NCBI RefSeq assembly: GCF_001278805.1
Contig: NZ_CP012602.1
Location: 3,693,501-3,757,500 of the forward strand
Length of the DNA stretch: 64,000 nucleotides
From: Bacillus sp. FJAT-18017
GTDB lineage: Bacteria; Bacillota; Bacilli; Bacillales; Cytobacillaceae
Reading direction: 5' to 3'
Part shown: piece after piece, positions 1 through 64,000 of the stretch
Layout of the letters: every line of letters starts with the position of its first letter
Numbering within the stretch: position 1 is the stretch's first letter
Made by a program: the position numbers and the translations under genes
The notes under the pieces: model-generated
Told to the model about the DNA's origin: nothing
Databases searched by the model: none
What the model saw: only the letters and a program-made list of their open reading frames with translations

Positions 1-548
1 CATGGATCCCCGAAATGTGCCATCATGATGGTCATTTCCCTATGCTTCACTGCGACTTCATCAATCGATAGCGGATGCGAAAAACGGAGCCTGCCCCGTT
101 CGGAATACGTATCTCCGGTGTGAAAGACAACCGGGACATTATACTCCTTCGCAATCCGGTAAACCGGTTCATACACCTCGTCATAGGCATAAAACGGATA
201 ATAGCCGAGATAAATCTTGATACCGACACAGTCTGGCTTCAGAACCTCTTGCTCCAAACGGGAGAGCGCTGCCTGATCAAGCCTGAACGGATTCACACCC
301 GCGCAGTACACAACGTTTTCCGGAATCTCTGCTGACAAATCGATCCCCATCGGTGTTTCACAGGCTCCGTCTGGAAATCCCTCTCCACCCGTTTCGGTTA
401 CACCCATCGCAATCCCAAGGACTACACCATTATCGACAAACTCCTTCTGCAGCCCATCATAGGAATAATCGACCTTGGAAATTGTCCGTGCAGTCTCATG
501 AAAGCTTTTAATTTCGGAAAAATGGATATGTGCATCAATGATCTTCAT
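1..548 (-). CDS. Amidohydrolase-2 family TIM-barrel hydrolase, 5' part only
   Basis: The reading frame starts at the ATG at 548 and is open to the window edge, giving about 182 residues of N-terminal sequence. It begins MKIIDAHIHF, the DxHxH metal-binding start typical of amidohydrolase-related (PF04909-type) metal-dependent hydrolases. Later it has VGIKIYLGYYPF, then VVFHTGDTYS and IMMAHFGDPW, which fit the barrel strands that carry further metal-ligand histidines. Its start overlaps the stop of the upstream GNAT-fusion gene by 14 nt, so the two are probably co-translated. The substrate cannot be told. The C-terminal part, including the catalytic aspartate, lies outside the window. Confidence 0.85.
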   Translation of the reverse strand, partial: MKIIDAHIHFSEIKSFHETARTISKVDYSYDGLQKEFVDNGVVLGIAMGVTETGGEGFPDGACETPMGIDLSAEIPENVVYCAGVNPFRLDQAALSRLEQEVLKPDCVGIKIYLGYYPFYAYDEVYEPVYRIAKEYNVPVVFHTGDTYSERGRLRFSHPLSIDEVAVKHREMTIMMAHFGDP

Positions 549-3500
549 CGCTTACCTCATTGAACGTCAGCTTTTGCAGGCTCTTTACTTCATCTCCTGT
601 CAGCATGCTGTCTGTTGCGACGACGAATGCTGGTGCGGAGAGCCATTCTTCCCCTGATGCAAGGCTGACTTCCCTATCAACGCCAATAAGCATCACTTCC
701 TGGTTCATGTACGCCTCCATGACACGTGCCTCCCTGTCGGCAATCACCTGTAGGAATTCACTATATTCATCTGAGCCGATAAGTGCATGCCCTGAGAGGT
801 GTGCTACCAATTCAACTTTACCAGCAATGTACTTCCTGGTTCCTCCAGCATTTTTTACCCATCCCTGTTTAAAAAACAGCTGGCTGAACCAGTTCTTGTA
901 GTTCAAATACGTTCCGCTATGCTGGCTGAACTTTGTAACATTCACCAGGATCCCTACACCCGGCAGCATGCAATAATACTGATGGATGCCAAGTCCCCTT
1001 AATGCCTCGTTCTGTTCAATAACCGTTGACAGTCTGAGCCCTTTCCATTCTCTACCTTCACTGTCGAGCAGCGAACATTGGGATACCTCTGTTTTTTCCC
1101 TGGAGATCGACTTGGTGTTAATGCCTTCAAAGCCGGTAATCATCCCGCCACTCCACGGATTCCACCATACTTTTGGCTCTATAGCCGGGAAGGACGAATC
1201 AAGCCACTCCCTGCCGTTTACTTCAAGTGAAAACAGCGACGGAAAAAACTCAGCGGATGCTGCAATGGAGAGCTGGCCATTGCTTGCCGTAACAACCCGC
1301 AGGCCCTCCCGCTCTTCTTCGCGGACAACGACTGATTCGCGGGATGGATTAAGCACAAGCACGTTTTTCTTGTCACTGATACCATTAATGGTATATTCCG
1401 CAGACAAAGATACCAGGCCTGTTCCGCCTTTTTCGGAAGAAGCGGCAACGTCACGTTTTTGTTCATCAGCAGCAACCCTTGTTTTGTAAAAACTATCTCC
1501 AGCTTTTGAAAAGCTCACTTCACCGTCGATATAGGTCATCTTCCTATCGGAAAGAATAACCTCTTTTTCATTCGGATTCCTCTCAACGACTTGCAGCTCA
1601 ATTGAGTCTCCAGGCGTTGTTTTTCTATTTGATTGTCGTGTGGCAAATTCCCGGAATTCCTCCCAGTCCTGAAACGCGCCAAACGAAAGCAGTACTGGCT
1701 CCGTTCTTTTTTCGCATCCTGCTGGCAGATGCCCAAGCTCATGCTCCACATACATGTACCAGGTTTCGAAATTCACTGAAGCCCCTTTCGGCCAAGCCAC
1801 ACCGTGCGCATATGGCTCATGGCGCGAGAATATCCAGTTTTCCGATAATCTCTGGCTGTCCCAGAGCCCATAATCCGCATCCGCATTCTCTTCAAGCTCG
1901 ACGATGTCCCCATCCATCGCAAAAACGCTGCGGTGAAGTTCATGATAGACAGGCTGATACACATGGACCGGTGATTCCGTCTCTGCATGACCAGAATTGC
2001 GGACGATATATGACTGCTCTAGCATACCTTCACCATACAGCTTCGACTCACTGACAAGCAATAGGCCGGGGAAATCACTAGATTCATAGGTCGCAGCGAG
2101 AATAATTGATCCGCCTTCTTCCCTGTACTCGACGCGGATTGGCCTCTTCTTGGAAAACTCGTATGAATATGGCTTGCCAAGCTGAGGATACATGCCCATT
2201 GTTTTTTGGTTAGCCTTTGGCTGCCTGCCAGGGACCAGCCTGTTGTCAAACTTCCGTAAATACATGTGGTACAGTCCATTGTAAATATGCCAGTATTCCT
2301 CGCACTCACCACTGAAACGCGCTCCCGGCCCTTTTAAGCCAAGACCGAGCTTTTTAGAAAAAGTAGTCTTCAAACCACTTTCGGTTTCAGCTTCGAGTTT
2401 CAGCTCCGGATTGTAAAAACCAAAGCCCTTTAAAACATAAGTCATTGCAATCGAAGTCTTGCCTTTCTCAGGCAGTTCAACTTTAAGGTTGGTCTTCTTT
2501 AACTCGACCAGCTCCGACTCCGGGAACTGAATCGTAAAAACTGCTGGTTCGCTGAAGTTGTTTTCTACATTCAGGTAGAAAACAGCATCTTCTTCAAGGA
2601 AGCACTGTGAACCCGGGATTGTTCCCGTTACCTTGGCAGGCTGCTTTGGCAACAAACCGATAGCAAACCTTGCTTCCTTGCCATTTATCTTCACTTTTGT
2701 AACCACTGAAGGATGCGTCCGCCAGTGGCTTTGCTCTTCCTCCAGCCCACCTAGACTGAAAGCTGCATCTATCGTCGTTTCAGTCTCAACGTCCACACTT
2801 TTTATAAAATTAAAACTGACAATTTTGTTGTCTTCGCCTTCAAGTTTGACTGTTAGAGGCTTCCCCGATTTATTTTTAATATGGTAGCGAACCTGATAAT
2901 CCGCACCGCTAACAAGCTTGAAATTCTCAACCGCAGCAGTAATGAGGTAGTCATCAGTCTCAATCGCCCTAAGGCCTCGCCCTGTCCGTTCAAATTCCAT
3001 TCTTAAGTTCCCAGCCTCTGACTCCCAACTGTATTCATAATACGTAAATTCATTTTCCTTCCTGCCATCGGGCGCTACCTCGATTGTTCTGGTACTTGCG
3101 GAGTACCAATCTGTTTCCGCAAAATAATCTCGGACAGCTTCGGTATTGAGCACCGTAGGTATGAAGTTCATTAAATGGGTCGAATCATCGCGGTCCTCCC
3201 AGAAGAAACCGCATTTTTTATAAAGAGGCACCGCTTTCGTGTTCCCGGCCCACGTATATAAATCCAGCCTTGGCCAGCCGAGCTCGACAGTACGCTCAAG
3301 TGCCCTCATCACAAGTAATTTCCCAATTTTCCTGCCATGGTAATCAGTGCGGACGTTAAGAAGCGGGATGTAAAGCGCCCCTTCATCCTCCCGGTATTCG
3401 CTTAGACTGCAATAGCCGACAACCTGGTCGCCGTCCATCGCAAGAAATAAGTGAAGATTGCCCGAGCTTGCTTCCTTCGCACGGACCTTTTCAGCAGTTG

Positions 3501-3615
3501 TTACCTGGGCATCACCGCCCCAGCCTTCGCGGCTTTTGTTCCACATCTCCGCGACACCAGCAGCAAGCCCTTCATGATAGTCCACAATATTAATCGTTTC
3601 TTTCGTCAATTCCAT
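535..3615 (-). CDS. GNAT acetyltransferase fused to a very large beta-rich domain
   Basis: This 1026-residue protein starts at an ATG preceded by GGGGGA. Residues about 8-150 form a GNAT acetyltransferase domain with the acetyl-CoA loop HGRKIGKLL (93-101) and the motif-B NTKAVPLYKKCGF. The remaining 870 or so residues match no family I recognise. They are rich in alternating beta-strand patterns and tryptophans, as in beta-sandwich or mutarotase-like regions of carbohydrate-active proteins. There is no signal peptide or membrane segment, so it should be cytoplasmic. Its stop overlaps the start of an amidohydrolase, suggesting one transcript. The acetyl acceptor is unknown. The GNAT call is firm and the function of the rest is open. 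Confidence 0.85.
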   Translation of the reverse strand: MELTKETINIVDYHEGLAAGVAEMWNKSREGWGGDAQVTTAEKVRAKEASSGNLHLFLAMDGDQVVGYCSLSEYREDEGALYIPLLNVRTDYHGRKIGKLLVMRALERTVELGWPRLDLYTWAGNTKAVPLYKKCGFFWEDRDDSTHLMNFIPTVLNTEAVRDYFAETDWYSASTRTIEVAPDGRKENEFTYYEYSWESEAGNLRMEFERTGRGLRAIETDDYLITAAVENFKLVSGADYQVRYHIKNKSGKPLTVKLEGEDNKIVSFNFIKSVDVETETTIDAAFSLGGLEEEQSHWRTHPSVVTKVKINGKEARFAIGLLPKQPAKVTGTIPGSQCFLEEDAVFYLNVENNFSEPAVFTIQFPESELVELKKTNLKVELPEKGKTSIAMTYVLKGFGFYNPELKLEAETESGLKTTFSKKLGLGLKGPGARFSGECEEYWHIYNGLYHMYLRKFDNRLVPGRQPKANQKTMGMYPQLGKPYSYEFSKKRPIRVEYREEGGSIILAATYESSDFPGLLLVSESKLYGEGMLEQSYIVRNSGHAETESPVHVYQPVYHELHRSVFAMDGDIVELEENADADYGLWDSQRLSENWIFSRHEPYAHGVAWPKGASVNFETWYMYVEHELGHLPAGCEKRTEPVLLSFGAFQDWEEFREFATRQSNRKTTPGDSIELQVVERNPNEKEVILSDRKMTYIDGEVSFSKAGDSFYKTRVAADEQKRDVAASSEKGGTGLVSLSAEYTINGISDKKNVLVLNPSRESVVVREEEREGLRVVTASNGQLSIAASAEFFPSLFSLEVNGREWLDSSFPAIEPKVWWNPWSGGMITGFEGINTKSISREKTEVSQCSLLDSEGREWKGLRLSTVIEQNEALRGLGIHQYYCMLPGVGILVNVTKFSQHSGTYLNYKNWFSQLFFKQGWVKNAGGTRKYIAGKVELVAHLSGHALIGSDEYSEFLQVIADREARVMEAYMNQEVMLIGVDREVSLASGEEWLSAPAFVVATDSMLTGDEVKSLQKLTFNEVSDEDH

Positions 3616-3750
3616 AAATAAAATCCCCCGTTCCGGCCATGAGCCCCACTAAGTTTCCAGTTTTCTAAAATCCTCCAAACCCTCACCAACAGCACTTGCA
3701 TCCTTCCTTAACTTCATCATCGTCATCCACTCCTTTCATAAAGTGAAACT

Positions 3751-3852
3751 TCAATCAGTGGGGGGGGTTTACCCTCACTGATTGTTAGTTGAACCAATCG
3801 GACCTTTAGGGTCAGTTGCCTCCGAGGAGGCTTACTGAGCCTTAAGGTGGGA
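3751..3852. other. Nested palindromic structured element
   Basis: This lies in the 848-bp gap between the GNAT-fusion gene and the Rieske gene. CAATCAGTG (3752-3760) pairs with CACTGATTG (3776-3784) around a G-rich loop. A second long stem follows: ACCTTTAGGGTCAGT (3802-3816) faces ACTGAGCCTTAAGGT (3833-3847) and encloses a perfect GCCTCC/GGAGGC hairpin. No ORF or clear T-tract is attached. It may be a structured RNA, a short dispersed palindromic repeat, or the remains of a mobile-element end. The sequence does not decide. Confidence 0.5.
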
Positions 3853-4007
3853 TAAATTTGGTAATATAACCACCTTTAACTATAACGAAAACAAAACCAA
3901 GTAGTAAAGGAAAATTCAGAAATTTTAGGAACCATATTGAGGAATGGCGGATATTGGTGTTTCTCTATCTGTCTTTGAAGGAAACCTGTACCTTCGAACA
4001 CTTCGTA

Positions 4008-4345
4008 AAGTAGACGAATCTAATAGAGCCTTTCTATTAGATTAAATCGATTGTGTGGGAGAGTAGATTAATCTAATAGAACCTTCCTATTGGATTAATC
4101 GCAGCTGCAGGAGAGGAGATTAATCTAATAAAGCCTTCCTATTGGATTAATCGCAGGTGCAGAGAGGAGATTAATCTAATAGAACCTTCCTATTGGATTA
4201 ATCGCAGGTGCAGAGAGGAGATTAATCTAATAGAACCTTCCTATTGGATTAATCGCAGGTGCAGGAGAGGAGATTAATCTAATAAAGCCTTCCTATTGGA
4301 TTAATCGCAGGTACAGAAGAGGAGATTAATCTAATAGAGCCATCA
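4008..4345. repeat. Tandem array 1 of about 52-bp palindromic units
   Basis: About six units follow one another. CTAATA recurs at 4020, 4073, 4125, 4176, 4227, 4279 and 4331, so the period is 51-53 bp. Each unit has an imperfect palindrome (ATTAATCTAATAG then CTATTGGATTAAT about 6 nt later) and a near-constant linker containing GCAGGTGCAGAGAGGA. Because 52 is not a multiple of three, the array is not coding. The same skeleton recurs at about 27.4 kb and 40.2-40.6 kb. The linkers are nearly identical to each other, so this is not a CRISPR. Confidence 0.9.
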
Positions 4346-4363
4346 TAACAAAATCAACATAAT

Positions 4364-4390
4364 AAAGACGTGGCTGCACACCACGTCTTT
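4364..4390. terminator. Rho-independent terminator
   Basis: AAAGACGTGG pairs with CCACGTCTTT around a 7-nt loop. It lies about 75 bp downstream of the Rieske gene stop, so it most likely ends that minus-strand transcript. On the minus strand the stem is followed by ATTATG rather than a strong T-run. Confidence 0.7.
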
Positions 4391-4463
4391 CACTCTATAA
4401 CTATTAATCTTGCTTCTTTGCCCAGCTTGATTTACTCAGCTAATTCCAACGCTCCACGCAAAC

Positions 4464-5441
4464 TTAATCAGTGCCCAATGTGACGCCCTCTCTTTTTAAA
4501 TACTGTCTGTAGGCGATGCTCATCCGGTCACATTTCAGGGAAAGCTCGGCCTGCAAATCGAGCGGCAGGTCTTCTGGCTTCTGGTTTTCGACTATCGGCT
4601 TGTCCTGCGCAAAAATCATATCCTGGAATTCGACCGTCTGCTGATCGGTGTTTCCTGTCTCATAGTTAAAGGACATGATGCCGTAGGCTACCGACTTGTT
4701 TTCATCAACAGGCTGGATCGTAAGCAGGATGGTCATTTTATTATCACTACCTGGATCTCTTTTTGTAAACATAACGTTCAATGGACCAAGTATTTCATAG
4801 GTGTAATATACATCCTTGGCTACGCCTGAGCCATCAGGATCCGGCTGAAAAATCGCAATCTCATCACTATAGATGCGGTTGCTTTCCACATGCACTTCGT
4901 AGTCACCAATGACTGGATGCTCCTGTACGCCAAGAAATCCCTCATGAACGAAAGAAAGATGGCCTACATCCAGGAAATTCTCTACAACCCTTGGCGGTTT
5001 TGCATTAACTGCCTGCGGTCCCCAAAGGATACTGTGGTAACTTTCATCCGAGAATTGAGGATATGAAAACAGCTCCGGGTTGTTGTTGTTCAAATTGATC
5101 CAAACCAGTCCATATGCTTCCTGGCAGGCAAATTTGATTGCCCGTGCTTTTAGCGGAATTGCTCTACCTTCAGGCAGCTGAGGAATCTTGGTGCATTCAC
5201 CCTCAGAATTATATTCCCAGCCATGATACGGGCAGACTAGATTTCCATCACGGACACACCCCAATGATAGTGCAGCGCCTCGGTGGACACACAGATCCTT
5301 GAAAGCATGAATACCCTGCTCATTTCGGAACAGAACCATTCTTTCCCCCATTAGTGTTACCTGCATTGGGTCTTCTTTAACGTCTTCTATTTTACAAGCA
5401 ACTATCCATCCATTGCGCAGCACTGTATCCTCAACAATCAT
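4464..5441 (-). CDS. Rieske [2Fe-2S] non-heme iron oxygenase, alpha-subunit type
   Basis: This 325-residue protein has a clear Rieske cluster site, C51-x-H53 and C70-x2-H73 (CVHRG and CPYHGW). The mononuclear iron motif follows at ENFLDVGHLSFVH (154-166), which offers D158, H161 and H166. The order and length fit single-component-alpha oxygenases related to vanillate O-demethylase and similar ring-hydroxylating or demethylating enzymes. These take electrons from a separate reductase. No reductase gene is next to it, so the partner must be encoded elsewhere. It stands alone and is divergent from a purine/uracil-type permease, so an N-heterocyclic substrate is possible but only inferred. Confidence 0.9.
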   Translation of the reverse strand: MIVEDTVLRNGWIVACKIEDVKEDPMQVTLMGERMVLFRNEQGIHAFKDLCVHRGAALSLGCVRDGNLVCPYHGWEYNSEGECTKIPQLPEGRAIPLKARAIKFACQEAYGLVWINLNNNNPELFSYPQFSDESYHSILWGPQAVNAKPPRVVENFLDVGHLSFVHEGFLGVQEHPVIGDYEVHVESNRIYSDEIAIFQPDPDGSGVAKDVYYTYEILGPLNVMFTKRDPGSDNKMTILLTIQPVDENKSVAYGIMSFNYETGNTDQQTVEFQDMIFAQDKPIVENQKPEDLPLDLQAELSLKCDRMSIAYRQYLKREGVTLGTD

Positions 5442-5618
5442 GTTTCCATCCCCTTAATATATAGTATTATCTCGGATTCTAGTAAACCCCAGCTGATATT
5501 AAAAGAGAATATTCAGCAAAAAGGCTTTTCACAGCTTAATTGTAAAAAGATAATAGGTTAATGTCAACTGAAAGACGAACGTTAAAATAAATTTATTTAT
5601 TAATATACGGAAAAATAC

Positions 5619-5719
5619 TTTACAACTTCTCTTCTCGTTGTTTATAATTCAATTGTATTTTCCAACACGATGATAGTTCAAAACGAACAAAAACCAAAAT
5701 ATTAATCATGTTCGTTAGA
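5619..5719 (+). promoter_or_regulatory. Promoter plus PurR-box-like inverted pair before the NCS2 permease
   Basis: TTTACA (5619-5624) and TATAAT (5643-5648) are 18 bp apart. Downstream, AACGAACAA (centred near 5686) and ATGTTCGTT (centred near 5712) form an inverted pair. The distance between CGAACAA and ATGTTCG is 17 bp. Two inverted CGAAC-containing boxes 16-17 bp apart are the known arrangement of Bacillus PurR operators. The second box overlaps an upstream in-frame ATG at 5708, which argues that translation starts further down. The rest of the 338-bp divergent gap shows nothing else clear. Confidence 0.6.
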
Positions 5720-5779
5720 GTTTCATTTACATACCACGATTTATTTTTAAAAAATCATAAAAAACAAAGGGGATTAATG

Positions 5780-7123
5780 ATGGAACCAAATGCGCAAAAG
5801 ACGAACATTACAGTCGGCGTGGATGAAAAAATAAGCTGGGGAAAGGCTGCTTTACTGGGGATGCAGCATGTCCTGGCTATGGATTTGTATATCGCTCCAA
5901 TCATAATCGCCGGCTTGCTGGCACTTGACACCATGAACACGACCTTCTTCATTCAAATGTGCTTCCTTGCAGCAGGAGTGGCAACACTGATCCAGACAAT
6001 TGGCGGACTGCGGTTGCCGGTCGTACAGGGACCATCCTATGTTCCCATTGGCGCATTAGCAGCAATCGGCGGAAAGCTAGGGCTTGGTGCAGTTTTCGGC
6101 AGTCTTTTGCCTGGAGCTTTACTGATTGCGATTCTCGGCTACCCACTCAAGGTGTTCGCAAAAACAGTCAAAAAAATAATCCCGCCTCTTGTCGGCGGTA
6201 CCGTTATTGTTATAGTTGGGATTTCCTTAATGCCAAGCGTCTTTAATAGTATCTATTCAAGCCCGGGCAATGTCGGCCACAATGTGCTGATTGCATTTGT
6301 ATCGGCGGCAGTTCTTATTATTTGTATTCTTCTTGGAAGAAAAGCAAAAGGCTACGGAACCTTTTTCAGGCTTGTTTCTGTTATTCTGGCCATCGTGGTC
6401 GGGACCATCACTGCGTCGTTTTTTGGCACAGTCGATTTTTCTGCAGTAAAATCAGCTTCCTGGTTTTCACTGCCTAGTTTCTTCCCGTTTGGCAAGCCTA
6501 TTTTCGATCTGCAGGCAATCCTGACAATGGTGTTCATTTATATGATTATCCTGATTGAAACAACGGGAACATGGTTTGTTGTATCTACGGTTACTGGCAA
6601 GGAATTGGACGAAGAAAGACTGAACAAAGCGTCTTTTGGCGAAGGGCTTGGCTGTTTTGTTGGCTCACTGTTCGGTGGCACACCGATGACAGGCTACTCA
6701 TCAAACGCCGGCATCATTGCGATTACCGGTGTTGCAAGCCGTATGGCGATTATCGCGGCGGGGATTATTTTAATAGGGTTGGGCTTGATTCCTAAGCTTT
6801 CAGCATTGATCACATGTATTCCTCAGCCTGTCATTCAGGGTATTTTTGGGGTTGTCTGCGTCGCGATTGTGATGAACGGCCTCAAGGTTATCCAGATTGT
6901 TGAGATTGATGATAGGAATATGATTGTCATCGGAGTTCCGATTCTACTGACAATCGGTGCGGTCGTGTTGCCAAAAGAGATTCTGAACAGCGTTCCTGAC
7001 TTTGCGAATTATATCCTCTCTTCCGGCACAGCTGTTGGGGCAATTGCAGTCCTTTTGCTGAACTTGATTGTCCCGCCAGAAAAGAAAGCTGTTTCCGCAA
7101 ACAAGGCGGAATCTCTAACATAA
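5780..7123 (+). CDS. NCS2-family nucleobase permease (xanthine/uracil type)
   Basis: This polytopic membrane protein of about 447 residues has around 12-14 hydrophobic segments and belongs to the nucleobase-ascorbate (NCS2/NAT) family, which imports purines or pyrimidines with protons. Seen signatures are MQHVLAMD near the N-terminus, VQGPSY, and SSNAGIIAITG in the NAT motif position. The first motif residue is Ser instead of the usual Gln/Glu/Pro, so specificity is uncertain. The start at 5780 is chosen because AAAGGGG (5766-5772) is 7 nt upstream; ATG 5777 is an alternative. A longer frame from 5708 would begin inside the putative PurR operator. PurR-type control favours a purine substrate. 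Confidence 0.88.
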   Translation: MEPNAQKTNITVGVDEKISWGKAALLGMQHVLAMDLYIAPIIIAGLLALDTMNTTFFIQMCFLAAGVATLIQTIGGLRLPVVQGPSYVPIGALAAIGGKLGLGAVFGSLLPGALLIAILGYPLKVFAKTVKKIIPPLVGGTVIVIVGISLMPSVFNSIYSSPGNVGHNVLIAFVSAAVLIICILLGRKAKGYGTFFRLVSVILAIVVGTITASFFGTVDFSAVKSASWFSLPSFFPFGKPIFDLQAILTMVFIYMIILIETTGTWFVVSTVTGKELDEERLNKASFGEGLGCFVGSLFGGTPMTGYSSNAGIIAITGVASRMAIIAAGIILIGLGLIPKLSALITCIPQPVIQGIFGVVCVAIVMNGLKVIQIVEIDDRNMIVIGVPILLTIGAVVLPKEILNSVPDFANYILSSGTAVGAIAVLLLNLIVPPEKKAVSANKAESLT

Positions 7124-7230
7124 CTTTTCTAAAAGAGGGCCACGGTTGTATATTGCTTACTAGGGCTTTAAATATAAAAAGCTAAAGCACTTAGTTTCTT
7201 CATATAAATAACATAAGAATCCGTAAAAAA

Positions 7231-7257
7231 AAAGAGCTTGGGTTACCAAGCTCTTTT
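7231..7257. terminator. Bidirectional terminator between convergent genes
   Basis: AAAGAGCTTGG pairs with CCAAGCTCTTT around GTTA, with an A-run before it and TTTT after it. It separates the plus-strand permease from the minus-strand NIF3-like gene and can serve both. Confidence 0.85.
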
Positions 7258-7274
7258 AAATATCGTTTAATCGA

Positions 7275-8189
7275 TTATAACCACCATTTTTCTTGTGGTA
7301 TTAAAACTGTCTCAACATTAAAGTTTTTTTCGAACCAATCCTTCATCAGGGTTTTGTGGACAAGATATTCTGATGCCGAATGAGAAACCCCTATTAAAGA
7401 CATTGGTGTATTTGAAGCGTATTCCATCATTTGTTTGTGTTTTTGCTTACCATATTCATTATCAATATGGCAATGAATTTCACCAGTAATATAGGCTTGT
7501 ACACCGTTTTCTTCTGCTTCTTTCATCCAATCCACTACATCTCCACAACCAGCAACAATCGCAACCTTTTGAATGTCATCTACTTCTCGACCTTCAAAAT
7601 CAACATAAGGGATTTCAAAAGTATTCTCAAGGATAGCAATCAAGTTGGCGGTATTGGTTTTTTTAATAGTACAATATAAGACATATTCATTTTTTGCATT
7701 TAATGTATCATCAACAATAGGTTGTGCATTTAGCTTTTTTGCGATTGCTATATTCGTACCTAATTGTTTATGGCAATCCAACGGTATGTGGCAAGTATAA
7801 ACTGATAGATTTTTCTCTTTTAATTTGTTAATATATTTTTCTTTAATTGGTACAAAGCCCTTCCCCCATTCCCCCTTTGGGTCTCCGCACTCCATCAACA
7901 GGGGATGGTGCATAAATAATAAATCTCCACTATTACCTTCTACTATAAAATGTTCCAATACTTTATCGGTTGGGAAAACAGCAAGAAAAACTCTCTCCAC
8001 GTTTGAATCCCCTTTTAACATTAGACCATTAAATAATTCCACAAAGCCTTTTTCAAATTCTGATTGCCAATCAAAGTTTACTGGTTCATAAACCCTTGGA
8101 ATAAACCTACTAAATGAAGCATCCTTTCCAAATGAATTTATATTGAATTCGGCATCCAATTTAGACACCATTTCCTTTAATTCAACCAA
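7275..8189 (-). CDS. NIF3-like dinuclear metal-centre protein
   Basis: This 304-residue protein belongs to the Nif3/DUF34 family. Likely metal ligands are visible at MHHPLL (H94, H95), in HIPLDCH (134-140), and at GVSHSASE (H270, E274). The start is a TTG with GGGGGGAG 8 nt upstream. NIF3 proteins form toroidal hexamers. They have been linked to GTP cyclohydrolase I-like folds and metal or nucleotide handling, but the reaction is not settled. The gene stands alone, convergent with the permease and divergent from the ArsR-ArsP module. It has no visible functional link to either neighbour. Confidence 0.88.
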   Translation of the reverse strand: MVELKEMVSKLDAEFNINSFGKDASFSRFIPRVYEPVNFDWQSEFEKGFVELFNGLMLKGDSNVERVFLAVFPTDKVLEHFIVEGNSGDLLFMHHPLLMECGDPKGEWGKGFVPIKEKYINKLKEKNLSVYTCHIPLDCHKQLGTNIAIAKKLNAQPIVDDTLNAKNEYVLYCTIKKTNTANLIAILENTFEIPYVDFEGREVDDIQKVAIVAGCGDVVDWMKEAEENGVQAYITGEIHCHIDNEYGKQKHKQMMEYASNTPMSLIGVSHSASEYLVHKTLMKDWFEKNFNVETVLIPQEKWWL

Positions 8190-8310
8190 AAAAATTCTCC
8201 CCCCAAATGAAGAAATTTTTACCGCGACATAATTAGGAATATTTTAACATACAATTCCACCTTTAATAGTTCTTCATTTTTAAATAAGTAATTAATACCT
8301 TTTTAAATAA

Positions 8311-8385
8311 ATCAACTTTTTTTGATTAATGTGATTGACATTAGTAAATGTTGGTTATATGATAAATACATCAAAAGAATTTGAT
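8311..8385 (+). promoter_or_regulatory. arsR promoter with two ATCAA-N6-TTGAT operators
   Basis: TTGACA (8335-8340) and TATGAT (8358-8363) are 17 bp apart, a near-consensus sigma-A promoter. One 16-bp inverted repeat ATCAA-N6-TTGAT lies upstream (8311-8326). A second lies just after the -10 box (8370-8385), where bound repressor would block transcription. The pattern resembles ArsR/SmtB-family operators. The same motif occurs twice more at 8744-8781. Confidence 0.8.
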
Positions 8386-8402
8386 GAAAAGAAGGTGAAA
8401 TA

Positions 8403-8726
8403 GTGGACCTACAAATTCCATTACAGGACGTATCAAAGGAACAGGTTTTTGAAACATACGAGCAAAAGTTCAAAGCAATTGCAGATAAAAAACGGCTGCA
8501 AATCATGAACATCCTTACAGAAAAAGGCGAAATGTGTGTCTGCGACCTCGCTCCACTTATGGAGATGGCCCAGTCCAAATTATCCTACCACCTGAAGATA
8601 CTACTTGATGCTGGCCTTATTACAAAGAGAACAGAAGGCACATGGAGTTACTACAATCTAAACCAAACAGAAATCAACCACCTTCTATCCGAAGAACTTT
8701 GCTGCCTCTTCCGCCCTTCAAGCTAA
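8403..8726 (+). CDS. arsR: ArsR/SmtB-family metalloid-sensing repressor
   Basis: This 107-residue winged-helix protein has a GTG start 5 nt after GAAGGTG. The helix-turn-helix region runs about residues 47-75 (CDLAPLMEMAQSKLSYHLK). MCVCDL (C45, C47) matches the ELCVCDL metalloid site of ArsR, which releases DNA on binding As(III) or Sb(III). An extra Cys pair lies near the C-terminus (C100-C101). It heads a plus-strand operon with an ArsP-like permease and three tiny Cys-containing proteins. It probably represses both its own promoter and the internal one at 8744, since both carry the same operators. Confidence 0.88.
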   Translation: MDLQIPLQDVSKEQVFETYEQKFKAIADKKRLQIMNILTEKGEMCVCDLAPLMEMAQSKLSYHLKILLDAGLITKRTEGTWSYYNLNQTEINHLLSEELCCLFRPSS

Positions 8727-8743
8727 TTTTTTTTGCGAGGTTC

Positions 8744-8781
8744 ATCAATTTTTTTTGATTAATATATCAAGATAATTTGAT
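8744..8781 (+). promoter_or_regulatory. Second pair of ArsR-type operators
   Basis: Two 16-bp inverted repeats ATCAA-N6-TTGAT lie at 8744-8759 and 8766-8781, between arsR and the 58-residue gene. GGAGG follows directly. They repeat the operators found before arsR, so expression of the downstream metalloid genes is probably controlled separately by the same repressor. Confidence 0.75.
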
Positions 8782-8796
8782 TTAGGAGGAATCACT

Positions 8797-8973
8797 ATGT
8801 ATGACATTCAATTATTGGCTCAGCTGAAAGCTAAAGAGGTTGAGCAGCAGGCACGAGAGGCTTGGAAGTTCCAGCACTCTCCTAAAGATAGAAATTCGTT
8901 TTTTAAAAGATTGTTTAGCCGGAATGCAACTACAATAAGGAAAAGCGAATGCGCTTGTACTAGCGTTTGCTAA
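8797..8973 (+). CDS. 58-residue protein with C-terminal CxCxxxC tail
   Basis: The ATG follows TTTAGGAGG with good spacing and the frame ends 15 nt before the permease start, so this is a well-supported small gene. The protein is charged and probably helical at first (MYDIQLLAQLKAKEVEQQ), then basic, and ends ECACTSVC with C52, C54 and C58. Three clustered cysteines at the very end suit trivalent arsenic, antimony or a soft metal ion. I do not recognise the family. Its place between ArsR operators and an ArsP-like permease suggests a metallochaperone or permease accessory, which is inference. Confidence 0.75.
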   Translation: MYDIQLLAQLKAKEVEQQAREAWKFQHSPKDRNSFFKRLFSRNATTIRKSECACTSVC

Positions 8974-8988
8974 CAAGGAGGGCCAGAC

Positions 8989-9855
8989 ATGTGGATTGAC
9001 ACCTTAAAAAGCTTCTTCTTTATCGCAGTCGAACTGACAGTTTTATTCGTCATTATTTCTTTTGCCATCAGCCTTCTCCAGGGCTATATCCCCTATGAAA
9101 AAATTGAGAAGAAGCTTGCCGGCAAGAACAGAATCATCGGGGCGGTTTTCGCTATCCTTTTTGCCTTCATCACCCCTTTCTGCTCTTGCTCGACGATACC
9201 AGTTGTCGTCAATATGCTTAAAAAGAAGATGCCTTTCGGGATTGTAATGATTTTCCTTTTCGCCTCCCCTGTCCTTGATCCAACGATTTTAACATTGATG
9301 GGTGTGGTCCTCGGCTGGAAAGTGACGATTCTTTATACGGTCTTAACCACTGTTTTCTCTACCATCATCGGTTTTACTCTGGAGGCAATTGGAGCCGAGA
9401 AGTATGTTAAAAATGTCGTGATGACCGGCTATGAAGAAACGACAAAGAAATTCAATTTTAATCTAGCTGTTAAAGAAACTGTCGCTCTTATGAAAAGTGT
9501 ATACCCATATCTGATTATTGGCGCCGCGATTGGAGCGGTTATCCATGGACTCGTTCCAACTGAATTCATTTCCACCGTTTTTGGAAAGGACCATTGGTGG
9601 CTCATCCCAATCGCTGCGATTATCGGAGTGCCATTGTATATCAGGCTTTCAAGCATGATTCCGATATCGCAAATCCTTATTATGAAAGGAATGGCACTCG
9701 GCCCCGTCATGGCGATGCTGATCAGCTCAGCCGGTGCCAGCCTCCCGGAAGTCATTTTGTTAAAATCAATCTTCAAAAAAGAACTCGTTGCACTGTTTGT
9801 TTTATCAGTGGTGTCGATGTCCACGATTTCAGGTTTTATCTTTTACTTTATTTAA
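8989..9855 (+). CDS. arsP: ArsP/DUF318-family permease, probable organoarsenical or metal efflux
   Basis: This 288-residue membrane protein has about eight hydrophobic segments. The motif TPFCSCSTIPV (C65, C67) is diagnostic of the permease family that includes ArsP, which exports trivalent organoarsenicals, and related transporters of other metals. A second conserved stretch is FASPVLDPTIL. It lies behind an ArsR-type operator and between genes for tiny Cys-rich proteins, which supports a metalloid role. Whether the substrate is methylarsenite, inorganic arsenic or another ion cannot be read from sequence. Confidence 0.85.
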   Translation: MWIDTLKSFFFIAVELTVLFVIISFAISLLQGYIPYEKIEKKLAGKNRIIGAVFAILFAFITPFCSCSTIPVVVNMLKKKMPFGIVMIFLFASPVLDPTILTLMGVVLGWKVTILYTVLTTVFSTIIGFTLEAIGAEKYVKNVVMTGYEETTKKFNFNLAVKETVALMKSVYPYLIIGAAIGAVIHGLVPTEFISTVFGKDHWWLIPIAAIIGVPLYIRLSSMIPISQILIMKGMALGPVMAMLISSAGASLPEVILLKSIFKKELVALFVLSVVSMSTISGFIFYFI

Positions 9856-9874
9856 GAAATTGGAGGATGATGAG

Positions 9875-10015
9875 ATGTTTAACCTATTTAAGAAAACTGG
9901 CAAAGACTCAAGCTGTTGCACCATTAAAATTGAAGAAGTAAAGGACAGTTGCTGCAGTGAGACGAAACAGCAGGACTCTGCAATGGAAACTGACGAGGAG
10001 AAGTGCTGTTCATGA
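9875..10015 (+). CDS. 46-residue protein with three Cys-Cys pairs
   Basis: The ATG at 9875 has TGGAGG 8 nt upstream and follows the permease stop by 19 nt. The protein MFNLFKKTGK... has CC at 14-15, 26-27 and 44-45 and many acidic residues (TDEEKCC at the end). Vicinal cysteine pairs bind arsenite and soft metals strongly. It is probably a cytoplasmic metal/metalloid-binding peptide serving the ArsP-like permease. A longer in-frame reading from 9788 would overlap the permease gene and lacks a ribosome site. Family unknown to me. Confidence 0.75.
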   Translation: MFNLFKKTGKDSSCCTIKIEEVKDSCCSETKQQDSAMETDEEKCCS

Positions 10016-10227
10016 CAGTCAATCATGGCGGTACGATGAAAAAAGAATACTTCCTCTCTTACCTTAGGCTGATCATGAATTTCCGGAAATGCAGTGTGAA
10101 CGAGGCCAGGAATCTGGCGCTTCAGATGTTTTTCAGAAATGATAAAAACGCATATGGAACCGAGACATACACGAACTTTATTAATGCTGTGAGAAGTCTA
10201 CAGGATTCCTGCTGCATAGCTGAGTAG
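10012..10227 (+). CDS. 71-residue small protein with Cys-Cys near C-terminus
   Basis: The start ATG overlaps the previous stop as ATGA, a sign of translational coupling, and GAGGAG lies 9 nt upstream. The protein has a compact alpha-helical look (KEYFLSYLRLIMNFRKCSVNEARNLALQMFF) and ends DSCCIAE (C67-C68). An internal ATG at 10036 is an alternative start. It is the last gene of the ArsR-ArsP unit and is followed by a terminator. No family recognised. A metalloid-linked role is inferred from the operon and the shared Cys pair. Confidence 0.7.
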   Translation: MTVNHGGTMKKEYFLSYLRLIMNFRKCSVNEARNLALQMFFRNDKNAYGTETYTNFINAVRSLQDSCCIAE

Positions 10228-10232
10228 CAAGA

Positions 10233-10263
10233 AAAGGGCCAGTCACATAGTGATTGGCCCTTT
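10233..10263 (+). terminator. Terminator of the ArsR-ArsP operon
   Basis: AAAGGGCCAGTCAC pairs with GTGATTGGCCCTTT around a 3-nt loop, directly after the last small gene. The T-tract is short. Confidence 0.8.
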
Positions 10264-10313
10264 GATTATGCATATTTTAAAGGAGTATCCTACCCCTTCT
10301 TAGTCGGAATCTG

Positions 10314-10514
10314 TCATCCGCCTACTATACATGTAGCATCGGAGCTTCCAACAGCAGAATTGAGTTCCTCAAGAAGTAAAGTGAGCTGTTCGCCTTCTGT
10401 CAGTTCTTCTAAGGTCAGTTTTGAAAGCAGGATATTATGCTTCTTGAAAAGTTCGGCTGTATTTCCCCAAACTTCAGCTATCGCATGCGGAGACATGGTA
10501 GCTTGTATAACCAT
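10314..10514 (-). CDS. 66-residue conserved-looking small protein
   Basis: The ATG has AAAGGGG 8 nt upstream. The protein MVIQATMSPHAIAEVWGNTAELFKKHNI... resembles, weakly, the short N-terminal helical domains (DUF1858/DUF542-like) of iron-sulfur repair proteins: a helix with a pattern like TAELFKKHNI and a Cys near the end (ATCIVGG). Codon use is like its neighbours. It is convergent with the ArsR-ArsP operon. The resemblance is too weak to assign a function. Confidence 0.6.
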   Translation of the reverse strand: MVIQATMSPHAIAEVWGNTAELFKKHNILLSKLTLEELTEGEQLTLLLEELNSAVGSSDATCIVGG

Positions 10515-10610
10515 CTTTAAAACCCCTTTTCGCTGTGAACTAGTTTCGAAGTATATTTCTCAGCTCCAAAAAACTCCTTTTCATAAACATCGTTCCGTTT
10601 CAGGGAGAAA

Positions 10611-10790
10611 TGCTATTGGCGTCATTTCAGGTTTAAAAAGAGCTTGAAACGTGTCCAATGAGTGCTATTGGCACCATTTCAGGTTAAAAAAAAGCTTGAA
10701 ACGTGCCCAATAAGTGCTATTGGCGTCATTTCAGGTTTAAAAAGAGCTAGAAACGTGTCCAATAAGTGCTATTGGTGAGTGCTATTGGCT
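10611..10790. repeat. Tandem array of exactly 52-bp palindromic units (second sequence family)
   Basis: TGCTATTGG recurs at 10611, 10663, 10715 and 10767, exactly 52 bp apart. Each unit has a palindrome (GAAACGTGTCCAATA, then TATTGG and CATTTC) and a linker with GGTTTAAAAAGAGCT. It sits between the 66-residue gene and arsC. The sequence differs from the ATTAATC arrays but the architecture and period are the same. Confidence 0.9.
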
Positions 10791-10800
10791 TCGGCTAATT

Positions 10801-11223
10801 TTACTTTCCAGTTTCAGCAAAAGTCTTAATGCGGTCGCGAATCTCGTCGCGGACGCGCTGGAAGATTGCCCACTTTTCGTCGTCGGTTCCTTCCGCTTTT
10901 GCCGGGTCATCAAAGCCCCAGTGTTCCTTTTTCACATGCGGAGGTGTTACCGGGCAATGGTCTGCGGCATGGCCGCAAAGGGTTACCACAAGATCGGCGT
11001 TGTTCAGGATGTCCGGGTCAATAACATCCGAGGTATGGGCTGAAATGTCAACGCCCGCTTCTTTCATTGCTTTAACCGCATTGGGGTTCAGTCCATGTGC
11101 TTCGAGGCCTGCACTTTTGACTTCCCATTCATCGCTGTTAAGATAATTTTTCGCCCAGCCTTCAGCCATCTGGCTGCGGCAGGAGTTACCGGTACACAAG
11201 AAGTAAATAGTTTTTTTAGACAT
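10801..11223 (-). CDS. arsC: Arsenate reductase, thioredoxin-coupled
   Basis: This 140-residue protein of the low-molecular-weight-phosphatase fold reduces arsenate to arsenite. The catalytic P-loop is CTGNSCRSQ (C10, C15). The redox pair [10 protein letters not shown] (C83, C90) fits the B. subtilis/S. aureus ArsC type that is recycled by thioredoxin. Length is normal. It is the last gene of the minus-strand arsR-arsB-arsC set, 184 bp after arsB, with a stem-loop in between that may set its relative expression. Confidence 0.96.
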
Positions 11224-11309
11224 AGAAAAATCTCCTTTCTGAGGAAAAGGGGCGGAGCTTTGCAGAGGATTAATTCGGAGAATCTAGGAATCATGTCCGT
11301 CCGTTTGTC

Positions 11310-11337
11310 CAGCTGGGAAAGTTAGAATTCCCAGCTG
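11310..11337. other. Intercistronic stem-loop between arsB and arsC
   Basis: CAGCTGGGAA and TTCCCAGCTG form a perfect 10-bp stem with an 8-nt loop. There is no T-tract on either side, so it is less likely a terminator than an mRNA processing or stability element. Confidence 0.6.
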
Positions 11338-11407
11338 CGCTCCACCGCCTAATTTGTTAGTTTTCTTTGTTTCACAGTTCAACTCTTAAATGGGTTGGGT
11401 TTGATTT

Positions 11408-12712
11408 TTACGAAAGTATAGTCAGCCAAATATAAAGACCTACCAATGTAATGAACAGCGTAGGGATCGTGAGTACAATTCCTGTTTTAAAATAGGTGCC
11501 CCATGATATCCTGACTCCTTTTAACGACAAGACGTGCAGCCATAGCAAGGTGGCAAGTGAACCAATCGGGGTAATTTTCGGCCCCAGGTCCGATCCAATT
11601 ACATTCGCATAAATTAACGCTTCTCTTACAATCCCGGTAGTATTCGTCTCGGCAATCGCAAGTGCATCAATCATAACGGTCGGCATGTTATTCATGACGG
11701 ATGACAGGATAGCTGCAATGAAGCCCATTCCAATGGTTGCCGCAAACAGCCCATGGTCAGCGGTCCATTGGATTGCATCCGCGAGGACATCTGTTAAACC
11801 GGCGTTTCTTAAACCGTAGACGACTACATACATACCAATCGAGAAAAACACAATATTCCATGGCGCCCCTTTTACAACAGTTCTAGTGTTAACAGCAGGG
11901 CTTTTCCTTGCCATGAACAAAAAGAAAATCGCAACAATTCCTGCAATAATCGAGACTGGGATTTTCAGGAATTCACTAATGAAATAACCCACCAGGAGTA
12001 CGCCTAAAACAGCCCAAGAAAGGCGGAACATTTTCTCATCTTTAATGGCCTCCAAAGGCTTCTTTAACTGACCCAGTTCATACTTCTTTGGCAGATTTTT
12101 TCTAAAGTAAAGATAAAGAACAAGGATGCTGGCCACTAGTGAAAAGAGATTCGGGACGATCATTCTTGACGCGTATTCATTAAATCCGATGCCGAAAAAG
12201 TCGGCGGAAACAATGTTGACCAAATTGCTGACAACAAGCGGTAAGGAAGTCGTATCCGCAATAAATCCACTGGCGATGATAAATGGAAAGATCATTTTCT
12301 CCTCAAATTTAAGGTTCCTGACCATTGCCAGTACGATTGGGGTAAGGATAAGCGCCGCACCGTCATTCGCAAACAGTGCTGCGACGAGGGCACCAAGAAT
12401 ACAAATGAATACGAATAATTTAATTCCATTTCCTTTAGCTGTCCTTGCCATATGCAAAGCCGCCCATTCAAAAAATCCAATCTCATCAAGTATTAATGAA
12501 ATAAGAATTATCGCAATGAATGTAAAGGTAGCATTCCAGACAATCCGGGTCACATCGATGACATCGGCAAAGTCAACGACACCAACAAGCAGAGCAAGAA
12601 CTGCCCCTCCGCACGCCGACCAGCCTATCGATAAATTCCTCGGCTGCCAGATGACCAGGATGAGTGTTGCTAAAAATATAAACGAAGCAAGTAATGTTGA
12701 GACCAAGGTCAA
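11408..12712 (-). CDS. arsB: Arsenite efflux permease ArsB
   Basis: This 434-residue polytopic membrane protein has the standard ArsB length and about 12 hydrophobic segments. [19 protein letters not shown] and [15 protein letters not shown] are the typical ArsB/NhaD-family stretches, and the protein ends with the expected [19 protein letters not shown] region. It exports arsenite and antimonite using the proton gradient. It lies between arsR (35 bp upstream) and arsC, which is the classical three-gene arsenic operon. Confidence 0.95.
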
Positions 12713-12748
12713 ACCTCCAACTAATCATATGAATTTTTCAAAAAACAC

Positions 12749-13114
12749 TTAACAGCCGCAGCGCATCGTTGGATTGCTTTTCAGGATTTGCTGCATTTTT
12801 TCCGTCTGCTCAGGGACATACTGTAGGATGTTCTCAACCAGAGGAAAAGCATCACTATCCGTATTAATGGAATAATAAATCCACTGGCCCTTCCGTTCTT
12901 CCTTTACAAGTCCGGCATCCTTAAGTTTCCGGAGATGCTGGCTAATGGAAGGCTGGCTCATATCAAATACTTCAAGCAATTCACACACACAAAGCTCCCT
13001 AATTTGCAAAAGGGCCATAATCGTAAGTCTTGTCCGATCACCAAGAAGTTTCATTATCAGCGAAGCTTCTTCTACTTCCACCTTTATCTGTTGCACGGAT
13101 CCACCTCTTTTCAT
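12749..13114 (-). CDS. arsR: ArsR-family arsenic repressor
   Basis: This 121-residue winged-helix protein has ELCVCELLEVFDMSQPSISQ, with the As(III)-binding pair C42/C44 leading into the recognition helix. The tail ends RCGC, giving further thiols. It heads the arsR-arsB-arsC operon. Its upstream inverted repeat (AAGTGA ... TCACTT) differs from the ATCAA-type operators of the other ArsR in this window, so the two repressors probably do not cross-regulate. Confidence 0.93.
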   Translation of the reverse strand: MKRGGSVQQIKVEVEEASLIMKLLGDRTRLTIMALLQIRELCVCELLEVFDMSQPSISQHLRKLKDAGLVKEERKGQWIYYSINTDSDAFPLVENILQYVPEQTEKMQQILKSNPTMRCGC

Positions 13115-13120
13115 TCATAC

Positions 13121-13151
13121 TAAGTGATATAATTATATAACTATTCACTTA
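13121..13151 (-). promoter_or_regulatory. ars promoter/operator
   Basis: An imperfect inverted repeat, AAGTGATA against TATTCACTT, brackets an AT-rich core containing TATAAT on the minus strand. It lies 7-37 bp upstream of arsR. This is the expected position for an autoregulatory ArsR operator. Confidence 0.7.
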
Positions 13152-13168
13152 TATATCGCAAGAAGCTC

Positions 13169-13198
13169 GGGGACGGTTCGCAAAGTAGAACCGTCCCC
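13169..13198. terminator. Terminator-like palindrome after sulP
   Basis: GGGGACGGTTC pairs perfectly with GAACCGTCCCC around an 8-nt loop, 7 bp after the SulP stop. Such GGGGACGGTTC palindromes are often dispersed in Bacillaceae genomes. A degraded relative may lie near 63.79-63.83 kb. Confidence 0.7.
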
Positions 13199-13205
13199 TG
13201 TTTGC

Positions 13206-14690
13206 TTAATGGCTGGCGACTTTTTCAAGGCCGCCTGGTTTGTTGTGAGTAGCTATCCGTTCGATTAATTTATTGCTCTCTTTGTTTAACCCTTTCAGAT
13301 TTACCTTTATACCATTCTGATGGTATTTGATAACAACTTTATCAATCGCGCCAACTGCCGAGTCATCCCACAAATGGGCATTCGATAAATCGAGGTCAAT
13401 TTCTTTTACATCTTCCTTAAAGTCAAAGCTGTTGACAAAGTCCGTAACAGAAGCAAAGAATAGCTGTCCTGATACATGATATACCTTTTTATGTGATCCC
13501 GGTGCAGACATACTGGTAACCTTCACTTTGGATATCTTAGCTGCAAAGAAAATTGAGCTTAGAATTATTCCGACCAACACACCTTTAGATAAATCATGAG
13601 TCTGCATGACAGTAATAACTGTTACGAGCATAACAATAGTATCTGTAATCGGTACCTTCTTTACTGTCTTAAATAACGACCAATCAAATGTTCCAATCGA
13701 AACCATGATCATAACGCCGACTAATGCAGCCATGGGAATTTGAACAAGGAAATCCTTAAACAGAATGATTAGCATCAATAAGAAAGATCCAGCAATCAAA
13801 GTGGACAGACGTCCTCGTCCACCCGATTTTACATTAATAACAGATTGGCCAATCATCGCACAACCCGCCATGCCGCCAAAAAAGCCGGAAACGATATTGG
13901 CGATTCCCTGTCCGCGTGCTTCTTTGTTTTTATCAGAGTCAGTGTCTGTCATATCGTCAACGATAGACGCAGTAAGAAGTGATTCAACTAATCCAACGAT
14001 GGCTATCGATAAGGAATAGGGAAAGATGATTTGCAGTGTCTCCAGTGTAAATGGAATATCAGGAATCAAAAATACCGGGAGTGTGGATGTTAGTTCGCCC
14101 ATGTCTCCAACTGTCCGGACATCACTGCCTGTAAAAATCGCAACGGCGGTCATGGCCACAATAGCGACCAATGGGGATGGTACGGCTTTTGTAAAACGCG
14201 GAAGAATATATATAATCGCAAGGGCCCCCGCAACCATCGCATACATTTGCCAAGACTCTCCAACAAAATGAGGCAATTGGGATGCAAAAATCATGATTGC
14301 GAGTGCATTAACGAAGCCAGTCATAACAGATCGGGGAACAAATTTCATCAGCCGTCCTAGTTTTAATGCTCCCATAACAATCTGAATTACACCGGTCAAA
14401 ATGGTAGCAGCTAGCAAGTATTCCAATCCATGGTCTCTCACCAATGTGGTCATCAACAAAGCAGTTGCACCAGTTGCCGCTGAAATCATCCCCGGCCGGC
14501 CACCAACAAACGCAATCGTAAACGCTATACAAAACGAGGCATACAGCCCCACCATAGGGTCAACCCCGGCAATAAGCGAAAAGGCAATTGCTTCAGGAAT
14601 CAAAGCGAGGGCAACAACTATGCCTGCCAAAACCTCTCCTTTTATGCTGCCGTTTCCCAGCCATGCAGATTTAATTGTAGTTAAATTCAA
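13206..14690 (-). CDS. SulP-family inorganic anion transporter with STAS domain
   Basis: The 494-residue protein opens with [25 protein letters not shown], the SulP signature. It continues with 10-12 membrane segments and ends in a cytoplasmic STAS domain (about 395-490, with [17 protein letters not shown]). SulP proteins move sulfate, bicarbonate or related anions. The start is a TTG preceded by AAAAGGAGAG at rather long spacing. A universal-stress-protein gene lies 252 bp downstream on the same strand, and such SulP-Usp pairing is common. The anion carried is not known. Confidence 0.9.
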
Positions 14691-14907
14691 TCCTTTTATC
14701 TCTCCTTTTCATCATTTGTATTTTTGACTTTCAACTCTCATGAAAGTCGGGTCCGTAGGCAACAGGAAACAGTATAAAGGATAGTGACTAAAATGTGAAA
14801 CATGGTGTAAGCGCCTCAACTTAAAGTTTTCTCACATATTCAAGGTTTTTCTTCCATTTACTATGTAACACTATATTTCTTTTAAAAAACACTGCCAAAA
14901 ACAGAGA

Positions 14908-14937
14908 AAACAGGTTAGCCTGGTGGCAAACCTGTTT
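14908..14937 (-). terminator. Terminator after the universal stress gene
   Basis: AAACAGGTT and AACCTGTTT form a stem, with an inner GCC/GGC pair, 5 bp after the usp stop. On the minus strand it is followed by TTCTC and TTTTTGG. Confidence 0.8.
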
Positions 14938-14942
14938 AGTCG

Positions 14943-15362
14943 TTATTTTACTATTAATACCGGGCAATTTGCCCGCTTGGCTACTTTATGGCTGACGCTT
15001 CCTAATACAAACTCTTGCAATGCATTTAATCCTCTACTCCCTATAACCACTATTTCAAACTTGTTACGGTTTACGTAATCAACGATTGCGGGGCCAGGGT
15101 CACCATGAAGTATTTTTATATTATAAGAAACACCTGCATTTTCAGCCATTTTTTTTACTTGCCTTAACCGTTTTTTCCGACTGTCTTCTAAACCAGCTGA
15201 ATTCCAATTAGCCAGTACTTCCGATTTGACCTTGTCATGATCGGCTACATAGAGAATCTCTAACTTCGAATTCGAACTACATTTTGCAATTTGTAGTGCA
15301 TTTTCGGTAGCTCTTATTGCATGTTGGGACCCATCCGTTGCCAAGGCAATTTTTTTATACAT
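14943..15362 (-). CDS. Universal stress protein (UspA family)
   Basis: This protein of about 139 residues has the Usp alpha/beta fold. It starts MYKKIALATDGS, and the ATP-binding loop GSRGLNALQEFVLGSVSHKV fits the G-2x-G-9x-G-S pattern, followed by CPVLIVK. The start at 15362 is chosen because GGAGGTAG lies just upstream; a TTG 15 nt earlier would put that ribosome site inside the gene. It is next to a SulP transporter, a frequent partner. Confidence 0.92.
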   Translation of the reverse strand: MYKKIALATDGSQHAIRATENALQIAKCSSNSKLEILYVADHDKVKSEVLANWNSAGLEDSRKKRLRQVKKMAENAGVSYNIKILHGDPGPAIVDYVNRNKFEIVVIGSRGLNALQEFVLGSVSHKVAKRANCPVLIVK

Positions 15363-15625
15363 TCCCACTACCTCCAAAGATAGTTCATGGTCTTGTCAAA
15401 TTGATATTTATTTCTTCACAAGGATTGATTAACCCTTTAATTTTACATCCTACAAATCAATTTATAATCAAACAATTATGTATAAATGGAAAACCATGCA
15501 GATAGATTTTCAAGCCAATGCTAGTCTGTCATGAGTAATTTTTCCGAAATGATTCTTCTTCTTTTAGGTAGCGCATTTATGGAAAGAACGTTTGGATTAT
15601 GCAGATCGAAATATGGAGGATTTGT

Positions 15626-16150
15626 ATGGGTGTAATTGCTGAAACGGAACGTCTGCTAGTAAGGATTTTTGAGGCGGAGGATGTTGAGCATACCTAGGAC
15701 TTTTGGGGAGACAAGAAAGTAATGAAGCAATGTAACGGCGCCGTCCCTCATGAGCATCTGCGAAAGCGCTCGGAGCTTATGCAGCCTGCCATGCGGGAAA
15801 AGGCCTTTAGGTATACGCGGTTGTGGATAAGGAATCTGGAAAGGTTATGGGTGCTGCAGGATTTAATGTACATGACACTCCGGAAACATCCAAATTAATT
15901 TACCATTTCTCAAAGTCAGCATGGGGCAAAGGTTTCGCAACCGAAGCAGCTGCTGCATGTGTGGAGCTTGCAAAAAAACATCCTGGAACAGTAACAATCT
16001 TTGCGTCAGCCGACCCGGACAACACTGGTTCCCTTAAAATCTTATAAACAATTGGCTTTGAGTATAAGGACATGAAATGTTCGAAGACACAAAGCAGGAA
16101 GAGCCCTATTACGAAATGATTGTAAAAAGGATCGCATCCAAAAAAATAGG
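15626..16150 (+). pseudogene. Decayed RimJ-type GNAT acetyltransferase
   Basis: A good ribosome site (GGAGG) and ATG begin MGVIAETERLLVRIFEAEDV, typical of RimJ/RimL acetyltransferases. The frame then meets a TAG after EHT. Near 15810 the frame shifts, and the next section, VVDKESGKVMGAAGF...AWGKGFATEAAAACVE, carries the acetyl-CoA site. A TAA then interrupts before TIGFEYKDMK, and a further frameshift near 16080 is needed to read the final FEDTKQEEPYYEMIVKR. Two stops and two frameshifts make it clearly inactive. Confidence 0.88.
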
Positions 16151-16175
16151 AAGCAGGGAACTTTCCCTTGCTTCC
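16149..16175. terminator. Terminator between the pseudogene and yfmQ
   Basis: GGAAGCAGGGAA and TTCCCTTGCTTCC pair with one bulge. An A-run precedes it on the plus strand, so it ends in a T-run for the minus-strand yfmQ transcript. Confidence 0.8.
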
Positions 16176-16604
16176 TTAAAGCGGGTTTAGTGGAAATTTA
16201 TCTGAGAAGAGGCTGTATGCAATAAGTTTCTTTTTTGACTTTTTCACAACATCAATTCGGTCCGCGTACGGAAACACATAAAGTTCAGCAGAATGTTTCC
16301 CGGTTTTCGCATCAACGATAATTGGCTGAACACCGCTCTCGGGGTTCAAATACGTATCCTCTGTGCCAGGCCATACATAGTGTTTTTCTTTAAAAACAGA
16401 TTCATTAAAAGCACTAATAAGTGTTGCTTTCTTCTCTTCCTCCAGCACTTGCCCTTTATACAAAACCGTGGCACTTCTGCTATCCAGCTTTGAATGTGTT
16501 TCAAACTTACCGGTCATCCAGTTAATCACATCTGTGGGCAGGCAGGTGACGACAATTTTAAAAAGACTAAAAAGAACAATTGCCAGGATTATACCCCAGG
16601 TCAT
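16176..16604 (-). CDS. yfmQ: YfmQ-like protein, membrane-anchored
   Basis: This protein of about 142 residues has one N-terminal hydrophobic helix (MTWGIILAIVLFSLFKIVV) followed by a soluble domain. Segments such as PTDVINWMTGKFETHSKL and a PESGVQPIIVDAKTGK-like stretch match my memory of the Bacillus YfmQ family, whose function is unknown. An ATG 6 nt upstream (16610) is too close to the GGGAG ribosome site, so 16604 is preferred. The next gene upstream also encodes a small membrane protein. Confidence 0.7.
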   Translation of the reverse strand: MTWGIILAIVLFSLFKIVVTCLPTDVINWMTGKFETHSKLDSRSATVLYKGQVLEEEKKATLISAFNESVFKEKHYVWPGTEDTYLNPESGVQPIIVDAKTGKHSAELYVFPYADRIDVVKKSKKKLIAYSLFSDKFPLNPL

Positions 16605-16648
16605 AATCATTCGCTCCCTATTATTTCATTCATATTATTAAAAAAACA

Positions 16649-16843
16649 CTAAACAACCCAATAAATATACACACCAACAGCAACCAGCGATAAAAAGATC
16701 ACAACACCATAAATAATCAATAAGTTTGTCGTATTTCTCTTGGTAGACTTACTATAATTCTCATCCGCCTTACCGGCTAAAAGCAGTGTAGAAATCAGTG
16801 CAACTATAATTACAATAATAACCAAAACAAGTCCGATATCCAC
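16649..16843 (-). CDS. Small two-helix membrane protein
   Basis: This 64-residue protein has a GTG start with AAAGGGG 7 nt upstream. Two hydrophobic helices (about 4-24 and 41-63) flank a short charged loop, KADENYSKSTKRN. No family recognised. It lies 38 bp upstream of the yfmQ-like gene in the same direction. Confidence 0.65.
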   Translation of the reverse strand: MDIGLVLVIIVIIVALISTLLLAGKADENYSKSTKRNTTNLLIIYGVVIFLSLVAVGVYIYWVV

Positions 16844-16936
16844 ATAAACACCCCTTTTAACTTATTAAACACGCTTCATCCTATCTAAGTATAACTTTTT
16901 CACCAAAGGATTGGAACAAATAAAACCCAAATAGAG

Positions 16937-16977
16937 AGGGGGCGACCTTTACCCCGAGGGGTAAGGGTCAGACCCCT
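16937..16977. repeat. About 40-bp palindromic dispersed element, copy 1
   Basis: GGGGTAAGGGTCAGACCCCT is nearly the reverse complement of the preceding AGGGGGCGACCTTTACCCC. It touches the stop of the Dph6-like gene and may act as its terminator. A related palindrome lies just upstream of the same gene at 17769. Confidence 0.75.
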
Positions 16978-17635
16978 ATATCAGATCGCAATAGTGAAAC
17001 CTTCCATTTTCCAGTTTACTGCCAATAGTGAACTCAACGTTTGTTTTAAAAATGGGCCCGGCAAAACAAAACGTGTGAAATTCTCCGTTTTCCCCGCATG
17101 GGTCTGCGGTTGGAGGCAAGGCTTTGAGAAAATCCCAATCGAGAAGCCTTCCGAGGAATTCACTGCCTAATTTTTCACTATCTATGCAAGTGGTAATCGT
17201 TTGAAACCCGAGGGAAATGAATTCTTTTATGATTTCCTCTGTATCTTCATTCCATAGCGGGAATACACCTTTCAAGCCATGTTTGTTAACGGTATGTTCC
17301 CGGTATTCTTTAATATCTTCCAAAAAGATATCACCGAACACCACCGAGGTCACTCCATCTTTTTTTAACGATTCAAGCATACTGGCCATTTTCTCCTGAT
17401 AAACATGGTTAGGGCATTCCCTGGGAACGTACATTTTTCTTAGCGGTAAACCTAGGCTATCCGCTTGTTTCTCCAGCAGGCTCTCCTTCACGCCATGACT
17501 GCTGATCCGGTGATCCTCTTCAACAATTGTTGTAAATAAACTGTCCACAATATAGTTGCCACTTTGCAAAACCTTATAGAGGGCAAAACAGCTATCCTTG
17601 CCACCGCTCCAGGAAATCGCAATCCGATCCTTCAT
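16976..17635 (-). CDS. Dph6-related PP-loop ATPase (adenine nucleotide alpha hydrolase)
   Basis: This protein of about 219 residues starts with MKDRIAISWSGGKDSCFALYK, where SGGKDS is the PP-loop that adenylates a substrate. Length and the later FGDIFLEDIKEYRE and FLGRLLDWDF segments fit the bacterial family related to the diphthine-ammonia ligase Dph6. Bacteria have no diphthamide, so the amidation target is unknown. The start is the ATG at 17635 with GGTGGAG just before it; an upstream in-frame start at 17668 lacks one. The gene is bracketed by two related 40-bp palindromes. Confidence 0.85.
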   Translation of the reverse strand: MKDRIAISWSGGKDSCFALYKVLQSGNYIVDSLFTTIVEEDHRISSHGVKESLLEKQADSLGLPLRKMYVPRECPNHVYQEKMASMLESLKKDGVTSVVFGDIFLEDIKEYREHTVNKHGLKGVFPLWNEDTEEIIKEFISLGFQTITTCIDSEKLGSEFLGRLLDWDFLKALPPTADPCGENGEFHTFCFAGPIFKTNVEFTIGSKLENGRFHYCDLI

Positions 17636-17768
17636 GTCTCTCCACCTTAGATAAATTTTTAGCTTCACTGTTATTAACCCAATGATATCAAAAGTTTAAT
17701 AGAAGAGGCATTAAATTTTCACTTTAGTGTTATAGTCCGCTTTTGACTGTCTCAGGGTTTAATGGTAA

Positions 17769-17809
17769 AGGGGTGAGACCCCTACCCCCTAGGGTAAGGG
17801 TCTCACCCC
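17769..17809. repeat. About 40-bp palindromic dispersed element, copy 2
   Basis: AGGGGTGAGACCCCTACCCC is mirrored by GGGTAAGGGTCTCACCCC. It shares arms with the copy at 16937 (GACCC, TACCCC and GGGTAAGGGTC), so both belong to one palindromic repeat family. Confidence 0.75.
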
Positions 17810-17825
17810 AAAAAGGAACCACCCC

Positions 17826-17874
17826 TTGCTTATCTCCTGTAATTTAGTTATAATTTATAATTATGTTTTATAAC
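17826..17874 (+). promoter_or_regulatory. Promoter and inverted repeat before the MarR gene
   Basis: TTGCTT (17826-17831) and TATAAT (17849-17854) are 17 bp apart. GTTATAA (17847-17853) and TTATAAC (17868-17874) form an inverted repeat over the -10 box and start region. That is a likely MarR autorepression site. Confidence 0.65.
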
Positions 17875-17893
17875 GTGTTAAAGGTGGTTTAGG

Positions 17894-18352
17894 ATGAAGA
17901 ATGATGTAAGGCTGTTTGATCGGGTAATGGATAGCCTGGTTGCGGCAAAAAATTCATATGACGCACTCCCTCCCTTAAAACAAAGAATGAAGCCGATTTA
18001 CCACCGGGTTCTCTATATGATCCACCGCCTCCAGGAAGAACAAGGTGCCGCTCGGGTATCTGACCTTAGTTCCGGACTGGATATCCTTCTGCCTAATATG
18101 ACAAAGCTTCTCAAAGAAATGGAAGGTCAGCAGCTCGTCGAAAAATACCGGCCTCCAATCGATAAACGGGTAGTCCAAATTAGAATGACCTCTCAAGGCG
18201 AACAGTATTTCAACGATCGTGTCCTGCCATACCGCAATCAAGTCCTGAAAGAACTTGATAATCTTGAAACGGCCGACGTTGAAACCATGATCCGCACAAT
18301 TCACCAAATACAAGATATACTTCACCGGGTATACGCAGATAGAAAGGACTAA
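17894..18352 (+). CDS. MarR-family transcriptional regulator
   Basis: This 152-residue winged-helix protein has the start at 17894 with AAAGGTGG upstream. The winged-helix part is ARVSDLSSGLDILLPNMTKLLKEMEGQQLVEKYRPPIDKR-like (about 54-95), with the DKR wing typical of MarR, and long dimerisation helices at both ends. The next gene is an MFS exporter 4 bp downstream, so it probably controls drug or metabolite efflux. The ligand is unknown. Confidence 0.9.
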   Translation: MKNDVRLFDRVMDSLVAAKNSYDALPPLKQRMKPIYHRVLYMIHRLQEEQGAARVSDLSSGLDILLPNMTKLLKEMEGQQLVEKYRPPIDKRVVQIRMTSQGEQYFNDRVLPYRNQVLKELDNLETADVETMIRTIHQIQDILHRVYADRKD

Positions 18353-18356
18353 TGCA

Positions 18357-19559
18357 ATGCAACAAGAAAAAATCTGGACGAAGGATTTCATCGTCCTTAT
18401 AACATCGAATTTCTTTATCTCATTAACATTTTATTTGCTCATGACTTCTATGGCTTTATATGCGGTCAAAACATTTCAATCTTCACAAAGCAGCGCGGGA
18501 CTGGCTGCAAGTATTTTTATCATTGGCGCAGTTTTCTCAAGACTCATCGCTGGAAAATACGTCGATGTCATCGGCCGCAAGAAAACACTGTATGGAGGGC
18601 TTGTCCTCTTTTTGATTAGCTCACTTCTTTATTTTCCTGTAGAAAGTTTAGCCCTGTTGTTTGTCATCCGTTTTGTTCATGGCCTGGCATTTGGAGTTGT
18701 ATCTACTGTTCTGGCAACTGCTGCCATGGATTCCTTACCAATCGCACGCCGCGGTGAAGGCAATGGCTACTTTTCACTAAGTTCCGCATTGGCTACTGCG
18801 GTTGGACCTTTTCTCGCATTATTTCTTTCCACGAACTATGGCTATAATGCCATCTTCTTGGGGGGAGTAATCTTCAGTATCCTGGCGCTGGGCTCAGCGA
18901 TGCTTGGACATGTAAAGGAACCTAAGCTAACCGTCCAGGACCGTGCCCTTTTAAAAAGTGGATTCAAGCCAGGTGACTTTTTTGAAATGTCAGCCGTACC
19001 TGTATCACTGATCATGGTTATTGCCGGTATTGGTTATTCGAGCGTTGTCTCCTTTATCAACTCTTATGCAATTGAAATCGATTTGACCAATGCCGCTGCT
19101 TTTTTCTTTGTGGTTTACGCCATCTTCCTGTTCATATCCAGGCCAATTGCCGGCAAACTCTTTGACAGTCGAGGTGAAAACACGGTTATCTATCCGTCGC
19201 TTATCATGTTCGCAATTAGCCTGTTATTGGTCGGTATCGCGCAGAATGGCCTAACACTGCTTCTCGCAGGTGCCCTTCTTGCGTTTGGATTTGGAACCTT
19301 GATGTCGAGTTTGCAGACAGTTGCTGTAAAAGTAGCGCCGCATAACAGAATTGCCCTTGCGATTTCAACATTCTATATCTGCCTTGACGGCGGTATGGGG
19401 ATCGGTCCTTACATTATCGGGCTCATCGTCCCACTCGTCGGTTTTCGCGGCATGTACCTCATCCTTGCGGCCATTGTCCTAAGTTTGGTATTCCTCTATT
19501 ACCAGCTCCACGGGCGAAAAGCTGCAGCAGAACAACGCTACAAACAAATTGAAGCTTAA
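18357..19559 (+). CDS. MFS efflux transporter
   Basis: This 400-residue protein has 12 predicted helices. The MFS motif-A region reads GKYVDVIGRKKTLYGG after helix 2, with its weaker repeat in GKLFDSRGENTV. It is co-transcribed with the MarR regulator just upstream. The pairing suggests a drug or metabolite exporter. The substrate is unknown. Confidence 0.9.
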   Translation: MQQEKIWTKDFIVLITSNFFISLTFYLLMTSMALYAVKTFQSSQSSAGLAASIFIIGAVFSRLIAGKYVDVIGRKKTLYGGLVLFLISSLLYFPVESLALLFVIRFVHGLAFGVVSTVLATAAMDSLPIARRGEGNGYFSLSSALATAVGPFLALFLSTNYGYNAIFLGGVIFSILALGSAMLGHVKEPKLTVQDRALLKSGFKPGDFFEMSAVPVSLIMVIAGIGYSSVVSFINSYAIEIDLTNAAAFFFVVYAIFLFISRPIAGKLFDSRGENTVIYPSLIMFAISLLLVGIAQNGLTLLLAGALLAFGFGTLMSSLQTVAVKVAPHNRIALAISTFYICLDGGMGIGPYIIGLIVPLVGFRGMYLILAAIVLSLVFLYYQLHGRKAAAEQRYKQIEA

Positions 19560-19580
19560 ATTTATATGAAAGCAGTAAAT

Positions 19581-19611
19581 AAAAACGCTTGGAGAATTCC
19601 AAGCGTTTTTT
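19581..19611 (+). terminator. Terminator of the marR-MFS operon
   Basis: AAAACGCTTGGA pairs with TCCAAGCGTTTT and ends in a T-run. Confidence 0.9.
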
Positions 19612-19721
19612 GTGCAATAAGTATTATCAATTTAGCTAATAGAACTACTTAGAAAAGAGGCTTCTAAAAACGAAAGACACAATTCCCGCATTTTCACTAT
19701 CACAAGTACATATATCTACTT

Positions 19722-19937
19722 TTAACTTCGAATGATATTAACTACTTTTTTGGTGGTCAGTACCGAGGCCGGTATGGCAATTACGACTGTAAAAAATAGC
19801 TGGAAGAGGAATATAAGCAGACCATACGGGGCAAGCATTTCGAGATTGCCTATAATAACAAAAATCCGGCTCATAATAATCGTATAAATAACGAAAAATA
19901 CGAATGCTAAAAAATAATACACCAAATCCTTAGCCAT
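19722..19937 (-). CDS. Small two-helix membrane protein
   Basis: This protein of about 71 residues starts at MAKDLVYYF, with GGGGGTG just upstream; the frame is also open to 19970. It has two hydrophobic stretches, VYYFLAFVFFVIYTIIMSRIF-like and LLIFLFQLFFTVVIAIPASV, and a short basic tail. No family recognised. It is transcribed alone. Confidence 0.6.
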   Translation of the reverse strand: MAKDLVYYFLAFVFFVIYTIIMSRIFVIIGNLEMLAPYGLLIFLFQLFFTVVIAIPASVLTTKKVVNIIRS

Positions 19938-20134
19938 TCGCACACCCCCATTAACCCTTATTAAAAACAATCAGTCGAACAATACCCTCAAAATAATTTT
20001 AACATAAATATCCAGAAAACCCCTATTCGAAAATAAAAATTCCTTAGCCGCCCGAACACCAAAAGAGGGCGACTTTTGGCCACCCCCTAAAATTGCTCTC
20101 TTGTTAAATTCGTTCTCGTTGTTGGGCTCGCGCT

Positions 20135-20233
20135 GCCTCAACTTTTTCTTCGTACGATCGTTTATACTGCCTTCTAATCGACCGCAGCCTTAACTTTTTC
20201 TCCGTACGGTTGTTTATATTACCTTCTAAATCG
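20135..20233. repeat. Two-copy direct repeat with 52-bp period
   Basis: GCCTCAACTTTTTCTTCGTA (20135) recurs as GCCTTAACTTTTTCTCCGTA (20187), and the similarity continues through GTTTATA and CCTTCTAA. The period is 52 bp, as in the other arrays of this window. It lies in the 278-bp gap downstream of degV. On the minus strand it reads as a short open stretch, but without start or ribosome site. Confidence 0.75.
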
Positions 20234-20248
20234 GTTTTTACACTCGCC

Positions 20249-21100
20249 CTACAATTCTAACCCCGCAACCCCAAATCCACCGGGCCCGGCATGCGTGGAT
20301 ATCATCGCCCCAGCTTGAATCCATCTAATATTTTCAAAACCAGATTCCCTGGCAATTTCCTCAGCCCTCTGCTTAATGCTGTCATCGAGTCCGAGCGAGT
20401 AAATAAGGTAAAGCTGACTTCTATCAATATTGTACTCTGTTAAATATTCGCGCAAGAGTTTCTCAGCAACGACGTTCATCTTCCCGCGGAATTTTTTAGT
20501 AGAAACAAGCTTTCCATCGATCAGTTCGATGCACGGCTTTATTTTCAGCAAAGCCCCGCCAAGATAAGCAATATTGCTTACACGGCCACCGGCTCTTAAA
20601 AAATCAAGGCTTCCCGGAGTGAAGGCAAGCTTCGACTTGGGAATCACTGTTTCTATTTTTTCAATCAAGCGGGCTGGTTCAATCTCAGGTTCACTCTCCA
20701 ACAAGGTAGCAGCATACATTACAACGGCCAATAATCCGCCAGTCACGTTCAAAGCGTCAATGAGAAATAGGTTCTGGAATTCCTCGGCTGCAATCACTGC
20801 ATTTTGAAAGGAAGACGATGCCTTTGATGTATAGCCAACATGAATAATCGTGCAGCCTGGATGTTCAGCTTTTATCCTCGAAAAAAACTCCTGGTACTCA
20901 TGTACATTCGTAGCTGTTGTAGAGGGTATTTTTTTCGTCCGCTCATAATAATCATAAATATGCTCAACCGGTAATGAACCATCCGGATAATCCTTATCAT
21001 CCATAATCACATGCATCGGTACAACCTCAATAGCATATTTATCCGTTAAATCCTTTGGTAAATCCGCGCCACTCTCCGTCGATAACACAATCCTGCTCAT
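20249..21100 (-). CDS. DegV-family fatty-acid-binding protein
   Basis: This 283-residue protein begins MSRIVLSTESGADLPKDL, the DegV start. It has the ligand-pocket segment PSTTATNVHEYQEFF and later FTPGSLDFLRAGGRVSN, both typical. DegV (FakB-type) proteins hold a fatty acid, and some present it to FakA kinase. AAAGGGG lies before the start. No neighbour suggests a specific partner. Confidence 0.93.
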   Translation of the reverse strand: MSRIVLSTESGADLPKDLTDKYAIEVVPMHVIMDDKDYPDGSLPVEHIYDYYERTKKIPSTTATNVHEYQEFFSRIKAEHPGCTIIHVGYTSKASSSFQNAVIAAEEFQNLFLIDALNVTGGLLAVVMYAATLLESEPEIEPARLIEKIETVIPKSKLAFTPGSLDFLRAGGRVSNIAYLGGALLKIKPCIELIDGKLVSTKKFRGKMNVVAEKLLREYLTEYNIDRSQLYLIYSLGLDDSIKQRAEEIARESGFENIRWIQAGAMISTHAGPGGFGVAGLEL

Positions 21101-21213
21101 TGATTGTCCCCTTTCATCCCACCGCTAATATAGTTCGACCTTTATAGACATATCTTAACTATACAGCAGAAGGACCAAACAATGAAGCGGTTTGCCAGAA
21201 AGGCAGCAGTGTT

Positions 21214-21858
21214 TTACCCCACTGATTGGCCGTTCCTATTCTGGCTGAACAAATGCTGGGTTGCCTTTATCCAAGTCTTTGCCATTAACATATTACCCAT
21301 GCTGTTCATGTGGACACCATCAATTGTTAGTGGTTGTCGATTGCCATGCTTTAAATAGTTGATAAATTCCTGATGTGTCGGTACAACGATTCCGTGATAT
21401 TTACGTGCCAATTTATCAACAATCTTAACGTACGGGCCCAGCTTCAAATTCCCTTCGGCTTGGATATCTTCATTTATAACCGTTGGTTCCATCAATATGA
21501 TTGTTGCATTCGTTTTTCCTTTGAGGTTTGTAAGCAGGGATTCATAAATTTCTTCAAACCGGTCTGGATATATTTGAACCATTTCAGGACTATCGAATTG
21601 CCGCCAAACATCATTAATTCCGATTGAAATCGATACAAAATCCGGCTGCAGGGAAACGACATCCTGCTCCCACCGTTCAGCCAAGTCATCCACCCGGTTA
21701 CCGCTAATCCCTTTATTGAACATGTCCATATCACGTTCCGGATATGTAATCTTTAAATAATCGTGAACTAAACGAACATAGCCAGTACCTATATCATCAC
21801 CTTCACTTTTTCCCCACCAAGTGATGCTGTCTCCGATAAATACAATTCGTTGTTTCAT
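21214..21858 (-). CDS. SGNH/GDSL hydrolase, likely carbohydrate or lipid esterase
   Basis: This protein of about 214 residues carries all SGNH blocks: GDSITWW (Ser11), a KGISGNRVDDL block with the Gly, SIGINDVW with the Asn, and IDGVHMNSMG with the catalytic Asp/His. No signal peptide is seen, so it is cytoplasmic and probably deacylates an imported substrate. The second ATG is preferred because GGAGG sits 6 nt before it. It is the last gene of a unit with two glycosidase-like proteins and an FAD oxidoreductase, which suggests sugar de-esterification. Confidence 0.88.
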   Translation of the reverse strand: MKQRIVFIGDSITWWGKSEGDDIGTGYVRLVHDYLKITYPERDMDMFNKGISGNRVDDLAERWEQDVVSLQPDFVSISIGINDVWRQFDSPEMVQIYPDRFEEIYESLLTNLKGKTNATIILMEPTVINEDIQAEGNLKLGPYVKIVDKLARKYHGIVVPTHQEFINYLKHGNRQPLTIDGVHMNSMGNMLMAKTWIKATQHLFSQNRNGQSVG

Positions 21859-21877
21859 GCTCATCCTCCAAACTTAG

Positions 21878-23449
21878 TCATTTACCGGCCTTCGCTTCCC
21901 ATTCAGAAAGGTATGCGTTTAATTTTTTCCCGGTAAAATGAACATAAAAAGAAATAAGGCTGTTCGGTTCGCTAATATTGTCTACTGGTTTCCCATTGAG
22001 TTGTTCAAAATCGCTTATCCAGCTTTTTATCTCATTAATAATCTTTTCCAGCCCATCAAAGGCCTCCACCTTTTCAGGATCAATCAACCGGTTTGGAAAT
22101 AGAGGAACGTTCCACTTTGAAACATTCGAGAGAGCGGTTTCCAATTTTCCGAGTATTTGTTTTACCTCACTATCATGGTTTCCGAACTGTGCGTAAAAAT
22201 CGTTTTCAATATCTTCGAAGGAATCTCCCCAGCTTAAGCGGGCAAAAAAATAACTATTCATCAACTGAATCGATTTCCACGGATACACCATGTCTTCATT
22301 TGTCGCATTGGATTTTGGGATGAACGGAACAATCAAATTAACGATTTGCTCGATTCCAATTTGCGAATAAAATTCGATGTCATCCCTAATTCTTTGAAAT
22401 AAAGGAGGAAAAAGATCGCCTAACATGAAATGATCGCTATAATACTCAAAAATCGTTAACTCTTTATCGCTCGCATTAGTAACGCTCCGCCATTTTTGTA
22501 ATGCTTCGTATGCTCTTTCCTCCTTCATGAAGGATTGTTGATAATTCCTGCCCCAAAAAGCAAATAATGTATCAACAGATTTAGAGCTTTCCTCCTCATC
22601 GGGTAGCTCTAACATTTCCCATGATAGCCCTGCATTATAAGCGATATGTTCGACACTAATATTAGGCAGCTGCTTTTTTAATTGTTCCGTAAACTCAATA
22701 TAATGAGTCAAAAAGTGCTGATCATCCTCTATCCCCACATCCGCCGGCCATAACGATATCCGTTTTATCGAGCTTGATTCACTACAATAGCCTTTGATTT
22801 TGTCTATGACGACACTCTTCCATCCATCATTAGAAAAATCAATTTGTTTTTTCTCGGATGCTGAACTTTCGCTTAAAAGGTAATGCATGCTATGCCCGCC
22901 CAGGGTTATCATCAGCCCTCGCTTTTCAATCTCTTCTGCCACTGCATGCTTTATCTTGTCCCATAACATAAAAGTAAAGAATAGTTCATTAATATAGTGT
23001 TTAGCTGACCAGTCAATTAACTGCAGAAGAAAATCAGTATCCTCATAGTTTTCAAGGACCAAGCCTCTTCTCTTCATTTTCCCACTAATCATTCCAGCGG
23101 TATCGGCATTATTTCCAATATAATTAAGTGTATCTTTTGATAGAAAACTAGCCCACTTATATCCGAACAGTTTTTTACATATATGATATACACCAAACAG
23201 CACCGAACGCGGGTTAGATCCGATAATATACATTTCACTGTCTTTTTCCAACACCTGAAAGGTATCGGCAGACCCTTCAGCGTTTGTATTTTCGTCGATG
23301 AGATTCCTTTCTAGAAAATCCTGATAGACCCCTATAACAAATGAAAAAGGAATCGTTTGTTGAACCGGTTCCGCGTATTTTATCAACTCGTCTTTCGCAA
23401 ACCTTACCACTGGATTTTCATTTAAAATAGTACATTGAATATCAGACAA
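21878..23449 (-). CDS. Putative glycoside hydrolase-like protein (GH67-N-like plus barrel)
   Basis: This 523-residue protein has a TTG start with GAGGAGG 8 nt upstream. The first 120 or so residues (VLEKDSEMYIIGSNPRSVLFGVYHICKKLFGYKW) resemble the N-terminal domain that precedes the catalytic barrel in alpha-glucuronidase-type and related glycosidases. The middle looks like a TIM barrel (LQLIDWSAKHYINELFFTFM, then RISLWPADVGIEDD). A C-terminal helical part follows. No secretion signal is present. It lies in a glycan operon, 13 bp before the SGNH gene. The family is assigned by pattern only; the catalytic residues are not certain. Confidence 0.65.
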   Translation of the reverse strand: MSDIQCTILNENPVVRFAKDELIKYAEPVQQTIPFSFVIGVYQDFLERNLIDENTNAEGSADTFQVLEKDSEMYIIGSNPRSVLFGVYHICKKLFGYKWASFLSKDTLNYIGNNADTAGMISGKMKRRGLVLENYEDTDFLLQLIDWSAKHYINELFFTFMLWDKIKHAVAEEIEKRGLMITLGGHSMHYLLSESSASEKKQIDFSNDGWKSVVIDKIKGYCSESSSIKRISLWPADVGIEDDQHFLTHYIEFTEQLKKQLPNISVEHIAYNAGLSWEMLELPDEEESSKSVDTLFAFWGRNYQQSFMKEERAYEALQKWRSVTNASDKELTIFEYYSDHFMLGDLFPPLFQRIRDDIEFYSQIGIEQIVNLIVPFIPKSNATNEDMVYPWKSIQLMNSYFFARLSWGDSFEDIENDFYAQFGNHDSEVKQILGKLETALSNVSKWNVPLFPNRLIDPEKVEAFDGLEKIINEIKSWISDFEQLNGKPVDNISEPNSLISFYVHFTGKKLNAYLSEWEAKAGK

Positions 23450-23565
23450 ATAGGTACCTCCTCAGATTCCCTTTTTATCATTTTCCGCCAGAATACTCCC
23501 ACTTCAAGGAATGTGAAAGTCGTAGCCCAATGAGTAGTGGGAAATGATTGTCAGTTGGCGATAGT

Positions 23566-23591
23566 CAAAACATACGTTCAAATGGTATAAT
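23566..23591 (+). promoter_or_regulatory. Promoter-like sequence before the candidate omega-RNA
   Basis: TATAAT lies at 23586-23591 with a weak TAGTCA -35-like box about 18 bp upstream. Between them AAAACATACGTTC differs by one or two bases from the Bacillus LexA box pattern GAAC-N4-GTTC. Both calls are tentative. Confidence 0.4.
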
Positions 23592-23606
23592 ATTCCTGTA
23601 CAAATT

Positions 23607-23898
23607 GTTCTTTGAAAACTGGGTATTTGGGGTTGTGACAAGAAAGGCTTTGTCACGTAAAATATCCAAGCATCATTCGCCCTGCACGTATCGAAGTAGC
23701 GAAAACCAAGCAAAGTAGAAACATGCAGCGAGTTCAAATGTACAGGATAGAGCATCACCGCAGGAGGCTGCTAAGCCATTTGTACTGCTAACTGTCGGTG
23801 CGATAGGGATAGCCTGCTAAATAACCGGTGGATGCATTGGTGTTCGCAGGAATCTCCATCTTCAAATTTCGTCAGATATTAAGGTGGAGTAGTTCAAC
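23607..23898 (+). ncRNA. Candidate orphan omega-RNA (HEARO-like), no nuclease gene attached
   Basis: A 292-bp non-coding stretch lies opposite in strand to its neighbours. It starts GTTCTTTGAAAACTGG, has a hairpin GTGACA...TGTCAC (23635-23656), then GAAAACCAAGCAAAGTAGAA, a GCAG/CTGC hairpin at 23760-23771, and ends in a stem CTCCATCTT/AAGGTGGAG (23854-23889) plus TAGTTCAAC. This order, especially the GAAAACC-GCAAAGTAGAAAC block and the closing CTCCA...TGGAG stem, matches my memory of IscB-associated HEARO omega-RNAs. No IscB, TnpB or HNH reading frame is present on either side. It abuts the stop of the next gene. The 84-residue minus ORF over it is not convincing. Confidence 0.55.
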
Positions 23899-25752
23899 TT
23901 AATCAAGTAGCGATTGATTCATTTCGCTTAAAAGAAGACCTGATAAGATAATGGCATTCGTCCAGCCACTTTCAATAACATATGCTCCCCAGCCCGTATC
24001 ACCATTATTGCCAAAATACTCGCCGCGTTCCAAATGGAAGGAACGCATCCAGCCGCCATCGAATTCTTTTTTTGCCGAAGTGATTTGAATGTCAGATATA
24101 AAGCTAACTAACTTCTCATGCAAATCTTTAATTGCCGGATCGCCAGTCGCTTTACTAGCCTCCCACGCGTTCATAACCAGGAAGTTATTCGTATATAACT
24201 GATCGGCAATACCTTCATTATTAAATTGAAAAACGCCCGTATCTTCAAAACCATATCGTTCCGGGTCAGGATTATCACTTTCCTCAATTCCGCCCTGCTC
24301 ATGTTGATTTGCTGATAAGTACTCAATTACTTCGTCTAATCCCCGGCGAATTGTTTCATCTTTACTAATGGCATACATTTGCGTTAGTGACAGGAGGAAC
24401 CTGCTGTATCCCGCTGTTTTGCTATACATATACTTTAAATTCTCTTTATTCTTCAGCAATTCCAAACTGCCTTGATAGGCCGCTTGTTTAAATCGTTCAT
24501 CCTTTGAAACAATATAAGCTTGAATGAATGCTGCATGAACGATTGATTCAAAATGCGGGTTCATACTTGCCGCAGTGGAATTTTTGAAAAAGGAAGTTCC
24601 GTTATCAAGCAGTTCCTTTTCTCGGATACATTCTGGACGAAGCCCATTCTTATTTTGCGTGTTTAAAAGAGCATACGCCGTTAATAGGCCTCTCTCCTTG
24701 TATTCTTCCTTTCCTGTTTTACGGTAAAGATATAATAGAACAAGTGCCACCCAGCCATTATCATCTGAAAAAATTTGATCCGGTTTCTTTTTTGGACTTT
24801 GGAACCACTTCCAAAAACCATAGGTGACTGAATCAGGGTCGGTATCCTGATAGCCTTCTTCGAACAAATAGGCCAGCAAATTCGCTGATAGATCTGTCCA
24901 TTTCTTTTCTTTCGTATATTCTCCATATAAGTAAAACAGCAGTGCTGTATGGGCGTGGCAATCCGGCCTTAAATCTTTACTAATTTCGCTCCGGATTGAA
25001 TGAACATTTTCATAAACTCCGAGACTTCCATCATCCTTCGGCAAGATGCCCGATGTTAAAAACCAGTTCACACCCTTTTCAAGGTTTTTTTCAATATCAG
25101 TATTCTTTGATAGCTCAATAATTGGCTGTATATCCTTAATTGGCAATTGATAGTCAGATTTCAGCCAATTTATAACATCATTCCATAACCAATTTGGACG
25201 CAATGTCCATGACTGTTCATTACCTAAAAAGGAAATGGCTGAATAGATAGCTTTCCCTTCCCCGTGTTTTTTGGCAATGATGGCTGGATAATCCCCTGTC
25301 GCTTCCGTGCTATGAGTTTCTCTAAAATGGCCAATATCCATCAGTCTTTCGATATCGAAAGTAATATCAAATGCAAAACCGGTTATAAAAGGGCCGTGCC
25401 ATTCGAGCAGCTGGCCTTTCTTACAAAAATCGCTATCCTTTGATATGACTAATTTTTCAAGACGGCGATTGGTCACGTTAAAATCCTGCTTGAACCCAAA
25501 AAGCCGCGAAGTCGGAAAATCATCACAATTGATCATTTCCCCATATAGGATGCCGCCATTGTCGACAAAATCCCATAGCTTCTCAACTAATTCATAAGGC
25601 AATTTCAAGGGTACACCGTTGTCGTTGCCATTTATAAAAATAAACTTATAGTTTAGTAAATCCTCATCCATCAGCTGGCCAATATCCCTGAAGAAGTTGG
25701 TAAAATCAACAAAATCGTTCATTTGCTTGCTTTTGTCAACAAGAGCTATCAC
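23899..25752 (-). CDS. Putative glycosidase: amidotransferase-like N-domain plus (alpha/alpha)6 barrel
   Basis: This 617-residue protein has a GTG start with GGAGTG 7 nt upstream. Residues about 1-200 look like a class-I-amidotransferase-like fold, as used for trimerisation in some glycosidases (FIFINGNDNG, FVDNGGILYGEM, GEGKAIYSAISFLG). From about 220 on, repeated helical pairs (HTALLFYLYGEYTKEKKW, GWVALVLLYLYRKTGKEEY, YSRFLLSLTQMYAISKDE) suggest a six-hairpin toroid like those of unsaturated-uronidase or GH88/105/127-type enzymes. It is cytoplasmic and 15 bp after the FAD oxidoreductase gene. The substrate is unknown. Confidence 0.65.
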   Translation of the reverse strand: MIALVDKSKQMNDFVDFTNFFRDIGQLMDEDLLNYKFIFINGNDNGVPLKLPYELVEKLWDFVDNGGILYGEMINCDDFPTSRLFGFKQDFNVTNRRLEKLVISKDSDFCKKGQLLEWHGPFITGFAFDITFDIERLMDIGHFRETHSTEATGDYPAIIAKKHGEGKAIYSAISFLGNEQSWTLRPNWLWNDVINWLKSDYQLPIKDIQPIIELSKNTDIEKNLEKGVNWFLTSGILPKDDGSLGVYENVHSIRSEISKDLRPDCHAHTALLFYLYGEYTKEKKWTDLSANLLAYLFEEGYQDTDPDSVTYGFWKWFQSPKKKPDQIFSDDNGWVALVLLYLYRKTGKEEYKERGLLTAYALLNTQNKNGLRPECIREKELLDNGTSFFKNSTAASMNPHFESIVHAAFIQAYIVSKDERFKQAAYQGSLELLKNKENLKYMYSKTAGYSRFLLSLTQMYAISKDETIRRGLDEVIEYLSANQHEQGGIEESDNPDPERYGFEDTGVFQFNNEGIADQLYTNNFLVMNAWEASKATGDPAIKDLHEKLVSFISDIQITSAKKEFDGGWMRSFHLERGEYFGNNGDTGWGAYVIESGWTNAIILSGLLLSEMNQSLLD

Positions 25753-25767
25753 TATTATTCACTCCAT

Positions 25768-27348
25768 TCATACTTTATGAATTTTTGGCCACTCAAGTTC
25801 AATCCCGGCTTTTACTAATCTGTCCTGAAAATCCTTTAATCGTCGCCCGTTATTCCTCACCTCTCGCGGGCTGATACCGTGATCGATGCAGTAAGCAGCC
25901 AGGTGGCCTGCCGCCTCACCAATATTCCATTCAACCGGATGAAGACGGTAAGAACCATTCGATAAATGTGTCGTTCCAATGTTTTTACAGGCAGGCAGCA
26001 AATTTTGTACGCGAATTGGTATCAAACTCCCGAGTGGAATCTGGAATGGATGGGATGAAATATCAATATACGTATTCATACCTGTACTTGGATGAAGGTC
26101 TAAGCGATAACAGCCAATGCCAACACTATCCTCAAAAAACGTGGCACTGTCCTTACCCTCGATTTCCCCGCTTATATGCTGTTCTTTCACGGTAAATTCA
26201 GCTTTTATCCTGCGGGATTCGCGGATGTATGGATACATAGCTAATCCATCTTCAGTACCTAATACATCTTTTCTTAAGCGGATTCCCGGGTAGCCGTACC
26301 CTCCGTCAGGCCTCGGTGCTTCAGTTTGCAGCCAATACAGCAGCGATAAGCTTAACTGTTTAGCATTGAATAAATGCTTTTCCTTCTGATCTTCAGATAC
26401 ATCGATTACAGGCCCCAGCCAATAATCATTCTGCGGCCAATTGACTATCGTTATATCACTTTCAAAGGTCCCTGGTTCAAAATTTGTTTTATCGATTACT
26501 CTGCGGTAATTCCAGAGCGAAAAGCGTTCCGGCTCATAAAAAAAAGAATATTCTATTGGTTCCAATGTATAAGGGACTACACCCCACCAGCTTAATTGCT
26601 TCGCAGGCCAAAAGTCAGCCTGATACTCTTTCCAGAACTCGTATTGGACAGGTTTTTCAATTGTATGGTCTTCACCTTCGATATAATCAATAGCAAAGCA
26701 ATATGTAAACGCCTGCATATTGGAGGGCTCCGGATCACCTTTTGGCGCATGTGCCTCGCCGGTTTCCGCCTGTGATTCTGCACCAATTACATACTCAACA
26801 TTGGCAAGCGGCAATACATCACCCATTTCAGTAGCATCCAAAAAGTAGCTTCCCTTTAATAGAATTGACTGGCCCGTAATTGAGTGGCGGACGGTAACCG
26901 CAAGTACCTGGTCGTTTTCTGTTTCAGCATGAACAATTTTATACTCTGTTAACAAAGTGAGCTTCCCGCTATGCAGAAAAGGCGCCAGCATATCATAGAG
27001 AACACGTAATGCTACTCGAGGTTCATGGCTTATCGTACTGACGATCGCATTGCCAGGATTGAATTGATCACTGAACCGGTAGTTATTTTTCACAGGGAAA
27101 TGATTCAAATAGTAGTCTCTAACCTTCCTTCTAAAGGTCCGGTAGTTTCTTGTTGCACCAAAGCTTTCAATCCATGGATGTTCATCCGGCGGGACACCCT
27201 GGCTTGTAATTTGTCCGCCAATCCATTTCGTTTCCTCGGTTAAAATGACCGTTTTGCCAGATTGGAGCGCGGATAGTGCGGCTGAACTTCCGCCTAGCCC
27301 GCCGCCAACAATAACAAGATCTGCCTGTAATTCCTGAGAGACTGTCAA
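25768..27348 (-). CDS. FAD-dependent oxidoreductase (FAD_oxidored family)
   Basis: This protein of about 526 residues has a Rossmann FAD-binding start (DLVIVGGGLGGSSAALSALQSG) followed by WIGGQITSQGVPPDEHPWIE, typical of the PF12831-type family often found in polysaccharide-use loci. DATEMGDVLPLANVEYVIGAE and a late FAD-contact stretch are as expected. The TTG at 27348 is favoured because GAGGTG lies 8 nt before it; ATG 27363 would have no ribosome site. It heads a unit with two glycosidase-like genes and an esterase. It shares its family with the protein at 46346. It may oxidise a sugar or polyol, but the substrate is not known. Confidence 0.85.
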   Translation of the reverse strand: MTVSQELQADLVIVGGGLGGSSAALSALQSGKTVILTEETKWIGGQITSQGVPPDEHPWIESFGATRNYRTFRRKVRDYYLNHFPVKNNYRFSDQFNPGNAIVSTISHEPRVALRVLYDMLAPFLHSGKLTLLTEYKIVHAETENDQVLAVTVRHSITGQSILLKGSYFLDATEMGDVLPLANVEYVIGAESQAETGEAHAPKGDPEPSNMQAFTYCFAIDYIEGEDHTIEKPVQYEFWKEYQADFWPAKQLSWWGVVPYTLEPIEYSFFYEPERFSLWNYRRVIDKTNFEPGTFESDITIVNWPQNDYWLGPVIDVSEDQKEKHLFNAKQLSLSLLYWLQTEAPRPDGGYGYPGIRLRKDVLGTEDGLAMYPYIRESRRIKAEFTVKEQHISGEIEGKDSATFFEDSVGIGCYRLDLHPSTGMNTYIDISSHPFQIPLGSLIPIRVQNLLPACKNIGTTHLSNGSYRLHPVEWNIGEAAGHLAAYCIDHGISPREVRNNGRRLKDFQDRLVKAGIELEWPKIHKV

Positions 27349-27380
27349 TTGTATACACCTCATTCAGTGAAATTGATATT

Positions 27381-27550
27381 TTAGATTAATCTCTTAGTTT
27401 TGCATTACCATTAATCTAATAAAAATGGCTTTTAAGATTAATCCTTGGTTTCTACCTGGCAATTAATCTAATAAAATGGCTTTTTAGATTAATCCTTGAT
27501 TTCGACATGGCAATTAATCTAATAAAATGATTTTTTAGATTAACCTTCGA
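27381..27550. repeat. Tandem array 2 of about 52-bp ATTAATC units
   Basis: CTAAT recurs at 27416, 27468 and 27519 (period 52 and 51). Each unit has TTAGATTAATC, a linker such as CTTGATTTCGACATGGCA, and ATTAATCTAATAAAATGGC. Reverse-complemented, it has the same layout as array 1. It lies directly upstream of the FAD oxidoreductase gene. Confidence 0.85.
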
Positions 27551-27665
27551 TTCGGACAGCGTCATTTTTTCTATAATTGGGAAACGATTGCCCGTCATAT
27601 AGTTGAACGGACTGTTGCATTGTTTCTTGCCATTAACGCTGCCCACTACCCTATTAAATTATTTA

Positions 27666-27691
27666 AGGAATCAAGTATTTCCTTGATTCCT
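27666..27691 (-). terminator. Terminator of the NagA-to-Gfo unit
   Basis: AGGAATCAAG and CTTGATTCCT pair around 6 nt, directly after the Gfo/Idh stop, with TTAAATAATTT on the minus strand after it. It probably separates the 27.7-37.6 kb genes from the FAD-oxidoreductase unit. Confidence 0.85.
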
Positions 27692-27697
27692 CAGTTT

Positions 27698-28672
27698 TCA
27701 GCGCAGTTTTACAGGCTTGTTTTTGTCAAAAGATTCGTAGGCAGCCATTGCAACTTCTACAGCCTTCAAACCTGAATGCCCTGTTGCAAGCGGCGGCTTT
27801 CCTTCTTTAACACTCCTAACAAAATTCTCAATGAGTCCCTCATCCATATCATCGCCCCAGCCAAGCCATTGAACTCCTTCAGTATTGGAATACAAATCGA
27901 GCTTTTGGGAAAACGCATCAACCTTTGCGTTTCCCTTCGATCCGATTATTTCTAAGGTCACATCGCCCCATATAGGGTAGCTACTATTCCGTGACCAGCT
28001 GCAATCCAGGGTAGCGAACATCCCATTTGAGAATTCCATCGTAATTATCCCGCAATCATCAATTGGATGATCAATATACATATTGCCTATTTCCGCATAG
28101 ACTTCTTCAACTTCCGCACCTGTGAACCATCTCATAATATCGACAACGTGAACTGTATGGTCAAGAACGGCTCCGCCACCTGATTTTTCTTTATCGATGA
28201 ACCAGCCGCCGGGATTGGTTCCGCGATTCGTTCCTTTAATTGCCAGAATTTCCCCGAGTAATCCCTGTTCAATCATCTTTTTAGCTTCACGGATTGGTGT
28301 ATTAAATCGAACGGGGAAGGCAGTTCCTAATAACACCTGATTTGCTTCACAAATGCGGATCATTTCTTCACTATCTTTTACATTCGTAGCTAGGGGTTTT
28401 TCGCATAGTACATGCTTTCCAGCCCTGGCTGCCGCAAGCACATGCTGGTGATGAAGGCTATTTTCGGATGTCACGATTACGGCATCAATGTCAGTCTCCA
28501 GCAACTCCTGATAGCTTTTAAAATAGGTTGTGTTAAACAAGTCGGAATACTTACGTCCTCTTTCTACATTTTCATCGGCGATGCCTGCAAACGTCACATT
28601 CTCCATACTATTTAGAACGGAAGCATAACTATGGGCATGCATATGGGCGAAACTGATAATTCCAATTTTCAT
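27698..28672 (-). CDS. Gfo/Idh/MocA-family oxidoreductase
   Basis: This 324-residue NAD(P)-dependent dehydrogenase of sugars or their derivatives has a Rossmann start MKIGIISFAHMHAHSYASVLN and the EKPLA motif (CEKPLATNV). A GGGAVLDHTVHVVDIMRWF segment gives the usual Asp/His of the active site. Its ATG overlaps the stop of the preceding Gfo/Idh gene by one base (TAATG), so the two are translationally coupled. Such pairs often carry out oxidation and reduction steps on the same sugar. Specificity is unknown. Confidence 0.92.
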   Translation of the reverse strand: MKIGIISFAHMHAHSYASVLNSMENVTFAGIADENVERGRKYSDLFNTTYFKSYQELLETDIDAVIVTSENSLHHQHVLAAARAGKHVLCEKPLATNVKDSEEMIRICEANQVLLGTAFPVRFNTPIREAKKMIEQGLLGEILAIKGTNRGTNPGGWFIDKEKSGGGAVLDHTVHVVDIMRWFTGAEVEEVYAEIGNMYIDHPIDDCGIITMEFSNGMFATLDCSWSRNSSYPIWGDVTLEIIGSKGNAKVDAFSQKLDLYSNTEGVQWLGWGDDMDEGLIENFVRSVKEGKPPLATGHSGLKAVEVAMAAYESFDKNKPVKLR

Positions 28673-29679
28673 TACAGTGCTCCCCCTTTCGAATCCAGGG
28701 TTACAGGCAATCCTGTTTTTAAGGATTGAAGAGCAGCTGCAGATATTTCCATTGCTTTATAAGCATCTTCAGCGGATACAATTGGTGTTTCATTTGTCTT
28801 CAAACATTTCAGGAAATGTTCAAGTTCTACATGATAAGGTGATTTTTTCAATGGGCTTTGAGGAACTGCTACCCCAGCCTGTTCCTCATGTGATTGCCTG
28901 ATAGAAAGCAAAACTGGCTCTTCTTTTAAACTATCGTATTCGAGAATTCCAGTTTTACCGGCAAATTCAAATTGTGAAGAGAAAGTTTGATGTGCCCATG
29001 ATCCTTCCACATGGGCAATGACTCCAGATTCAAAGGCAAGTGTGACCAAAGCGTAATCAAGGTGTTCAATATTCCGTTTGGCCAGCCCTTTTGCAAATAC
29101 CCTTTCAACCTCGCCAAAGGTCCAGCGAAGAAAATCAAAATCATGGATAATCAAATCGAGGATTACGCCACCGCTTTTCGTTTGGTCAGCATACCAATCG
29201 CTCCAGCCAGCAGGGAAATTTCCTCCTCTTCTTGTACGGGCGACACCAACCTCACCTATTGCCCCATTCGCTACGAGTTCTCGGACTTTTGCATATTGAG
29301 GGAAAAAACGGACAACATGGCCAACAAATAATTTCACATGTTTCTCTTCACAATAATCAATCATTTCTCTTGCGTCCTCGAGCGTATAGGCCAGAGGCTT
29401 TTCACAGATGACATCAATTCCATAATCCGCTGCCTTCATCACATATTCCTTATGCAAGAAAGTAGGAACACAAATATCAATCACATCAATATGATCCAAA
29501 TTTTTCACAGCATCATCAAATGTTTCGAATATCTTCGTATCATGGTCACCAATAATCTGGGCAGCCTGCTCTTTCCGCAATTCAACAATCCCTGCTACCT
29601 CAACATGATCCATCGCGTAATAAGAAACGGCATGCTCCATCCCCATCGTTCCTGCGCCAATTAATAAAACCCTTTGCAT
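28672..29679 (-). CDS. Gfo/Idh/MocA-family oxidoreductase
   Basis: This 335-residue protein has a Rossmann start VLLIGAGTMGMEHAVSYY, the ICEKPLAYTLEDA motif, and GGVILDLIIHDFDFLRW with the catalytic Asp/His. The overall pattern is close to inositol 2-dehydrogenase-like members. It follows the GH1 gene by about 40 bp and overlaps the next Gfo/Idh gene. It is likely to act on the monosaccharide released by the glycosidases. Confidence 0.92.
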   Translation of the reverse strand: MQRVLLIGAGTMGMEHAVSYYAMDHVEVAGIVELRKEQAAQIIGDHDTKIFETFDDAVKNLDHIDVIDICVPTFLHKEYVMKAADYGIDVICEKPLAYTLEDAREMIDYCEEKHVKLFVGHVVRFFPQYAKVRELVANGAIGEVGVARTRRGGNFPAGWSDWYADQTKSGGVILDLIIHDFDFLRWTFGEVERVFAKGLAKRNIEHLDYALVTLAFESGVIAHVEGSWAHQTFSSQFEFAGKTGILEYDSLKEEPVLLSIRQSHEEQAGVAVPQSPLKKSPYHVELEHFLKCLKTNETPIVSAEDAYKAMEISAAALQSLKTGLPVTLDSKGGAL

Positions 29680-29721
29680 ATCATCAATCCCTCTATTGGA
29701 TTTCCGGCTAATAGCTTCCGA

Positions 29722-31065
29722 TTAAATTTCCATCCACCCATTGGCAATGACGTTTTTATACCAGGAGAAGCTATTCTTCCGTTTTCGTTCGCGTGTATTG
29801 AAGTCCACATAGACAAGGCCAAATCGTTTTCCATAGCCCTCGGCCCATTCAAAATTGTCCATTAATGACCATGCCAGATATCCGATAATTGGGATACCCG
29901 ATTCAATCGCTCTGCTCACAGCAGTTAAGTGCTGTTGATAATAATGAATTCGATCCTGATCTTCCACTTCTCCATTAACCAGTTCATCAATGCAGCACGC
30001 TCCATTTTCCGTGATGAAAAGAGGAATAGTGCCATATCGATCCGTAAGATAATGAAACACTTTATTTAGGCCGTCCGCATAAATTGGCCAGCCTATATGA
30101 GTATGTTGATAATCGATTTCAATATTTTCTATATCCAATAAACCGGAATTCTCTTTGTAGCGCGCGATATTGCCTGAATAATAGTTTACGCCTATAAAAT
30201 CAATCGGCTGATGAATAACTTCCATGTCTCCATCGGCAATACGAAGTTCTGCACCTTTTTTCTTAAACCATTCAACCATATAGTCAGGGTAATGTCCCTT
30301 TAAGATGGGATCGAGAAACCAGTCGATATTTATCCCAATCTCCCGCCTGCACGCTTCCCTGTCTTCCGGTCTATTACTATATGGTTCTCTCCAGGTTGTA
30401 TTCGTTGCAGTTCCAATTTTCCCTTCGATCCCCATTTCTCTAAATATCTGGACTGCCCTGCCATGTGCCAAAACTAGATGGTGGGAAACATCAACCGCTA
30501 ATTGCAAGTCTTGAAACCCTGGAGCATGGACCCCATGATAATTGGATAAAAAGGCGGCACAGAAAGGTTCATTAATCGGTTGCCAAAACTTCACTTTCCC
30601 ATTAAACTCCTTAAAAACTGTTTCCGCATATTGACTGAACGCCTCGACAGTATCCCGATTTGCCCAACCGCCAAGACCCTGCAAGGCTTGGGGAAGATCC
30701 CAGTGATAAAGGGTCAGCATCGGCTCAATCCCTTTTTCCAACAATTTGTTGATTAGGTTATGGTAGTAGTTCAATCCTTTAGGATTGAGGTCTCCCTTTC
30801 CATTTGGATAAATCCGCGGCCAGGAAACAGAAAATCGGTACACCCTCGCACCCAAATCGGCTAATAATTCGATATCCTCTTCATACCGATGATAACTGTC
30901 ACACGCTATATCACCATTATCGCCATTTTTCACCTTTCCCGGAGTATGGGAAAAGGTATCCCATATCGATAAGCCTCTTCCATCCTCAAATGCCGCCCCC
31001 TCAATCTGATATGCAGCAGTTGCAGTTCCCCACTTAAAATCCTTTGGGAACGTAATTGTTGGCAT
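29722..31065 (-). CDS. GH1 beta-glycosidase
   Basis: This 447-residue protein of classic GH1 length starts FPKDFKWGTATAAYQIEGA. The acid/base is in QPINEPF (Glu166) and the nucleophile in FITENGA (Glu353). No signal peptide, so it cleaves an imported beta-linked disaccharide or glycoside in the cytoplasm. There is no phospho-sugar signature obvious enough to call 6-phospho-beta-glucosidase, and the neighbouring importer is an ABC system. It is followed by two Gfo/Idh genes and preceded by GH20. Confidence 0.95.
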   Translation of the reverse strand: MPTITFPKDFKWGTATAAYQIEGAAFEDGRGLSIWDTFSHTPGKVKNGDNGDIACDSYHRYEEDIELLADLGARVYRFSVSWPRIYPNGKGDLNPKGLNYYHNLINKLLEKGIEPMLTLYHWDLPQALQGLGGWANRDTVEAFSQYAETVFKEFNGKVKFWQPINEPFCAAFLSNYHGVHAPGFQDLQLAVDVSHHLVLAHGRAVQIFREMGIEGKIGTATNTTWREPYSNRPEDREACRREIGINIDWFLDPILKGHYPDYMVEWFKKKGAELRIADGDMEVIHQPIDFIGVNYYSGNIARYKENSGLLDIENIEIDYQHTHIGWPIYADGLNKVFHYLTDRYGTIPLFITENGACCIDELVNGEVEDQDRIHYYQQHLTAVSRAIESGIPIIGYLAWSLMDNFEWAEGYGKRFGLVYVDFNTRERKRKNSFSWYKNVIANGWMEI

Positions 31066-31116
31066 AGTTTACTCCTCCTAAAGCAGGGTTGATTCCCCTA
31101 ATCAAAACTCACCGAT

Positions 31117-32997
31117 TTAAATGATATTTCCCGCCGTGGCAATTCGGTGATAGAAATGATTGCCTAATGACCCTTCCGGAACACCCAACGGGCCATCATG
31201 AACCAATCTCTTTTCATCCAACTCTTCTATCCTGGCAATTTTATCTTTAAGCCATAGTTGGATTCGGTATTGCGCCGTTTCCATACGAGCTATCAGTCCG
31301 CCGTAGCGAAGTTCAATGACTTCCCAGCCAAATGGCTTATATAAAGAAAACCAAACATCCCGATGCTTGTGATGAAGAATTTTCACCTGTGAAGTCAGCT
31401 CTTTAACCTCTGCTAAAAGTGACTCCATGGTTTCTTTGTCCTTCTCGTCATAGGCAGCCTTTAATTGAATGCCGATTTCCGCTTTTACACTTAACACCAT
31501 TGCCAATTGCCCATAGAACTCAAATAAAAGTGATGCATGTGGGTTTCTTTCCTCGGCAGCCTGTAACTTAGGGACAATGCTCCGATAATGCTCATTCATC
31601 CCAAGACCCCGAATATTTTCATCAAATAGTCCGATCAAGACGTCCTGCCACAACAAAAACTTAGAGGCATTCGATGACTTTAAATTATTTTCCATAACAC
31701 CAGGCGTTTCATCCAATTGGTTTAGCACAAGGAAATCGTCCAAGTGGTTGCCGGTACAAAAGTGAAAACGACTTTCTAAATAATCCTTGGTAACTGTTTC
31801 GTGATAAGTATGCTCTGCAAATAGCTGCATCACTGGTTCGGCGGTTATTAGTGGTGTTTCTGCTCCGTTGTCACCCCATAATGTTGTAAAGACTTCTTGA
31901 AGCCCCTCTTTTTTACAAGCTTTTAATGCAGCTTCTGTTGTTGCAAAGGCTCTTCCATAATTCGGTGATATGCCATTCCACGTCCATGCTCCGCCTGCAA
32001 AAACAGTATCTGTTCCTAACTCTTTATGCTTCTGGATATATCCGCGATAAAAATCTTCATTCTCATGGTAATAGTCCCAATAAACAAGCTGAACATTTTC
32101 GGGAATAGACTCAATTGCTTCCTTTGGAATATGGACATCCTCATCGTAGTATTCACCAAATTTGGAGCCTAAGCGAAAATACATATCACTCCAGATCATT
32201 GGTTTTAGCCCATGACGCTCAGTGATCTGAACCACTTGATTTAGATGTTTATTCATAATTTCGAATCGGTTTTCGTATCCATTCAAATCCAAATATCGGC
32301 CAAGCCCTAGTTGAAATGCCTCGTCCATGCCTATATGTATACGGCTTGTTCTAAATGGTTTTGAAGCGGCCCTAATCAAGCTTTCAATTAATTCATAGGT
32401 CTTTTGTTCACCAACCAATAAAATATCGGGCGTATCTCTTATTTCCGCGGCATAGCCCCATTTTAAAGCCATTGCTAAATGACCAAGAGTTTGGATGCAT
32501 GGAATCATTTCAATTCCTAACGTATCCGCATAGTCATCACAAATTTTCAGTTCACTTTCTGTATATCTTCCACGCATATAACCAAAGTAAGGATAGTCCT
32601 CAACTTCATATGTATCTTCTGTATAAAGCATGACCACATTTAATCCCATAACCGCCATCTTATTGAGAAGTACTTTAATTTCATCTACCTTTAAAACTGC
32701 ATTCCTCGAGGCATCGAGCATAACACCGCTAGTTTGAAATTGCGGTTGTTCTGTATGTTCAAATTCGCCGGTCTTGTTATAGTGTTCCAGCCATAACCCA
32801 ATCGCGCGGAAAAAGTGAATTTTTTCCTGGAAATAGATTTCTCCCTTTCCGTTTTTATTGCTTACCTGAATAGGGCCGACCCTTTGTGTGACATTAATCG
32901 GGTAACCATCAGAATGTAAATGGAGGTTCAATTGATCCGATAGCAGCTCTAATCCTGATAAAATTGAATTTGTATCTCCGGTGATATTGATTTGCAT
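31117..32997 (-). CDS. GH20 beta-N-acetylhexosaminidase
   Basis: This 626-residue protein has an N-terminal alpha/beta domain (about 1-85) and a TIM barrel. The catalytic Asp-Glu pair is in HIGMDEAF (D225, E226), as required for substrate-assisted GH20 catalysis. CIQTLGHLAMALKW and the preceding YTEDTYEVEDYPYFG are typical of cytoplasmic GH20 enzymes of Firmicutes. No signal peptide. Together with NagA it points to a GlcNAc- or GalNAc-containing substrate. Confidence 0.92.
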   Translation of the reverse strand: MQINITGDTNSILSGLELLSDQLNLHLHSDGYPINVTQRVGPIQVSNKNGKGEIYFQEKIHFFRAIGLWLEHYNKTGEFEHTEQPQFQTSGVMLDASRNAVLKVDEIKVLLNKMAVMGLNVVMLYTEDTYEVEDYPYFGYMRGRYTESELKICDDYADTLGIEMIPCIQTLGHLAMALKWGYAAEIRDTPDILLVGEQKTYELIESLIRAASKPFRTSRIHIGMDEAFQLGLGRYLDLNGYENRFEIMNKHLNQVVQITERHGLKPMIWSDMYFRLGSKFGEYYDEDVHIPKEAIESIPENVQLVYWDYYHENEDFYRGYIQKHKELGTDTVFAGGAWTWNGISPNYGRAFATTEAALKACKKEGLQEVFTTLWGDNGAETPLITAEPVMQLFAEHTYHETVTKDYLESRFHFCTGNHLDDFLVLNQLDETPGVMENNLKSSNASKFLLWQDVLIGLFDENIRGLGMNEHYRSIVPKLQAAEERNPHASLLFEFYGQLAMVLSVKAEIGIQLKAAYDEKDKETMESLLAEVKELTSQVKILHHKHRDVWFSLYKPFGWEVIELRYGGLIARMETAQYRIQLWLKDKIARIEELDEKRLVHDGPLGVPEGSLGNHFYHRIATAGNII

Positions 32998-33064
32998 ACT
33001 AGATACCTCGTTTCAGTTTTTAATAGAACGGATTCATTTATGCCCATACTTAGTTAAACACGCT

Positions 33065-33192
33065 GTTGATTTCCGCTGCAGGCGCTTCGCTTTCCACGGG
33101 CGGCCTGGGAGCCTCCTCGGCGCGAGCGCCTGTGGGGTCTCCCACTGACCTTTTCTCCCGTAGGAGTCTTCGCGCCTTCCGCTACAATCAAC
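33065..33192. repeat. 128-bp GC-rich element with inverted ends
   Basis: It starts GTTGATTTCCGCTGCAGGCGC and ends in the near-complement GCGCCTTCCGCTACAATCAAC. It has GC-rich internal palindromes (GGGAGCCTCCTCGGCGC, then GTGGGGTCTCCCAC). Elements of this look are common, non-coding dispersed repeats in Bacillaceae. It lies between nagA and the GH20 gene. The 62-residue ORF on the minus strand is an accident of composition. Confidence 0.8.
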
Positions 33193-33267
33193 TCTGTTAA
33201 AAACAACTTTTTCCTTTAACAAAGTATACTTTTAATTAATATCCCAGCTGTCCGCATTTTCGTATTT

Positions 33268-34440
33268 TTAAAAAGCACCTTGAATGAATGGGGTAACAAA
33301 TTCTCCTGACAAAATGGTGTTTTCTACTTCTAAATCTTTGGATAAAAGTACAAGGTCCGCATCATATCCATCAGCAATGCGGCCTTTTTTATTACTGACA
33401 CCACAAACTTCAGCTGGATTGAAGGTCGCCATATGAACTGCATCTTCCAGTGATATACCGCATTTTTGGACAGTATATTGAACTGCCTTATTTAAAGTCA
33501 GTGAACTGCCGGCAAGACTTCCATTCTCCAACTCTACTTTTCCGCCTTTTTTATATACCGTTTTCCCGCCAATATGATGGCAGCCATCGGGGAGCAGATT
33601 AGTCCCGGTACAGTCGGATACCAGGGTGATTTTATCGGCACCCTTCAATTTGTACAGTAATTCAATCATTCTTTGATGAACATGAAACCCATCAGCAATC
33701 AGCTCACAATGTAAATCATCTAAATAAAGTGCTGCGAAGGCTGCTCTTAAATCCCTGTGAGATAACCCGGCCATGGCATTAAAACAATGGGTCACCCTCG
33801 ATAGGCCATACTGGATTGACTCTTGTATCTCCTCATATGAAGCATCCGTATGCCCTGCTGAAACTGACACTTTTTGCTCATGCATCATCTGAATAACTTT
33901 ATTACTGTTTGGAAGCTCAGGTGCCAAAGTTATGACTCGCATCAACTCTCCAGCGTAACCGAGTATTGATTCTACATCCTTGATAACCGGAGCCTTAATA
34001 TGTTCCGCCTTTTGGGCGCCTTTGAATTTCTGGTTAATCCAGGGCCCTTCCAAATGAACCCCTAAAAGCTGAGCCCCGTCCCGTTTTTCTTCAGCAACCT
34101 GTTTACTCAATAAAAGGAAGGTTTTTATATCATCTAGGGAGGCTGCTCTTGATGTTGACAAAAAACTTGTCACCCCAAAGAATGGAAGCCCATCCTGAAT
34201 CCGATAAAAACTTTCCTTTGTGCCATCCATAAAATCGCAGCCGTTAAGGCCGTGTATATGTGTATCAATAAAACCCGGACAAATCCACCCTGCCACCTGA
34301 TAACAGGGCAAATCATCCCTTACATTTTCAAATTTCCCTGCATAAATGATTCTTCCGGCTTTAATTTCTATGAGCATGTTTTCAACAATTTTTTTGTCGG
34401 TAACTACATTTCCATTTAGGTAAAAATGATCTCGGCTCAT
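33268..34440 (-). CDS. nagA: N-acetylglucosamine-6-phosphate deacetylase
   Basis: This protein of about 390 residues deacetylates GlcNAc-6-P to GlcN-6-P. It shows PGFIDTHIHG, GVHLEGPW (metal-binding Glu), SAGHTDASYEEI, THCFNAM and the catalytic Asp in VSDCTGTNL. The ATG at 34440 is preferred over a TTG at 34461, though neither has a strong ribosome site. No nagB or kinase gene is nearby. It lies in one direction with the MDR, DHDPS and SDR genes and upstream of GH20. Confidence 0.93.
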   Translation of the reverse strand: MSRDHFYLNGNVVTDKKIVENMLIEIKAGRIIYAGKFENVRDDLPCYQVAGWICPGFIDTHIHGLNGCDFMDGTKESFYRIQDGLPFFGVTSFLSTSRAASLDDIKTFLLLSKQVAEEKRDGAQLLGVHLEGPWINQKFKGAQKAEHIKAPVIKDVESILGYAGELMRVITLAPELPNSNKVIQMMHEQKVSVSAGHTDASYEEIQESIQYGLSRVTHCFNAMAGLSHRDLRAAFAALYLDDLHCELIADGFHVHQRMIELLYKLKGADKITLVSDCTGTNLLPDGCHHIGGKTVYKKGGKVELENGSLAGSSLTLNKAVQYTVQKCGISLEDAVHMATFNPAEVCGVSNKKGRIADGYDADLVLLSKDLEVENTILSGEFVTPFIQGAF

Positions 34441-34479
34441 AGCGACTTCAAAACCCTTCAAAGTTTAATGCTGATTAGA

Positions 34480-35484
34480 TTATTTATAGTGAATCAGTTT
34501 TGTAAGAGTTGTAGATTCCTTTTCTAATAATTTTTCAAACTCTTGCGGGGCATCTTCAAATTCCACGGTTTCTGTTATAAAGGGACTAACATCAATTCTT
34601 TTTTCAGCAATCAGCCGGATATATTCCGCGACATTCCTGCCTTCGGTCCAGCGTACAAATTCATAGGGATAATCAATCGCTTCTTTTTCATAAACACTGT
34701 CATATCGTCCTGGTCCGCCTGCCCGCGAGATACGTAATTCTGCTTCCTTAGCAAACATTAAATCTCTTGGGAAATCCGGTTCAATATCTCCAACTATAAC
34801 CGCCTTTCCTTTGGTGCGGATCCACTTCAAGCAATGTTGAGTAAGTGGGGAGCGTTTCCCGCCTGTGCATAAAAGAACAGCATCAGCGCCATGGGAGTTC
34901 GTTTCGTTACGAATAGCTTCCTCCATTTCTTCAACTGATGAAAAAGACTTGAAGTTTTCTTCCTTCAACATGTCAACTCTGCTTTTACTCAGATCATAGG
35001 CGATAACATTATAAGCGGCAGTATTTGCGATTTTCGCAATTAATTGTCCTAACACTCCTAATCCTACGATTACCACCGTTTCCCCAAATTGCAGGTTTGC
35101 AATACGGAGCGCATGAATGGCTATCGCACCAAGCCCTCCAAGAGCCGCTTCCTTTGGATCGACTGATTCGGGAATCTTGGCATACAACGTTTTTGGAACA
35201 AGCAAATATTCGTCGTGATGGACATATGGGGCACCATAACAAGCTACCAAATCACCTGTTTTCACATCAGTGATCTCACTTCCGCATTCTACTACTTCCC
35301 CCATCGCACTATATCCCAAATGAACTTGCTTATTTTCACTGTTAGCAAGGATGGTCAGCTCGGTTCCTGGTGAGATAACTGAATACTTTGTTTTGACTAA
35401 TACATAGGATGGTTTTCCATCTAAAGATGGAATTTCATCGTTAATGATTTCGACCTTCTTGTTATGTGCCACAATTCTTCTCAT
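34480..35484 (-). CDS. Zinc-type medium-chain dehydrogenase (MDR)
   Basis: This 334-residue protein has a GroES-like domain (VISPGTELTILAN, HLGYSAMGEVVECG) and a Rossmann domain with VIVGLGVLGQLIAKIA. The usual catalytic-zinc Cys of alcohol dehydrogenases is not evident in the start region, which is seen in several sugar-related MDR subfamilies. It lies between nagA and a DHDPS-family gene, so it probably acts on a sugar-derived alcohol or ketone. Confidence 0.85.
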   Translation of the reverse strand: MRRIVAHNKKVEIINDEIPSLDGKPSYVLVKTKYSVISPGTELTILANSENKQVHLGYSAMGEVVECGSEITDVKTGDLVACYGAPYVHHDEYLLVPKTLYAKIPESVDPKEAALGGLGAIAIHALRIANLQFGETVVIVGLGVLGQLIAKIANTAAYNVIAYDLSKSRVDMLKEENFKSFSSVEEMEEAIRNETNSHGADAVLLCTGGKRSPLTQHCLKWIRTKGKAVIVGDIEPDFPRDLMFAKEAELRISRAGGPGRYDSVYEKEAIDYPYEFVRWTEGRNVAEYIRLIAEKRIDVSPFITETVEFEDAPQEFEKLLEKESTTLTKLIHYK

Positions 35485-35502
35485 CGATAATCCTTCTTTC
35501 TA

Positions 35503-36558
35503 TTAATTAGCAAACCATTTGGCTAAATTCGCTTTTACAAATTCATCATCATTTAGGTGTGGGTAGCTGGCATATACACGGTCCAACTCATCTGCCTGCC
35601 CCGGGCTTAATCTTTCACGGTCAAGCAGGCACCAATTGCCCTTTAAAAATCCTTGTCTTGTTAAAATCTCATTGATTCCTGCAATACTCCCTTTAAAAGA
35701 GTTGTGGGAATCAAAGATAGCCGCATTTGCATCCGTGATCTGCTGGCCAAGAGTCAGGAGCCCGCTAGGAATGGCCTTTTGTTTTCGCAGTATTTTTATT
35801 TCTTCAAAGGTGTCAACGACTGTTTTTGTCCATACTGACCAATGTCCCAGAAGTCCGCCAACAATCCGCTTCTCGACTTTTTTATCACCAACAGTAATTT
35901 CAAAGGTTGTTATTAAATCATTTATGATGTTATCATCATTGCCTGTGTATAAAGCAATCTCCTCATTGCGAGGGGAATGGCAAACAGCACGGACTACATC
36001 TATCGAACAGTACCTGTCAAAAGGAGCAATTTTGATGGCATATACATTTGGAATCGAGGCGAACCGCAGCCAAAAGTCGTAAGAGAAGATTCTCCCGCCT
36101 ACTGCCGGCTGCAAGTAAAAACCAAAGACCGGGATGATTTCTGCGACCTTTTCGGCCCGTTCGATAAGCTCATCCTCAGACAGATGATGTAACCCCCCCA
36201 TACTTAAAAGGCCTAAATCATACCCAATGCCTTTGCTGAATGTTGCTTCCTTGATTGCTTGTTCTGTTGGTCCACAAATCCCTGCTATTTTTATAAAATC
36301 ATCAGGAACACTAGCGCGCCTAGTTTCCTCAATTGCTAGTGTTAATACCTTTTCGTAAAGGTTAAATTCAGGGTCCCTAATCTCAAATTGAGTGGTATGG
36401 ACTCCTACAGCAATTCCCCCTGCCCCGGCGTCGATATAATATCGCGTTAATGCCCGCTGGCCAGTTTCATCTAGCTGCCTTTCTTCTGTTAATGCTAGTG
36501 GATGTGCCGGAATCACTGTACCCGAATGAAGCTTTTGCTTAACAGTCTCCCTTAGCAT
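35503..36558 (-). CDS. Dihydrodipicolinate synthase-family aldolase/lyase
   Basis: This 351-residue barrel has the DHDPS/NAL layout: an N-terminal TVIPAHPLAL region, DAGAGGIAVGVHTTQF, and a Schiff-base Lys in VYAIKIAPFDRY. Family members cleave or form C-C bonds in 2-keto acids, or act as decarboxylases or hydratases. Its start overlaps the SDR stop by one base (TAATG). In this locus it may split an oxidised sugar acid, which is inference. Confidence 0.85.
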   Translation of the reverse strand: MLRETVKQKLHSGTVIPAHPLALTEERQLDETGQRALTRYYIDAGAGGIAVGVHTTQFEIRDPEFNLYEKVLTLAIEETRRASVPDDFIKIAGICGPTEQAIKEATFSKGIGYDLGLLSMGGLHHLSEDELIERAEKVAEIIPVFGFYLQPAVGGRIFSYDFWLRFASIPNVYAIKIAPFDRYCSIDVVRAVCHSPRNEEIALYTGNDDNIINDLITTFEITVGDKKVEKRIVGGLLGHWSVWTKTVVDTFEEIKILRKQKAIPSGLLTLGQQITDANAAIFDSHNSFKGSIAGINEILTRQGFLKGNWCLLDRERLSPGQADELDRVYASYPHLNDDEFVKANLAKWFAN

Positions 36559-37574
36559 TAAAAGACACCTTCTCTTTCCTGGAAGTGCGTAGGCTTATTA
36601 ATTGTATGGCCATCGCTAACCACCCAGTCAGCAATTAAATCGATCATTTGCTCAACTGTTACTCTTGGGTAGCCAAATAATTTATGCGCATGGGAAGCGT
36701 TATTTAGCAATGCAGTAGGACTTTCCGCATTCACAAACTTCGGTTCCTTCTTCATCCTTTTTCCAAATTCTTTAGCAACCCATCTTATTGATAATGTTTC
36801 AGGCCCTGTTACATTTAATAGTTTAGGAGGATAACTCGCATGCAATAAGGATCGGATCGCATATTCATTGGCATCACCTTGCCAAATGACATTGGCATTC
36901 CCCATCGTCAAATCAATTTCTTTTCCTTCTTGTACTTGTTTTGCAATTTCGAGCAAAACACCATAACGCAAGTCAATTGCATAATTCAGCCTGAAAAGCA
37001 CGATTGGTGTTTGGTGTTTATGAGAAAAATAAGTCAATACCCGCTCCCTGCCCAGACATGATTGGGCATATTCACCGACAGGGTTTGGAATAACATCCTC
37101 CGTACAGCTATTACTTAAAACAGAAGTTAAAGGGTAGACATTACCTGTTGAAAAAGCAACAATCCGTGAATCTTTGAACTTTTCTGCTAAGCGGCCTGGA
37201 GTATATGCGTTCATTGCCCATGTATAATGCTCGTTGCCAACGGTTCCGAACTTATTCCCTGCCATATAAATAATATTTTTTACATTCGGAAGGCCATCGA
37301 GGTCTTCTTCATTCAAAAGATCCGCCTGAATTGTTTCAATTCCTGATGCCTCTAGCTCCTCTTTCAAACCCTGTTCTGAAAACCGTGCCACCCCTATTAC
37401 ACGCTTTCGGACACCAGCCAGATCCACCGCTCTTTTTGCCATTTTCGCCAAAGTAGGACCCATTTTCCCACTGACGCCCACTATCATAATATCTCCATCC
37501 AACTGCTGTATGTCCTGGACTAAATCCTCGCTGGGTGTTGACATAAACTCTTCTAATTCTGCAATCGTTTTCAT
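36558..37574 (-). CDS. NAD-dependent epimerase/dehydratase-like SDR
   Basis: This 338-residue extended SDR has the nucleotide-binding loop MIVGVSGKMGPTLAKMA and a VYPLTSVLSN region instead of the standard Tyr-x3-Lys being obvious. AFSTGNVYPL and GPETLSIRWVAKEFGKRM are family-typical. It is the first gene of the 37.6-27.7 kb unit, divergent from the GGDEF-winged-helix regulator and behind a likely operator. Confidence 0.82.
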   Translation of the reverse strand: MKTIAELEEFMSTPSEDLVQDIQQLDGDIMIVGVSGKMGPTLAKMAKRAVDLAGVRKRVIGVARFSEQGLKEELEASGIETIQADLLNEEDLDGLPNVKNIIYMAGNKFGTVGNEHYTWAMNAYTPGRLAEKFKDSRIVAFSTGNVYPLTSVLSNSCTEDVIPNPVGEYAQSCLGRERVLTYFSHKHQTPIVLFRLNYAIDLRYGVLLEIAKQVQEGKEIDLTMGNANVIWQGDANEYAIRSLLHASYPPKLLNVTGPETLSIRWVAKEFGKRMKKEPKFVNAESPTALLNNASHAHKLFGYPRVTVEQMIDLIADWVVSDGHTINKPTHFQEREGVF

Positions 37575-37660
37575 TTATACCCTCCTAAAGGTTATTCACT
37601 TTACATTGTTTCGTATTAAAAATTTTTAATTTTCAACTTTATTTTAGTATTGGCATTTTT

Positions 37661-37690
37661 AAAAGACAAGTCACTTAAAGGTCTTTAATA
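37661..37690. promoter_or_regulatory. Operator-like site with GTC cores 11 bp apart (site a)
   Basis: AAGTC (GTC at 37670-37672) is followed by TTAAAGGTCTTTAAT (GTC at 37681-37683). The same two-core spacing recurs at 43936, 45185 and 46266. It lies between the divergent SDR gene and the GGDEF-winged-helix regulator. Confidence 0.7.
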
Positions 37691-37761
37691 CCGGTCCTCT
37701 ATATAACACCAAATTTCCCTTTGACAATTCAGCTAACTCTCCTTAATCTTAAAGTAAGATT

Positions 37762-37793
37762 ATTTAAAGACATTTCTTTAATGTGTCTTTTTA
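37762..37793 (+). promoter_or_regulatory. Inverted repeat before the regulator gene
   Basis: TTTAAAGACATT and AATGTGTCTTT face each other around TCTTT, ending just before the AGGAG ribosome site. It shares the GTCTTT half-site with the 11-bp-spaced operators and could be an autoregulatory site. Confidence 0.5.
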
Positions 37794-37805
37794 GGAGATG
37801 AAAAT

Positions 37806-39188
37806 ATGAAAATGAACCAATTGTCAAGCCGTCCCATAGAGATTACGATTGGCATAATCAGCCCTAAAGCGCTTGAAAACGAAATAATGAAAGCGCTTGA
37901 ATCATTTCCGAACTTGCGGCCTGTGTTTATTAATGCAACGCCATCTACCATTCATTCGGCCATTACGGCTGACTTGTTTCATCAATTGGAAGTGATTTTG
38001 TTTATCGAATTTCAAACTTACTTAAAGGCCAAACATCTTTTCGATTTCCCAATACCGGTACATTATGTCCCTCTAATGGGAACCGGGCTTTTCCGATCAT
38101 TATTTATCATAAAAAACCAGTATGACTTTTCCTATTTCTCTATCGACACGGTTGAAGAAAAATACATTCACCAGGTTCTTTATGACTTAGGTGAAAACAA
38201 TAATAAATTTACATCCTTTCCCCAATACGATCACTCCAGTTCCATTCAATCGATTGTTGACTTTCACCAGAACAATTATCAAACACTCGGCACAATCGCC
38301 ATTACCGGAATTCAGGAAGTCTCAATAAAATTATCGGAAAGGGAGATTCCAAATGAATGGGTTACACCTACGTATCAGGATTTAATAGTTTCTCTAGAAC
38401 GTGCATTACTTGCGACTGAAGCTAGGAAAAATAAAGAGTCACAAATTGTCTTCGGGATTATCGACATCGATAAATTTAAGAAAGCAACTGAAAAATACAC
38501 GACAGAACATGAAGTACAAATGTTCAAATTAAAGTTCCAGCAGATGATGCTGAACTATACTAAACTGCTTGATGGGCATCTAATTAATTCCGGTGGAGAA
38601 GAATTTTCATTTATAACCACACGCGGTATTTTTGAAAGAGAAACACGCGGCTATAAATTTATTCCCTTACTTAATTCCGCTAAAAGCGAGCTCGGTGTAA
38701 CGATAAGCATCGGTGTTGGCTTTGGACGCTCAGCAGCTGAGGCAGGCAGCCACGCAAGGCTGGCACTTCGCCAATCAAAAGAGTTAGGCGGAAATGTTTG
38801 TTACATTGTCCGTGAAGATCAAAGTGTAGTTGGTCCGGTTGACATCATTACGGATACTCAATATGAAAAGTATGATTTATCAATTACAGATGCTGAACTA
38901 CTGGAAAAGGCCGAAAAGGCTGGTATGTCTGCTGCTTATATGACGAAATTGATGGCAAGAGTCGCCCGCCATAAGAAGTATGATTATACAGCCCAGGAAC
39001 TCGCTTCAACATTGGATATAACAACGAGAAGCGCCCATCGGATCCTTTTAAAATGGATGGATGCAAATTTGGTGGATATTGTGGGGGAAGAGAAAATTAC
39101 CTATAAAGGAAGGCCAAGGCGGATATACAGGCTAAGTTTTATCCTCGGTGACAACGTTCCGGATGAGGCTGCCTACCCTTTAAACTAG
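37806..39188 (+). CDS. One-component regulator: N-terminal domain, GGEEF-type GGDEF domain, winged helix
   Basis: This 460-residue protein starts 8 nt after AGGAG. Residues about 10-165 are a soluble domain I cannot name. Residues about 195-335 look like a GGDEF domain: DIDKFK (220-225), SGGEEF (262-267) at the canonical 43-residue distance, VTISIGVGFG, and HARLALRQSKELGGN. The C-terminus (about 365-445) is a winged helix with TAQELASTLDITTRSAHRILL. No membrane segments. It stands divergent to the sugar operon and amid the 11-bp operators, so it is the best candidate for the local regulator. Whether the GGEEF site makes or binds a nucleotide is unknown. Confidence 0.75.
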   Translation: MKMNQLSSRPIEITIGIISPKALENEIMKALESFPNLRPVFINATPSTIHSAITADLFHQLEVILFIEFQTYLKAKHLFDFPIPVHYVPLMGTGLFRSLFIIKNQYDFSYFSIDTVEEKYIHQVLYDLGENNNKFTSFPQYDHSSSIQSIVDFHQNNYQTLGTIAITGIQEVSIKLSEREIPNEWVTPTYQDLIVSLERALLATEARKNKESQIVFGIIDIDKFKKATEKYTTEHEVQMFKLKFQQMMLNYTKLLDGHLINSGGEEFSFITTRGIFERETRGYKFIPLLNSAKSELGVTISIGVGFGRSAAEAGSHARLALRQSKELGGNVCYIVREDQSVVGPVDIITDTQYEKYDLSITDAELLEKAEKAGMSAAYMTKLMARVARHKKYDYTAQELASTLDITTRSAHRILLKWMDANLVDIVGEEKITYKGRPRRIYRLSFILGDNVPDEAAYPLN

Positions 39189-39196
39189 AATGGTTG

Positions 39197-39227
39197 AAAC
39201 GGCGGGAATAGCTGCATCCCGCTGTTT
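39197..39227. terminator. Terminator after the regulator
   Basis: AAACGGCGGGA and TCCCGCTGTTT pair and are followed by CTTTTT. It lies between convergent genes. Confidence 0.85.
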
Positions 39228-39244
39228 CTTTTTCCCTCTCCCCC

Positions 39245-40141
39245 TCATACATACATCTTTTCTCCAGTTTTCCTGCTTTCATTTGCCGCTTCGATAAATC
39301 GGATAATTTCTACCGTTTCATCCAGCTGGACTGCCGGTATGCCAGTTTGAAAGAATAGCAGAACTTGTTCCAATAAACTGGCATAAAACGGCTTTGTTGA
39401 AGAATCAATCAGTATATACTCATTTCCTTTTTCAAAATGGATGACAGCCCCAAAGGAATAATTGCCTTTTCTATTCCCCCTGGCCGTACCGATTATTCCA
39501 TCCTCCCATTGCGCAACGATAAGATCAGAATCCTGATTGGATACGACCTTAACGTCCCTGGGCCCTCTCCCCACAATCGCATAAAGCATTTCAATCGTAT
39601 GTATCCCATACCAAAAATAACCTGGCTGTGTGTCTATTATTTCCATTGGACCGAAACAATCTGCACCAATGATTTTCCCCTTATCCCTAATGGACGCTAA
39701 CTGCCTGATAGGTTCAGCAAACCTCAGTGCAGATGAACTCATAATAGGGACACCATAGTGCTTTGACAATTCGACCATTTTTAATGCATCGGCAGTCGTT
39801 AAGCACAATGGTTTATCTACGAAAATTGGTTTCTTGAATTTCGCTAGTTTACTTACCTGTTCGAGATGCACCCTGCCATCTACAGACTCAAGTAAAATGG
39901 CATCACAGTGCTCTGCTACCTCTTCGAATGTATCCACCATTTGCACGCCATACTGCTTGACTTCTTTTACAATCCCGTCAATCCGTGAATAGCTAAGCTC
40001 AAAATCATCTGAGCCGGCAGGACATGCCATGACAACCTTTCCACCTTTTACATGGAACGGATGGGCCGGGTCGTTTAATAATTTTGTAAAAGCAGCTGCA
40101 TGTGATGTGTCGAGGCCAATAATCCCAATTTTCAAACTCAC
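39245..40141 (-). CDS. Gfo/Idh/MocA-family oxidoreductase
   Basis: This 298-residue protein starts MSLKIGIIGLDTSHAAAF, a variant Rossmann loop often seen in Gfo/Idh members. It has FVDKPLCLTTADAL in the EKP position and GIHTIEMLYAIVG for the active-site His. It is shorter than the two paralogues at 27.7-29.7 kb. It is the last gene downstream of the ABC transporter, separated from it by repeat array 3. Confidence 0.85.
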   Translation of the reverse strand: MSLKIGIIGLDTSHAAAFTKLLNDPAHPFHVKGGKVVMACPAGSDDFELSYSRIDGIVKEVKQYGVQMVDTFEEVAEHCDAILLESVDGRVHLEQVSKLAKFKKPIFVDKPLCLTTADALKMVELSKHYGVPIMSSSALRFAEPIRQLASIRDKGKIIGADCFGPMEIIDTQPGYFWYGIHTIEMLYAIVGRGPRDVKVVSNQDSDLIVAQWEDGIIGTARGNRKGNYSFGAVIHFEKGNEYILIDSSTKPFYASLLEQVLLFFQTGIPAVQLDETVEIIRFIEAANESRKTGEKMYV

Positions 40142-40193
40142 CCTTTTACCCTCACCCCTTATCCATACACTGCAAGTAATTTACTAGACAGCC

Positions 40194-40567
40194 TCTTTTG
40201 GATTAATCCTTCCTTTCCAGGCTGCGATTAATCTAATAAACAGGTTCTATTGGATTAATCCTTCCTTTCTAGACTGCGATTAATCTAATAAACAGACTCT
40301 ATTGGATTAATCCTTCCTTTCCAGACTGCGATTAATCTAATAGGCAGCCTCTATTAGATTAATCCCCTCTTTCCTGAATGCGATTAATCTAATTAACAGG
40401 CTCTATTGGATTAATCCTTCCTGTCCAGGCTGCGATTAATCTAATAAACTGGCTCTATTGGATTAATCCTTCCTTTCCAGACCGCGATTAATCTAATAGG
40501 CAGCTTCTATTGGATTAATCCCCTCTTTCCAGACTGCGATTAATCTAATATACAGCCTCTATTGGAT
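40194..40567. repeat. Tandem array 3: seven exact 52-bp ATTAATC units
   Basis: TCTATTGG-type starts occur at 40246, 40298, 40350, 40402, 40454, 40506 and 40558 (with a variant at 40194), exactly 52 bp apart. Each unit has CTATTGGATTAATCC, the linker TTCCTTTCCAGACTGC, and GATTAATCTAATA. Its reverse complement has the layout of array 1. It occupies the gap between the permease and Gfo/Idh genes, inside what is probably one transcript. Confidence 0.95.
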
Positions 40568-40569
40568 CC

Positions 40570-41376
40570 TTATTTCAATCCAGACAGCTGAATGCCTTCT
40601 GTAAAGTATTTTTGGAAGAACAAAAAGATTAAAAAGGTTGGGATGAATGAAAGTGTAGCCCCTGCCATTTCAATACCAAAGTTCCCTTCCTTATTTAGAG
40701 TCGAAGCCAAACCAACTGTAATTGGGAACATTTTTTCATTGGTCATAAAAATTAACGGCTGAAATAAATCATTCCAGTTCCCAACGAACGAAAACGTTCC
40801 GACAGTTGCTATCGAAGGAAACGCCAGTGGCATATAAATCTTACGAAAAACCTGAAAATCGCCAGCGCCATCCATACGGGCTGCCTCATCCAACTCCATC
40901 GGGATACCCTGCATAAATTGGCGAACTAAAAATACACCCATGATTCCCCAGAGTTCAGGAATGATTAGCGCCTCATATTCGTTAATCCAGCCAAATTTTG
41001 AAAACATGATAAATTTAGGAATGATCAATAACTGGGACGGAATCATGATGACCGCCATGAATGTCCAAAAAATGAACTCCCTGCCATAAAATTGCTTTCT
41101 GGCAAAAATATAGCCCAATATCCCCGCAAAGAACATTTGAGTAAATACAGGGATAACCGTAATGACAACCGAGTTGAAAATCCAGCGCAAGAAGTTGTCA
41201 TTCCTAAACAGATATATAAAGTTATTCAGGGATGGGTCAGTTGGAAGCCAAAATAGCGGGCTCAACGATGCAAACGTCGTTTCCTTTAATGAACCAAATA
41301 CCATGATCATAAATGGAAGGAGAAAGCAAAATCCCAGGAAGAACATGACCGCATATTTCCCTACTTTTTTCAACAA
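40570..41376 (-). CDS. ABC sugar transporter permease, MalG-type
   Basis: This 268-residue inner-membrane protein has six hydrophobic helices. The EAA loop is EAARMDGAGDFQVFRKIYMP, which docks the ATPase. It ends GIQLSGLK, a common end of CUT1 permeases. It forms a transporter with the MalF-type permease and the lipoprotein upstream. No ATPase gene is present, so a shared MsmX-type ATPase is expected. Confidence 0.93.
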   Translation of the reverse strand: MLKKVGKYAVMFFLGFCFLLPFMIMVFGSLKETTFASLSPLFWLPTDPSLNNFIYLFRNDNFLRWIFNSVVITVIPVFTQMFFAGILGYIFARKQFYGREFIFWTFMAVIMIPSQLLIIPKFIMFSKFGWINEYEALIIPELWGIMGVFLVRQFMQGIPMELDEAARMDGAGDFQVFRKIYMPLAFPSIATVGTFSFVGNWNDLFQPLIFMTNEKMFPITVGLASTLNKEGNFGIEMAGATLSFIPTFLIFLFFQKYFTEGIQLSGLK

Positions 41377-41407
41377 GATAGTTCATCTCCCCTACTAAGC
41401 AGCTTCA

Positions 41408-42367
41408 TCAATAAATACCTTGATCCTTTCCTACCAACTTCCTCTGAATAAGCGAGATGATCAAGATGATCACAAAGAGGACGTAGGATAGAACGGCTGC
41501 ATAGCTAAAGTTCAAATTTGTAAAACCGATTGTGTATAAATAGTATACAATGGTGCTTGTTGAGAAGTTTGGCCCCCCATTTGTCAACAGGAACGCCGAA
41601 TCAAAGATTTGGAAAGACCCAATCGTCGTGATAATCAACACATAGAAATGAATTGGTTTCAATAATGGGAAGGTAATTTTCCAAAAAGCTTTAAAAGGTG
41701 ATGCACCATCGATGGTTGCTGCTTCATACATTTCTTTTGGAATTGACTGCAAGCCAGCAAAGTAATAGATCATAGTACTTCCCGCGACTTTAAATACACT
41801 TAAGCCGGCCAGTACTATCAGTGCCTGGGAGGAGTCTGACAGGAATAACTGAGTATCTATACCTATAAAGCTTAATAAGTAGTTAACAAAACCTGATTTT
41901 GTCCCGGAAAATAACCATTCCCAAATACCTGCTATTACAACAAACGAGGTAACCACTGGCAGGAAGAATACGCCTTTAAAAAACTTTGTCATCCGCATTC
42001 CCGTTTTTAAAATGAGTGCCAGGATTAAGCCAAGTGCCATGGTAGGGACGATATAATAAATGGAAAACAGAACAGTGTTCCAAATCGATTTCCAGGCAAT
42101 TTTATCGTTGAATAATTGCTCCCAGTTCCGTAAGCCTACAAATTCAGACGTACCGATGATTCGATATTGAAGAAATGTTAAGACAAAGCTATACACAAAG
42201 GGAATAATTTGAAAGATAAGAAAATGAATTAAGATTGGAGTAAGGATAATATAGACAATCGCGTTCTTTTTCCATTCATCCTTGATTCTTTTTGTTAAAG
42301 GCCGCTTAAGCTGGGGGCCATTTTCCATAGGCAACTTGTTATTATTTACTGTTATGACCTTTTCCAA
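41408..42367 (-). CDS. ABC sugar transporter permease, MalF-type
   Basis: This 319-residue protein has six membrane helices and a cytoplasmic N-terminal tail. The EAA loop is EAATIDGASPFKAFWKITFP. It is the first permease of the CUT1 set, 31 bp before the MalG-type gene and 132 bp after the binding protein, with a stem-loop in the gap. Confidence 0.93.
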   Translation of the reverse strand: MEKVITVNNNKLPMENGPQLKRPLTKRIKDEWKKNAIVYIILTPILIHFLIFQIIPFVYSFVLTFLQYRIIGTSEFVGLRNWEQLFNDKIAWKSIWNTVLFSIYYIVPTMALGLILALILKTGMRMTKFFKGVFFLPVVTSFVVIAGIWEWLFSGTKSGFVNYLLSFIGIDTQLFLSDSSQALIVLAGLSVFKVAGSTMIYYFAGLQSIPKEMYEAATIDGASPFKAFWKITFPLLKPIHFYVLIITTIGSFQIFDSAFLLTNGGPNFSTSTIVYYLYTIGFTNLNFSYAAVLSYVLFVIILIISLIQRKLVGKDQGIY

Positions 42368-42445
42368 GCAATCACCTTATTTCGTTTATAATTAGGCAGC
42401 AAATGAGCATACGCCCTTCCTGCCGCCTGTACTTTTCAAAGTAAC

Positions 42446-42479
42446 AGAGAGTTTTATTCACATTGGAATAAAACTCTCT
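42446..42479. other. Stem-loop between binding-protein and permease genes
   Basis: AGAGAGTTTTATTC and GAATAAAACTCTCT form a perfect 14-bp stem with a 6-nt loop. Such hairpins after the binding-protein gene usually lower permease expression or stabilise the upstream mRNA. There is no good T-tract on the minus strand, so it is likely only partly terminating. Confidence 0.7.
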
Positions 42480-42499
42480 ATAATAAGGAAGCTAATTGT

Positions 42500-43756
42500 T
42501 TATGGCTTTGCCAACTCGGCTTTTATAGCTTCTGCAGCTGCATCGGCTGCTTCTTGAGGAGTTTTTTCTCCAGCCATCATCGCTTGGACCTCAGCCTGGA
42601 TAAATGGCATAATTGCACGGCCTTTTGGATGGATGACACCTGGTAAAGCGTATTGTGTATAAGATGCCAATTGGCTCATATTCTTGTTTGAATCAAAGAT
42701 ATCCTTCGCTTCTTCTTGAGTCGGGATATATTGAGTTACTGTGTTAAAGATCCGCTGGTTTTCAGCGGTTGTAATGGATTTTACAAATTCAGCTGCTGCA
42801 TCTGGATTGTCACTGTTGGACGGAACAACAAACATACCAGTTGTACCATATGTTAATTGTTCTTTATTTTTTAATGGCGGTGCAAATGCAAACTCAAATT
42901 TACCTTCTTTTTGAAGATTTGTGACATCAATTCCGGAGCCAAGAATGGCTAGGATTTTTCCGCCCATCCAAAGTTCGTTATGGTTGCTCGCTGTTACCGA
43001 ATCTTCCGGAATATACTTGTTTTTATACAAGTTGTTAACCATTTCGAATGCTTTAACACTGTCAGCATTATTGATGAGCACTTCATTATCAGCTGTAACA
43101 ACACCTCCGCCAGCTTGCCAAATCCATGGGTAAATCGTTCCGTTCATGGAACCGCCGCCAGCATAAGACAATGCATAGAAATCTTTTGCTTTTGCTTTAG
43201 CTGCCCAAGCTTCAAACTCTTCCCAAGTAGTTGGAAGTTTTGCCGGATCTTCGCCAATCGCTTTTACCACATCGAGATTGTAGAAAAATGTATACGCTTC
43301 TTGCAGGATTGGCAATCCATAGCGCTTGCCTTTCCACTCAGTTGATACCAATGAGGACTCAACAAAGCCTTCAAGATCTTTCTTTTCCAAATATGGATCC
43401 AGTTCCAAAAGCATGCCTACATCGGCATATTGCGGCATTTGGTCAGGAATCGCATAGAATACATCTGGGCCATTGTTTGCCGCCAATGCAGTCAGGACTT
43501 TCTGATCGCGGTTGGACCAAGGAATCGTCTCAATATTTACCTTAACATCAGGAAATTGCTTGTTATAATTTGCAGTAATCTCTTTCCACATGTCCTCTTC
43601 TTTTTTCGCATCACCCGTATAAGGATGTACCCAAACCGTTATTTCTCCTTCAACTTTGCCATCTTTTGATTTCGTCCCTGCCTCGTCACTGCAGCCCGCA
43701 AGCATTAAACTGAACGCAAGCATTAGCACCATAAACCATAAACTTTTCTTTTTCAT
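42500..43756 (-). CDS. ABC sugar-binding lipoprotein
   Basis: This 418-residue extracellular solute-binding protein has signal peptide MKKKSLWFMVLMLAFSLMLA and lipobox LAGC (Cys22). Family stretches ITVWVHPYTGDAKKEEDMW and PTTWEEFEAWAAKAK fit CUT1 oligosaccharide binders. The start is set at 43756 after GGGGGATT; a longer frame to 43825 would hide the signal peptide. It captures the oligosaccharide for the two permeases. An 11-bp-spaced GTC operator lies about 190 bp upstream. Confidence 0.95.
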   Translation of the reverse strand: MKKKSLWFMVLMLAFSLMLAGCSDEAGTKSKDGKVEGEITVWVHPYTGDAKKEEDMWKEITANYNKQFPDVKVNIETIPWSNRDQKVLTALAANNGPDVFYAIPDQMPQYADVGMLLELDPYLEKKDLEGFVESSLVSTEWKGKRYGLPILQEAYTFFYNLDVVKAIGEDPAKLPTTWEEFEAWAAKAKAKDFYALSYAGGGSMNGTIYPWIWQAGGGVVTADNEVLINNADSVKAFEMVNNLYKNKYIPEDSVTASNHNELWMGGKILAILGSGIDVTNLQKEGKFEFAFAPPLKNKEQLTYGTTGMFVVPSNSDNPDAAAEFVKSITTAENQRIFNTVTQYIPTQEEAKDIFDSNKNMSQLASYTQYALPGVIHPKGRAIMPFIQAEVQAMMAGEKTPQEAADAAAEAIKAELAKP

Positions 43757-43929
43757 GTAATGTAATCCCCCTATTTTAGTTTTAGAAACAGAATCTACAA
43801 GACTATGACTTAAGTTCTTTTTCAATCCCCTCCTTAAAAATCCCGCCTTGTAATCACAGGTTTGAAAGCGTTAACAAATGGTCCTAAAAAAACTTCAACT
43901 ACATGTATTTTAAATTTTTTGAATTTTTG

Positions 43930-43968
43930 TGACAAGTCTATAAAGTGTCTTTAATTAAAAGACCTTCT
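43930..43968 (-). promoter_or_regulatory. Operator-like site with GTC cores 11 bp apart (site c)
   Basis: GACAAGTC (GTC 43936-43938) and GTGTCTTT (GTC 43947-43949) are 11 bp apart. They are followed by an inverted AAAAGACC, so GTCTTTAATTAAAAGAC is itself palindromic. It lies upstream of the binding-protein gene. Confidence 0.65.
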
Positions 43969-43991
43969 ATTTAGTTCACACTTTATGTAAA

Positions 43992-45071
43992 TTAGACATA
44001 ATTAAGCCCTTGTGGAAAAGGAAATGGGATTGGAAAGACATCCTGTAAAGGCATACCAACCTCCTTTGTTCCTTTTAAAATCAGTTCCTCCAGTTCCTGA
44101 TTGCCAATTATGACGGAATTCCCGTTCACTTTAAGTTCTTTATGGTTTTCATCAACATCCGAGATGGTTAGCTTATTTTCAAAGTAAGGGCCCAGCTGGG
44201 AAAGTAATAAATCAAGATTCATTACTTTGATGGTTCCTGGATATTGAAGTTCAGTTTTCGGCAGAAATTCGAGCTGATCGCTTAGCTCCTTTTCAAAAGC
44301 TGGAACATTCACCACCAATGAATTCAGCTCATAAGTAAACGCCGCTCCAAGCAAGCTTCGGACGGCAAGCGGGTCTCCTCCCCATTCAACAACCCGGGAA
44401 TCAATCACTTCCTGCTTTTGATATGGCATTCCAAATGCTAAGAAGGCTTTTAGTTCCCGGCCCTTTTCAGCTACAAGAACCTTATGATTCATTTTAAAAA
44501 TACTGGCAAACCCAGCTGCATCATTGAGAAGAGCTAATTCATAGATGCTTTGTTCATACCTGATGGTACGGTTATGGCTTAATTTCCTCATTTGAAACCA
44601 GTCGTAAGGACTGAGTTCCCGGATTGAATAGGTATCCTCCGCTTCCAGGTCACCTGGGCGAATGGTATATTGATTCATCTTCCCATAGAAGGTACATCCT
44701 TGTTTCAGGTAAATCGGTAAATCACCGGAAATAAATAAAACAGATGCCCCTGACTTATTGACATGTTCAAAAATCATTTGTAAAAGTGTATTGCCCAGCC
44801 CCTGTCTCCGGTAAGCCGGATCGGTACAGACAGCACCAATTGAATAAGCTTGAATTTCAGCTCCATCAATGTGAATGAGCGATGGAACTAATCCGATAAA
44901 ACTAACTAATTTCCCATCAGCAAAAGCACCATATGATTGGTTCAGCGCCGGTGAAAACACCTGCGGAAAGGCTATTCCCATCGAGACATGTCCAGCCTTT
45001 CGAAAAACCTTATCTGCCAAATCACTGGCCTGCTTAAAATCTTCCTCCTGCAACAATCGGTATTCCGCCAT
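43992..45071 (-). CDS. GNAT N-acetyltransferase, Eis-like two-domain type
   Basis: This 359-residue protein has an N-terminal GNAT domain with IGAVCTDPAYRRQGLGNTLLQ (RRQGLG binds acetyl-CoA), then SGDLPIYLKQGC. A second GNAT-like and a C-terminal sterol-carrier-like region are expected from its length. It lies between the ABC operon and YesL, with the shared operator in its upstream region. It may acetylate an amino sugar, but this is inferred from place only. Confidence 0.85.
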   Translation of the reverse strand: MAEYRLLQEEDFKQASDLADKVFRKAGHVSMGIAFPQVFSPALNQSYGAFADGKLVSFIGLVPSLIHIDGAEIQAYSIGAVCTDPAYRRQGLGNTLLQMIFEHVNKSGASVLFISGDLPIYLKQGCTFYGKMNQYTIRPGDLEAEDTYSIRELSPYDWFQMRKLSHNRTIRYEQSIYELALLNDAAGFASIFKMNHKVLVAEKGRELKAFLAFGMPYQKQEVIDSRVVEWGGDPLAVRSLLGAAFTYELNSLVVNVPAFEKELSDQLEFLPKTELQYPGTIKVMNLDLLLSQLGPYFENKLTISDVDENHKELKVNGNSVIIGNQELEELILKGTKEVGMPLQDVFPIPFPFPQGLNYV

Positions 45072-45177
45072 TTTCCCAACATCCCCTCATAATCCCATTA
45101 ATGGTCTAGTCACCCATCTGAATTATGCTATAATACATCTAAACTTTATATCTCTATCTTATTTTTAAATAATTTAA

Positions 45178-45213
45178 GTGACAAGTCTATTAAAGGTCTT
45201 TAAATAGTCTCAT
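45178..45213. promoter_or_regulatory. Operator-like site with three GTC cores 11 bp apart (site d)
   Basis: GTC cores lie at 45185-45187, 45196-45198 and 45207-45209, exactly 11 bp apart, within AAGTCTATTAAAGGTCTTTA and AATAGTC. It is shared by the divergent GNAT and YesL genes. Confidence 0.7.
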
Positions 45214-45262
45214 TAGCAGTACAGCTTTGGCATGATAACTTTTGTGATAATGAGGTGTTAAA

Positions 45263-45889
45263 TTGGGTAACTGGGAGAAATTTAATAGCTTTGCAACTTG
45301 GATGGTAAAAATAGCTTATTTAAATATTCTTTGGATTTTCTTCACGCTTTGCGGATTAGTACTTTTTGGTCTCTTCCCTTCTACGGGGGCAATGTTTTCC
45401 ATCGTTCAAAAATGGCTCCGAAAAGAACCGGTGGAAAAAATCTTGCCTGCCTTTTGGAAAATCTTCAAAAAAGAGATTATTTCGCTCAATAAGTTCGGTT
45501 TGTTTTTCATCGTAATTGGCTACATCATTGTTTACGATTTCTTGTTTTTACAAATGAACGGCGAGAAACTGCAATTGTTATATCCTGTCATTGGATTTAT
45601 AGCCATTTCCTATATCCTGACTTTATTGTATTTCTTTCCTGTTTACACTCAATTTGAAATGAAATTCTTTCAGTATATTAAGCAATCCTTTTTATTAGGC
45701 GCGGGTTCCCTGCTAGAAACCATTCTCATTATTACATCTTTCATGCTTCTGACTATTATCATTAGGTTCGTGCCGGGGATCATACCTGTGTTTACCGGAA
45801 GCGTGATGGCAGTAGTGATTACGTATTGCAGCAACCGGTCACTTCACAGAATTAACAGCCGCAGGAAACCGATGAATCTAAATATTTAA
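45263..45889 (+). CDS. YesL-family (DUF624) membrane protein
   Basis: This 208-residue protein has four to five membrane helices. The start is TTG with GAGGTG 5 nt upstream. GLFPSTGAMFSIVQKWLRKEP is the typical DUF624 segment. YesL-type proteins accompany CUT1 sugar transporters and glycan regulators in Bacillus, but their job is unknown. It is preceded by the three-core GTC operator. Confidence 0.85.
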   Translation: MGNWEKFNSFATWMVKIAYLNILWIFFTLCGLVLFGLFPSTGAMFSIVQKWLRKEPVEKILPAFWKIFKKEIISLNKFGLFFIVIGYIIVYDFLFLQMNGEKLQLLYPVIGFIAISYILTLLYFFPVYTQFEMKFFQYIKQSFLLGAGSLLETILIITSFMLLTIIIRFVPGIIPVFTGSVMAVVITYCSNRSLHRINSRRKPMNLNI

Positions 45890-45897
45890 TGTGTTGA

Positions 45898-45931
45898 AGG
45901 GTGTCCGATTATCGCGGGGCACTCTTTTTTT
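45898..45931 (+). terminator. Terminator after yesL-like gene
   Basis: GGGTGTCC and GGGCACTC pair with two G-T wobbles and are followed by TTTTTTT. Confidence 0.75.
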
Positions 45932-46259
45932 ATTCATCCAGTCAGTTTCTGAACCAACCCTGCTACTCAACATATTTAAGGTTTCTCTGTTACCTTATAA
46001 CCCCCAGATAACTCTGTTCGGCACTTACACCGCTTCTCTTTTCCTTTTTAACCACAAGTCACCCTGTTCGGGCACTGAAAAATGAACCTCCCCATCAATC
46101 TCGGGAAAGGCAAATCAATCCGAATCGCTAACTTCTGTTTGAAGATCATTAAAATGGACAATAGCACTTGTACAATATATTCAAGGTCGGTTCCCCATAC
46201 TCCTTGTTATTAGTCTATTTCATGTCCCTCTGAAACTATCCTGCCTTTTTAGCTGCGTA
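45932..46259. other. Intergenic stretch, 328 bp
   Basis: No gene is seen. CTGTTCGG-CACT occurs twice (46014 and 46064), preceded each time by a TTATAACC- or TTTTAACC-like sequence, giving a weak two-copy repeat of about 50 bp. Otherwise there is nothing I can name. Confidence 0.5.
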
Positions 46260-46282
46260 TTTAAAGTCCATTAAAAGTCTTG
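46260..46282 (+). promoter_or_regulatory. Operator-like site with GTC cores 11 bp apart (site e)
   Basis: TTTAAAGTCCATTAAAAGTC has GTC at 46266-46268 and 46277-46279, 11 bp apart. It lies about 65 bp before the second FAD oxidoreductase gene. Confidence 0.65.
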
Positions 46283-46345
46283 ATTAATCAAATGGTTGCA
46301 ATACACTTTAAGGAAAGCCGAGTATCCGATCAGGGAGGTATTTAT

Positions 46346-47947
46346 ATGGATTTCAGCCAGTTGCATTATTATGAACCTACTCCGAAGGCAAGTGAACCAT
46401 TAATAATTGAAAGAGACTTAATAGTTTATGGCGCAACTCCTGCCGGAATCACAGCAGCGATTCAAGCGAAACGAATGGGAATGACTGTAGCCATTGCTGA
46501 GTTTGGCCAACATATTGGCGGCATTACAGCGAGCGGGCTTGGGGCTTCCGATGCTGGAGCGAAAGAGGCCATTGGCGGTTTGTCCAGGGAATTCTTCAGA
46601 GAGTTGGGAAAGTACTACAATACAGAAGAGCAATGGACGTTTGAACCGAAAGCAGCCCTCTATGTTTTTAAAAAATGGATAAAGGAATACGAAATTGATG
46701 TATTTTACAATCAGCATTTAGAAGATGTGAAATCAGAGAATTTCAGAGTTAAAGAAATAAGTATGGAAGATGGGACCACCTATCAGGCTGACTTTTTCAT
46801 TGATTGCAGCTATGAAGGGGATTTGATGGCTAAAGCAGGTGTTTCATATTTTGTAGGCAGGGAATCGAATGCGACCTATAAAGAGACTTATAATGGAATA
46901 CAGTTTGGACATCCACACCATCAATTTGAAAAATGGATTTCCCCCTATGTTCACGAAGACGACCCTTCGAGCGGAGTTTTACCTGGGGTTACTGAAACAA
47001 GCCAGGACACGCTTGGATATCAGGGACAGGGAGATCATCGAATTCAGGCTTATAATTTCCGGATTTGCTTAACGAAAAACAAGCACAACCGGATTCCATT
47101 TCCGAAACCTCCTTCTTATGATCCGGAACGCTATACGTTGTTACTACGTTATATCGATTCTGGTGTTTGGGACGCGATGAACCTTCATACCATGCTGCCT
47201 AATGGAAAAACGGACTTAAATAATTATGGCGGTTTCTCAACCGACCATATTGGGATGAATTATGAGTGGCCGGATGGAACCTATCAAACTCGTGAAAGGA
47301 TTTTCCAGGACCATTTTACATACAATCTTGGAATGCTCTATTTCTTAGCTAATGATGAGCGAGTGCCTCAGGCAATTCGCGATGAAGTATCCCAGTGGGG
47401 ACTGGCTGGGGATGAATTTCAAGAGACCGGACATTGGCCGCACCAGCTCTATATTCGGGAAGCAAGAAGAATGGTTTCGGACTATGTGATGACCGACCGG
47501 AATTGTCTTGGCGACCTTTCAGCCGAAGATTCAATTGGCCTCGCTTCCTATCAAATGGATTCCCATCATTGCAGAAGAGTCGCTATAGACGGCAGGGTTT
47601 ATAATGAAGGAGATGTTGAAATACCGATTTCACCTTATCCCATTTCGTATCGTTCAATTCGTCCAAAAAAGAATGAGTGTACTAATTTACTAGTTCCAGT
47701 TTGCTTGTCCAGTTCGCATATTGCCTATGGCTCGATCCGAATGGAGCCGGTATTTATGATTCTAGGCCAATCTGCAGGTGCCGCTGCTGCTTTGGCGCAT
47801 CAAAATAAAACCACTGTACAAGACGTTCCATATGACAAATTACGAAACGTCTTACTAGATTATGGGCAAGTACTCGAGTGGGATGATTCCATAGAAGATA
47901 ATCCTGTTTTACGCATGAAATCAACTTTCGGGAAAACAAAAGCGTAA
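46346..47947 (+). CDS. FAD-dependent oxidoreductase (FAD_oxidored family)
   Basis: This protein of about 533 residues has the start at 46346 after GGGAGGT; the frame is open further upstream but without ribosome site. The FAD loop LIVYGATPAGITAAIQAKRMG is followed by HIGGITASGLGASDAGAKEA. Middle and end segments (DCSYEGDLMAKAGVSYF, FMILGQSAGAAAALA) are typical of the PF12831 family, as in the paralogue at 25768. It has no signal peptide. It lies downstream of a GTC operator, so it belongs to the sugar regulon. The substrate is not known. Confidence 0.87.
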   Translation: MDFSQLHYYEPTPKASEPLIIERDLIVYGATPAGITAAIQAKRMGMTVAIAEFGQHIGGITASGLGASDAGAKEAIGGLSREFFRELGKYYNTEEQWTFEPKAALYVFKKWIKEYEIDVFYNQHLEDVKSENFRVKEISMEDGTTYQADFFIDCSYEGDLMAKAGVSYFVGRESNATYKETYNGIQFGHPHHQFEKWISPYVHEDDPSSGVLPGVTETSQDTLGYQGQGDHRIQAYNFRICLTKNKHNRIPFPKPPSYDPERYTLLLRYIDSGVWDAMNLHTMLPNGKTDLNNYGGFSTDHIGMNYEWPDGTYQTRERIFQDHFTYNLGMLYFLANDERVPQAIRDEVSQWGLAGDEFQETGHWPHQLYIREARRMVSDYVMTDRNCLGDLSAEDSIGLASYQMDSHHCRRVAIDGRVYNEGDVEIPISPYPISYRSIRPKKNECTNLLVPVCLSSSHIAYGSIRMEPVFMILGQSAGAAAALAHQNKTTVQDVPYDKLRNVLLDYGQVLEWDDSIEDNPVLRMKSTFGKTKA

Positions 47948-47972
47948 GCGCCTTGATAAGACGCTTACGCTT
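47940..47972 (+). terminator. Terminator after the FAD oxidoreductase
   Basis: AAGCGTAAGCG and CGCTTACGCTT pair around 11 nt, overlapping the last codons of the gene. There is no strong T-tract, so it may be partial. Confidence 0.65.
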
Positions 47973-48085
47973 GATGAACAAAAATAAATAAAACTCATAA
48001 GGGCTTTATCCTTTATAGGGATATGGTCCTTTTTCTTTTACAATTCGCTCGGTTTTACACACTACTATAGTACTAAAATGATTAT

Positions 48086-48101
48086 CGTCATTTAAAAGAC
48101 G
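48086..48101 (+). promoter_or_regulatory. Palindrome related to the GTC operators (site f)
   Basis: CGTC-ATTTAAAA-GACG is a 16-bp palindrome with the same TTTAAAAGAC element as site c. It lies about 150 bp before the exported beta-propeller gene in the 305-bp gap. Nothing else is clear in that gap. Confidence 0.5.
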
Positions 48102-48252
48102 TTGGAAGTTATATACTCTTTAACTGAAATAATTTTTAGATAATTAGGACGTTTTGCTCAGTGCGGCATGATGATTGGAGGTGCAAAAAGAGTACAGCTT
48201 CGCACTAAATTGTATCCGCTTACAAATTATTTTTAATAGGAGATGGCTATTA

Positions 48253-51200
48253 TTGAAGAAACTAGTTAAGAAACTTATGATAACTATGCTCGCATTACTG
48301 CTAGTCTTATCTACCCTACCCTATTCACAGCAATCAACTTCAGCAGCTGAAGCCGATCGTTGGAAAGAGCTAGGTGTTCAAAATGGAGGGTTTGAAGCAA
48401 AACCATCATCCGGAACAAATCTCCCTTCTTGGGTTTATTGGTCCGGAGGCCTTAAATCTGGAATGAGCATCTCCAATGAAGTCGTCTATGCAGGCAATCA
48501 GAGCTTGGCCGTGAATAATACCGGATCGATAGGATTATTTAGTCAGGAAATTGATGTCACCGAAGGAGGCCAATATAAATTAACTGCAAAGCTTCATGTT
48601 AAGGAGTTAACAGGCAAACCAGGAATCTGGCTGCGCTGGTACAATGACCAGGGAAAGAATTTTACAGACACTCCAAGATACTTTGATGTCCCAGCATTAA
48701 ATGAATGGCAAACGGTTGAAATCGAGGCAACTGCCCCAACAGGTGCCACCGGGCTAAAGGTCTTTATTTATCAGCCCACCACATCCAAGATGAAAGGTTA
48801 CTATGATGAAGTAAAGCTTTTTGAAAAAGAATCAAGCGTCCTTGATTTTCCTTTCGAATTTGGAGAGCCAATCAACCATGGCCCTGCTGCTTTAGCGGCT
48901 AAATCCCAAGGAGTAGCAATTGGTGATGGCGAGCTTTACTACGCAACAAACGGTTCACCTGCCACCTTTTATGCCGCTGATGCTGTAACCGGTAAAAAAA
49001 TCTTTTCACAGGACCTGCCTGGAAGTGATGTAGTCTGGGCAATGGTCATCGGTACGGATGGCAATGTTTATTTCGCAGGTACTTATAACGGAATCTTGTA
49101 CCGCTATGTGGTAAAAGAAAAACGACTTGAACAGCTGGGGAAAAATCCTTCCGATAATTGGGTTTGGCAGCTGGAGGCCTCAAAAGACGGAAAGATTTAT
49201 GGTGCTACATATCCAAATGCAAAGGTGTTTGAGTATGATATCAACTCCTCCCAATTCAAAGACTTGGGCACTTTTTACGAAGGCCAGCAGTATGCCCGCG
49301 GGCTGGGGATTACCGATGAAAGCCTATATATTGGAACTGGCACTACTGCTTATTTAATGAAGATGGATTTACAATCTGGTGAAAGAACAGAAATCAAGAC
49401 GCCTATAACAGGAGTATCCACGCAAATATCAAATATTTGGGAGTATGGCAGCAATATCTTTATCGCCTATGGAACTTCCCTCGTTACTATTGATAAAACA
49501 ACTGGGGAAGAGAAAAATACAATGAATTGGCAGGATGAACATACGTTTGACGGGCTTATCTCCTCTCCTTCTCCATATGACGAAAATATCATCTATTATA
49601 TTAATAAAAACACACAGCAGCTGTGGACATATGATATGAGGACACATGATCAGGCAAAAGTGGAACCGACTGTCCAATTGCCTCCTACACCGGCGAAAGC
49701 AATCCGCTGGATTAAAGATGAAAGCGGCAAAGATGTACTGGCGATTTTACATCACCAGATCGAATATTCACTTTACGACCCGACAACAAATACTGTCAAG
49801 GTCAGCTATCCTGAAGTTGCCATGCAGGGATTATTAATGCAAAGCCTTGAAATTGGTGAAGACCAAAAGATTTATATGGGCGGATACCAGGGGTCATTTG
49901 GTGTTTTTGATACGGCTAGTGACAAGTATATCCTTCACGAACGAGATCCTCACCAGATCGAAGGGATTGGATTTCTAAACGGTGATGTATATCTGGGTAC
50001 CTATGGCGGCGCGAGAATTTTTAAATATGATCCAGAACTGCCGTTTCAGTATTCAGGTGGTGTAAAAGGCGATAACCCCGAGATGGTATATGATATCGGG
50101 GATGACCAGAGCAGGCCTTTCACTTTTACATCAGGTGATAACAAGCTCTTTGTGGGTACCATTTCCGATTATGGACGGTTAGGCGGAGCGTTAACAGTAT
50201 ATGACTCTGAAACAGGCAAATGGAACACGATTCGCAATATCATAGAAAACCAAAGCATCATTGGGCTGGCTTACCATAAGGGAACAGTGTTTGGCGGATC
50301 AACCACAGCTGGCGGTCTTGGCATTACTCCTACAGAGCCAAAAGCTAAAATGTTTGAATATAATGTTGAAACTGGTGCGCATGAAGTATTTGACCTTCGT
50401 TTTGAAGGATTAGACAAGCCTGAAATGATCGGAGAGCTTTCAGTCGGCCCAGATGGAAACCTTTGGGGTGTAGCGTGGGGACTCGACAAGGCTGGCACCT
50501 ATAACACAGTGGTCTTTGCCATGAATCCGGACAATAGAGAAATTGTGAAAAGTACACAGATTCATAAAGGAGTAAATAGAGGAAGCCAGTGGAGGCCGTT
50601 CTTCATTCGCTGGGATAAACAGGGCTACCTGTATACAACAGCAGCCCGGAAATTGACGGTCATCGACCCAGAAACAATGAAAAGCAAGGTTCTGGTTCCG
50701 GGTACGGTCCAATTAATGGACCTCGATGATGAAGGCAATATCTACTACACAGCCGACGAAAATTTATATCAGTTACCAGTTCCATTAGAAAAGGGTACCT
50801 TATCTATAAAAAATGAATCGATGCTGCAGGGCACCGAACAAGACGTTGATTTAACTGTAACGCTCGTAAATGGAAACACCATCAATTTAAAGGGAGCCGA
50901 CATTGAATGGTTCAATTCCAACCCGGCTGCCGCCGACTTGAATGATGGAAAAATCACAGCTGAAAATGCTGGAATGACAGAAGTATATGCAAAAGTTACT
51001 TATAACGGAGAAACCATCACAACCAATACAATCAAGGTAACAATCGAAGTAACAACAGATACACTCTCACAACAAATTTTAGGTCTTGAAGAAGCAGGAA
51101 CCATTCCCCATTCTTTGGCCAAACTATTGACCAATAAATTAGCACAGGCTGAGCACCATTTCCAAAAGGGAAGGACAGAACAAGCAGTAAAGCATCTCGA

Positions 51201-51300
51201 TGATTTCCGTAAACATTTGGAAAAAAGCAGTATTGAGCAATCGGTGAAAGAAACATTACTAGATAATCTTGATTCAATTGAGTCTGGATATCGGAATTAA
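48253..51300 (+). CDS. Secreted beta-propeller protein with carbohydrate-binding-like and FIMAH domains
   Basis: This protein of about 1015 residues starts at a TTG after AGGAGA. A signal peptide (LMITMLALLLVLSTLPYS, then SAAEA) marks it for export. Residues about 40-180 look like a jelly-roll carbohydrate-binding module (QNGGFEAKPSSG, GYYDEVKLFEKE). A long beta-propeller follows with repeated blades such as DGNVYFAGTYNGILYRY and DGKIYGATYPNAKVFEYD. A Big-like beta domain and a C-terminal FIMAH-type helical pair (AQAEHHFQKGRTEQAVKHL) close it. Its paralogue is at 60902. It may bind glycans at the cell surface, an inference from the modules and the neighbouring glycan locus. Confidence 0.85.
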   Translation: MKKLVKKLMITMLALLLVLSTLPYSQQSTSAAEADRWKELGVQNGGFEAKPSSGTNLPSWVYWSGGLKSGMSISNEVVYAGNQSLAVNNTGSIGLFSQEIDVTEGGQYKLTAKLHVKELTGKPGIWLRWYNDQGKNFTDTPRYFDVPALNEWQTVEIEATAPTGATGLKVFIYQPTTSKMKGYYDEVKLFEKESSVLDFPFEFGEPINHGPAALAAKSQGVAIGDGELYYATNGSPATFYAADAVTGKKIFSQDLPGSDVVWAMVIGTDGNVYFAGTYNGILYRYVVKEKRLEQLGKNPSDNWVWQLEASKDGKIYGATYPNAKVFEYDINSSQFKDLGTFYEGQQYARGLGITDESLYIGTGTTAYLMKMDLQSGERTEIKTPITGVSTQISNIWEYGSNIFIAYGTSLVTIDKTTGEEKNTMNWQDEHTFDGLISSPSPYDENIIYYINKNTQQLWTYDMRTHDQAKVEPTVQLPPTPAKAIRWIKDESGKDVLAILHHQIEYSLYDPTTNTVKVSYPEVAMQGLLMQSLEIGEDQKIYMGGYQGSFGVFDTASDKYILHERDPHQIEGIGFLNGDVYLGTYGGARIFKYDPELPFQYSGGVKGDNPEMVYDIGDDQSRPFTFTSGDNKLFVGTISDYGRLGGALTVYDSETGKWNTIRNIIENQSIIGLAYHKGTVFGGSTTAGGLGITPTEPKAKMFEYNVETGAHEVFDLRFEGLDKPEMIGELSVGPDGNLWGVAWGLDKAGTYNTVVFAMNPDNREIVKSTQIHKGVNRGSQWRPFFIRWDKQGYLYTTAARKLTVIDPETMKSKVLVPGTVQLMDLDDEGNIYYTADENLYQLPVPLEKGTLSIKNESMLQGTEQDVDLTVTLVNGNTINLKGADIEWFNSNPAAADLNDGKITAENAGMTEVYAKVTYNGETITTNTIKVTIEVTTDTLSQQILGLEEAGTIPHSLAKLLTNKLAQAEHHFQKGRTEQAVKHLDDFRKHLEKSSIEQSVKETLLDNLDSIESGYRN

Positions 51301-51312
51301 CTAGAACACGAT

Positions 51313-51348
51313 AAAAAGGTTTTCTGTGTATGCAGAAAACCTTTTTTT
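51313..51348 (+). terminator. Terminator after the exported propeller gene
   Basis: AAAAAGGTTTTCTG and CAGAAAACCTTTTT pair and end in a long T-run. Confidence 0.93.
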
Positions 51349-51485
51349 GATTATTATTTCTAAAGTAAGAAAAGGTCACCTTTTCCCGCGTTTATTCAAA
51401 GTAAAATGACAGCCTTCTAAAAATTGAAAGCTGTCCTTTACCAATCTATCATTCGGCATCCCAGGGCCGACCCGATTTGCAGACT

Positions 51486-51668
51486 CTAAAATTTTAATTT
51501 GAATTCATTGATGAATTCATTATAATCAAGGTCAAGTAATTCGCAGCATCGCTTAACTTCTGCATAGAAATCCATGTCAGAAGTCACAGGGCGGTCGCGG
51601 TTTACGTAATAAAACTGGACAAGCTCAAATAATTCAGCTGCTACTTTGACTTTTTCAACTTTATCCAA
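51486..51668 (-). CDS. 60-residue hypothetical protein, last gene of the orotate-type operon
   Basis: The start is a TTG with AAGGGGG about 10 nt upstream, and only 14 bp separate it from the dihydroorotase-like gene. The protein (MDKVEKVKVAAELFELVQFYYV...) is acidic, helical and has a Cys pair (CC at about 41-42). I do not recognise it. Its position suggests co-transcription with the pathway genes. Confidence 0.6.
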   Translation of the reverse strand: MDKVEKVKVAAELFELVQFYYVNRDRPVTSDMDFYAEVKRCCELLDLDYNEFINEFKLKF

Positions 51669-51682
51669 ATGTTCCGTCCCCC

Positions 51683-53107
51683 TTATTTATTTCCACTGAA
51701 AACCTTTTCACTGTTAGCCTCTGGCACGACCATCTTTCCGATTGGCCCTGATACGATGTTCCCATCTTCCATGACGGTAACTCCCCTGACAATGGTCTGG
51801 ACGGGAACCCCCTTTATAGGGAACTGGTCAAATGCGGTAACCTTGCTTTTACTATGCAGGTTTTCTCTTTTAATGACCATTTCTTTCTCCATGTCTACGA
51901 TGGTGATATCTGCATCCGTTCCCACGTCCAGCGAGCCTTTTTGCGGATAGATACCAAACTGCCTGGCAGGGTTTCCGGATAATACCTCGCAAACCTGTTT
52001 TAAAGTAACTTTTCCTTCGCTGACAGCATTCAGCATGAGCGGGGCTAGGGTTTCAACACCACACATGCCAGCAGGAATTGACCATAAGTCACCGTCTTTT
52101 TCTTCCTCAGTATGGGGGGCATGGTCGGAACATACAATGCTGACCGTACCATCCTGGATACCGCTCCACAGTTCATCCTGATCCTTCTTATATTTTACGG
52201 GCGGATACACCTTCATTTGCGGGCCGACTTTTTCATAATCCTCATTGCTCAAAAACAGGAAATGAGGACATGTTTCCGATGTAATCGGATAGCCTTCCTT
52301 TTGTGCCTCACGAACGAGGCGTAAAGATTCTCCCGCGCTTACGTGTAGAATATGCAGGCGTGTTCCGAGCTCTTTTGCCATCGAAATCCCTGTTTGAACT
52401 GTCAATACTTCGGCAAGGTTCGGCCTGCCTTCAAGCAATGCTTCATAATCGCGCCTTCCTGATATCTCCACCTGCTGTGTCAGCCTTTGGATAAGTTCAT
52501 TGTTTTCAGCATGGATGGCAAGAATCTGGCCAGTTTTCTCAACTTCCTTGAAGATATCATATACCTCTCCATCGGGAAGCGGCGGAATCACACCTTTTTC
52601 CCCTTCTTTGTAGTTGTACATCAACTGATATGTCTCACTGTTGATCGCATAACCCCAGAAGAACTTAAAGCCGATGACGCCCGCTTCATGCAGGGGGACA
52701 ATGTCCTTTCTGTTCAAATCGCCAAGGCAAATCGCCCAAATTCCAAAATCCACATGGGCTTTTGCAGATAGATTTTCCTTCTGTTTGAGAAGGTTATCAA
52801 CATTATTGATTGGCGGATTCGTATTTGGCATTTCGAAAACCATCGTGACTCCGCCCGCGGCAGCCGCTCTCGTACTGTGATAAAAATCTTCCTTGTACTC
52901 AGCACCAGGGTCCCTTGAGTGGACATGTGTGTCAATGAAGCCTGGAAGTACATACTTTCCTTCGGCATCTGTCGTTTTGGCCGCTCCCCCCGCTAGTTCT
53001 GTTTCAGAAACAGCAGCAATCTTCCCGTCCTTAATATACAAATTCCCTTTGACAAATTCCGTTCCTGAATAAATGAAGCCATTTTTAATGATATGATCCC
53101 ACGCCAT
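51683..53107 (-). CDS. Dihydroorotase-like cyclic amidohydrolase, probably catabolic
   Basis: This 474-residue barrel enzyme opens or closes cyclic amides with two zinc ions. It shows FIDTHVHSRDPG (H61, H63, R65), GFKFFWGY (carboxylated K148), and VCSDHAPHTEEE with the catalytic Asp. Arg65 and the MPNT motif (Asn95) are the carboxylate-binding features of dihydroorotases; allantoinases and hydantoinases usually differ there. It overlaps the PyrD-like gene by 23 bp and lies with PyrK and a carbamoyl hydrolase. It probably hydrolyses dihydroorotate to N-carbamoyl-L-aspartate. Allantoinase or hydantoinase remains the alternative. Confidence 0.82.
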   Translation of the reverse strand: MAWDHIIKNGFIYSGTEFVKGNLYIKDGKIAAVSETELAGGAAKTTDAEGKYVLPGFIDTHVHSRDPGAEYKEDFYHSTRAAAAGGVTMVFEMPNTNPPINNVDNLLKQKENLSAKAHVDFGIWAICLGDLNRKDIVPLHEAGVIGFKFFWGYAINSETYQLMYNYKEGEKGVIPPLPDGEVYDIFKEVEKTGQILAIHAENNELIQRLTQQVEISGRRDYEALLEGRPNLAEVLTVQTGISMAKELGTRLHILHVSAGESLRLVREAQKEGYPITSETCPHFLFLSNEDYEKVGPQMKVYPPVKYKKDQDELWSGIQDGTVSIVCSDHAPHTEEEKDGDLWSIPAGMCGVETLAPLMLNAVSEGKVTLKQVCEVLSGNPARQFGIYPQKGSLDVGTDADITIVDMEKEMVIKRENLHSKSKVTAFDQFPIKGVPVQTIVRGVTVMEDGNIVSGPIGKMVVPEANSEKVFSGNK

Positions 53108-54020
53108 GCTTTTCGCTCCCTTCCACTTGGCCGATGATTTCTTTTAAACTATTAATGTCATACTTCTCCATATACTCATTTATTTCCTGCAAGATCGTCA
53201 GCATCACAGTCGGATTGATAAAATTGGCGGTGCCCACCTGTATTGCTGTTGCACCGGCCAGCATCATCTCAATTGCATCCTCCCCGTTCATGACACCGCC
53301 ACAGCCAATGATAGGCAGCCTGCAAACCTTGTAAACCTGATGTATCAACCGGACAACAAGCGGCTTGATTGCCGGGCCTGATATGCCGCCAATCATATTG
53401 CCTATTTTCGGCTTCCTTGTATGGACGTCAATTGCCATGGCAACAAACGTATTTGCAACAGTAAGGGCATCCGCCCCGCCTTCTTCAGCAGCCTTGGCGA
53501 TACGTCCAATATCGGTCACGTTCGGGGACAGCTTGGCAATGACAGGTTTGTCGGTCACCTGACGGACCGCTTTGACAAGCTCGTGGGTTATCGTTTCATC
53601 CATCCCGAAGGCAACCCCGTTATTTTTTAAATTGGGGCAGGAGATATTGAGTTCAAGTGCGGCTACTTCCTCCATGGCCGAAAGCGTACCACTCATTTCG
53701 GCAAATTCCTCAATGCTGTCGGCCGAGATGCTCGAAATCAGTGGACTTTTAAATTGCCCATAAAATGGGACCGCCACCTTTTGATAATAATCCAGCCCTT
53801 TGCTTTGAATGCCTATCGAATTAATCATTCCCCCGGTTGTTTCACAAATCCGTGGTGTCGGATTGCCTTTCCTCGGCGTTTTGGTTATGCTTTTCGGCAG
53901 CAGGGCGCCAAGCTGATTGAAATCAAGCACCCCTGCCATCTCTTCGCCAAAAGTTCCTGATGCCGGCATGATTGGATTTTTCAGCGTAAGGCTGCCAATT
54001 GAGACTTCCATATTCCTCAT
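53085..54020 (-). CDS. pyrD: PyrD-like class 1B dihydroorotate dehydrogenase, catalytic subunit
   Basis: This 311-residue FMN barrel has the class-1 active-site Cys in LELNISCPN (C128), INSIGIQSKGLD, AKLSPNVTDI, and GGISGPAIKPL, all as in Bacillus PyrD of the heterotetrameric NAD-linked type. The start is the ATG at 54020, which overlaps the PyrK stop as ATGA; the longer frame to 54065 would run deep into pyrK. It is placed outside any pyr biosynthetic operon and next to degradative genes, so it probably reduces orotate with NADH-derived electrons. The direction is inferred. Confidence 0.9.
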   Translation of the reverse strand: MRNMEVSIGSLTLKNPIMPASGTFGEEMAGVLDFNQLGALLPKSITKTPRKGNPTPRICETTGGMINSIGIQSKGLDYYQKVAVPFYGQFKSPLISSISADSIEEFAEMSGTLSAMEEVAALELNISCPNLKNNGVAFGMDETITHELVKAVRQVTDKPVIAKLSPNVTDIGRIAKAAEEGGADALTVANTFVAMAIDVHTRKPKIGNMIGGISGPAIKPLVVRLIHQVYKVCRLPIIGCGGVMNGEDAIEMMLAGATAIQVGTANFINPTVMLTILQEINEYMEKYDINSLKEIIGQVEGSEKHGVGSYH

Positions 54021-54805
54021 GAGAACACCACCTTTTTCAGTGGCAGTACCGGACCATCCTGGCAAAGGCGGATCGTCCGAATTTCATCGCCTTCTTTAAT
54101 ATCACAAACACAGGCAAAGCAAGCACCCATCGCACAGCCCATATTTTCTTCAAGAGCAATTTCCGAAAATAACATATATCGCTCAGCAAGCTCCCTCGTT
54201 AACAGGGCCAGCCTTTTGGAACCACAAGTATAAACAGCATCGATTTGCCGGGTACGAATGATTTCTTCGGCAAGCGTCCTCACGGCTGCCGGATCGCTGG
54301 AACCGTTCCCGTCATGAACAACAAACGTAATAACCCCAGCTTTATTAAGCTCTTTCTCTACTAAAATATCTTCCCGGGATCGGGCACTTAGAATTGAATA
54401 GCATGGAATCCCCGTTTCACCTGCCTTATAGGCAAGTGCTGAAAGAGTCGCAATCCCGACACCTCTTGCAATCAGCAGCAGGCCTTTGCTCCCGGCTCCG
54501 AGTGTAAACGTATTTCCGAGCGGCCCAAGAATGTCCAGGAGCTCGCCAGGTTTCCTCTCAGCCAATTTTTTCGTCCCCGCACCTTTAACCAAATAAAGAA
54601 ATTCCAATATGTTATCCCTGTTATTAATTCGGTAGATGCTAAATGGCCTCCTCAGCAGCGGAGAATAATCATCCGTTGTCCTTATATGAAAAAATTGTCC
54701 TGGTTTAACATCAGCTACTGTCCAGTCAGGAATTCTGATTTTCATATGGCAATAACGGCGGCTAACATAATCATTCGATAGTATTTCTGCCTTAGTAAGC
54801 TTCAT
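54017..54805 (-). CDS. pyrK: PyrK-like FAD/[2Fe-2S] electron-transfer subunit
   Basis: This 262-residue protein has RRPFSIY (FAD binding, 52-58) and a C-terminal cluster C224, C229, C232 and C248 (MGCAMGACFAC) for the [2Fe-2S] centre. It links NAD(H) to the FMN of PyrD. The usual GGxG pyridine-nucleotide loop reads RGVGIATL here, an odd substitution that could alter cofactor use. It overlaps the M20 gene by 4 nt and pyrD by ATGA. Confidence 0.9.
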   Translation of the reverse strand: MKLTKAEILSNDYVSRRYCHMKIRIPDWTVADVKPGQFFHIRTTDDYSPLLRRPFSIYRINNRDNILEFLYLVKGAGTKKLAERKPGELLDILGPLGNTFTLGAGSKGLLLIARGVGIATLSALAYKAGETGIPCYSILSARSREDILVEKELNKAGVITFVVHDGNGSSDPAAVRTLAEEIIRTRQIDAVYTCGSKRLALLTRELAERYMLFSEIALEENMGCAMGACFACVCDIKEGDEIRTIRLCQDGPVLPLKKVVFS

Positions 54806-56067
54806 AGCTGGCCTCCAACTTCAAGTGAAGAGGATGATACTTTTGCGTAACAGAGCACCGCTTCCTCAAGAACATCGATCCCAAGCATGATGTCATCAAA
54901 GTCAGTATGCTCATTCGGATGGTGGCTAAGACCATCAACTGATGGAATAAAAACAAGGCCAACCGGCCCGAAACCAGTCATGTTCATGGCATCATGCCCC
55001 GCTCCGCTTTGCATCAACCGATAAGGAAGCTGTTTTTCTTCACATATCTTTGCAAGTTCCCCGCATATTTCTTCAGACAAAAGGACAGGTTCCTCAAGAC
55101 TAATTTCTTTGCAATCTATACCAAGCTGCCTTTCCTTTTGTACCGTGGCCAGGGTTTCGTGTAAACGATCCAGCACCCGATGCCTGGACTCTAATGAGGA
55201 AGATCGGATATCAATTTTCATTTCGACTTCTCCCGGGATAACATTCATCGCTCCTGGATGGACAGCCAACACCCCGACTGTTGCAACAGTCCCAAAGTCT
55301 GCTTCCTTTTTTGCGGCCTTCTCCAGCTCAAGTGCGATTTCAGCAGCACCTAGAAGTGCATCTTGCCTCATATCCATTGGAGTCGTGCCCGAGTGAGAAG
55401 CTTTTCCCGAAATAGTCACAATAAATCTGGCTGGAGCAGCAATACCTGTTACAATCCCAATTTTCTTTTGTTCGGTTTCAAGGACAGGCCCCTGTTCTAT
55501 ATGCATTTCAAAGAATGCTTTAAAATTCTCCTTTTCCCTGTGTGCTTCATTGATGCTGTCAAAGTCAAGGGCGCAAAGGGAAAATGCTTTTTCAATTGTA
55601 ATCCCGTCACGGTCCTTTAGAGTCCGGTATTTGCCTTTGTCTATGCGGCCAGCCATTGCTTTGCTTCCGAGAGTCGCAACACCAAATCTCGCTGACTCCT
55701 CACAGGCGAACGAAATTAATTCAATCGGATGTTCAGTTGTGATTCCCCGGTCATTAAGCCGGTTGATGATTTCCAGTCCCGCCGCGACTCCGACAACGCC
55801 ATCATACTTGCCTCCGTCGTAAACCGAGTCTATATGGGAACCAATAACGACAGGCGGCAGTGTGTTATTTTTTCCATCCCTACGCGCAATCAGATTGCCG
55901 GCATTGTCCAATTTGACAGACATCCTTGCGTCCTTGCACATTCTCATCAAAGCATGTGTACAAGCCTGTTCTTCATTTGAATAGGCAATCCTGGTGATAC
56001 CCTTTTGCCCTGAATTATACTGGTTAATTTTCGCGAGCAGTGTTTCATATCGTTTCCGTTTATCCAT
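54802..56067 (-). CDS. M20-family Zn-dependent N-carbamoyl-amino-acid hydrolase (ureidosuccinase candidate)
   Basis: This 421-residue protein of the hydantoinase/carbamoylase (AmaB/AllC-like) group has metal-binding VIGSHIDSVYDGGKYDG (H78, D80, D89), FACEES (E124-E125), and the late GAGHDAMNM and LSHHPNEHTDF with the last His. Such enzymes split N-carbamoyl amino acids or allantoate into the amino acid, CO2 and ammonia. With dihydroorotase and PyrDK next door, N-carbamoyl-L-aspartate is the likely substrate, yielding aspartate. Allantoate amidohydrolase is the alternative. Confidence 0.87.
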   Translation of the reverse strand: MDKRKRYETLLAKINQYNSGQKGITRIAYSNEEQACTHALMRMCKDARMSVKLDNAGNLIARRDGKNNTLPPVVIGSHIDSVYDGGKYDGVVGVAAGLEIINRLNDRGITTEHPIELISFACEESARFGVATLGSKAMAGRIDKGKYRTLKDRDGITIEKAFSLCALDFDSINEAHREKENFKAFFEMHIEQGPVLETEQKKIGIVTGIAAPARFIVTISGKASHSGTTPMDMRQDALLGAAEIALELEKAAKKEADFGTVATVGVLAVHPGAMNVIPGEVEMKIDIRSSSLESRHRVLDRLHETLATVQKERQLGIDCKEISLEEPVLLSEEICGELAKICEEKQLPYRLMQSGAGHDAMNMTGFGPVGLVFIPSVDGLSHHPNEHTDFDDIMLGIDVLEEAVLCYAKVSSSSLEVGGQL

Positions 56068-56084
56068 AGGAGTGCCCTCCCTTA

Positions 56085-57392
56085 TTAGCCAGAGGCTATC
56101 GCAATATATCCTTTGCCACTTTCAATCTGTATCGTTGTACCAAACTCCGAAGAAAGCTCAGCAAGTTCATTCAAAATCCGTTCGCCATCCACTTCGTTTG
56201 CAAATGACGGCCTCCCTTTTCCAGCTCTGCTTTTTTCAAAACCAAGAGTGATGGGCAAGAGTTCTATCCCTGTAATTAAATCCTCTTCTATTGAAAAAGA
56301 AGCAATAACTGATTCAAACACCTTTCGATTGGCAGCAAGACCCCTCGTTCCTTTCTTGCTGCGGGCATCCATCCCGTCAGCCGTCGTATGGCGGGAATCA
56401 AGATCGTACAGCTGATAAAATTCAGCAGGCTGCTTTTCTACAGTATCATTTTGAAAAATAAAATCCCCCAAGCTGTAAAAAATCGGCCTGTTCCGATAAA
56501 TCTCTATTCCCCGCAAAATATGAGGCCCGTGACCGATGATAGCGTGAGCTCCTTCGTCTATGCAAAACCTGCTGAATTCCTTTAAAAAACCAGCCGGTTT
56601 ATCCTTATTGGTCCCTTTCATTTCATGGGCATGGAGACTGACAAACACGATATCCGCTTGCCTGGCTGCCTCCTTGATTGCCTTAGCAATCCTTTTCGCG
56701 TCTTCCTGGTCCATAAAGGTTTCGGTCCCCGGCTCACCTTCTTCAAAAAGAAGATTCCCAAATTGATAGGATCCGCTGTGGTCTTTCCAGAATCCTTCAC
56801 TAACATTCAAATTCCTTGCAGCATTCACATCAGTGCTGGCATCGATTTGTTTTAGATTCTGCATGGTTTCGCTGCTAATTCTGTGTACTTGTTTATGTCC
56901 GAGCGGATTCACACCCGGCCTTCCAGGTACATCTGGCCTCTGCTCCCCTGCCTTGTGCCATTGGTCAAAAGAAGATGTTACTGAAATCAGCGCAACCCTT
57001 CCGTTTTTTGTTTCGAGGTATTTTGGCTGCCCTGCTTCAGCCAAATTCCTTCCAATTCCTGCGAATACCCAATCATCTTTTTCAAGCGCCTGAATTGTTG
57101 AAAGCAATCCGCCGTGCAGCCAATCAAGACTATGGTTGTTAGCACAGGCCAGCAAATTGAACCCCAACCATTTGAGGTCTTTTAAAACGTTCGGCCTGGC
57201 TGCTGCCCACGTACCTCCGCTTGTTGCTGACGGTGCCTGGTCAAAATTGTGCAGTACGACTTCAAAATTCGTAAACCTGACGTGACAGTCCAAAAGAAAT
57301 TCCTTTATGTTGTTTAAATTTTCTTCGTCTCTCGGCAGCCTCTGGGTAATGAAGGAATCTCCCGTAACAGCTACTTTTATTGGTTCACTCAT
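56085..57392 (-). CDS. CapA-family metallophosphatase-like protein
   Basis: This 435-residue protein has the poly-gamma-glutamate-capsule (CapA/PGA_cap) fold: KVAVTGDSFITQRLP, ACANNHSLDWLHGG, IGHGPHILRGIEIYRNRPIFYSLGDF. It has no signal peptide, unlike many CapA relatives. It lies 17 bp before the M20 gene and 13 bp after iclR, so it is in the operon. Its role in pyrimidine or amide breakdown is unknown. Confidence 0.85.
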   Translation of the reverse strand: MSEPIKVAVTGDSFITQRLPRDEENLNNIKEFLLDCHVRFTNFEVVLHNFDQAPSATSGGTWAAARPNVLKDLKWLGFNLLACANNHSLDWLHGGLLSTIQALEKDDWVFAGIGRNLAEAGQPKYLETKNGRVALISVTSSFDQWHKAGEQRPDVPGRPGVNPLGHKQVHRISSETMQNLKQIDASTDVNAARNLNVSEGFWKDHSGSYQFGNLLFEEGEPGTETFMDQEDAKRIAKAIKEAARQADIVFVSLHAHEMKGTNKDKPAGFLKEFSRFCIDEGAHAIIGHGPHILRGIEIYRNRPIFYSLGDFIFQNDTVEKQPAEFYQLYDLDSRHTTADGMDARSKKGTRGLAANRKVFESVIASFSIEEDLITGIELLPITLGFEKSRAGKGRPSFANEVDGERILNELAELSSEFGTTIQIESGKGYIAIASG

Positions 57393-57405
57393 TTTCTTAC
57401 TCCTT

Positions 57406-58179
57406 TTACAGTTTGATGGAGGTAAGCAAATGCATGGATTTTAAATGCTCACTTGCTTTTTGCGATACAGCTTTTAATTCTCGGATGATGGCATCCTCTT
57501 CCTGTTCTATATAGATGTTCTCTCCCACAACACTAATGCTCAACGATGTTTCCCTGTCTTCATGGAAAATAGGGACAGAAATCGCAGAAACGCCAACTTC
57601 CAACTCCTGCAGACAGAAAGCCACCCCTTGATCAAGGACCCTGCTTAGCTCATGTTTCAATGCTCCAATATCCGTCAATGTATGAGGAGTAATTGGCCTA
57701 ATCGATTCCTTCGCAAGGCAGGAATCGATGATGTTTTGTTCTTTATAGGCCAGAATCGCTTTTGAAGCTGCAGTGCAATAAAAGGGCATCCGCTGGCCAA
57801 CATGCACGAAAAACTTATTGCGCAAATCGGAAGGCTGGTGCGTATGGATACAATAGACCTGATCACCCTGGAATCTGCTTAAGTACGAATATAGGCCAGT
57901 TGCTCTAGAAACTTCCTCGCAATACTGCCCCATCAAACCAATGGGATCCTGTGAACGCAGGAAACGGCTTCCCCAAAACATCGCCTTAGGACCCATCATA
58001 TAGTTTTTCGTGTGAAAATTTTGCGTCACGAGTTGGTGCTGGACCATGCTGGAAAGCATCCGGTGGATTGTACTTTTGCTGAGATTGGTTTCTCTTGACA
58101 GATCGCTGATGCCTATTCCATCAATCGGGTGTTCACTTATGCAATCCATAACCTCCGTAAAACGTTTTAACCACTCCAT
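57406..58179 (-). CDS. IclR-family transcriptional regulator
   Basis: This 257-residue protein has an N-terminal winged helix (GIGISDLSRETNLSKSTIHRMLSSM) and a C-terminal effector domain with the family pattern GQRMPFYCTAASKAILA. It probably senses a pathway compound and controls the operon. A conserved 30-bp site lies just upstream of it and again before the MFS gene. Confidence 0.93.
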   Translation of the reverse strand: MEWLKRFTEVMDCISEHPIDGIGISDLSRETNLSKSTIHRMLSSMVQHQLVTQNFHTKNYMMGPKAMFWGSRFLRSQDPIGLMGQYCEEVSRATGLYSYLSRFQGDQVYCIHTHQPSDLRNKFFVHVGQRMPFYCTAASKAILAYKEQNIIDSCLAKESIRPITPHTLTDIGALKHELSRVLDQGVAFCLQELEVGVSAISVPIFHEDRETSLSISVVGENIYIEQEEDAIIRELKAVSQKASEHLKSMHLLTSIKL

Positions 58180-58207
58180 TATTCGTCTTCCTTTGTTCTG
58201 TAGTATC

Positions 58208-58237
58208 GTTCTGTTGTGCGGGACAACGTTCCATTTT
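58208..58237. promoter_or_regulatory. Candidate IclR operator, copy 1
   Basis: GTTCTG... then GGACAACGTTCCATTTT lies 29 bp before iclR. It matches the site at 59573 at most positions; the core GGRACAACRTTCC is palindrome-like (GGAA-N5-TTCC), as in other IclR-family operators. Confidence 0.65.
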
Positions 58238-58250
58238 TAAAAGAAGAATT

Positions 58251-58277
58251 TTCCCTGTCCTGATTTCAGACAGGGAA
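58251..58277 (-). terminator. Terminator after the MFS gene
   Basis: TTCCCTGTC and GACAGGGAA pair around 9 nt, 8 bp after the MFS stop. On the minus strand AATTCTTCTTTT follows. It would limit read-through from the transporter gene into iclR, which has its own operator. Confidence 0.8.
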
Positions 58278-58285
58278 GGCCGTTA

Positions 58286-59521
58286 TTAAGTAAGTTCCTT
58301 TCCTCTTGTTTCCGGAATTAAAAATATAAATGCGAGTGCAGATAAAACATAGATTCCCGAAATTAGACTAAGGGCATAGCTTAATGAATGATTCAAAGAG
58401 ATATATCCGATAATGAATGGTGCAAAGCCCGCCACAGCTCTGCCGATATTAAAGATGATATTCTCAGCTGACGATCTGGCTTCGGTCGGATAATGTTCAG
58501 CAAGCAAGGCACCAAAACCGCCCATCATTCCATTTACGAAAAATCCAAGGATTCCGCCAAGTGCCAAGAGGACAGCCATTGACGATTGCTGGAAATAAAT
58601 CCAGACAATGATTGCCGAAGCCACCAGGAATATCAGATACGAAGGCCTGCGGCCAATTCTGTCAGCCAAGTAGCCGAACACCATTATTCCAATGATCATT
58701 CCCGTAATCGTAATAACCGTCCACCATGTGGTTTTGTTGAACGTTACACCCATTTCAGTTGCGAGCATGGTAGGCATCCAGGTCATAATTCCATAAAAAC
58801 CGAAGTTTTGGACACTGGTAGCAACGATTAAGCCGAGAGTAATTTTTGTTGTTTTGGCTGATGAAAACAAATGTCCGACGGAAACATTATTTTTGTTTTC
58901 ATTTTTCATTTTTGTCCAAACTTCCGGTTCTTCGAGGTTACGGCGGGACCAGAATGCCAGGATTGCCGGGAGCACTCCTGCCACAAATACTCCCTGCCAG
59001 CCGAATTTAGGGGAAATGAAAAGGACAGCCAATGTTGCAAGGACGATACCAAACTGGAACCCGGTTGCAACAACTGCCGTAGCCCTGGCTCGATACTTCT
59101 TGTGCCATGCTTCACTGACAAGAGTCATTCCGATCCCGAACTCACCGCCGAGTCCAAGTCCGGCAAGGAACCTGAAAACAGCCAATGTTTCAAGATTTGG
59201 GGACAGAGCACATAAGCCGGTGAACACTGAAAAAATTAAAATAGTCCAGGTAAACACGCGGACGCGTCCATATTTATCTGCTAAGATACCAAAGACAATT
59301 CCGCCAAGCACAGAACCAAGCAGTGTGATCGTAGAAACACTGCCCGCCTGTGCAGCATTGATTCCAAAATAAGCAATAATAAGCGGCATCGTGAATGCAA
59401 GTATCATCATATCCAGACCATCCATTGCATAACCAATCGTCGAAGCCCAGAGCGTTTTCCACTGATAGCCAGTAATCTTACCCGGTTCAGTTTCAATATT
59501 CTTTTGAACAGCTGTCTCCAT
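58286..59521 (-). CDS. MFS transporter, aromatic-acid:H+ symporter type
   Basis: This 411-residue protein has 12 helices. The first helix carries GYAMDGLDMMILAF, the DGxD motif of the AAHS group that imports aromatic acids. LADKYGRVRVFTW is the motif-A loop. It is the first gene of the operon and has its own copy of the putative IclR site. Orotate, a planar heteroaromatic carboxylate, fits this transporter type and the following genes, but that is inferred. Confidence 0.9.
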   Translation of the reverse strand: METAVQKNIETEPGKITGYQWKTLWASTIGYAMDGLDMMILAFTMPLIIAYFGINAAQAGSVSTITLLGSVLGGIVFGILADKYGRVRVFTWTILIFSVFTGLCALSPNLETLAVFRFLAGLGLGGEFGIGMTLVSEAWHKKYRARATAVVATGFQFGIVLATLAVLFISPKFGWQGVFVAGVLPAILAFWSRRNLEEPEVWTKMKNENKNNVSVGHLFSSAKTTKITLGLIVATSVQNFGFYGIMTWMPTMLATEMGVTFNKTTWWTVITITGMIIGIMVFGYLADRIGRRPSYLIFLVASAIIVWIYFQQSSMAVLLALGGILGFFVNGMMGGFGALLAEHYPTEARSSAENIIFNIGRAVAGFAPFIIGYISLNHSLSYALSLISGIYVLSALAFIFLIPETRGKELT

Positions 59522-59572
59522 GATTTACCCCCTTGATTCATCCCTTCCAGATAGGAAAGTGAAATTTTCTTT

Positions 59573-59602
59573 GTTCCGGTGAACGGAACAACATTCCATT
59601 TT
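59573..59602 (-). promoter_or_regulatory. Candidate IclR operator, copy 2
   Basis: GTTCCGGTGAAC is a palindrome and is followed by GGAACAACATTCCATTTTA. It matches the site at 58208 and lies 52 bp before the MFS transporter gene. Confidence 0.68.
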
Positions 59603-59810
59603 ATAGCAATACTTAGGTAATGTTCGCGGTGTTGCCGGGTGTGTTGCAAAGCTTTTCCAGAGGCCGAAGGTGACGGGTTAAGTGCCTATGAATGTTTGGA
59701 GGCAATATAATTTAAGTTGTTCATATCTCCTTTTTAATCATATTCCCTCGAGCATTACAATTATGATTATTATAAATTTTCAAAATATTTTAGGCAAGTC
59801 CAATTTATAA

Positions 59811-60554
59811 TTAATCAAAATTAAAGCCCTGTTTTTTTATAAAATTCTTTAAATGTACACGCCGTGGTTTACTTAAGTATTCAGCCATTTGTTTCGTCCA
59901 CCCATCGGTGCGTAAACCATTTGTTCTTCTTGTGTAGTATTCAGACGAAATTTCTTCATAAGTGGCCAACCCTTCGAGAATATCTTCCTTCGGCTTATAG
60001 TGGTTATAATGAACAACCGCTCCTTTGGGAGTCCTTGGCTTTTGCCACGGTTCCTGGTCAGGGTAACCTAGGCACATCCCCATCATGGGAATAGTATATG
60101 GCGGAAGCCCTAACAGATTTTTTACCTCATCAGGATTATTGCGAATTCCCCCTATCATCACACCACCCAAACCGTAAGCCTTTGCAGCAATAAAGGTATT
60201 TTCGGCAGCAAGCGCAGTGTCAACCGCTGCGACCAATACGTTTTCAACCTCATTTATTTCAAATTTTGTATCCCACATTTCACACGTTAGGCTGAGACGA
60301 TAAAAGTCCGCGCAAAACACTAAAAAAACAGGACAGGCCGCTACGTACTTTTGGTTCCCCGCTATTTCGGACAGTTTTTCCTTTTTATCCTGATCATCTA
60401 CAACAATAATACTGTATGCCTGTACATTATGGGATGACGGAGCCCATTGGGCACAAGCAAGAATTTCCGTAAGAACATCTTCAGGAATCGGATCAGGTTT
60501 ATATCTTCGGATGGATCGATGACTTTGGAGCAGATTTATCGTTTCATTTCGCAA
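59811..60554 (-). CDS. Nitroreductase-family flavoprotein (NfsA/FRP-like)
   Basis: This protein of about 247 residues has HRSIRRYKPDPIPEDVL, CAQWAPSSHNVQAYSIIVV and GVMIGGIRNNPDEVKNLLGLP, with MMGMCLGYPDQEP later. These are standard for FMN-dependent NAD(P)H nitro/flavin reductases with a C-terminal extension. The TTG at 60554 is preferred because AAAGGAG lies 8 nt upstream of it. It stands between the orotate-type operon and the second propeller gene, without clear ties to either. Confidence 0.88.
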   Translation of the reverse strand: MRNETINLLQSHRSIRRYKPDPIPEDVLTEILACAQWAPSSHNVQAYSIIVVDDQDKKEKLSEIAGNQKYVAACPVFLVFCADFYRLSLTCEMWDTKFEINEVENVLVAAVDTALAAENTFIAAKAYGLGGVMIGGIRNNPDEVKNLLGLPPYTIPMMGMCLGYPDQEPWQKPRTPKGAVVHYNHYKPKEDILEGLATYEEISSEYYTRRTNGLRTDGWTKQMAEYLSKPRRVHLKNFIKKQGFNFD

Positions 60555-60572
60555 TGAAGCATCTCCTTTCAA

Positions 60573-60861
60573 CTTTTTAGTGTAGATAGTTGCTGAATAT
60601 TTTTAATAGTCGGCAAATTATATTATACAAATGTTTTAAACTAACGTAAATTCTAATGCAAGATTGATTTGCACTATTATTTCTACTGTAACAGCAAATA
60701 GGAATGTTTACCCATTTCCCTTAACCATGCTCAAAAGGTCATAAATATTTAAAACAAGTAAAGTACGCTTACTTGGAACCTTTGCAAACTAAGGTCTGTA
60801 AGCAACTTGAACTCGGAAAGGAATTTTTATCAGATATATTGTTTTGCAAACTATCAAGAAA
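60573..60861. other. Intergenic stretch without visible feature
   Basis: Except for the upstream region of the nitroreductase gene, I see no gene, repeat or clear promoter here. The sequence is AT-rich and of ordinary composition. Confidence 0.5.
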
Positions 60862-60888
60862 AGGCCAGACTAATCTCTAGTCTGGCCT
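60862..60888 (-). terminator. Terminator after the second propeller gene
   Basis: AGGCCAGACTA and TAGTCTGGCCT pair around 5 nt, 13 bp after the stop, followed on the minus strand by TTTTCTT. Confidence 0.9.
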
Positions 60889-60901
60889 CTTCGATTGATT
60901 A

Positions 60902-63127
60902 TTAAATAGAGTTGAGAATACGCCGTAATTGTTCACGCAACTCTGTATCTATATCCGATTCTTTGGCATTTTCCAAGTGTTTTAAGGCATCCTGTAAATG
61001 TTTGCTTGCTTCCTCCTGCCTTCCCATATCACGATGATGGATGGCTGAATTAAGTGAATTGATTAGCTGCTGACTGACTGAATTTGCGATATTGCCATAA
61101 ACCGTTTCCCGTTCCACAAACTTGAAACCTGACTCTAGCGTGTCGGATACTTCAATTTTCATTAAATCTACTTTATTGACGTAATAGATATTTCCATCGT
61201 TGCCGATTGTCATTAGCTCAGTCACAGTGTTGGTCAACACCTCATGTTCCAGCGTAACAGGGTCAATTTCCGTTAAGTTACCAGCAAGATTTGTGTACAT
61301 AAGACCATCCTCACTCCAGCGAATATGGATTGGTCTCCATCTTCCGTAATCCTTTACTTCAGGGAAGATGTTTTTGCTTTTCACAATTTCAAGCGTATCC
61401 GGATCCATTGCAAAAATTGCTCCGGCTGCTGCTGACCAAAGCAAACCGTCAGGACCAAGGCTCATCCCGCTAATCATTTTTGGCTGGACTGTGACACCTG
61501 GTATCTCCGGTACAAACTCAGTAATTTTCTCACCCTTTTCTATATCCCAAACGAATATCTTTGCAGCAGGCTCAGTTGGGTCAATTCCCAATCCACCCGC
61601 AACGGTTGTGGAGCCATATAGCTTGCCATTCACTTCTGCCAGCCCAGCGATGGCTTGATTATGGACAACATTTGGATATACAGCTGTGTCTTTTACATTG
61701 GCAGGATCCAGGACAGTTAAAGAGCCGCCAAGATACCCGTAGTCAGGAATTGTACCAATGAATAATTTATTTTGTGCAGCAGTCATAATAAATGGGCGGT
61801 CCTGATGAGGAATATCGTAAATCTGTTTAGGCGTTGAAGCTGGATTCGTAGTATCCATTTCAAAAATGGTAGCGCCAGTATAAACACCAAAATACATCTT
61901 ATCACCAAGAGCTGCCATACCTTCTGCCTGCCCTAACGTGAAATTGCGGTTTACATTTGTTTCCGGATTATAAACGGCACCTTTACCACCAGGGTAGCCA
62001 CTTAAATATAAATTGCCTTCAGGCCCTTTTTCCAATGTTTGAATTGGAATAGGATTTCCGACAATCGGCAGTTGAGTTGTTTTTACTTTTTTAGTTTGCA
62101 AGTTCATATACGTGACTTGGCCGCCGAATTGGACAGTAACTAAAGATTTGCCCGGCAAGTCTGGATCATTCTCTACTTCAACCCAAGCTGTATTCCGTAA
62201 GAAAGTTCCGAACACGACTTTAGTATCGGTCGCGCTTAACGTATTCAAATCCACTTCCATTAATTTACTGCCTTGCAGGAAGTATACTTTGTTACTTCCA
62301 GGCAAGCCATGTATTAATCGAATCCCTTTACTGTTTGTGTAGTACTTGTCACTCCATTGGCCAGTTTCTGTATCATAAAACAGGAGGGTGTTACTTCCGC
62401 CGCCAACTCCTGCGACGATATATTTGCCTGCCGCATCCATTTGCCAAACACTGCTGCCAGGAACAACATGGTCAGGAACCTTAATTTTTTCATATTCGCC
62501 CGTTTCTACATCCAATTTCACGATTGCATTCTCAACGCCAATGCCCAAATACAAGTACCCATTATGGTATGCTGTGGATCTGGAATAGCTTTGGCCTGGG
62601 GCAATACTGCCATAATCCTTCATTTCGCCTGTTTTTGGGTCATAGCGGCCAGCTTTTGCATTTGGATATGAGCCAAAATAGACACGTCCTTCTTCATCAT
62701 AGGACAAGCCGTAGACAACACTCTCACCGATTCCCCCTAGGTTCTTTACTTCCTTCGTTACAGGAGAATATTCATAAAGATATCCATTGCCTCCGATATA
62801 GACGTTGCCATTCGGTACCGTGATATGTGTCCAAACAGCCCCTGTTCCTTCTAAAGGATAAGTTCTTAGGACTTCCTGGCTTTTAAGGTCTACAACCTGA
62901 AAGATAGCCGGGCTGCCGCTTGAAGTTGTGTACATTATATCCCGTCCATCTTCAACCCCGTATGTAGAGTCATATACCGCTACACTTTGAATAAGTGAAC
63001 CTAGATTCGTTGGTTCTGAATTTCTCTTTCCTGATTCTGCATGGGCGGGATTACCCATAAAGAAAGAAGAAACAATTAACACAAATGTAGTTAAAAGAAT
63101 TGCGAACTGTTTTGAAAACGCCTTCAT
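60902..63127 (-). CDS. Secreted beta-propeller protein with FIMAH-like tail
   Basis: This 741-residue protein has a signal peptide MKAFSKQFAILLTTFVLIVS with a cleavage site at AHA-ES (about 30). The body is a beta-propeller of repeated blades, for example EGRVYFGSYPNAKAGRYDPK and NKLFIGTIPDYGYLGGSLTV. The end (SLNSAIHHRDMGRQEEASKH) is a FIMAH-like helical pair. It is a paralogue of the protein at 48253; both contain GGSLTV/GGALTV and GGLGI-PTEP. It lacks that protein's carbohydrate-binding and Big-like modules. Extracellular; ligand unknown. Confidence 0.87.
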   Translation of the reverse strand: MKAFSKQFAILLTTFVLIVSSFFMGNPAHAESGKRNSEPTNLGSLIQSVAVYDSTYGVEDGRDIMYTTSSGSPAIFQVVDLKSQEVLRTYPLEGTGAVWTHITVPNGNVYIGGNGYLYEYSPVTKEVKNLGGIGESVVYGLSYDEEGRVYFGSYPNAKAGRYDPKTGEMKDYGSIAPGQSYSRSTAYHNGYLYLGIGVENAIVKLDVETGEYEKIKVPDHVVPGSSVWQMDAAGKYIVAGVGGGSNTLLFYDTETGQWSDKYYTNSKGIRLIHGLPGSNKVYFLQGSKLMEVDLNTLSATDTKVVFGTFLRNTAWVEVENDPDLPGKSLVTVQFGGQVTYMNLQTKKVKTTQLPIVGNPIPIQTLEKGPEGNLYLSGYPGGKGAVYNPETNVNRNFTLGQAEGMAALGDKMYFGVYTGATIFEMDTTNPASTPKQIYDIPHQDRPFIMTAAQNKLFIGTIPDYGYLGGSLTVLDPANVKDTAVYPNVVHNQAIAGLAEVNGKLYGSTTVAGGLGIDPTEPAAKIFVWDIEKGEKITEFVPEIPGVTVQPKMISGMSLGPDGLLWSAAAGAIFAMDPDTLEIVKSKNIFPEVKDYGRWRPIHIRWSEDGLMYTNLAGNLTEIDPVTLEHEVLTNTVTELMTIGNDGNIYYVNKVDLMKIEVSDTLESGFKFVERETVYGNIANSVSQQLINSLNSAIHHRDMGRQEEASKHLQDALKHLENAKESDIDTELREQLRRILNSI

Positions 63128-63499
63128 TTTGTTTCACTCCTTTTTATTTAATTTTTTCAGAAAGTTTATGTACCAATTTCACCTCTCCCTTTTTCCTAAT
63201 ATTCTAAAAATACCAAACCTGCAACTAGACTTACATGTCGAAAAATAGCCCGTATTTAATAAAGGAATATAGTCCTATGAGGATATCAGGCTCGTCTCGT
63301 TCTTTTGTACTGTGTTTAGGCTTTTATTGGAACACACAGTGGTTATCTTCATTTGCACATGAAGAAGGGGATGTTCATTTACGTTAAACTCGCTAACTAC
63401 ATTCCCGGAAATATCGATGAGAGAAATAATTACCTCGGTCCTTTTCAATTGTATAGTTTTGATTCAAATAGCAAAGATAAAAAAGCGGAGGTGACTGAA
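63128..63499. other. Intergenic stretch, 372 bp
   Basis: It holds the ribosome site and probable promoter of the second propeller gene and the leader of the next small gene. The plus-strand frame is open from 63353, but no ribosome site supports that start. None of the GTC-type operators of the sugar locus is seen here. Confidence 0.5.
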
Positions 63500-63643
63500 A
63501 TGCCTAGTAAAAACAACGATCAAAACAGCATGAAATATAGTATTTGGGAAACGAGAGTAGATGAAAAACAAAAAGAAAAAATTGAAAAATCTCCTGAATT
63601 AAATCATGAACACAATTTTGATGGTAAGAATTTAGGTAAATAG
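63500..63643 (+). CDS. 47-residue hydrophilic small protein
   Basis: The ATG at 63500 follows GGAGGTG by 6 nt. The protein MPSKNNDQNSMKYSIWETRV... is very rich in Lys, Glu and Asn with no cysteine and no hydrophobic core. It looks disordered, like several short sporulation- or stress-related Bacillus proteins. No family is recognised. A terminator follows. Confidence 0.6.
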   Translation: MPSKNNDQNSMKYSIWETRVDEKQKEKIEKSPELNHEHNFDGKNLGK

Positions 63644-63716
63644 CGTGAATTACCCGCATAATTTGTAAAGCTTGTCCTGGAAGCTGCATGGTGAAAAATC
63701 TCCATTTATGAAAACA

Positions 63717-63752
63717 AAAGAAGCTGAGCCAGTAAATTGCTCAGCTTCTTTT
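63717..63752. terminator. Terminator between convergent genes
   Basis: AAAAGAAGCTGAGC and GCTCAGCTTCTTTT pair around 9 nt. It separates the small plus-strand gene from the minus-strand gene at the window edge. Confidence 0.9.
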
Positions 63753-63926
63753 GTTATTCGTACGAATAAGCGTTATTCATGAAAAAAAGAAACGGTTCTC
63801 CCCCACCGTTTGGCAAGTTAGAACAGTCCCTGTTTAAATGATTTGGATTGACATATCACTGGGAATCCAAGAATATTATTATCAGTCTTCCGTACACTAA
63901 AGCGAATGTCATTGAGAGTATTAATG

Positions 63927-64000
63927 TTATTTTTGGATGTTCTCATAGAAGACAATTCTATTTCCAAATGGGTCTCCAATCCTAACCTCACGAGTATTCC
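63927..64000 (-). CDS. C-terminal end of a VOC/glyoxalase-type protein (partial)
   Basis: The minus strand at the window edge reads ...REVRIGDPFGNRIVFYENIQK and then a stop. DPFGNRIxF-E is the usual last strand of glyoxalase/bleomycin-resistance (VOC) proteins, including a metal-binding Glu. Only about 24 residues are in the window. Confidence 0.6.
   Translation of the reverse strand, partial: NTREVRIGDPFGNRIVFYENIQK

Follow-up and report, generated by a model that had tools for sequence, protein, structure and literature searches.

A putative IclR-linked operon for reductive orotate degradation in Bacillus sp. FJAT-18017 and other genera

We report that Bacillus sp. FJAT-18017 (assembly GCF_001278805.1) carries a block of eight genes that, in our judgement, very probably serves as a regulated operon for orotate catabolism; the substrate, the direction of flux and the enzyme activities are what we infer from the genes and their motifs, conservation, paralogy and operator copies, which are observed directly. 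Reductive orotate degradation in Clostridium (Zymobacterium) oroticum is known from enzymology of the 1950s, and the predicted route would be the same, i.e. orotate to dihydroorotate to N-carbamoyl-aspartate to aspartate in three steps, while the genes described here form a Bacillales operon with its own importer, its own regulator and two accessory genes. Judged from sequence, a classical pathway would here gain a new set of genes; among the part of the literature matches searched (titles and the beginnings of abstracts) we found neither a gene set for orotate degradation nor this operon.

Results

Gene layout

The window, i.e. the whole stretch of DNA analysed, covers 64,000 nt of contig NZ_CP012602.1 (positions 3,693,501 to 3,757,500). 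Within it the eight genes, all on the minus strand, run from position 59521 to 51486, and the features are (window coordinates):

58286..59521, minus strand: MFS importer, with the aromatic acid/H+ symporter family as its nearest relatives (TIGR00895 is its best match at 320.9, under the cut-off of 418.55)
57406..58179, minus strand: IclR-family regulator (family profile searches)
56085..57392, minus strand: CapA-like protein, a relative of the MslH epimerase that keeps the metal ligands and the two His/Asp dyads
54802..56067, minus strand: M20 carbamoylase, proposed N-carbamoyl-L-aspartate amidohydrolase (ureidosuccinase; profile, structural relatives, alignment)
54017..54805, minus strand: PyrK-like NAD(H)/FAD/[2Fe-2S] electron-transfer subunit (Pfam domain, four Cys)
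53085..54020, minus strand: class 1B dihydroorotate dehydrogenase PyrD, proposed orotate reductase (NCBIfam, motifs, tree)
51683..53107, minus strand: cyclic amidohydrolase, dihydroorotase-like (DHOl), proposed catabolic dihydroorotase (profile, catalytic residues)
51486..51668, minus strand: conserved 60-residue protein with a TTG start, three predicted helices and no known family (profile search without match)
59573..59603, no strand: proposed operator, first copy, before the MFS gene (repeat search)
58208..58238, no strand: proposed operator, second copy, upstream of iclR (repeat search)
59811..60545, minus strand: NfsA-like flavoprotein, optional part on the upstream side of the MFS gene (homologues inside the operon in other genera)

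For PyrD the ATG start was chosen; the longest frame starts at a TTG at 54065. All eight open reading frames lie where the first-pass annotation of this DNA had placed them, and the tight packing it described, with overlaps or gaps below 20 bp for most genes, is borne out by the measured spacing: MFS and IclR are separated by 106 bp, IclR and CapA-like by 13 bp, CapA-like and M20 by 17 bp and DHOl and the 60-residue gene by 14 bp, and the overlaps are 4 bp (M20-PyrK), 4 bp (PyrK-PyrD) and 23 bp (PyrD-DHOl).

Occurrence in other genomes

The block recurs in many genera and is therefore more than a chance association. The four genes M20-PyrK-PyrD-DHOl are contiguous in 29 of 78 loci (80 minus two without a DHOl open reading frame in the cluster), and M20, PyrK and PyrD occur together in 34/78; five loci (L048, L049, L053, L054 and L056) were omitted from clustering as duplicates of others. 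The remaining 44 of the 78, some of them on short contigs, are missing one or more of M20, PyrK and PyrD, so DHOl is also found in other contexts. Bacillus sp. EB01 and Niallia circulans NBRC 13626 are among the carriers of the block. An aspartase gene is present in six loci and an OMP decarboxylase gene in or near four, neighbours that accord with the orotate reading.

ATCase-type genes lie beside DHOl in nine loci (L096, L099, L107, L113, L115, L117, L118, L120 and L123), with a carbamate kinase gene as well in all except L113, L118 and L120, i.e. in six; ATCase models were applied to L099 and L123. We do not claim an ATP-yielding phosphorolytic variant for these loci, given that ATCase-like proteins beside carbamate kinase can be ureidoglycine carbamoyltransferases (PMC4016543) and that the bin of L123 has no second PyrD. 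The loci that combine aspartase and XDH (L091 and L096) may serve purine breakdown.

Separate pyr and allantoin genes

A separate biosynthetic operon, for which the first-pass annotation had suggested a search, is present elsewhere in the genome sequence and favours the orotate reading. Its order is pyrR-pyrP-pyrB-pyrC-carA-carB-pyrK-pyrD-pyrF-pyrE, the names pyrE and carB being based only on position, length and the beginning of the sequence. The genome also has an allantoin cluster elsewhere, with two AllB, an allantoate deiminase and a ureidoglycine aminohydrolase.

The dihydroorotase-like protein

DHOl scores above the TIGR00857 dihydroorotase cut-off (349 vs 279), a model that is not sharp, as the two AllB of the genome also pass it (288 and 282). 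It stays below TIGR03178 allantoinase (342.6 vs 357.85), below TIGR02033 and both ErtD models, and below every dihydroorotase equivalog cut-off among the best 25 of 74 families. In the alignment R65 (HVHSR) and N95 (MPNT) are present as first noted, and DHOl has the full dihydroorotase set, i.e. Arg of HxHxR, Asn of MPN and His of DHAPH; R65, N95 and H332 occur together in 87/88 DHOl rows, the remaining row being a fragment. This set is complete in the dihydroorotases 3mpg and 4yiw, the L-hydantoinase 1gkr has the His without the Arg and Asn, and the Arg and His are absent from the allantoinase 3hm7 and from the two allantoinases of FJAT-18017 itself, which thus differ from DHOl at 65 and 332. 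DHOl K148 sits where hydantoinases have the carboxylysine. DHOl does not fall with biosynthetic PyrC (32% identity to the PyrC of the same genome, and K148 vs Thr). We propose that it is a catabolic dihydroorotase, a candidate activity suggested by its residues.

L-5-carboxymethylhydantoin is an isomer of dihydroorotate with a five-membered ring, and a carboxymethylhydantoinase has been described in Zymobacterium oroticum, which counts in favour of such an activity here. DHOl could then act chiefly on this compound while the biosynthetic PyrC takes dihydroorotate, so that the operon would draw on N-carbamoyl-aspartate in several cyclic forms. Among solved structures an L-hydantoinase is indeed nearest to DHOl (302 bits vs 224 for the best dihydroorotase); it shares H332, and the cluster of L098 holds DHOl plus a PyrC-like protein. 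Mesobacillus harenae, where one class 1B PyrD and no quinone-type PyrD was found, has M20-DHOl-aspartase and the 60-residue gene with no adjacent PyrK or PyrD, an arrangement which indicates that DHOl and M20 can be of use where no orotate is reduced. However, DHOl directly follows PyrD, the product of which by family is dihydroorotate, in 29 of the 78 loci, and at the two positions of the Arg, Asn and His set where 1gkr differs, DHOl carries the Arg and the Asn of dihydroorotases. We consider a chief role as carboxymethylhydantoinase improbable.

The M20 carbamoylase

The M20 protein belongs to the M20 hydantoinase/carbamoylase family according to both profiles and structural relatives, scoring above TIGR01879 (413 vs 204) and above NF006771, "allantoate amidohydrolase" (468 vs 399), and its gene is present in 9/9 family relatives examined. 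The M20 group differs from the AllC of the genome at 15 positions that are conserved at ≥90% in the group. That this protein is an N-carbamoyl-L-aspartate amidohydrolase, which would place ureidosuccinase among the M20 enzymes, is a proposal of the present analysis, for which the operon context is the argument.

The name of NF006771, together with the closeness of the ErtE (400.5, cut-off 520) and ErtD (326, cut-off 650) models, would agree with degradation of allantoin, hydantoin or ergothioneine-derived hydantoin-5-propionate. The known allantoin pathway does use a homologous cyclic amidohydrolase (AllB) and M20 enzyme (AllC), but both are encoded in the dedicated cluster elsewhere in this genome, DHOl is unlike the allantoinases at residues 65 and 332, neither ErtD nor ErtE models are reached at cut-off, and PyrK-PyrD would be left without a role. 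Allantoin, the competing substrate raised in the first-pass annotation, is thus disfavoured by the separate cluster and by the dihydroorotase Arg, Asn and His of DHOl; we set allantoin and hydantoin use aside as highly improbable.

PyrD and PyrK

PyrD is above the cut-offs of NF005574 (382.8 vs 269) and TIGR01037 (340.5 vs 270) and below that of the PreA model NF006183 (130 vs 335). Its Lys, Asn and Cys motifs are invariant in 43/43 rows and in the biosynthetic PyrD of the genome; we take the Cys to be catalytic and the Lys and Asn to be substrate residues. PyrK has the Pfam DHODB Fe-S domain, a FAD motif and the four cluster Cys (43/43 rows and the biosynthetic PyrK), and reaches no NCBIfam PyrK equivalog cut-off (best 170.8 vs 314). 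The alignments thus agree with the first-pass annotation on the active-site Cys of PyrD and the four Cys of PyrK.

In the PyrD tree a 97/97 branch separates operonic from biosynthetic PyrD (35 vs 21 rows). The operonic side was drawn from the PyrD cluster of 43 rows, of which 35 were used, some of these (e.g. L095, L102 and L123) coming from loci without M20, and the biosynthetic side comprises 20 of the 30 further class 1B PyrD from operon genomes plus that of FJAT-18017. A second PyrD was present in 32/32 operon genomes searched (28 of the 34 loci with M20, PyrK and PyrD, plus four further loci), 30 having two class 1B enzymes and two a quinone-type enzyme. Outside this set, which left out L058, L064, L089, L098, L111 and L112, a class 1B and a quinone-type PyrD were found once each in L064, and two class 1B PyrD over the cut-off in L111; L098 gave a single class 1B enzyme and, on searching, none of the quinone type, and L089, searched for the quinone type only, likewise gave none. 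For the metagenome bins of L098 and L123 the operonic PyrD is the sole PyrD found, and may for that reason be biosynthetic there.

A second, conditional branch of pyrimidine biosynthesis, with DHOl and PyrDK run forwards, would accord with the reversibility of the PyrD, PyrK and dihydroorotase steps and with L123, where ATCase and carbamate kinase lie alongside and the bin shows no other PyrD, yet the block lacks ATCase, is tied to an importer, to an IclR regulator and to a carbamoylase that would destroy carbamoyl-aspartate, and coexists with the separate pyr operon, so we set this role aside as highly improbable.

Transport and regulation

In the 34 loci that combine M20, PyrK and PyrD, an MFS transporter was counted in 12 and a TRAP transporter in 21, one locus having the two together; a PucR-type regulator occurs in 29 of these loci, and four have IclR alone. 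An operator-like repeat with the core TGGAAY-N3-GTYCCG-N5-CRGAAC precedes both the MFS gene and iclR, and these two sites are the only ones in the genome without mismatch. IclR would bind this repeat and so control two promoters. With the perfect operator limited to this operon, IclR could serve as an orotate sensor.

Accessory proteins

The CapA-like and 60-residue proteins, which the first-pass annotation had called unexplained, are both conserved families and not accidents. They appear to be accessory, since operons without either one exist. The CapA-like protein matches MslH over nearly its full length with all eight metal and catalytic residues, and the Ca ligands and two His/Asp dyads are present in 28/28 rows compared with MslH; it is under the NF038314 equivalog cut-off (294 vs 700). 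MslH is a lasso peptide epimerase (PMC10406935), and no lasso peptide setting was seen around the CapA-like gene. A tentative idea, which we regard as rather improbable, is that the CapA-like protein is an MslH-type metal-dependent epimerase of N-carbamoyl-aspartate, dihydroorotate or carboxymethylhydantoin, by which both hands would reach an L-specific carbamoylase. If so, the orotate pathway would be stereochemically closed, there would be genes for ureidosuccinase and perhaps for carboxymethylhydantoinase, and a metabolic role could be assigned to the branch of the CapA family that resembles MslH.

The 60-residue protein is conserved across relatives, matched no family in profile searches and has a predicted fold of three helices (pLDDT 90.7). 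One genome (G097) has a lone copy of its gene, none of the pathway genes finding a match within the 20 kb examined there, and another (G182) has the operon without it. The NfsA-like gene shares 47-61% identity with versions in 17 other loci, and that of L057 is a near twin; no operator copy was found in the 350 bp before it, and it is therefore listed as an optional part.

Discussion

The claim of orotate degradation made in the first-pass annotation is supported, strongly though indirectly and at the level of predicted function, by the separate pyr and allantoin sets, the conserved block, the PyrD split, the further PyrD of the 32 operon genomes searched, the DHOl residues and the aspartase or OMP decarboxylase genes near some of the loci. 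According to this proposal the MFS protein would import orotate, PyrDK, as a specialised paralogue of the class 1B enzyme used in biosynthesis, would convert orotate and NADH to L-dihydroorotate, DHOl would open the ring to give N-carbamoyl-L-aspartate, and M20 would remove the carbamoyl group to yield L-aspartate, CO2 and ammonia.

The pyr biosynthesis operon (PyrK, PyrD 1B and PyrC) has homologous enzymes and the same intermediates, whereas here PyrD forms a separate branch and a carbamoylase replaces ATCase. The reductive uracil pathway (PreA/PreT, dihydropyrimidinase and beta-ureidopropionase) likewise reduces, opens and decarbamoylates, but the PyrD of the operon is class 1B and not PreA. 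The dehydrogenases X1 and X2 are PyrD relatives outside class 1B, and X1 adjoins a hydantoinase and an M20 peptidase, a setting that resembles our operon, but is linked with purine catabolism genes (PMC4016543).

The present data supply candidate genes for each step of orotate breakdown, including the carbamoyl-aspartate hydrolase, and suggest better names for proteins now modelled as "allantoate amidohydrolase" or "capsule synthesis protein". Moreover, the operon illustrates clearly how two biosynthetic enzymes were duplicated as a pair and are probably run in reverse.

Organization of the operon and its putative operator

The eight genes lie in the order and place described in the first-pass annotation, all on the minus strand (59521 to 51486), as judged from open reading frames and profile searches. 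The tight packing also held: every junction overlaps or has a gap of at most 17 bp, except MFS-iclR (106 bp). Profile searches identified, in order, an MFS transporter, IclR, a PGA_cap/MslH-like (CapA-like) protein, an M20 carbamoylase, a PyrK-like protein, class 1B PyrD, a cyclic amidohydrolase (dihydroorotase-like, DHOl) and an unmatched 60-residue protein. PyrD scored above its NCBIfam cut-offs and DHOl above that of the dihydroorotase model TIGR00857; DHOl was below the cut-offs of the allantoinase AllB, D-hydantoinase and ErtD models, and PyrK and MFS were both below their equivalog cut-offs. Features in and around the operon are:

59573-59603, 31-bp element before the MFS gene
58208-58238, repeat of this element before iclR
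59811-60545, NfsA-like (nitroreductase-like) flavoprotein
48259-51297 (+) and 60905-63127 (-), two large proteins that are related and carry FIMAH domains at the C terminus, one on each side of the operon

The 26-bp core pattern was built from the two sites (zero mismatches there are thus by construction); the genome has no other perfect match and one further place with three mismatches, while a reversed control pattern gave two matches at ≤3 mismatches. Similar sequences precede both the MFS gene and iclR in three related loci (L048, L049, L052) and the MFS gene in a fourth (L061). The element is supported because its sites are unique in the genome and similar sequences recur in these loci, and we infer that IclR binds this candidate operator.

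In many related operons a homologue of the NfsA-like gene precedes CapA or separates it from DHOl. In three loci (L100, L101 and L110) the homologue is 3' of DHOl, which is itself preceded there by a gene resembling dCTP deaminase on reading of the sequence. Each FIMAH protein gives a ~33% match to the other's counterpart in L048.

Separate pyrimidine and allantoin genes

The first-pass annotation had proposed looking for a separate pyr operon, and one is present on the single contig (5,265,381 bases) containing the window, read as pyrE, pyrF, pyrD, pyrK, carB, carA, pyrC, pyrB, pyrP and pyrR. NCBIfam models confirmed pyrF, pyrD, pyrK, carA, pyrC, pyrB and pyrR; the NCS2 symporter (pyrP) was slightly below the uracil-permease cut-off, pyrE had no match under a strict threshold, and carB is a putative assignment. 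The pyr operon includes a second class 1B PyrD (398.6 bits vs 340.2 for the operonic one) and PyrC (504.8 bits). A cluster at 704-722 kb encodes two allantoinases (AllB), allantoate deiminase (AllC) and ureidoglycine aminohydrolase. Since the pyr operon and the allantoin cluster exist, the window operon is dispensable for pyrimidine biosynthesis and allantoin use. Two AllB-type genes are adjacent at L047:5282-8082 (own genome).

Two class 1B PyrD were found in 30 of the 32 operon genomes searched, one scoring 372-420 bits and the other 319-354 bits; Brevibacillus centrosporus and Alicyclobacillus mengziensis have a quinone-type PyrD instead of a second class 1B copy. In a PyrD tree of 56 rows (35 operonic, 21 biosynthetic), one branch (support 97/97, recovered in 96% of 200 bootstrap trees) splits operonic from biosynthetic PyrD. 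The L098 PyrD has a long branch beside the biosynthetic side, a placement flagged as unsure by the program.

Active-site residues

R65, N95 and H332, which we take to bind the substrate carboxylate, occur jointly in 87 of 88 DHOl-cluster rows, the odd row being a fragment. In 83 rows position 148 is Lys, presumably the carboxylated one; four second copies resembling PyrC have Thr or Ser there. At positions 65, 95, 148 and 332 the own PyrC has R, N, Thr and H; the two AllB retain N and K and differ at 65 (Ser or Asn) and 332 (Cys or Ala). In alignments to solved proteins, R, N and H of DHOl all recur in the dihydroorotases 3mpg and 4yiw; in the L-hydantoinase 1gkr Ile replaces both R and N and H is retained, and in the allantoinase 3hm7 Asn replaces R and Ser replaces H. 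On these alignments all three residues are found only in dihydroorotases, Arg being the clearest mark.

All 43 rows keep the Lys, Asn and Cys motifs of PyrD and all four Cys of PyrK. Across the 51 rows of the M20 group, 15 positions that are ≥90% conserved carry a residue different from that of the own AllC; P212 and M361, for example, are each replaced by Gln there.

Distribution among relatives

DHOl matches (E ≤ 1e-80) were found in 43 of 193 family genomes, only 10 of them (own genome counted) at ≥64% identity and the remaining at 36-39%. Around the nine other close members we found M20 in 9/9, PyrK and PyrD in 8/9, the 60-residue gene in 8/9, MFS and IclR in 5/9 and CapA-like in 3/9.

In a scan of named genome contigs, restricted to the best 80 of 494 relatives, the DHOl ORF was inside the cluster in 78 loci; M20, PyrK and PyrD were all there in 34 of these 78, contiguous as M20-PyrK-PyrD-DHOl in 29, and at identity ≥59% all three were there in 30 of 43 loci. 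Absences weigh little at early contig ends (e.g. L058). By their titles, we place the 34 loci in Bacillaceae, Planococcaceae, Sporolactobacillaceae, Brevibacillus, Alicyclobacillus and a few anaerobes. They carry CapA-like (25), the 60-residue gene (19) and a nitroreductase-like gene (14), TRAP (21) or MFS (12) transporters (one with both, two with neither), and PucR-type regulators (29) or IclR as the only regulator (4).

Neighbouring genes

Aspartase-type genes occur in L067, L070, L071, L076, L091 and L096; of the two scanned, that of L067 exceeds the aspA cut-off, and that of L091 exceeds only the wider PRK12273 cut-off. An OMP decarboxylase gene lies inside the operon of Robertmurraya massiliosenegalensis (L077) and within the loci L078, L089 and L097. 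The three scanned (L077, L078 and L097) are above their cut-offs, and that of L089 may be part of a pyr operon. The aspartase and OMP decarboxylase genes are consistent with orotate entering and aspartate leaving the pathway. However, L091 and L096 also have xanthine dehydrogenase genes, and Mesobacillus harenae is a counter-case, having M20-DHOl-aspartase and the 60-residue gene without PyrKD. Two variant loci are:

L067:4367-13589, M. harenae: TRAP importer, ornithine-cyclodeaminase-like, maleate-isomerase-like (reading), SDR, PucR, M20, DHOl, aspartase, 60-residue gene
L123:2723-11395, Chloroflexi bin: in a row, ABC importer (LIV-type, reading), PyrK, PyrD, ATCase, carbamate kinase, DHOl

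The L123 row may represent either a biosynthetic set or a phosphorolytic variant. In Lysinibacillus telephonicus an AroM-family protein (L097:11414-12061) is directly 3' of DHOl.

Accessory proteins

Only three solved sequences matched the CapA-like protein at E ≤ 0.001 (best E 5.7e-75), and their codes (8GQ9, 8GQA, 8ITG, 8GQB, 8ITH) are structures of MslH, a lasso peptide epimerase (PMC10406935). According to that paper, Ca(II) is bound by Glu44, Asn87, His259 and His261, and the catalytic dyads are His88/Asp91 and His295/Asp11. Their equivalents D12, E44, N86, H87, D90, H254, H256 and H291 are kept in 28/28 rows, which is compatible with epimerase chemistry, though no proof of it.

The 60-residue protein has no Pfam or NCBIfam match, and its predicted structure is three helices (pLDDT 90.7). 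Its gene was present in 30 of 90 loci searched (several genomes counted twice), 3' of DHOl, of CapA or of aspartase, or before transporter genes. Its profile matched 10 of 193 family genomes, nine of them with DHOl; it is alone in G097 (L147:8844-9041), with no pathway gene matched in the 20 kb covered, and G182 is without it. Our guess is a small regulator or subunit.

Function of the operon

Literature searches, mostly at the level of titles and abstract starts, found no orotate-degradation or ureidosuccinase gene set. In the portion of PMC4016543 consulted, the PyrD relatives X1 and X2 fall outside class 1B, X1 occurs with purine genes, and an operon of the present type is absent from the account. 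Reductive degradation of orotate to aspartate, as the first-pass annotation had it, is still the best reading, not proven, of this conserved, transporter-linked catabolic operon. The chemistry is already known, the gene set is apparently undescribed, and the accessory parts are new.
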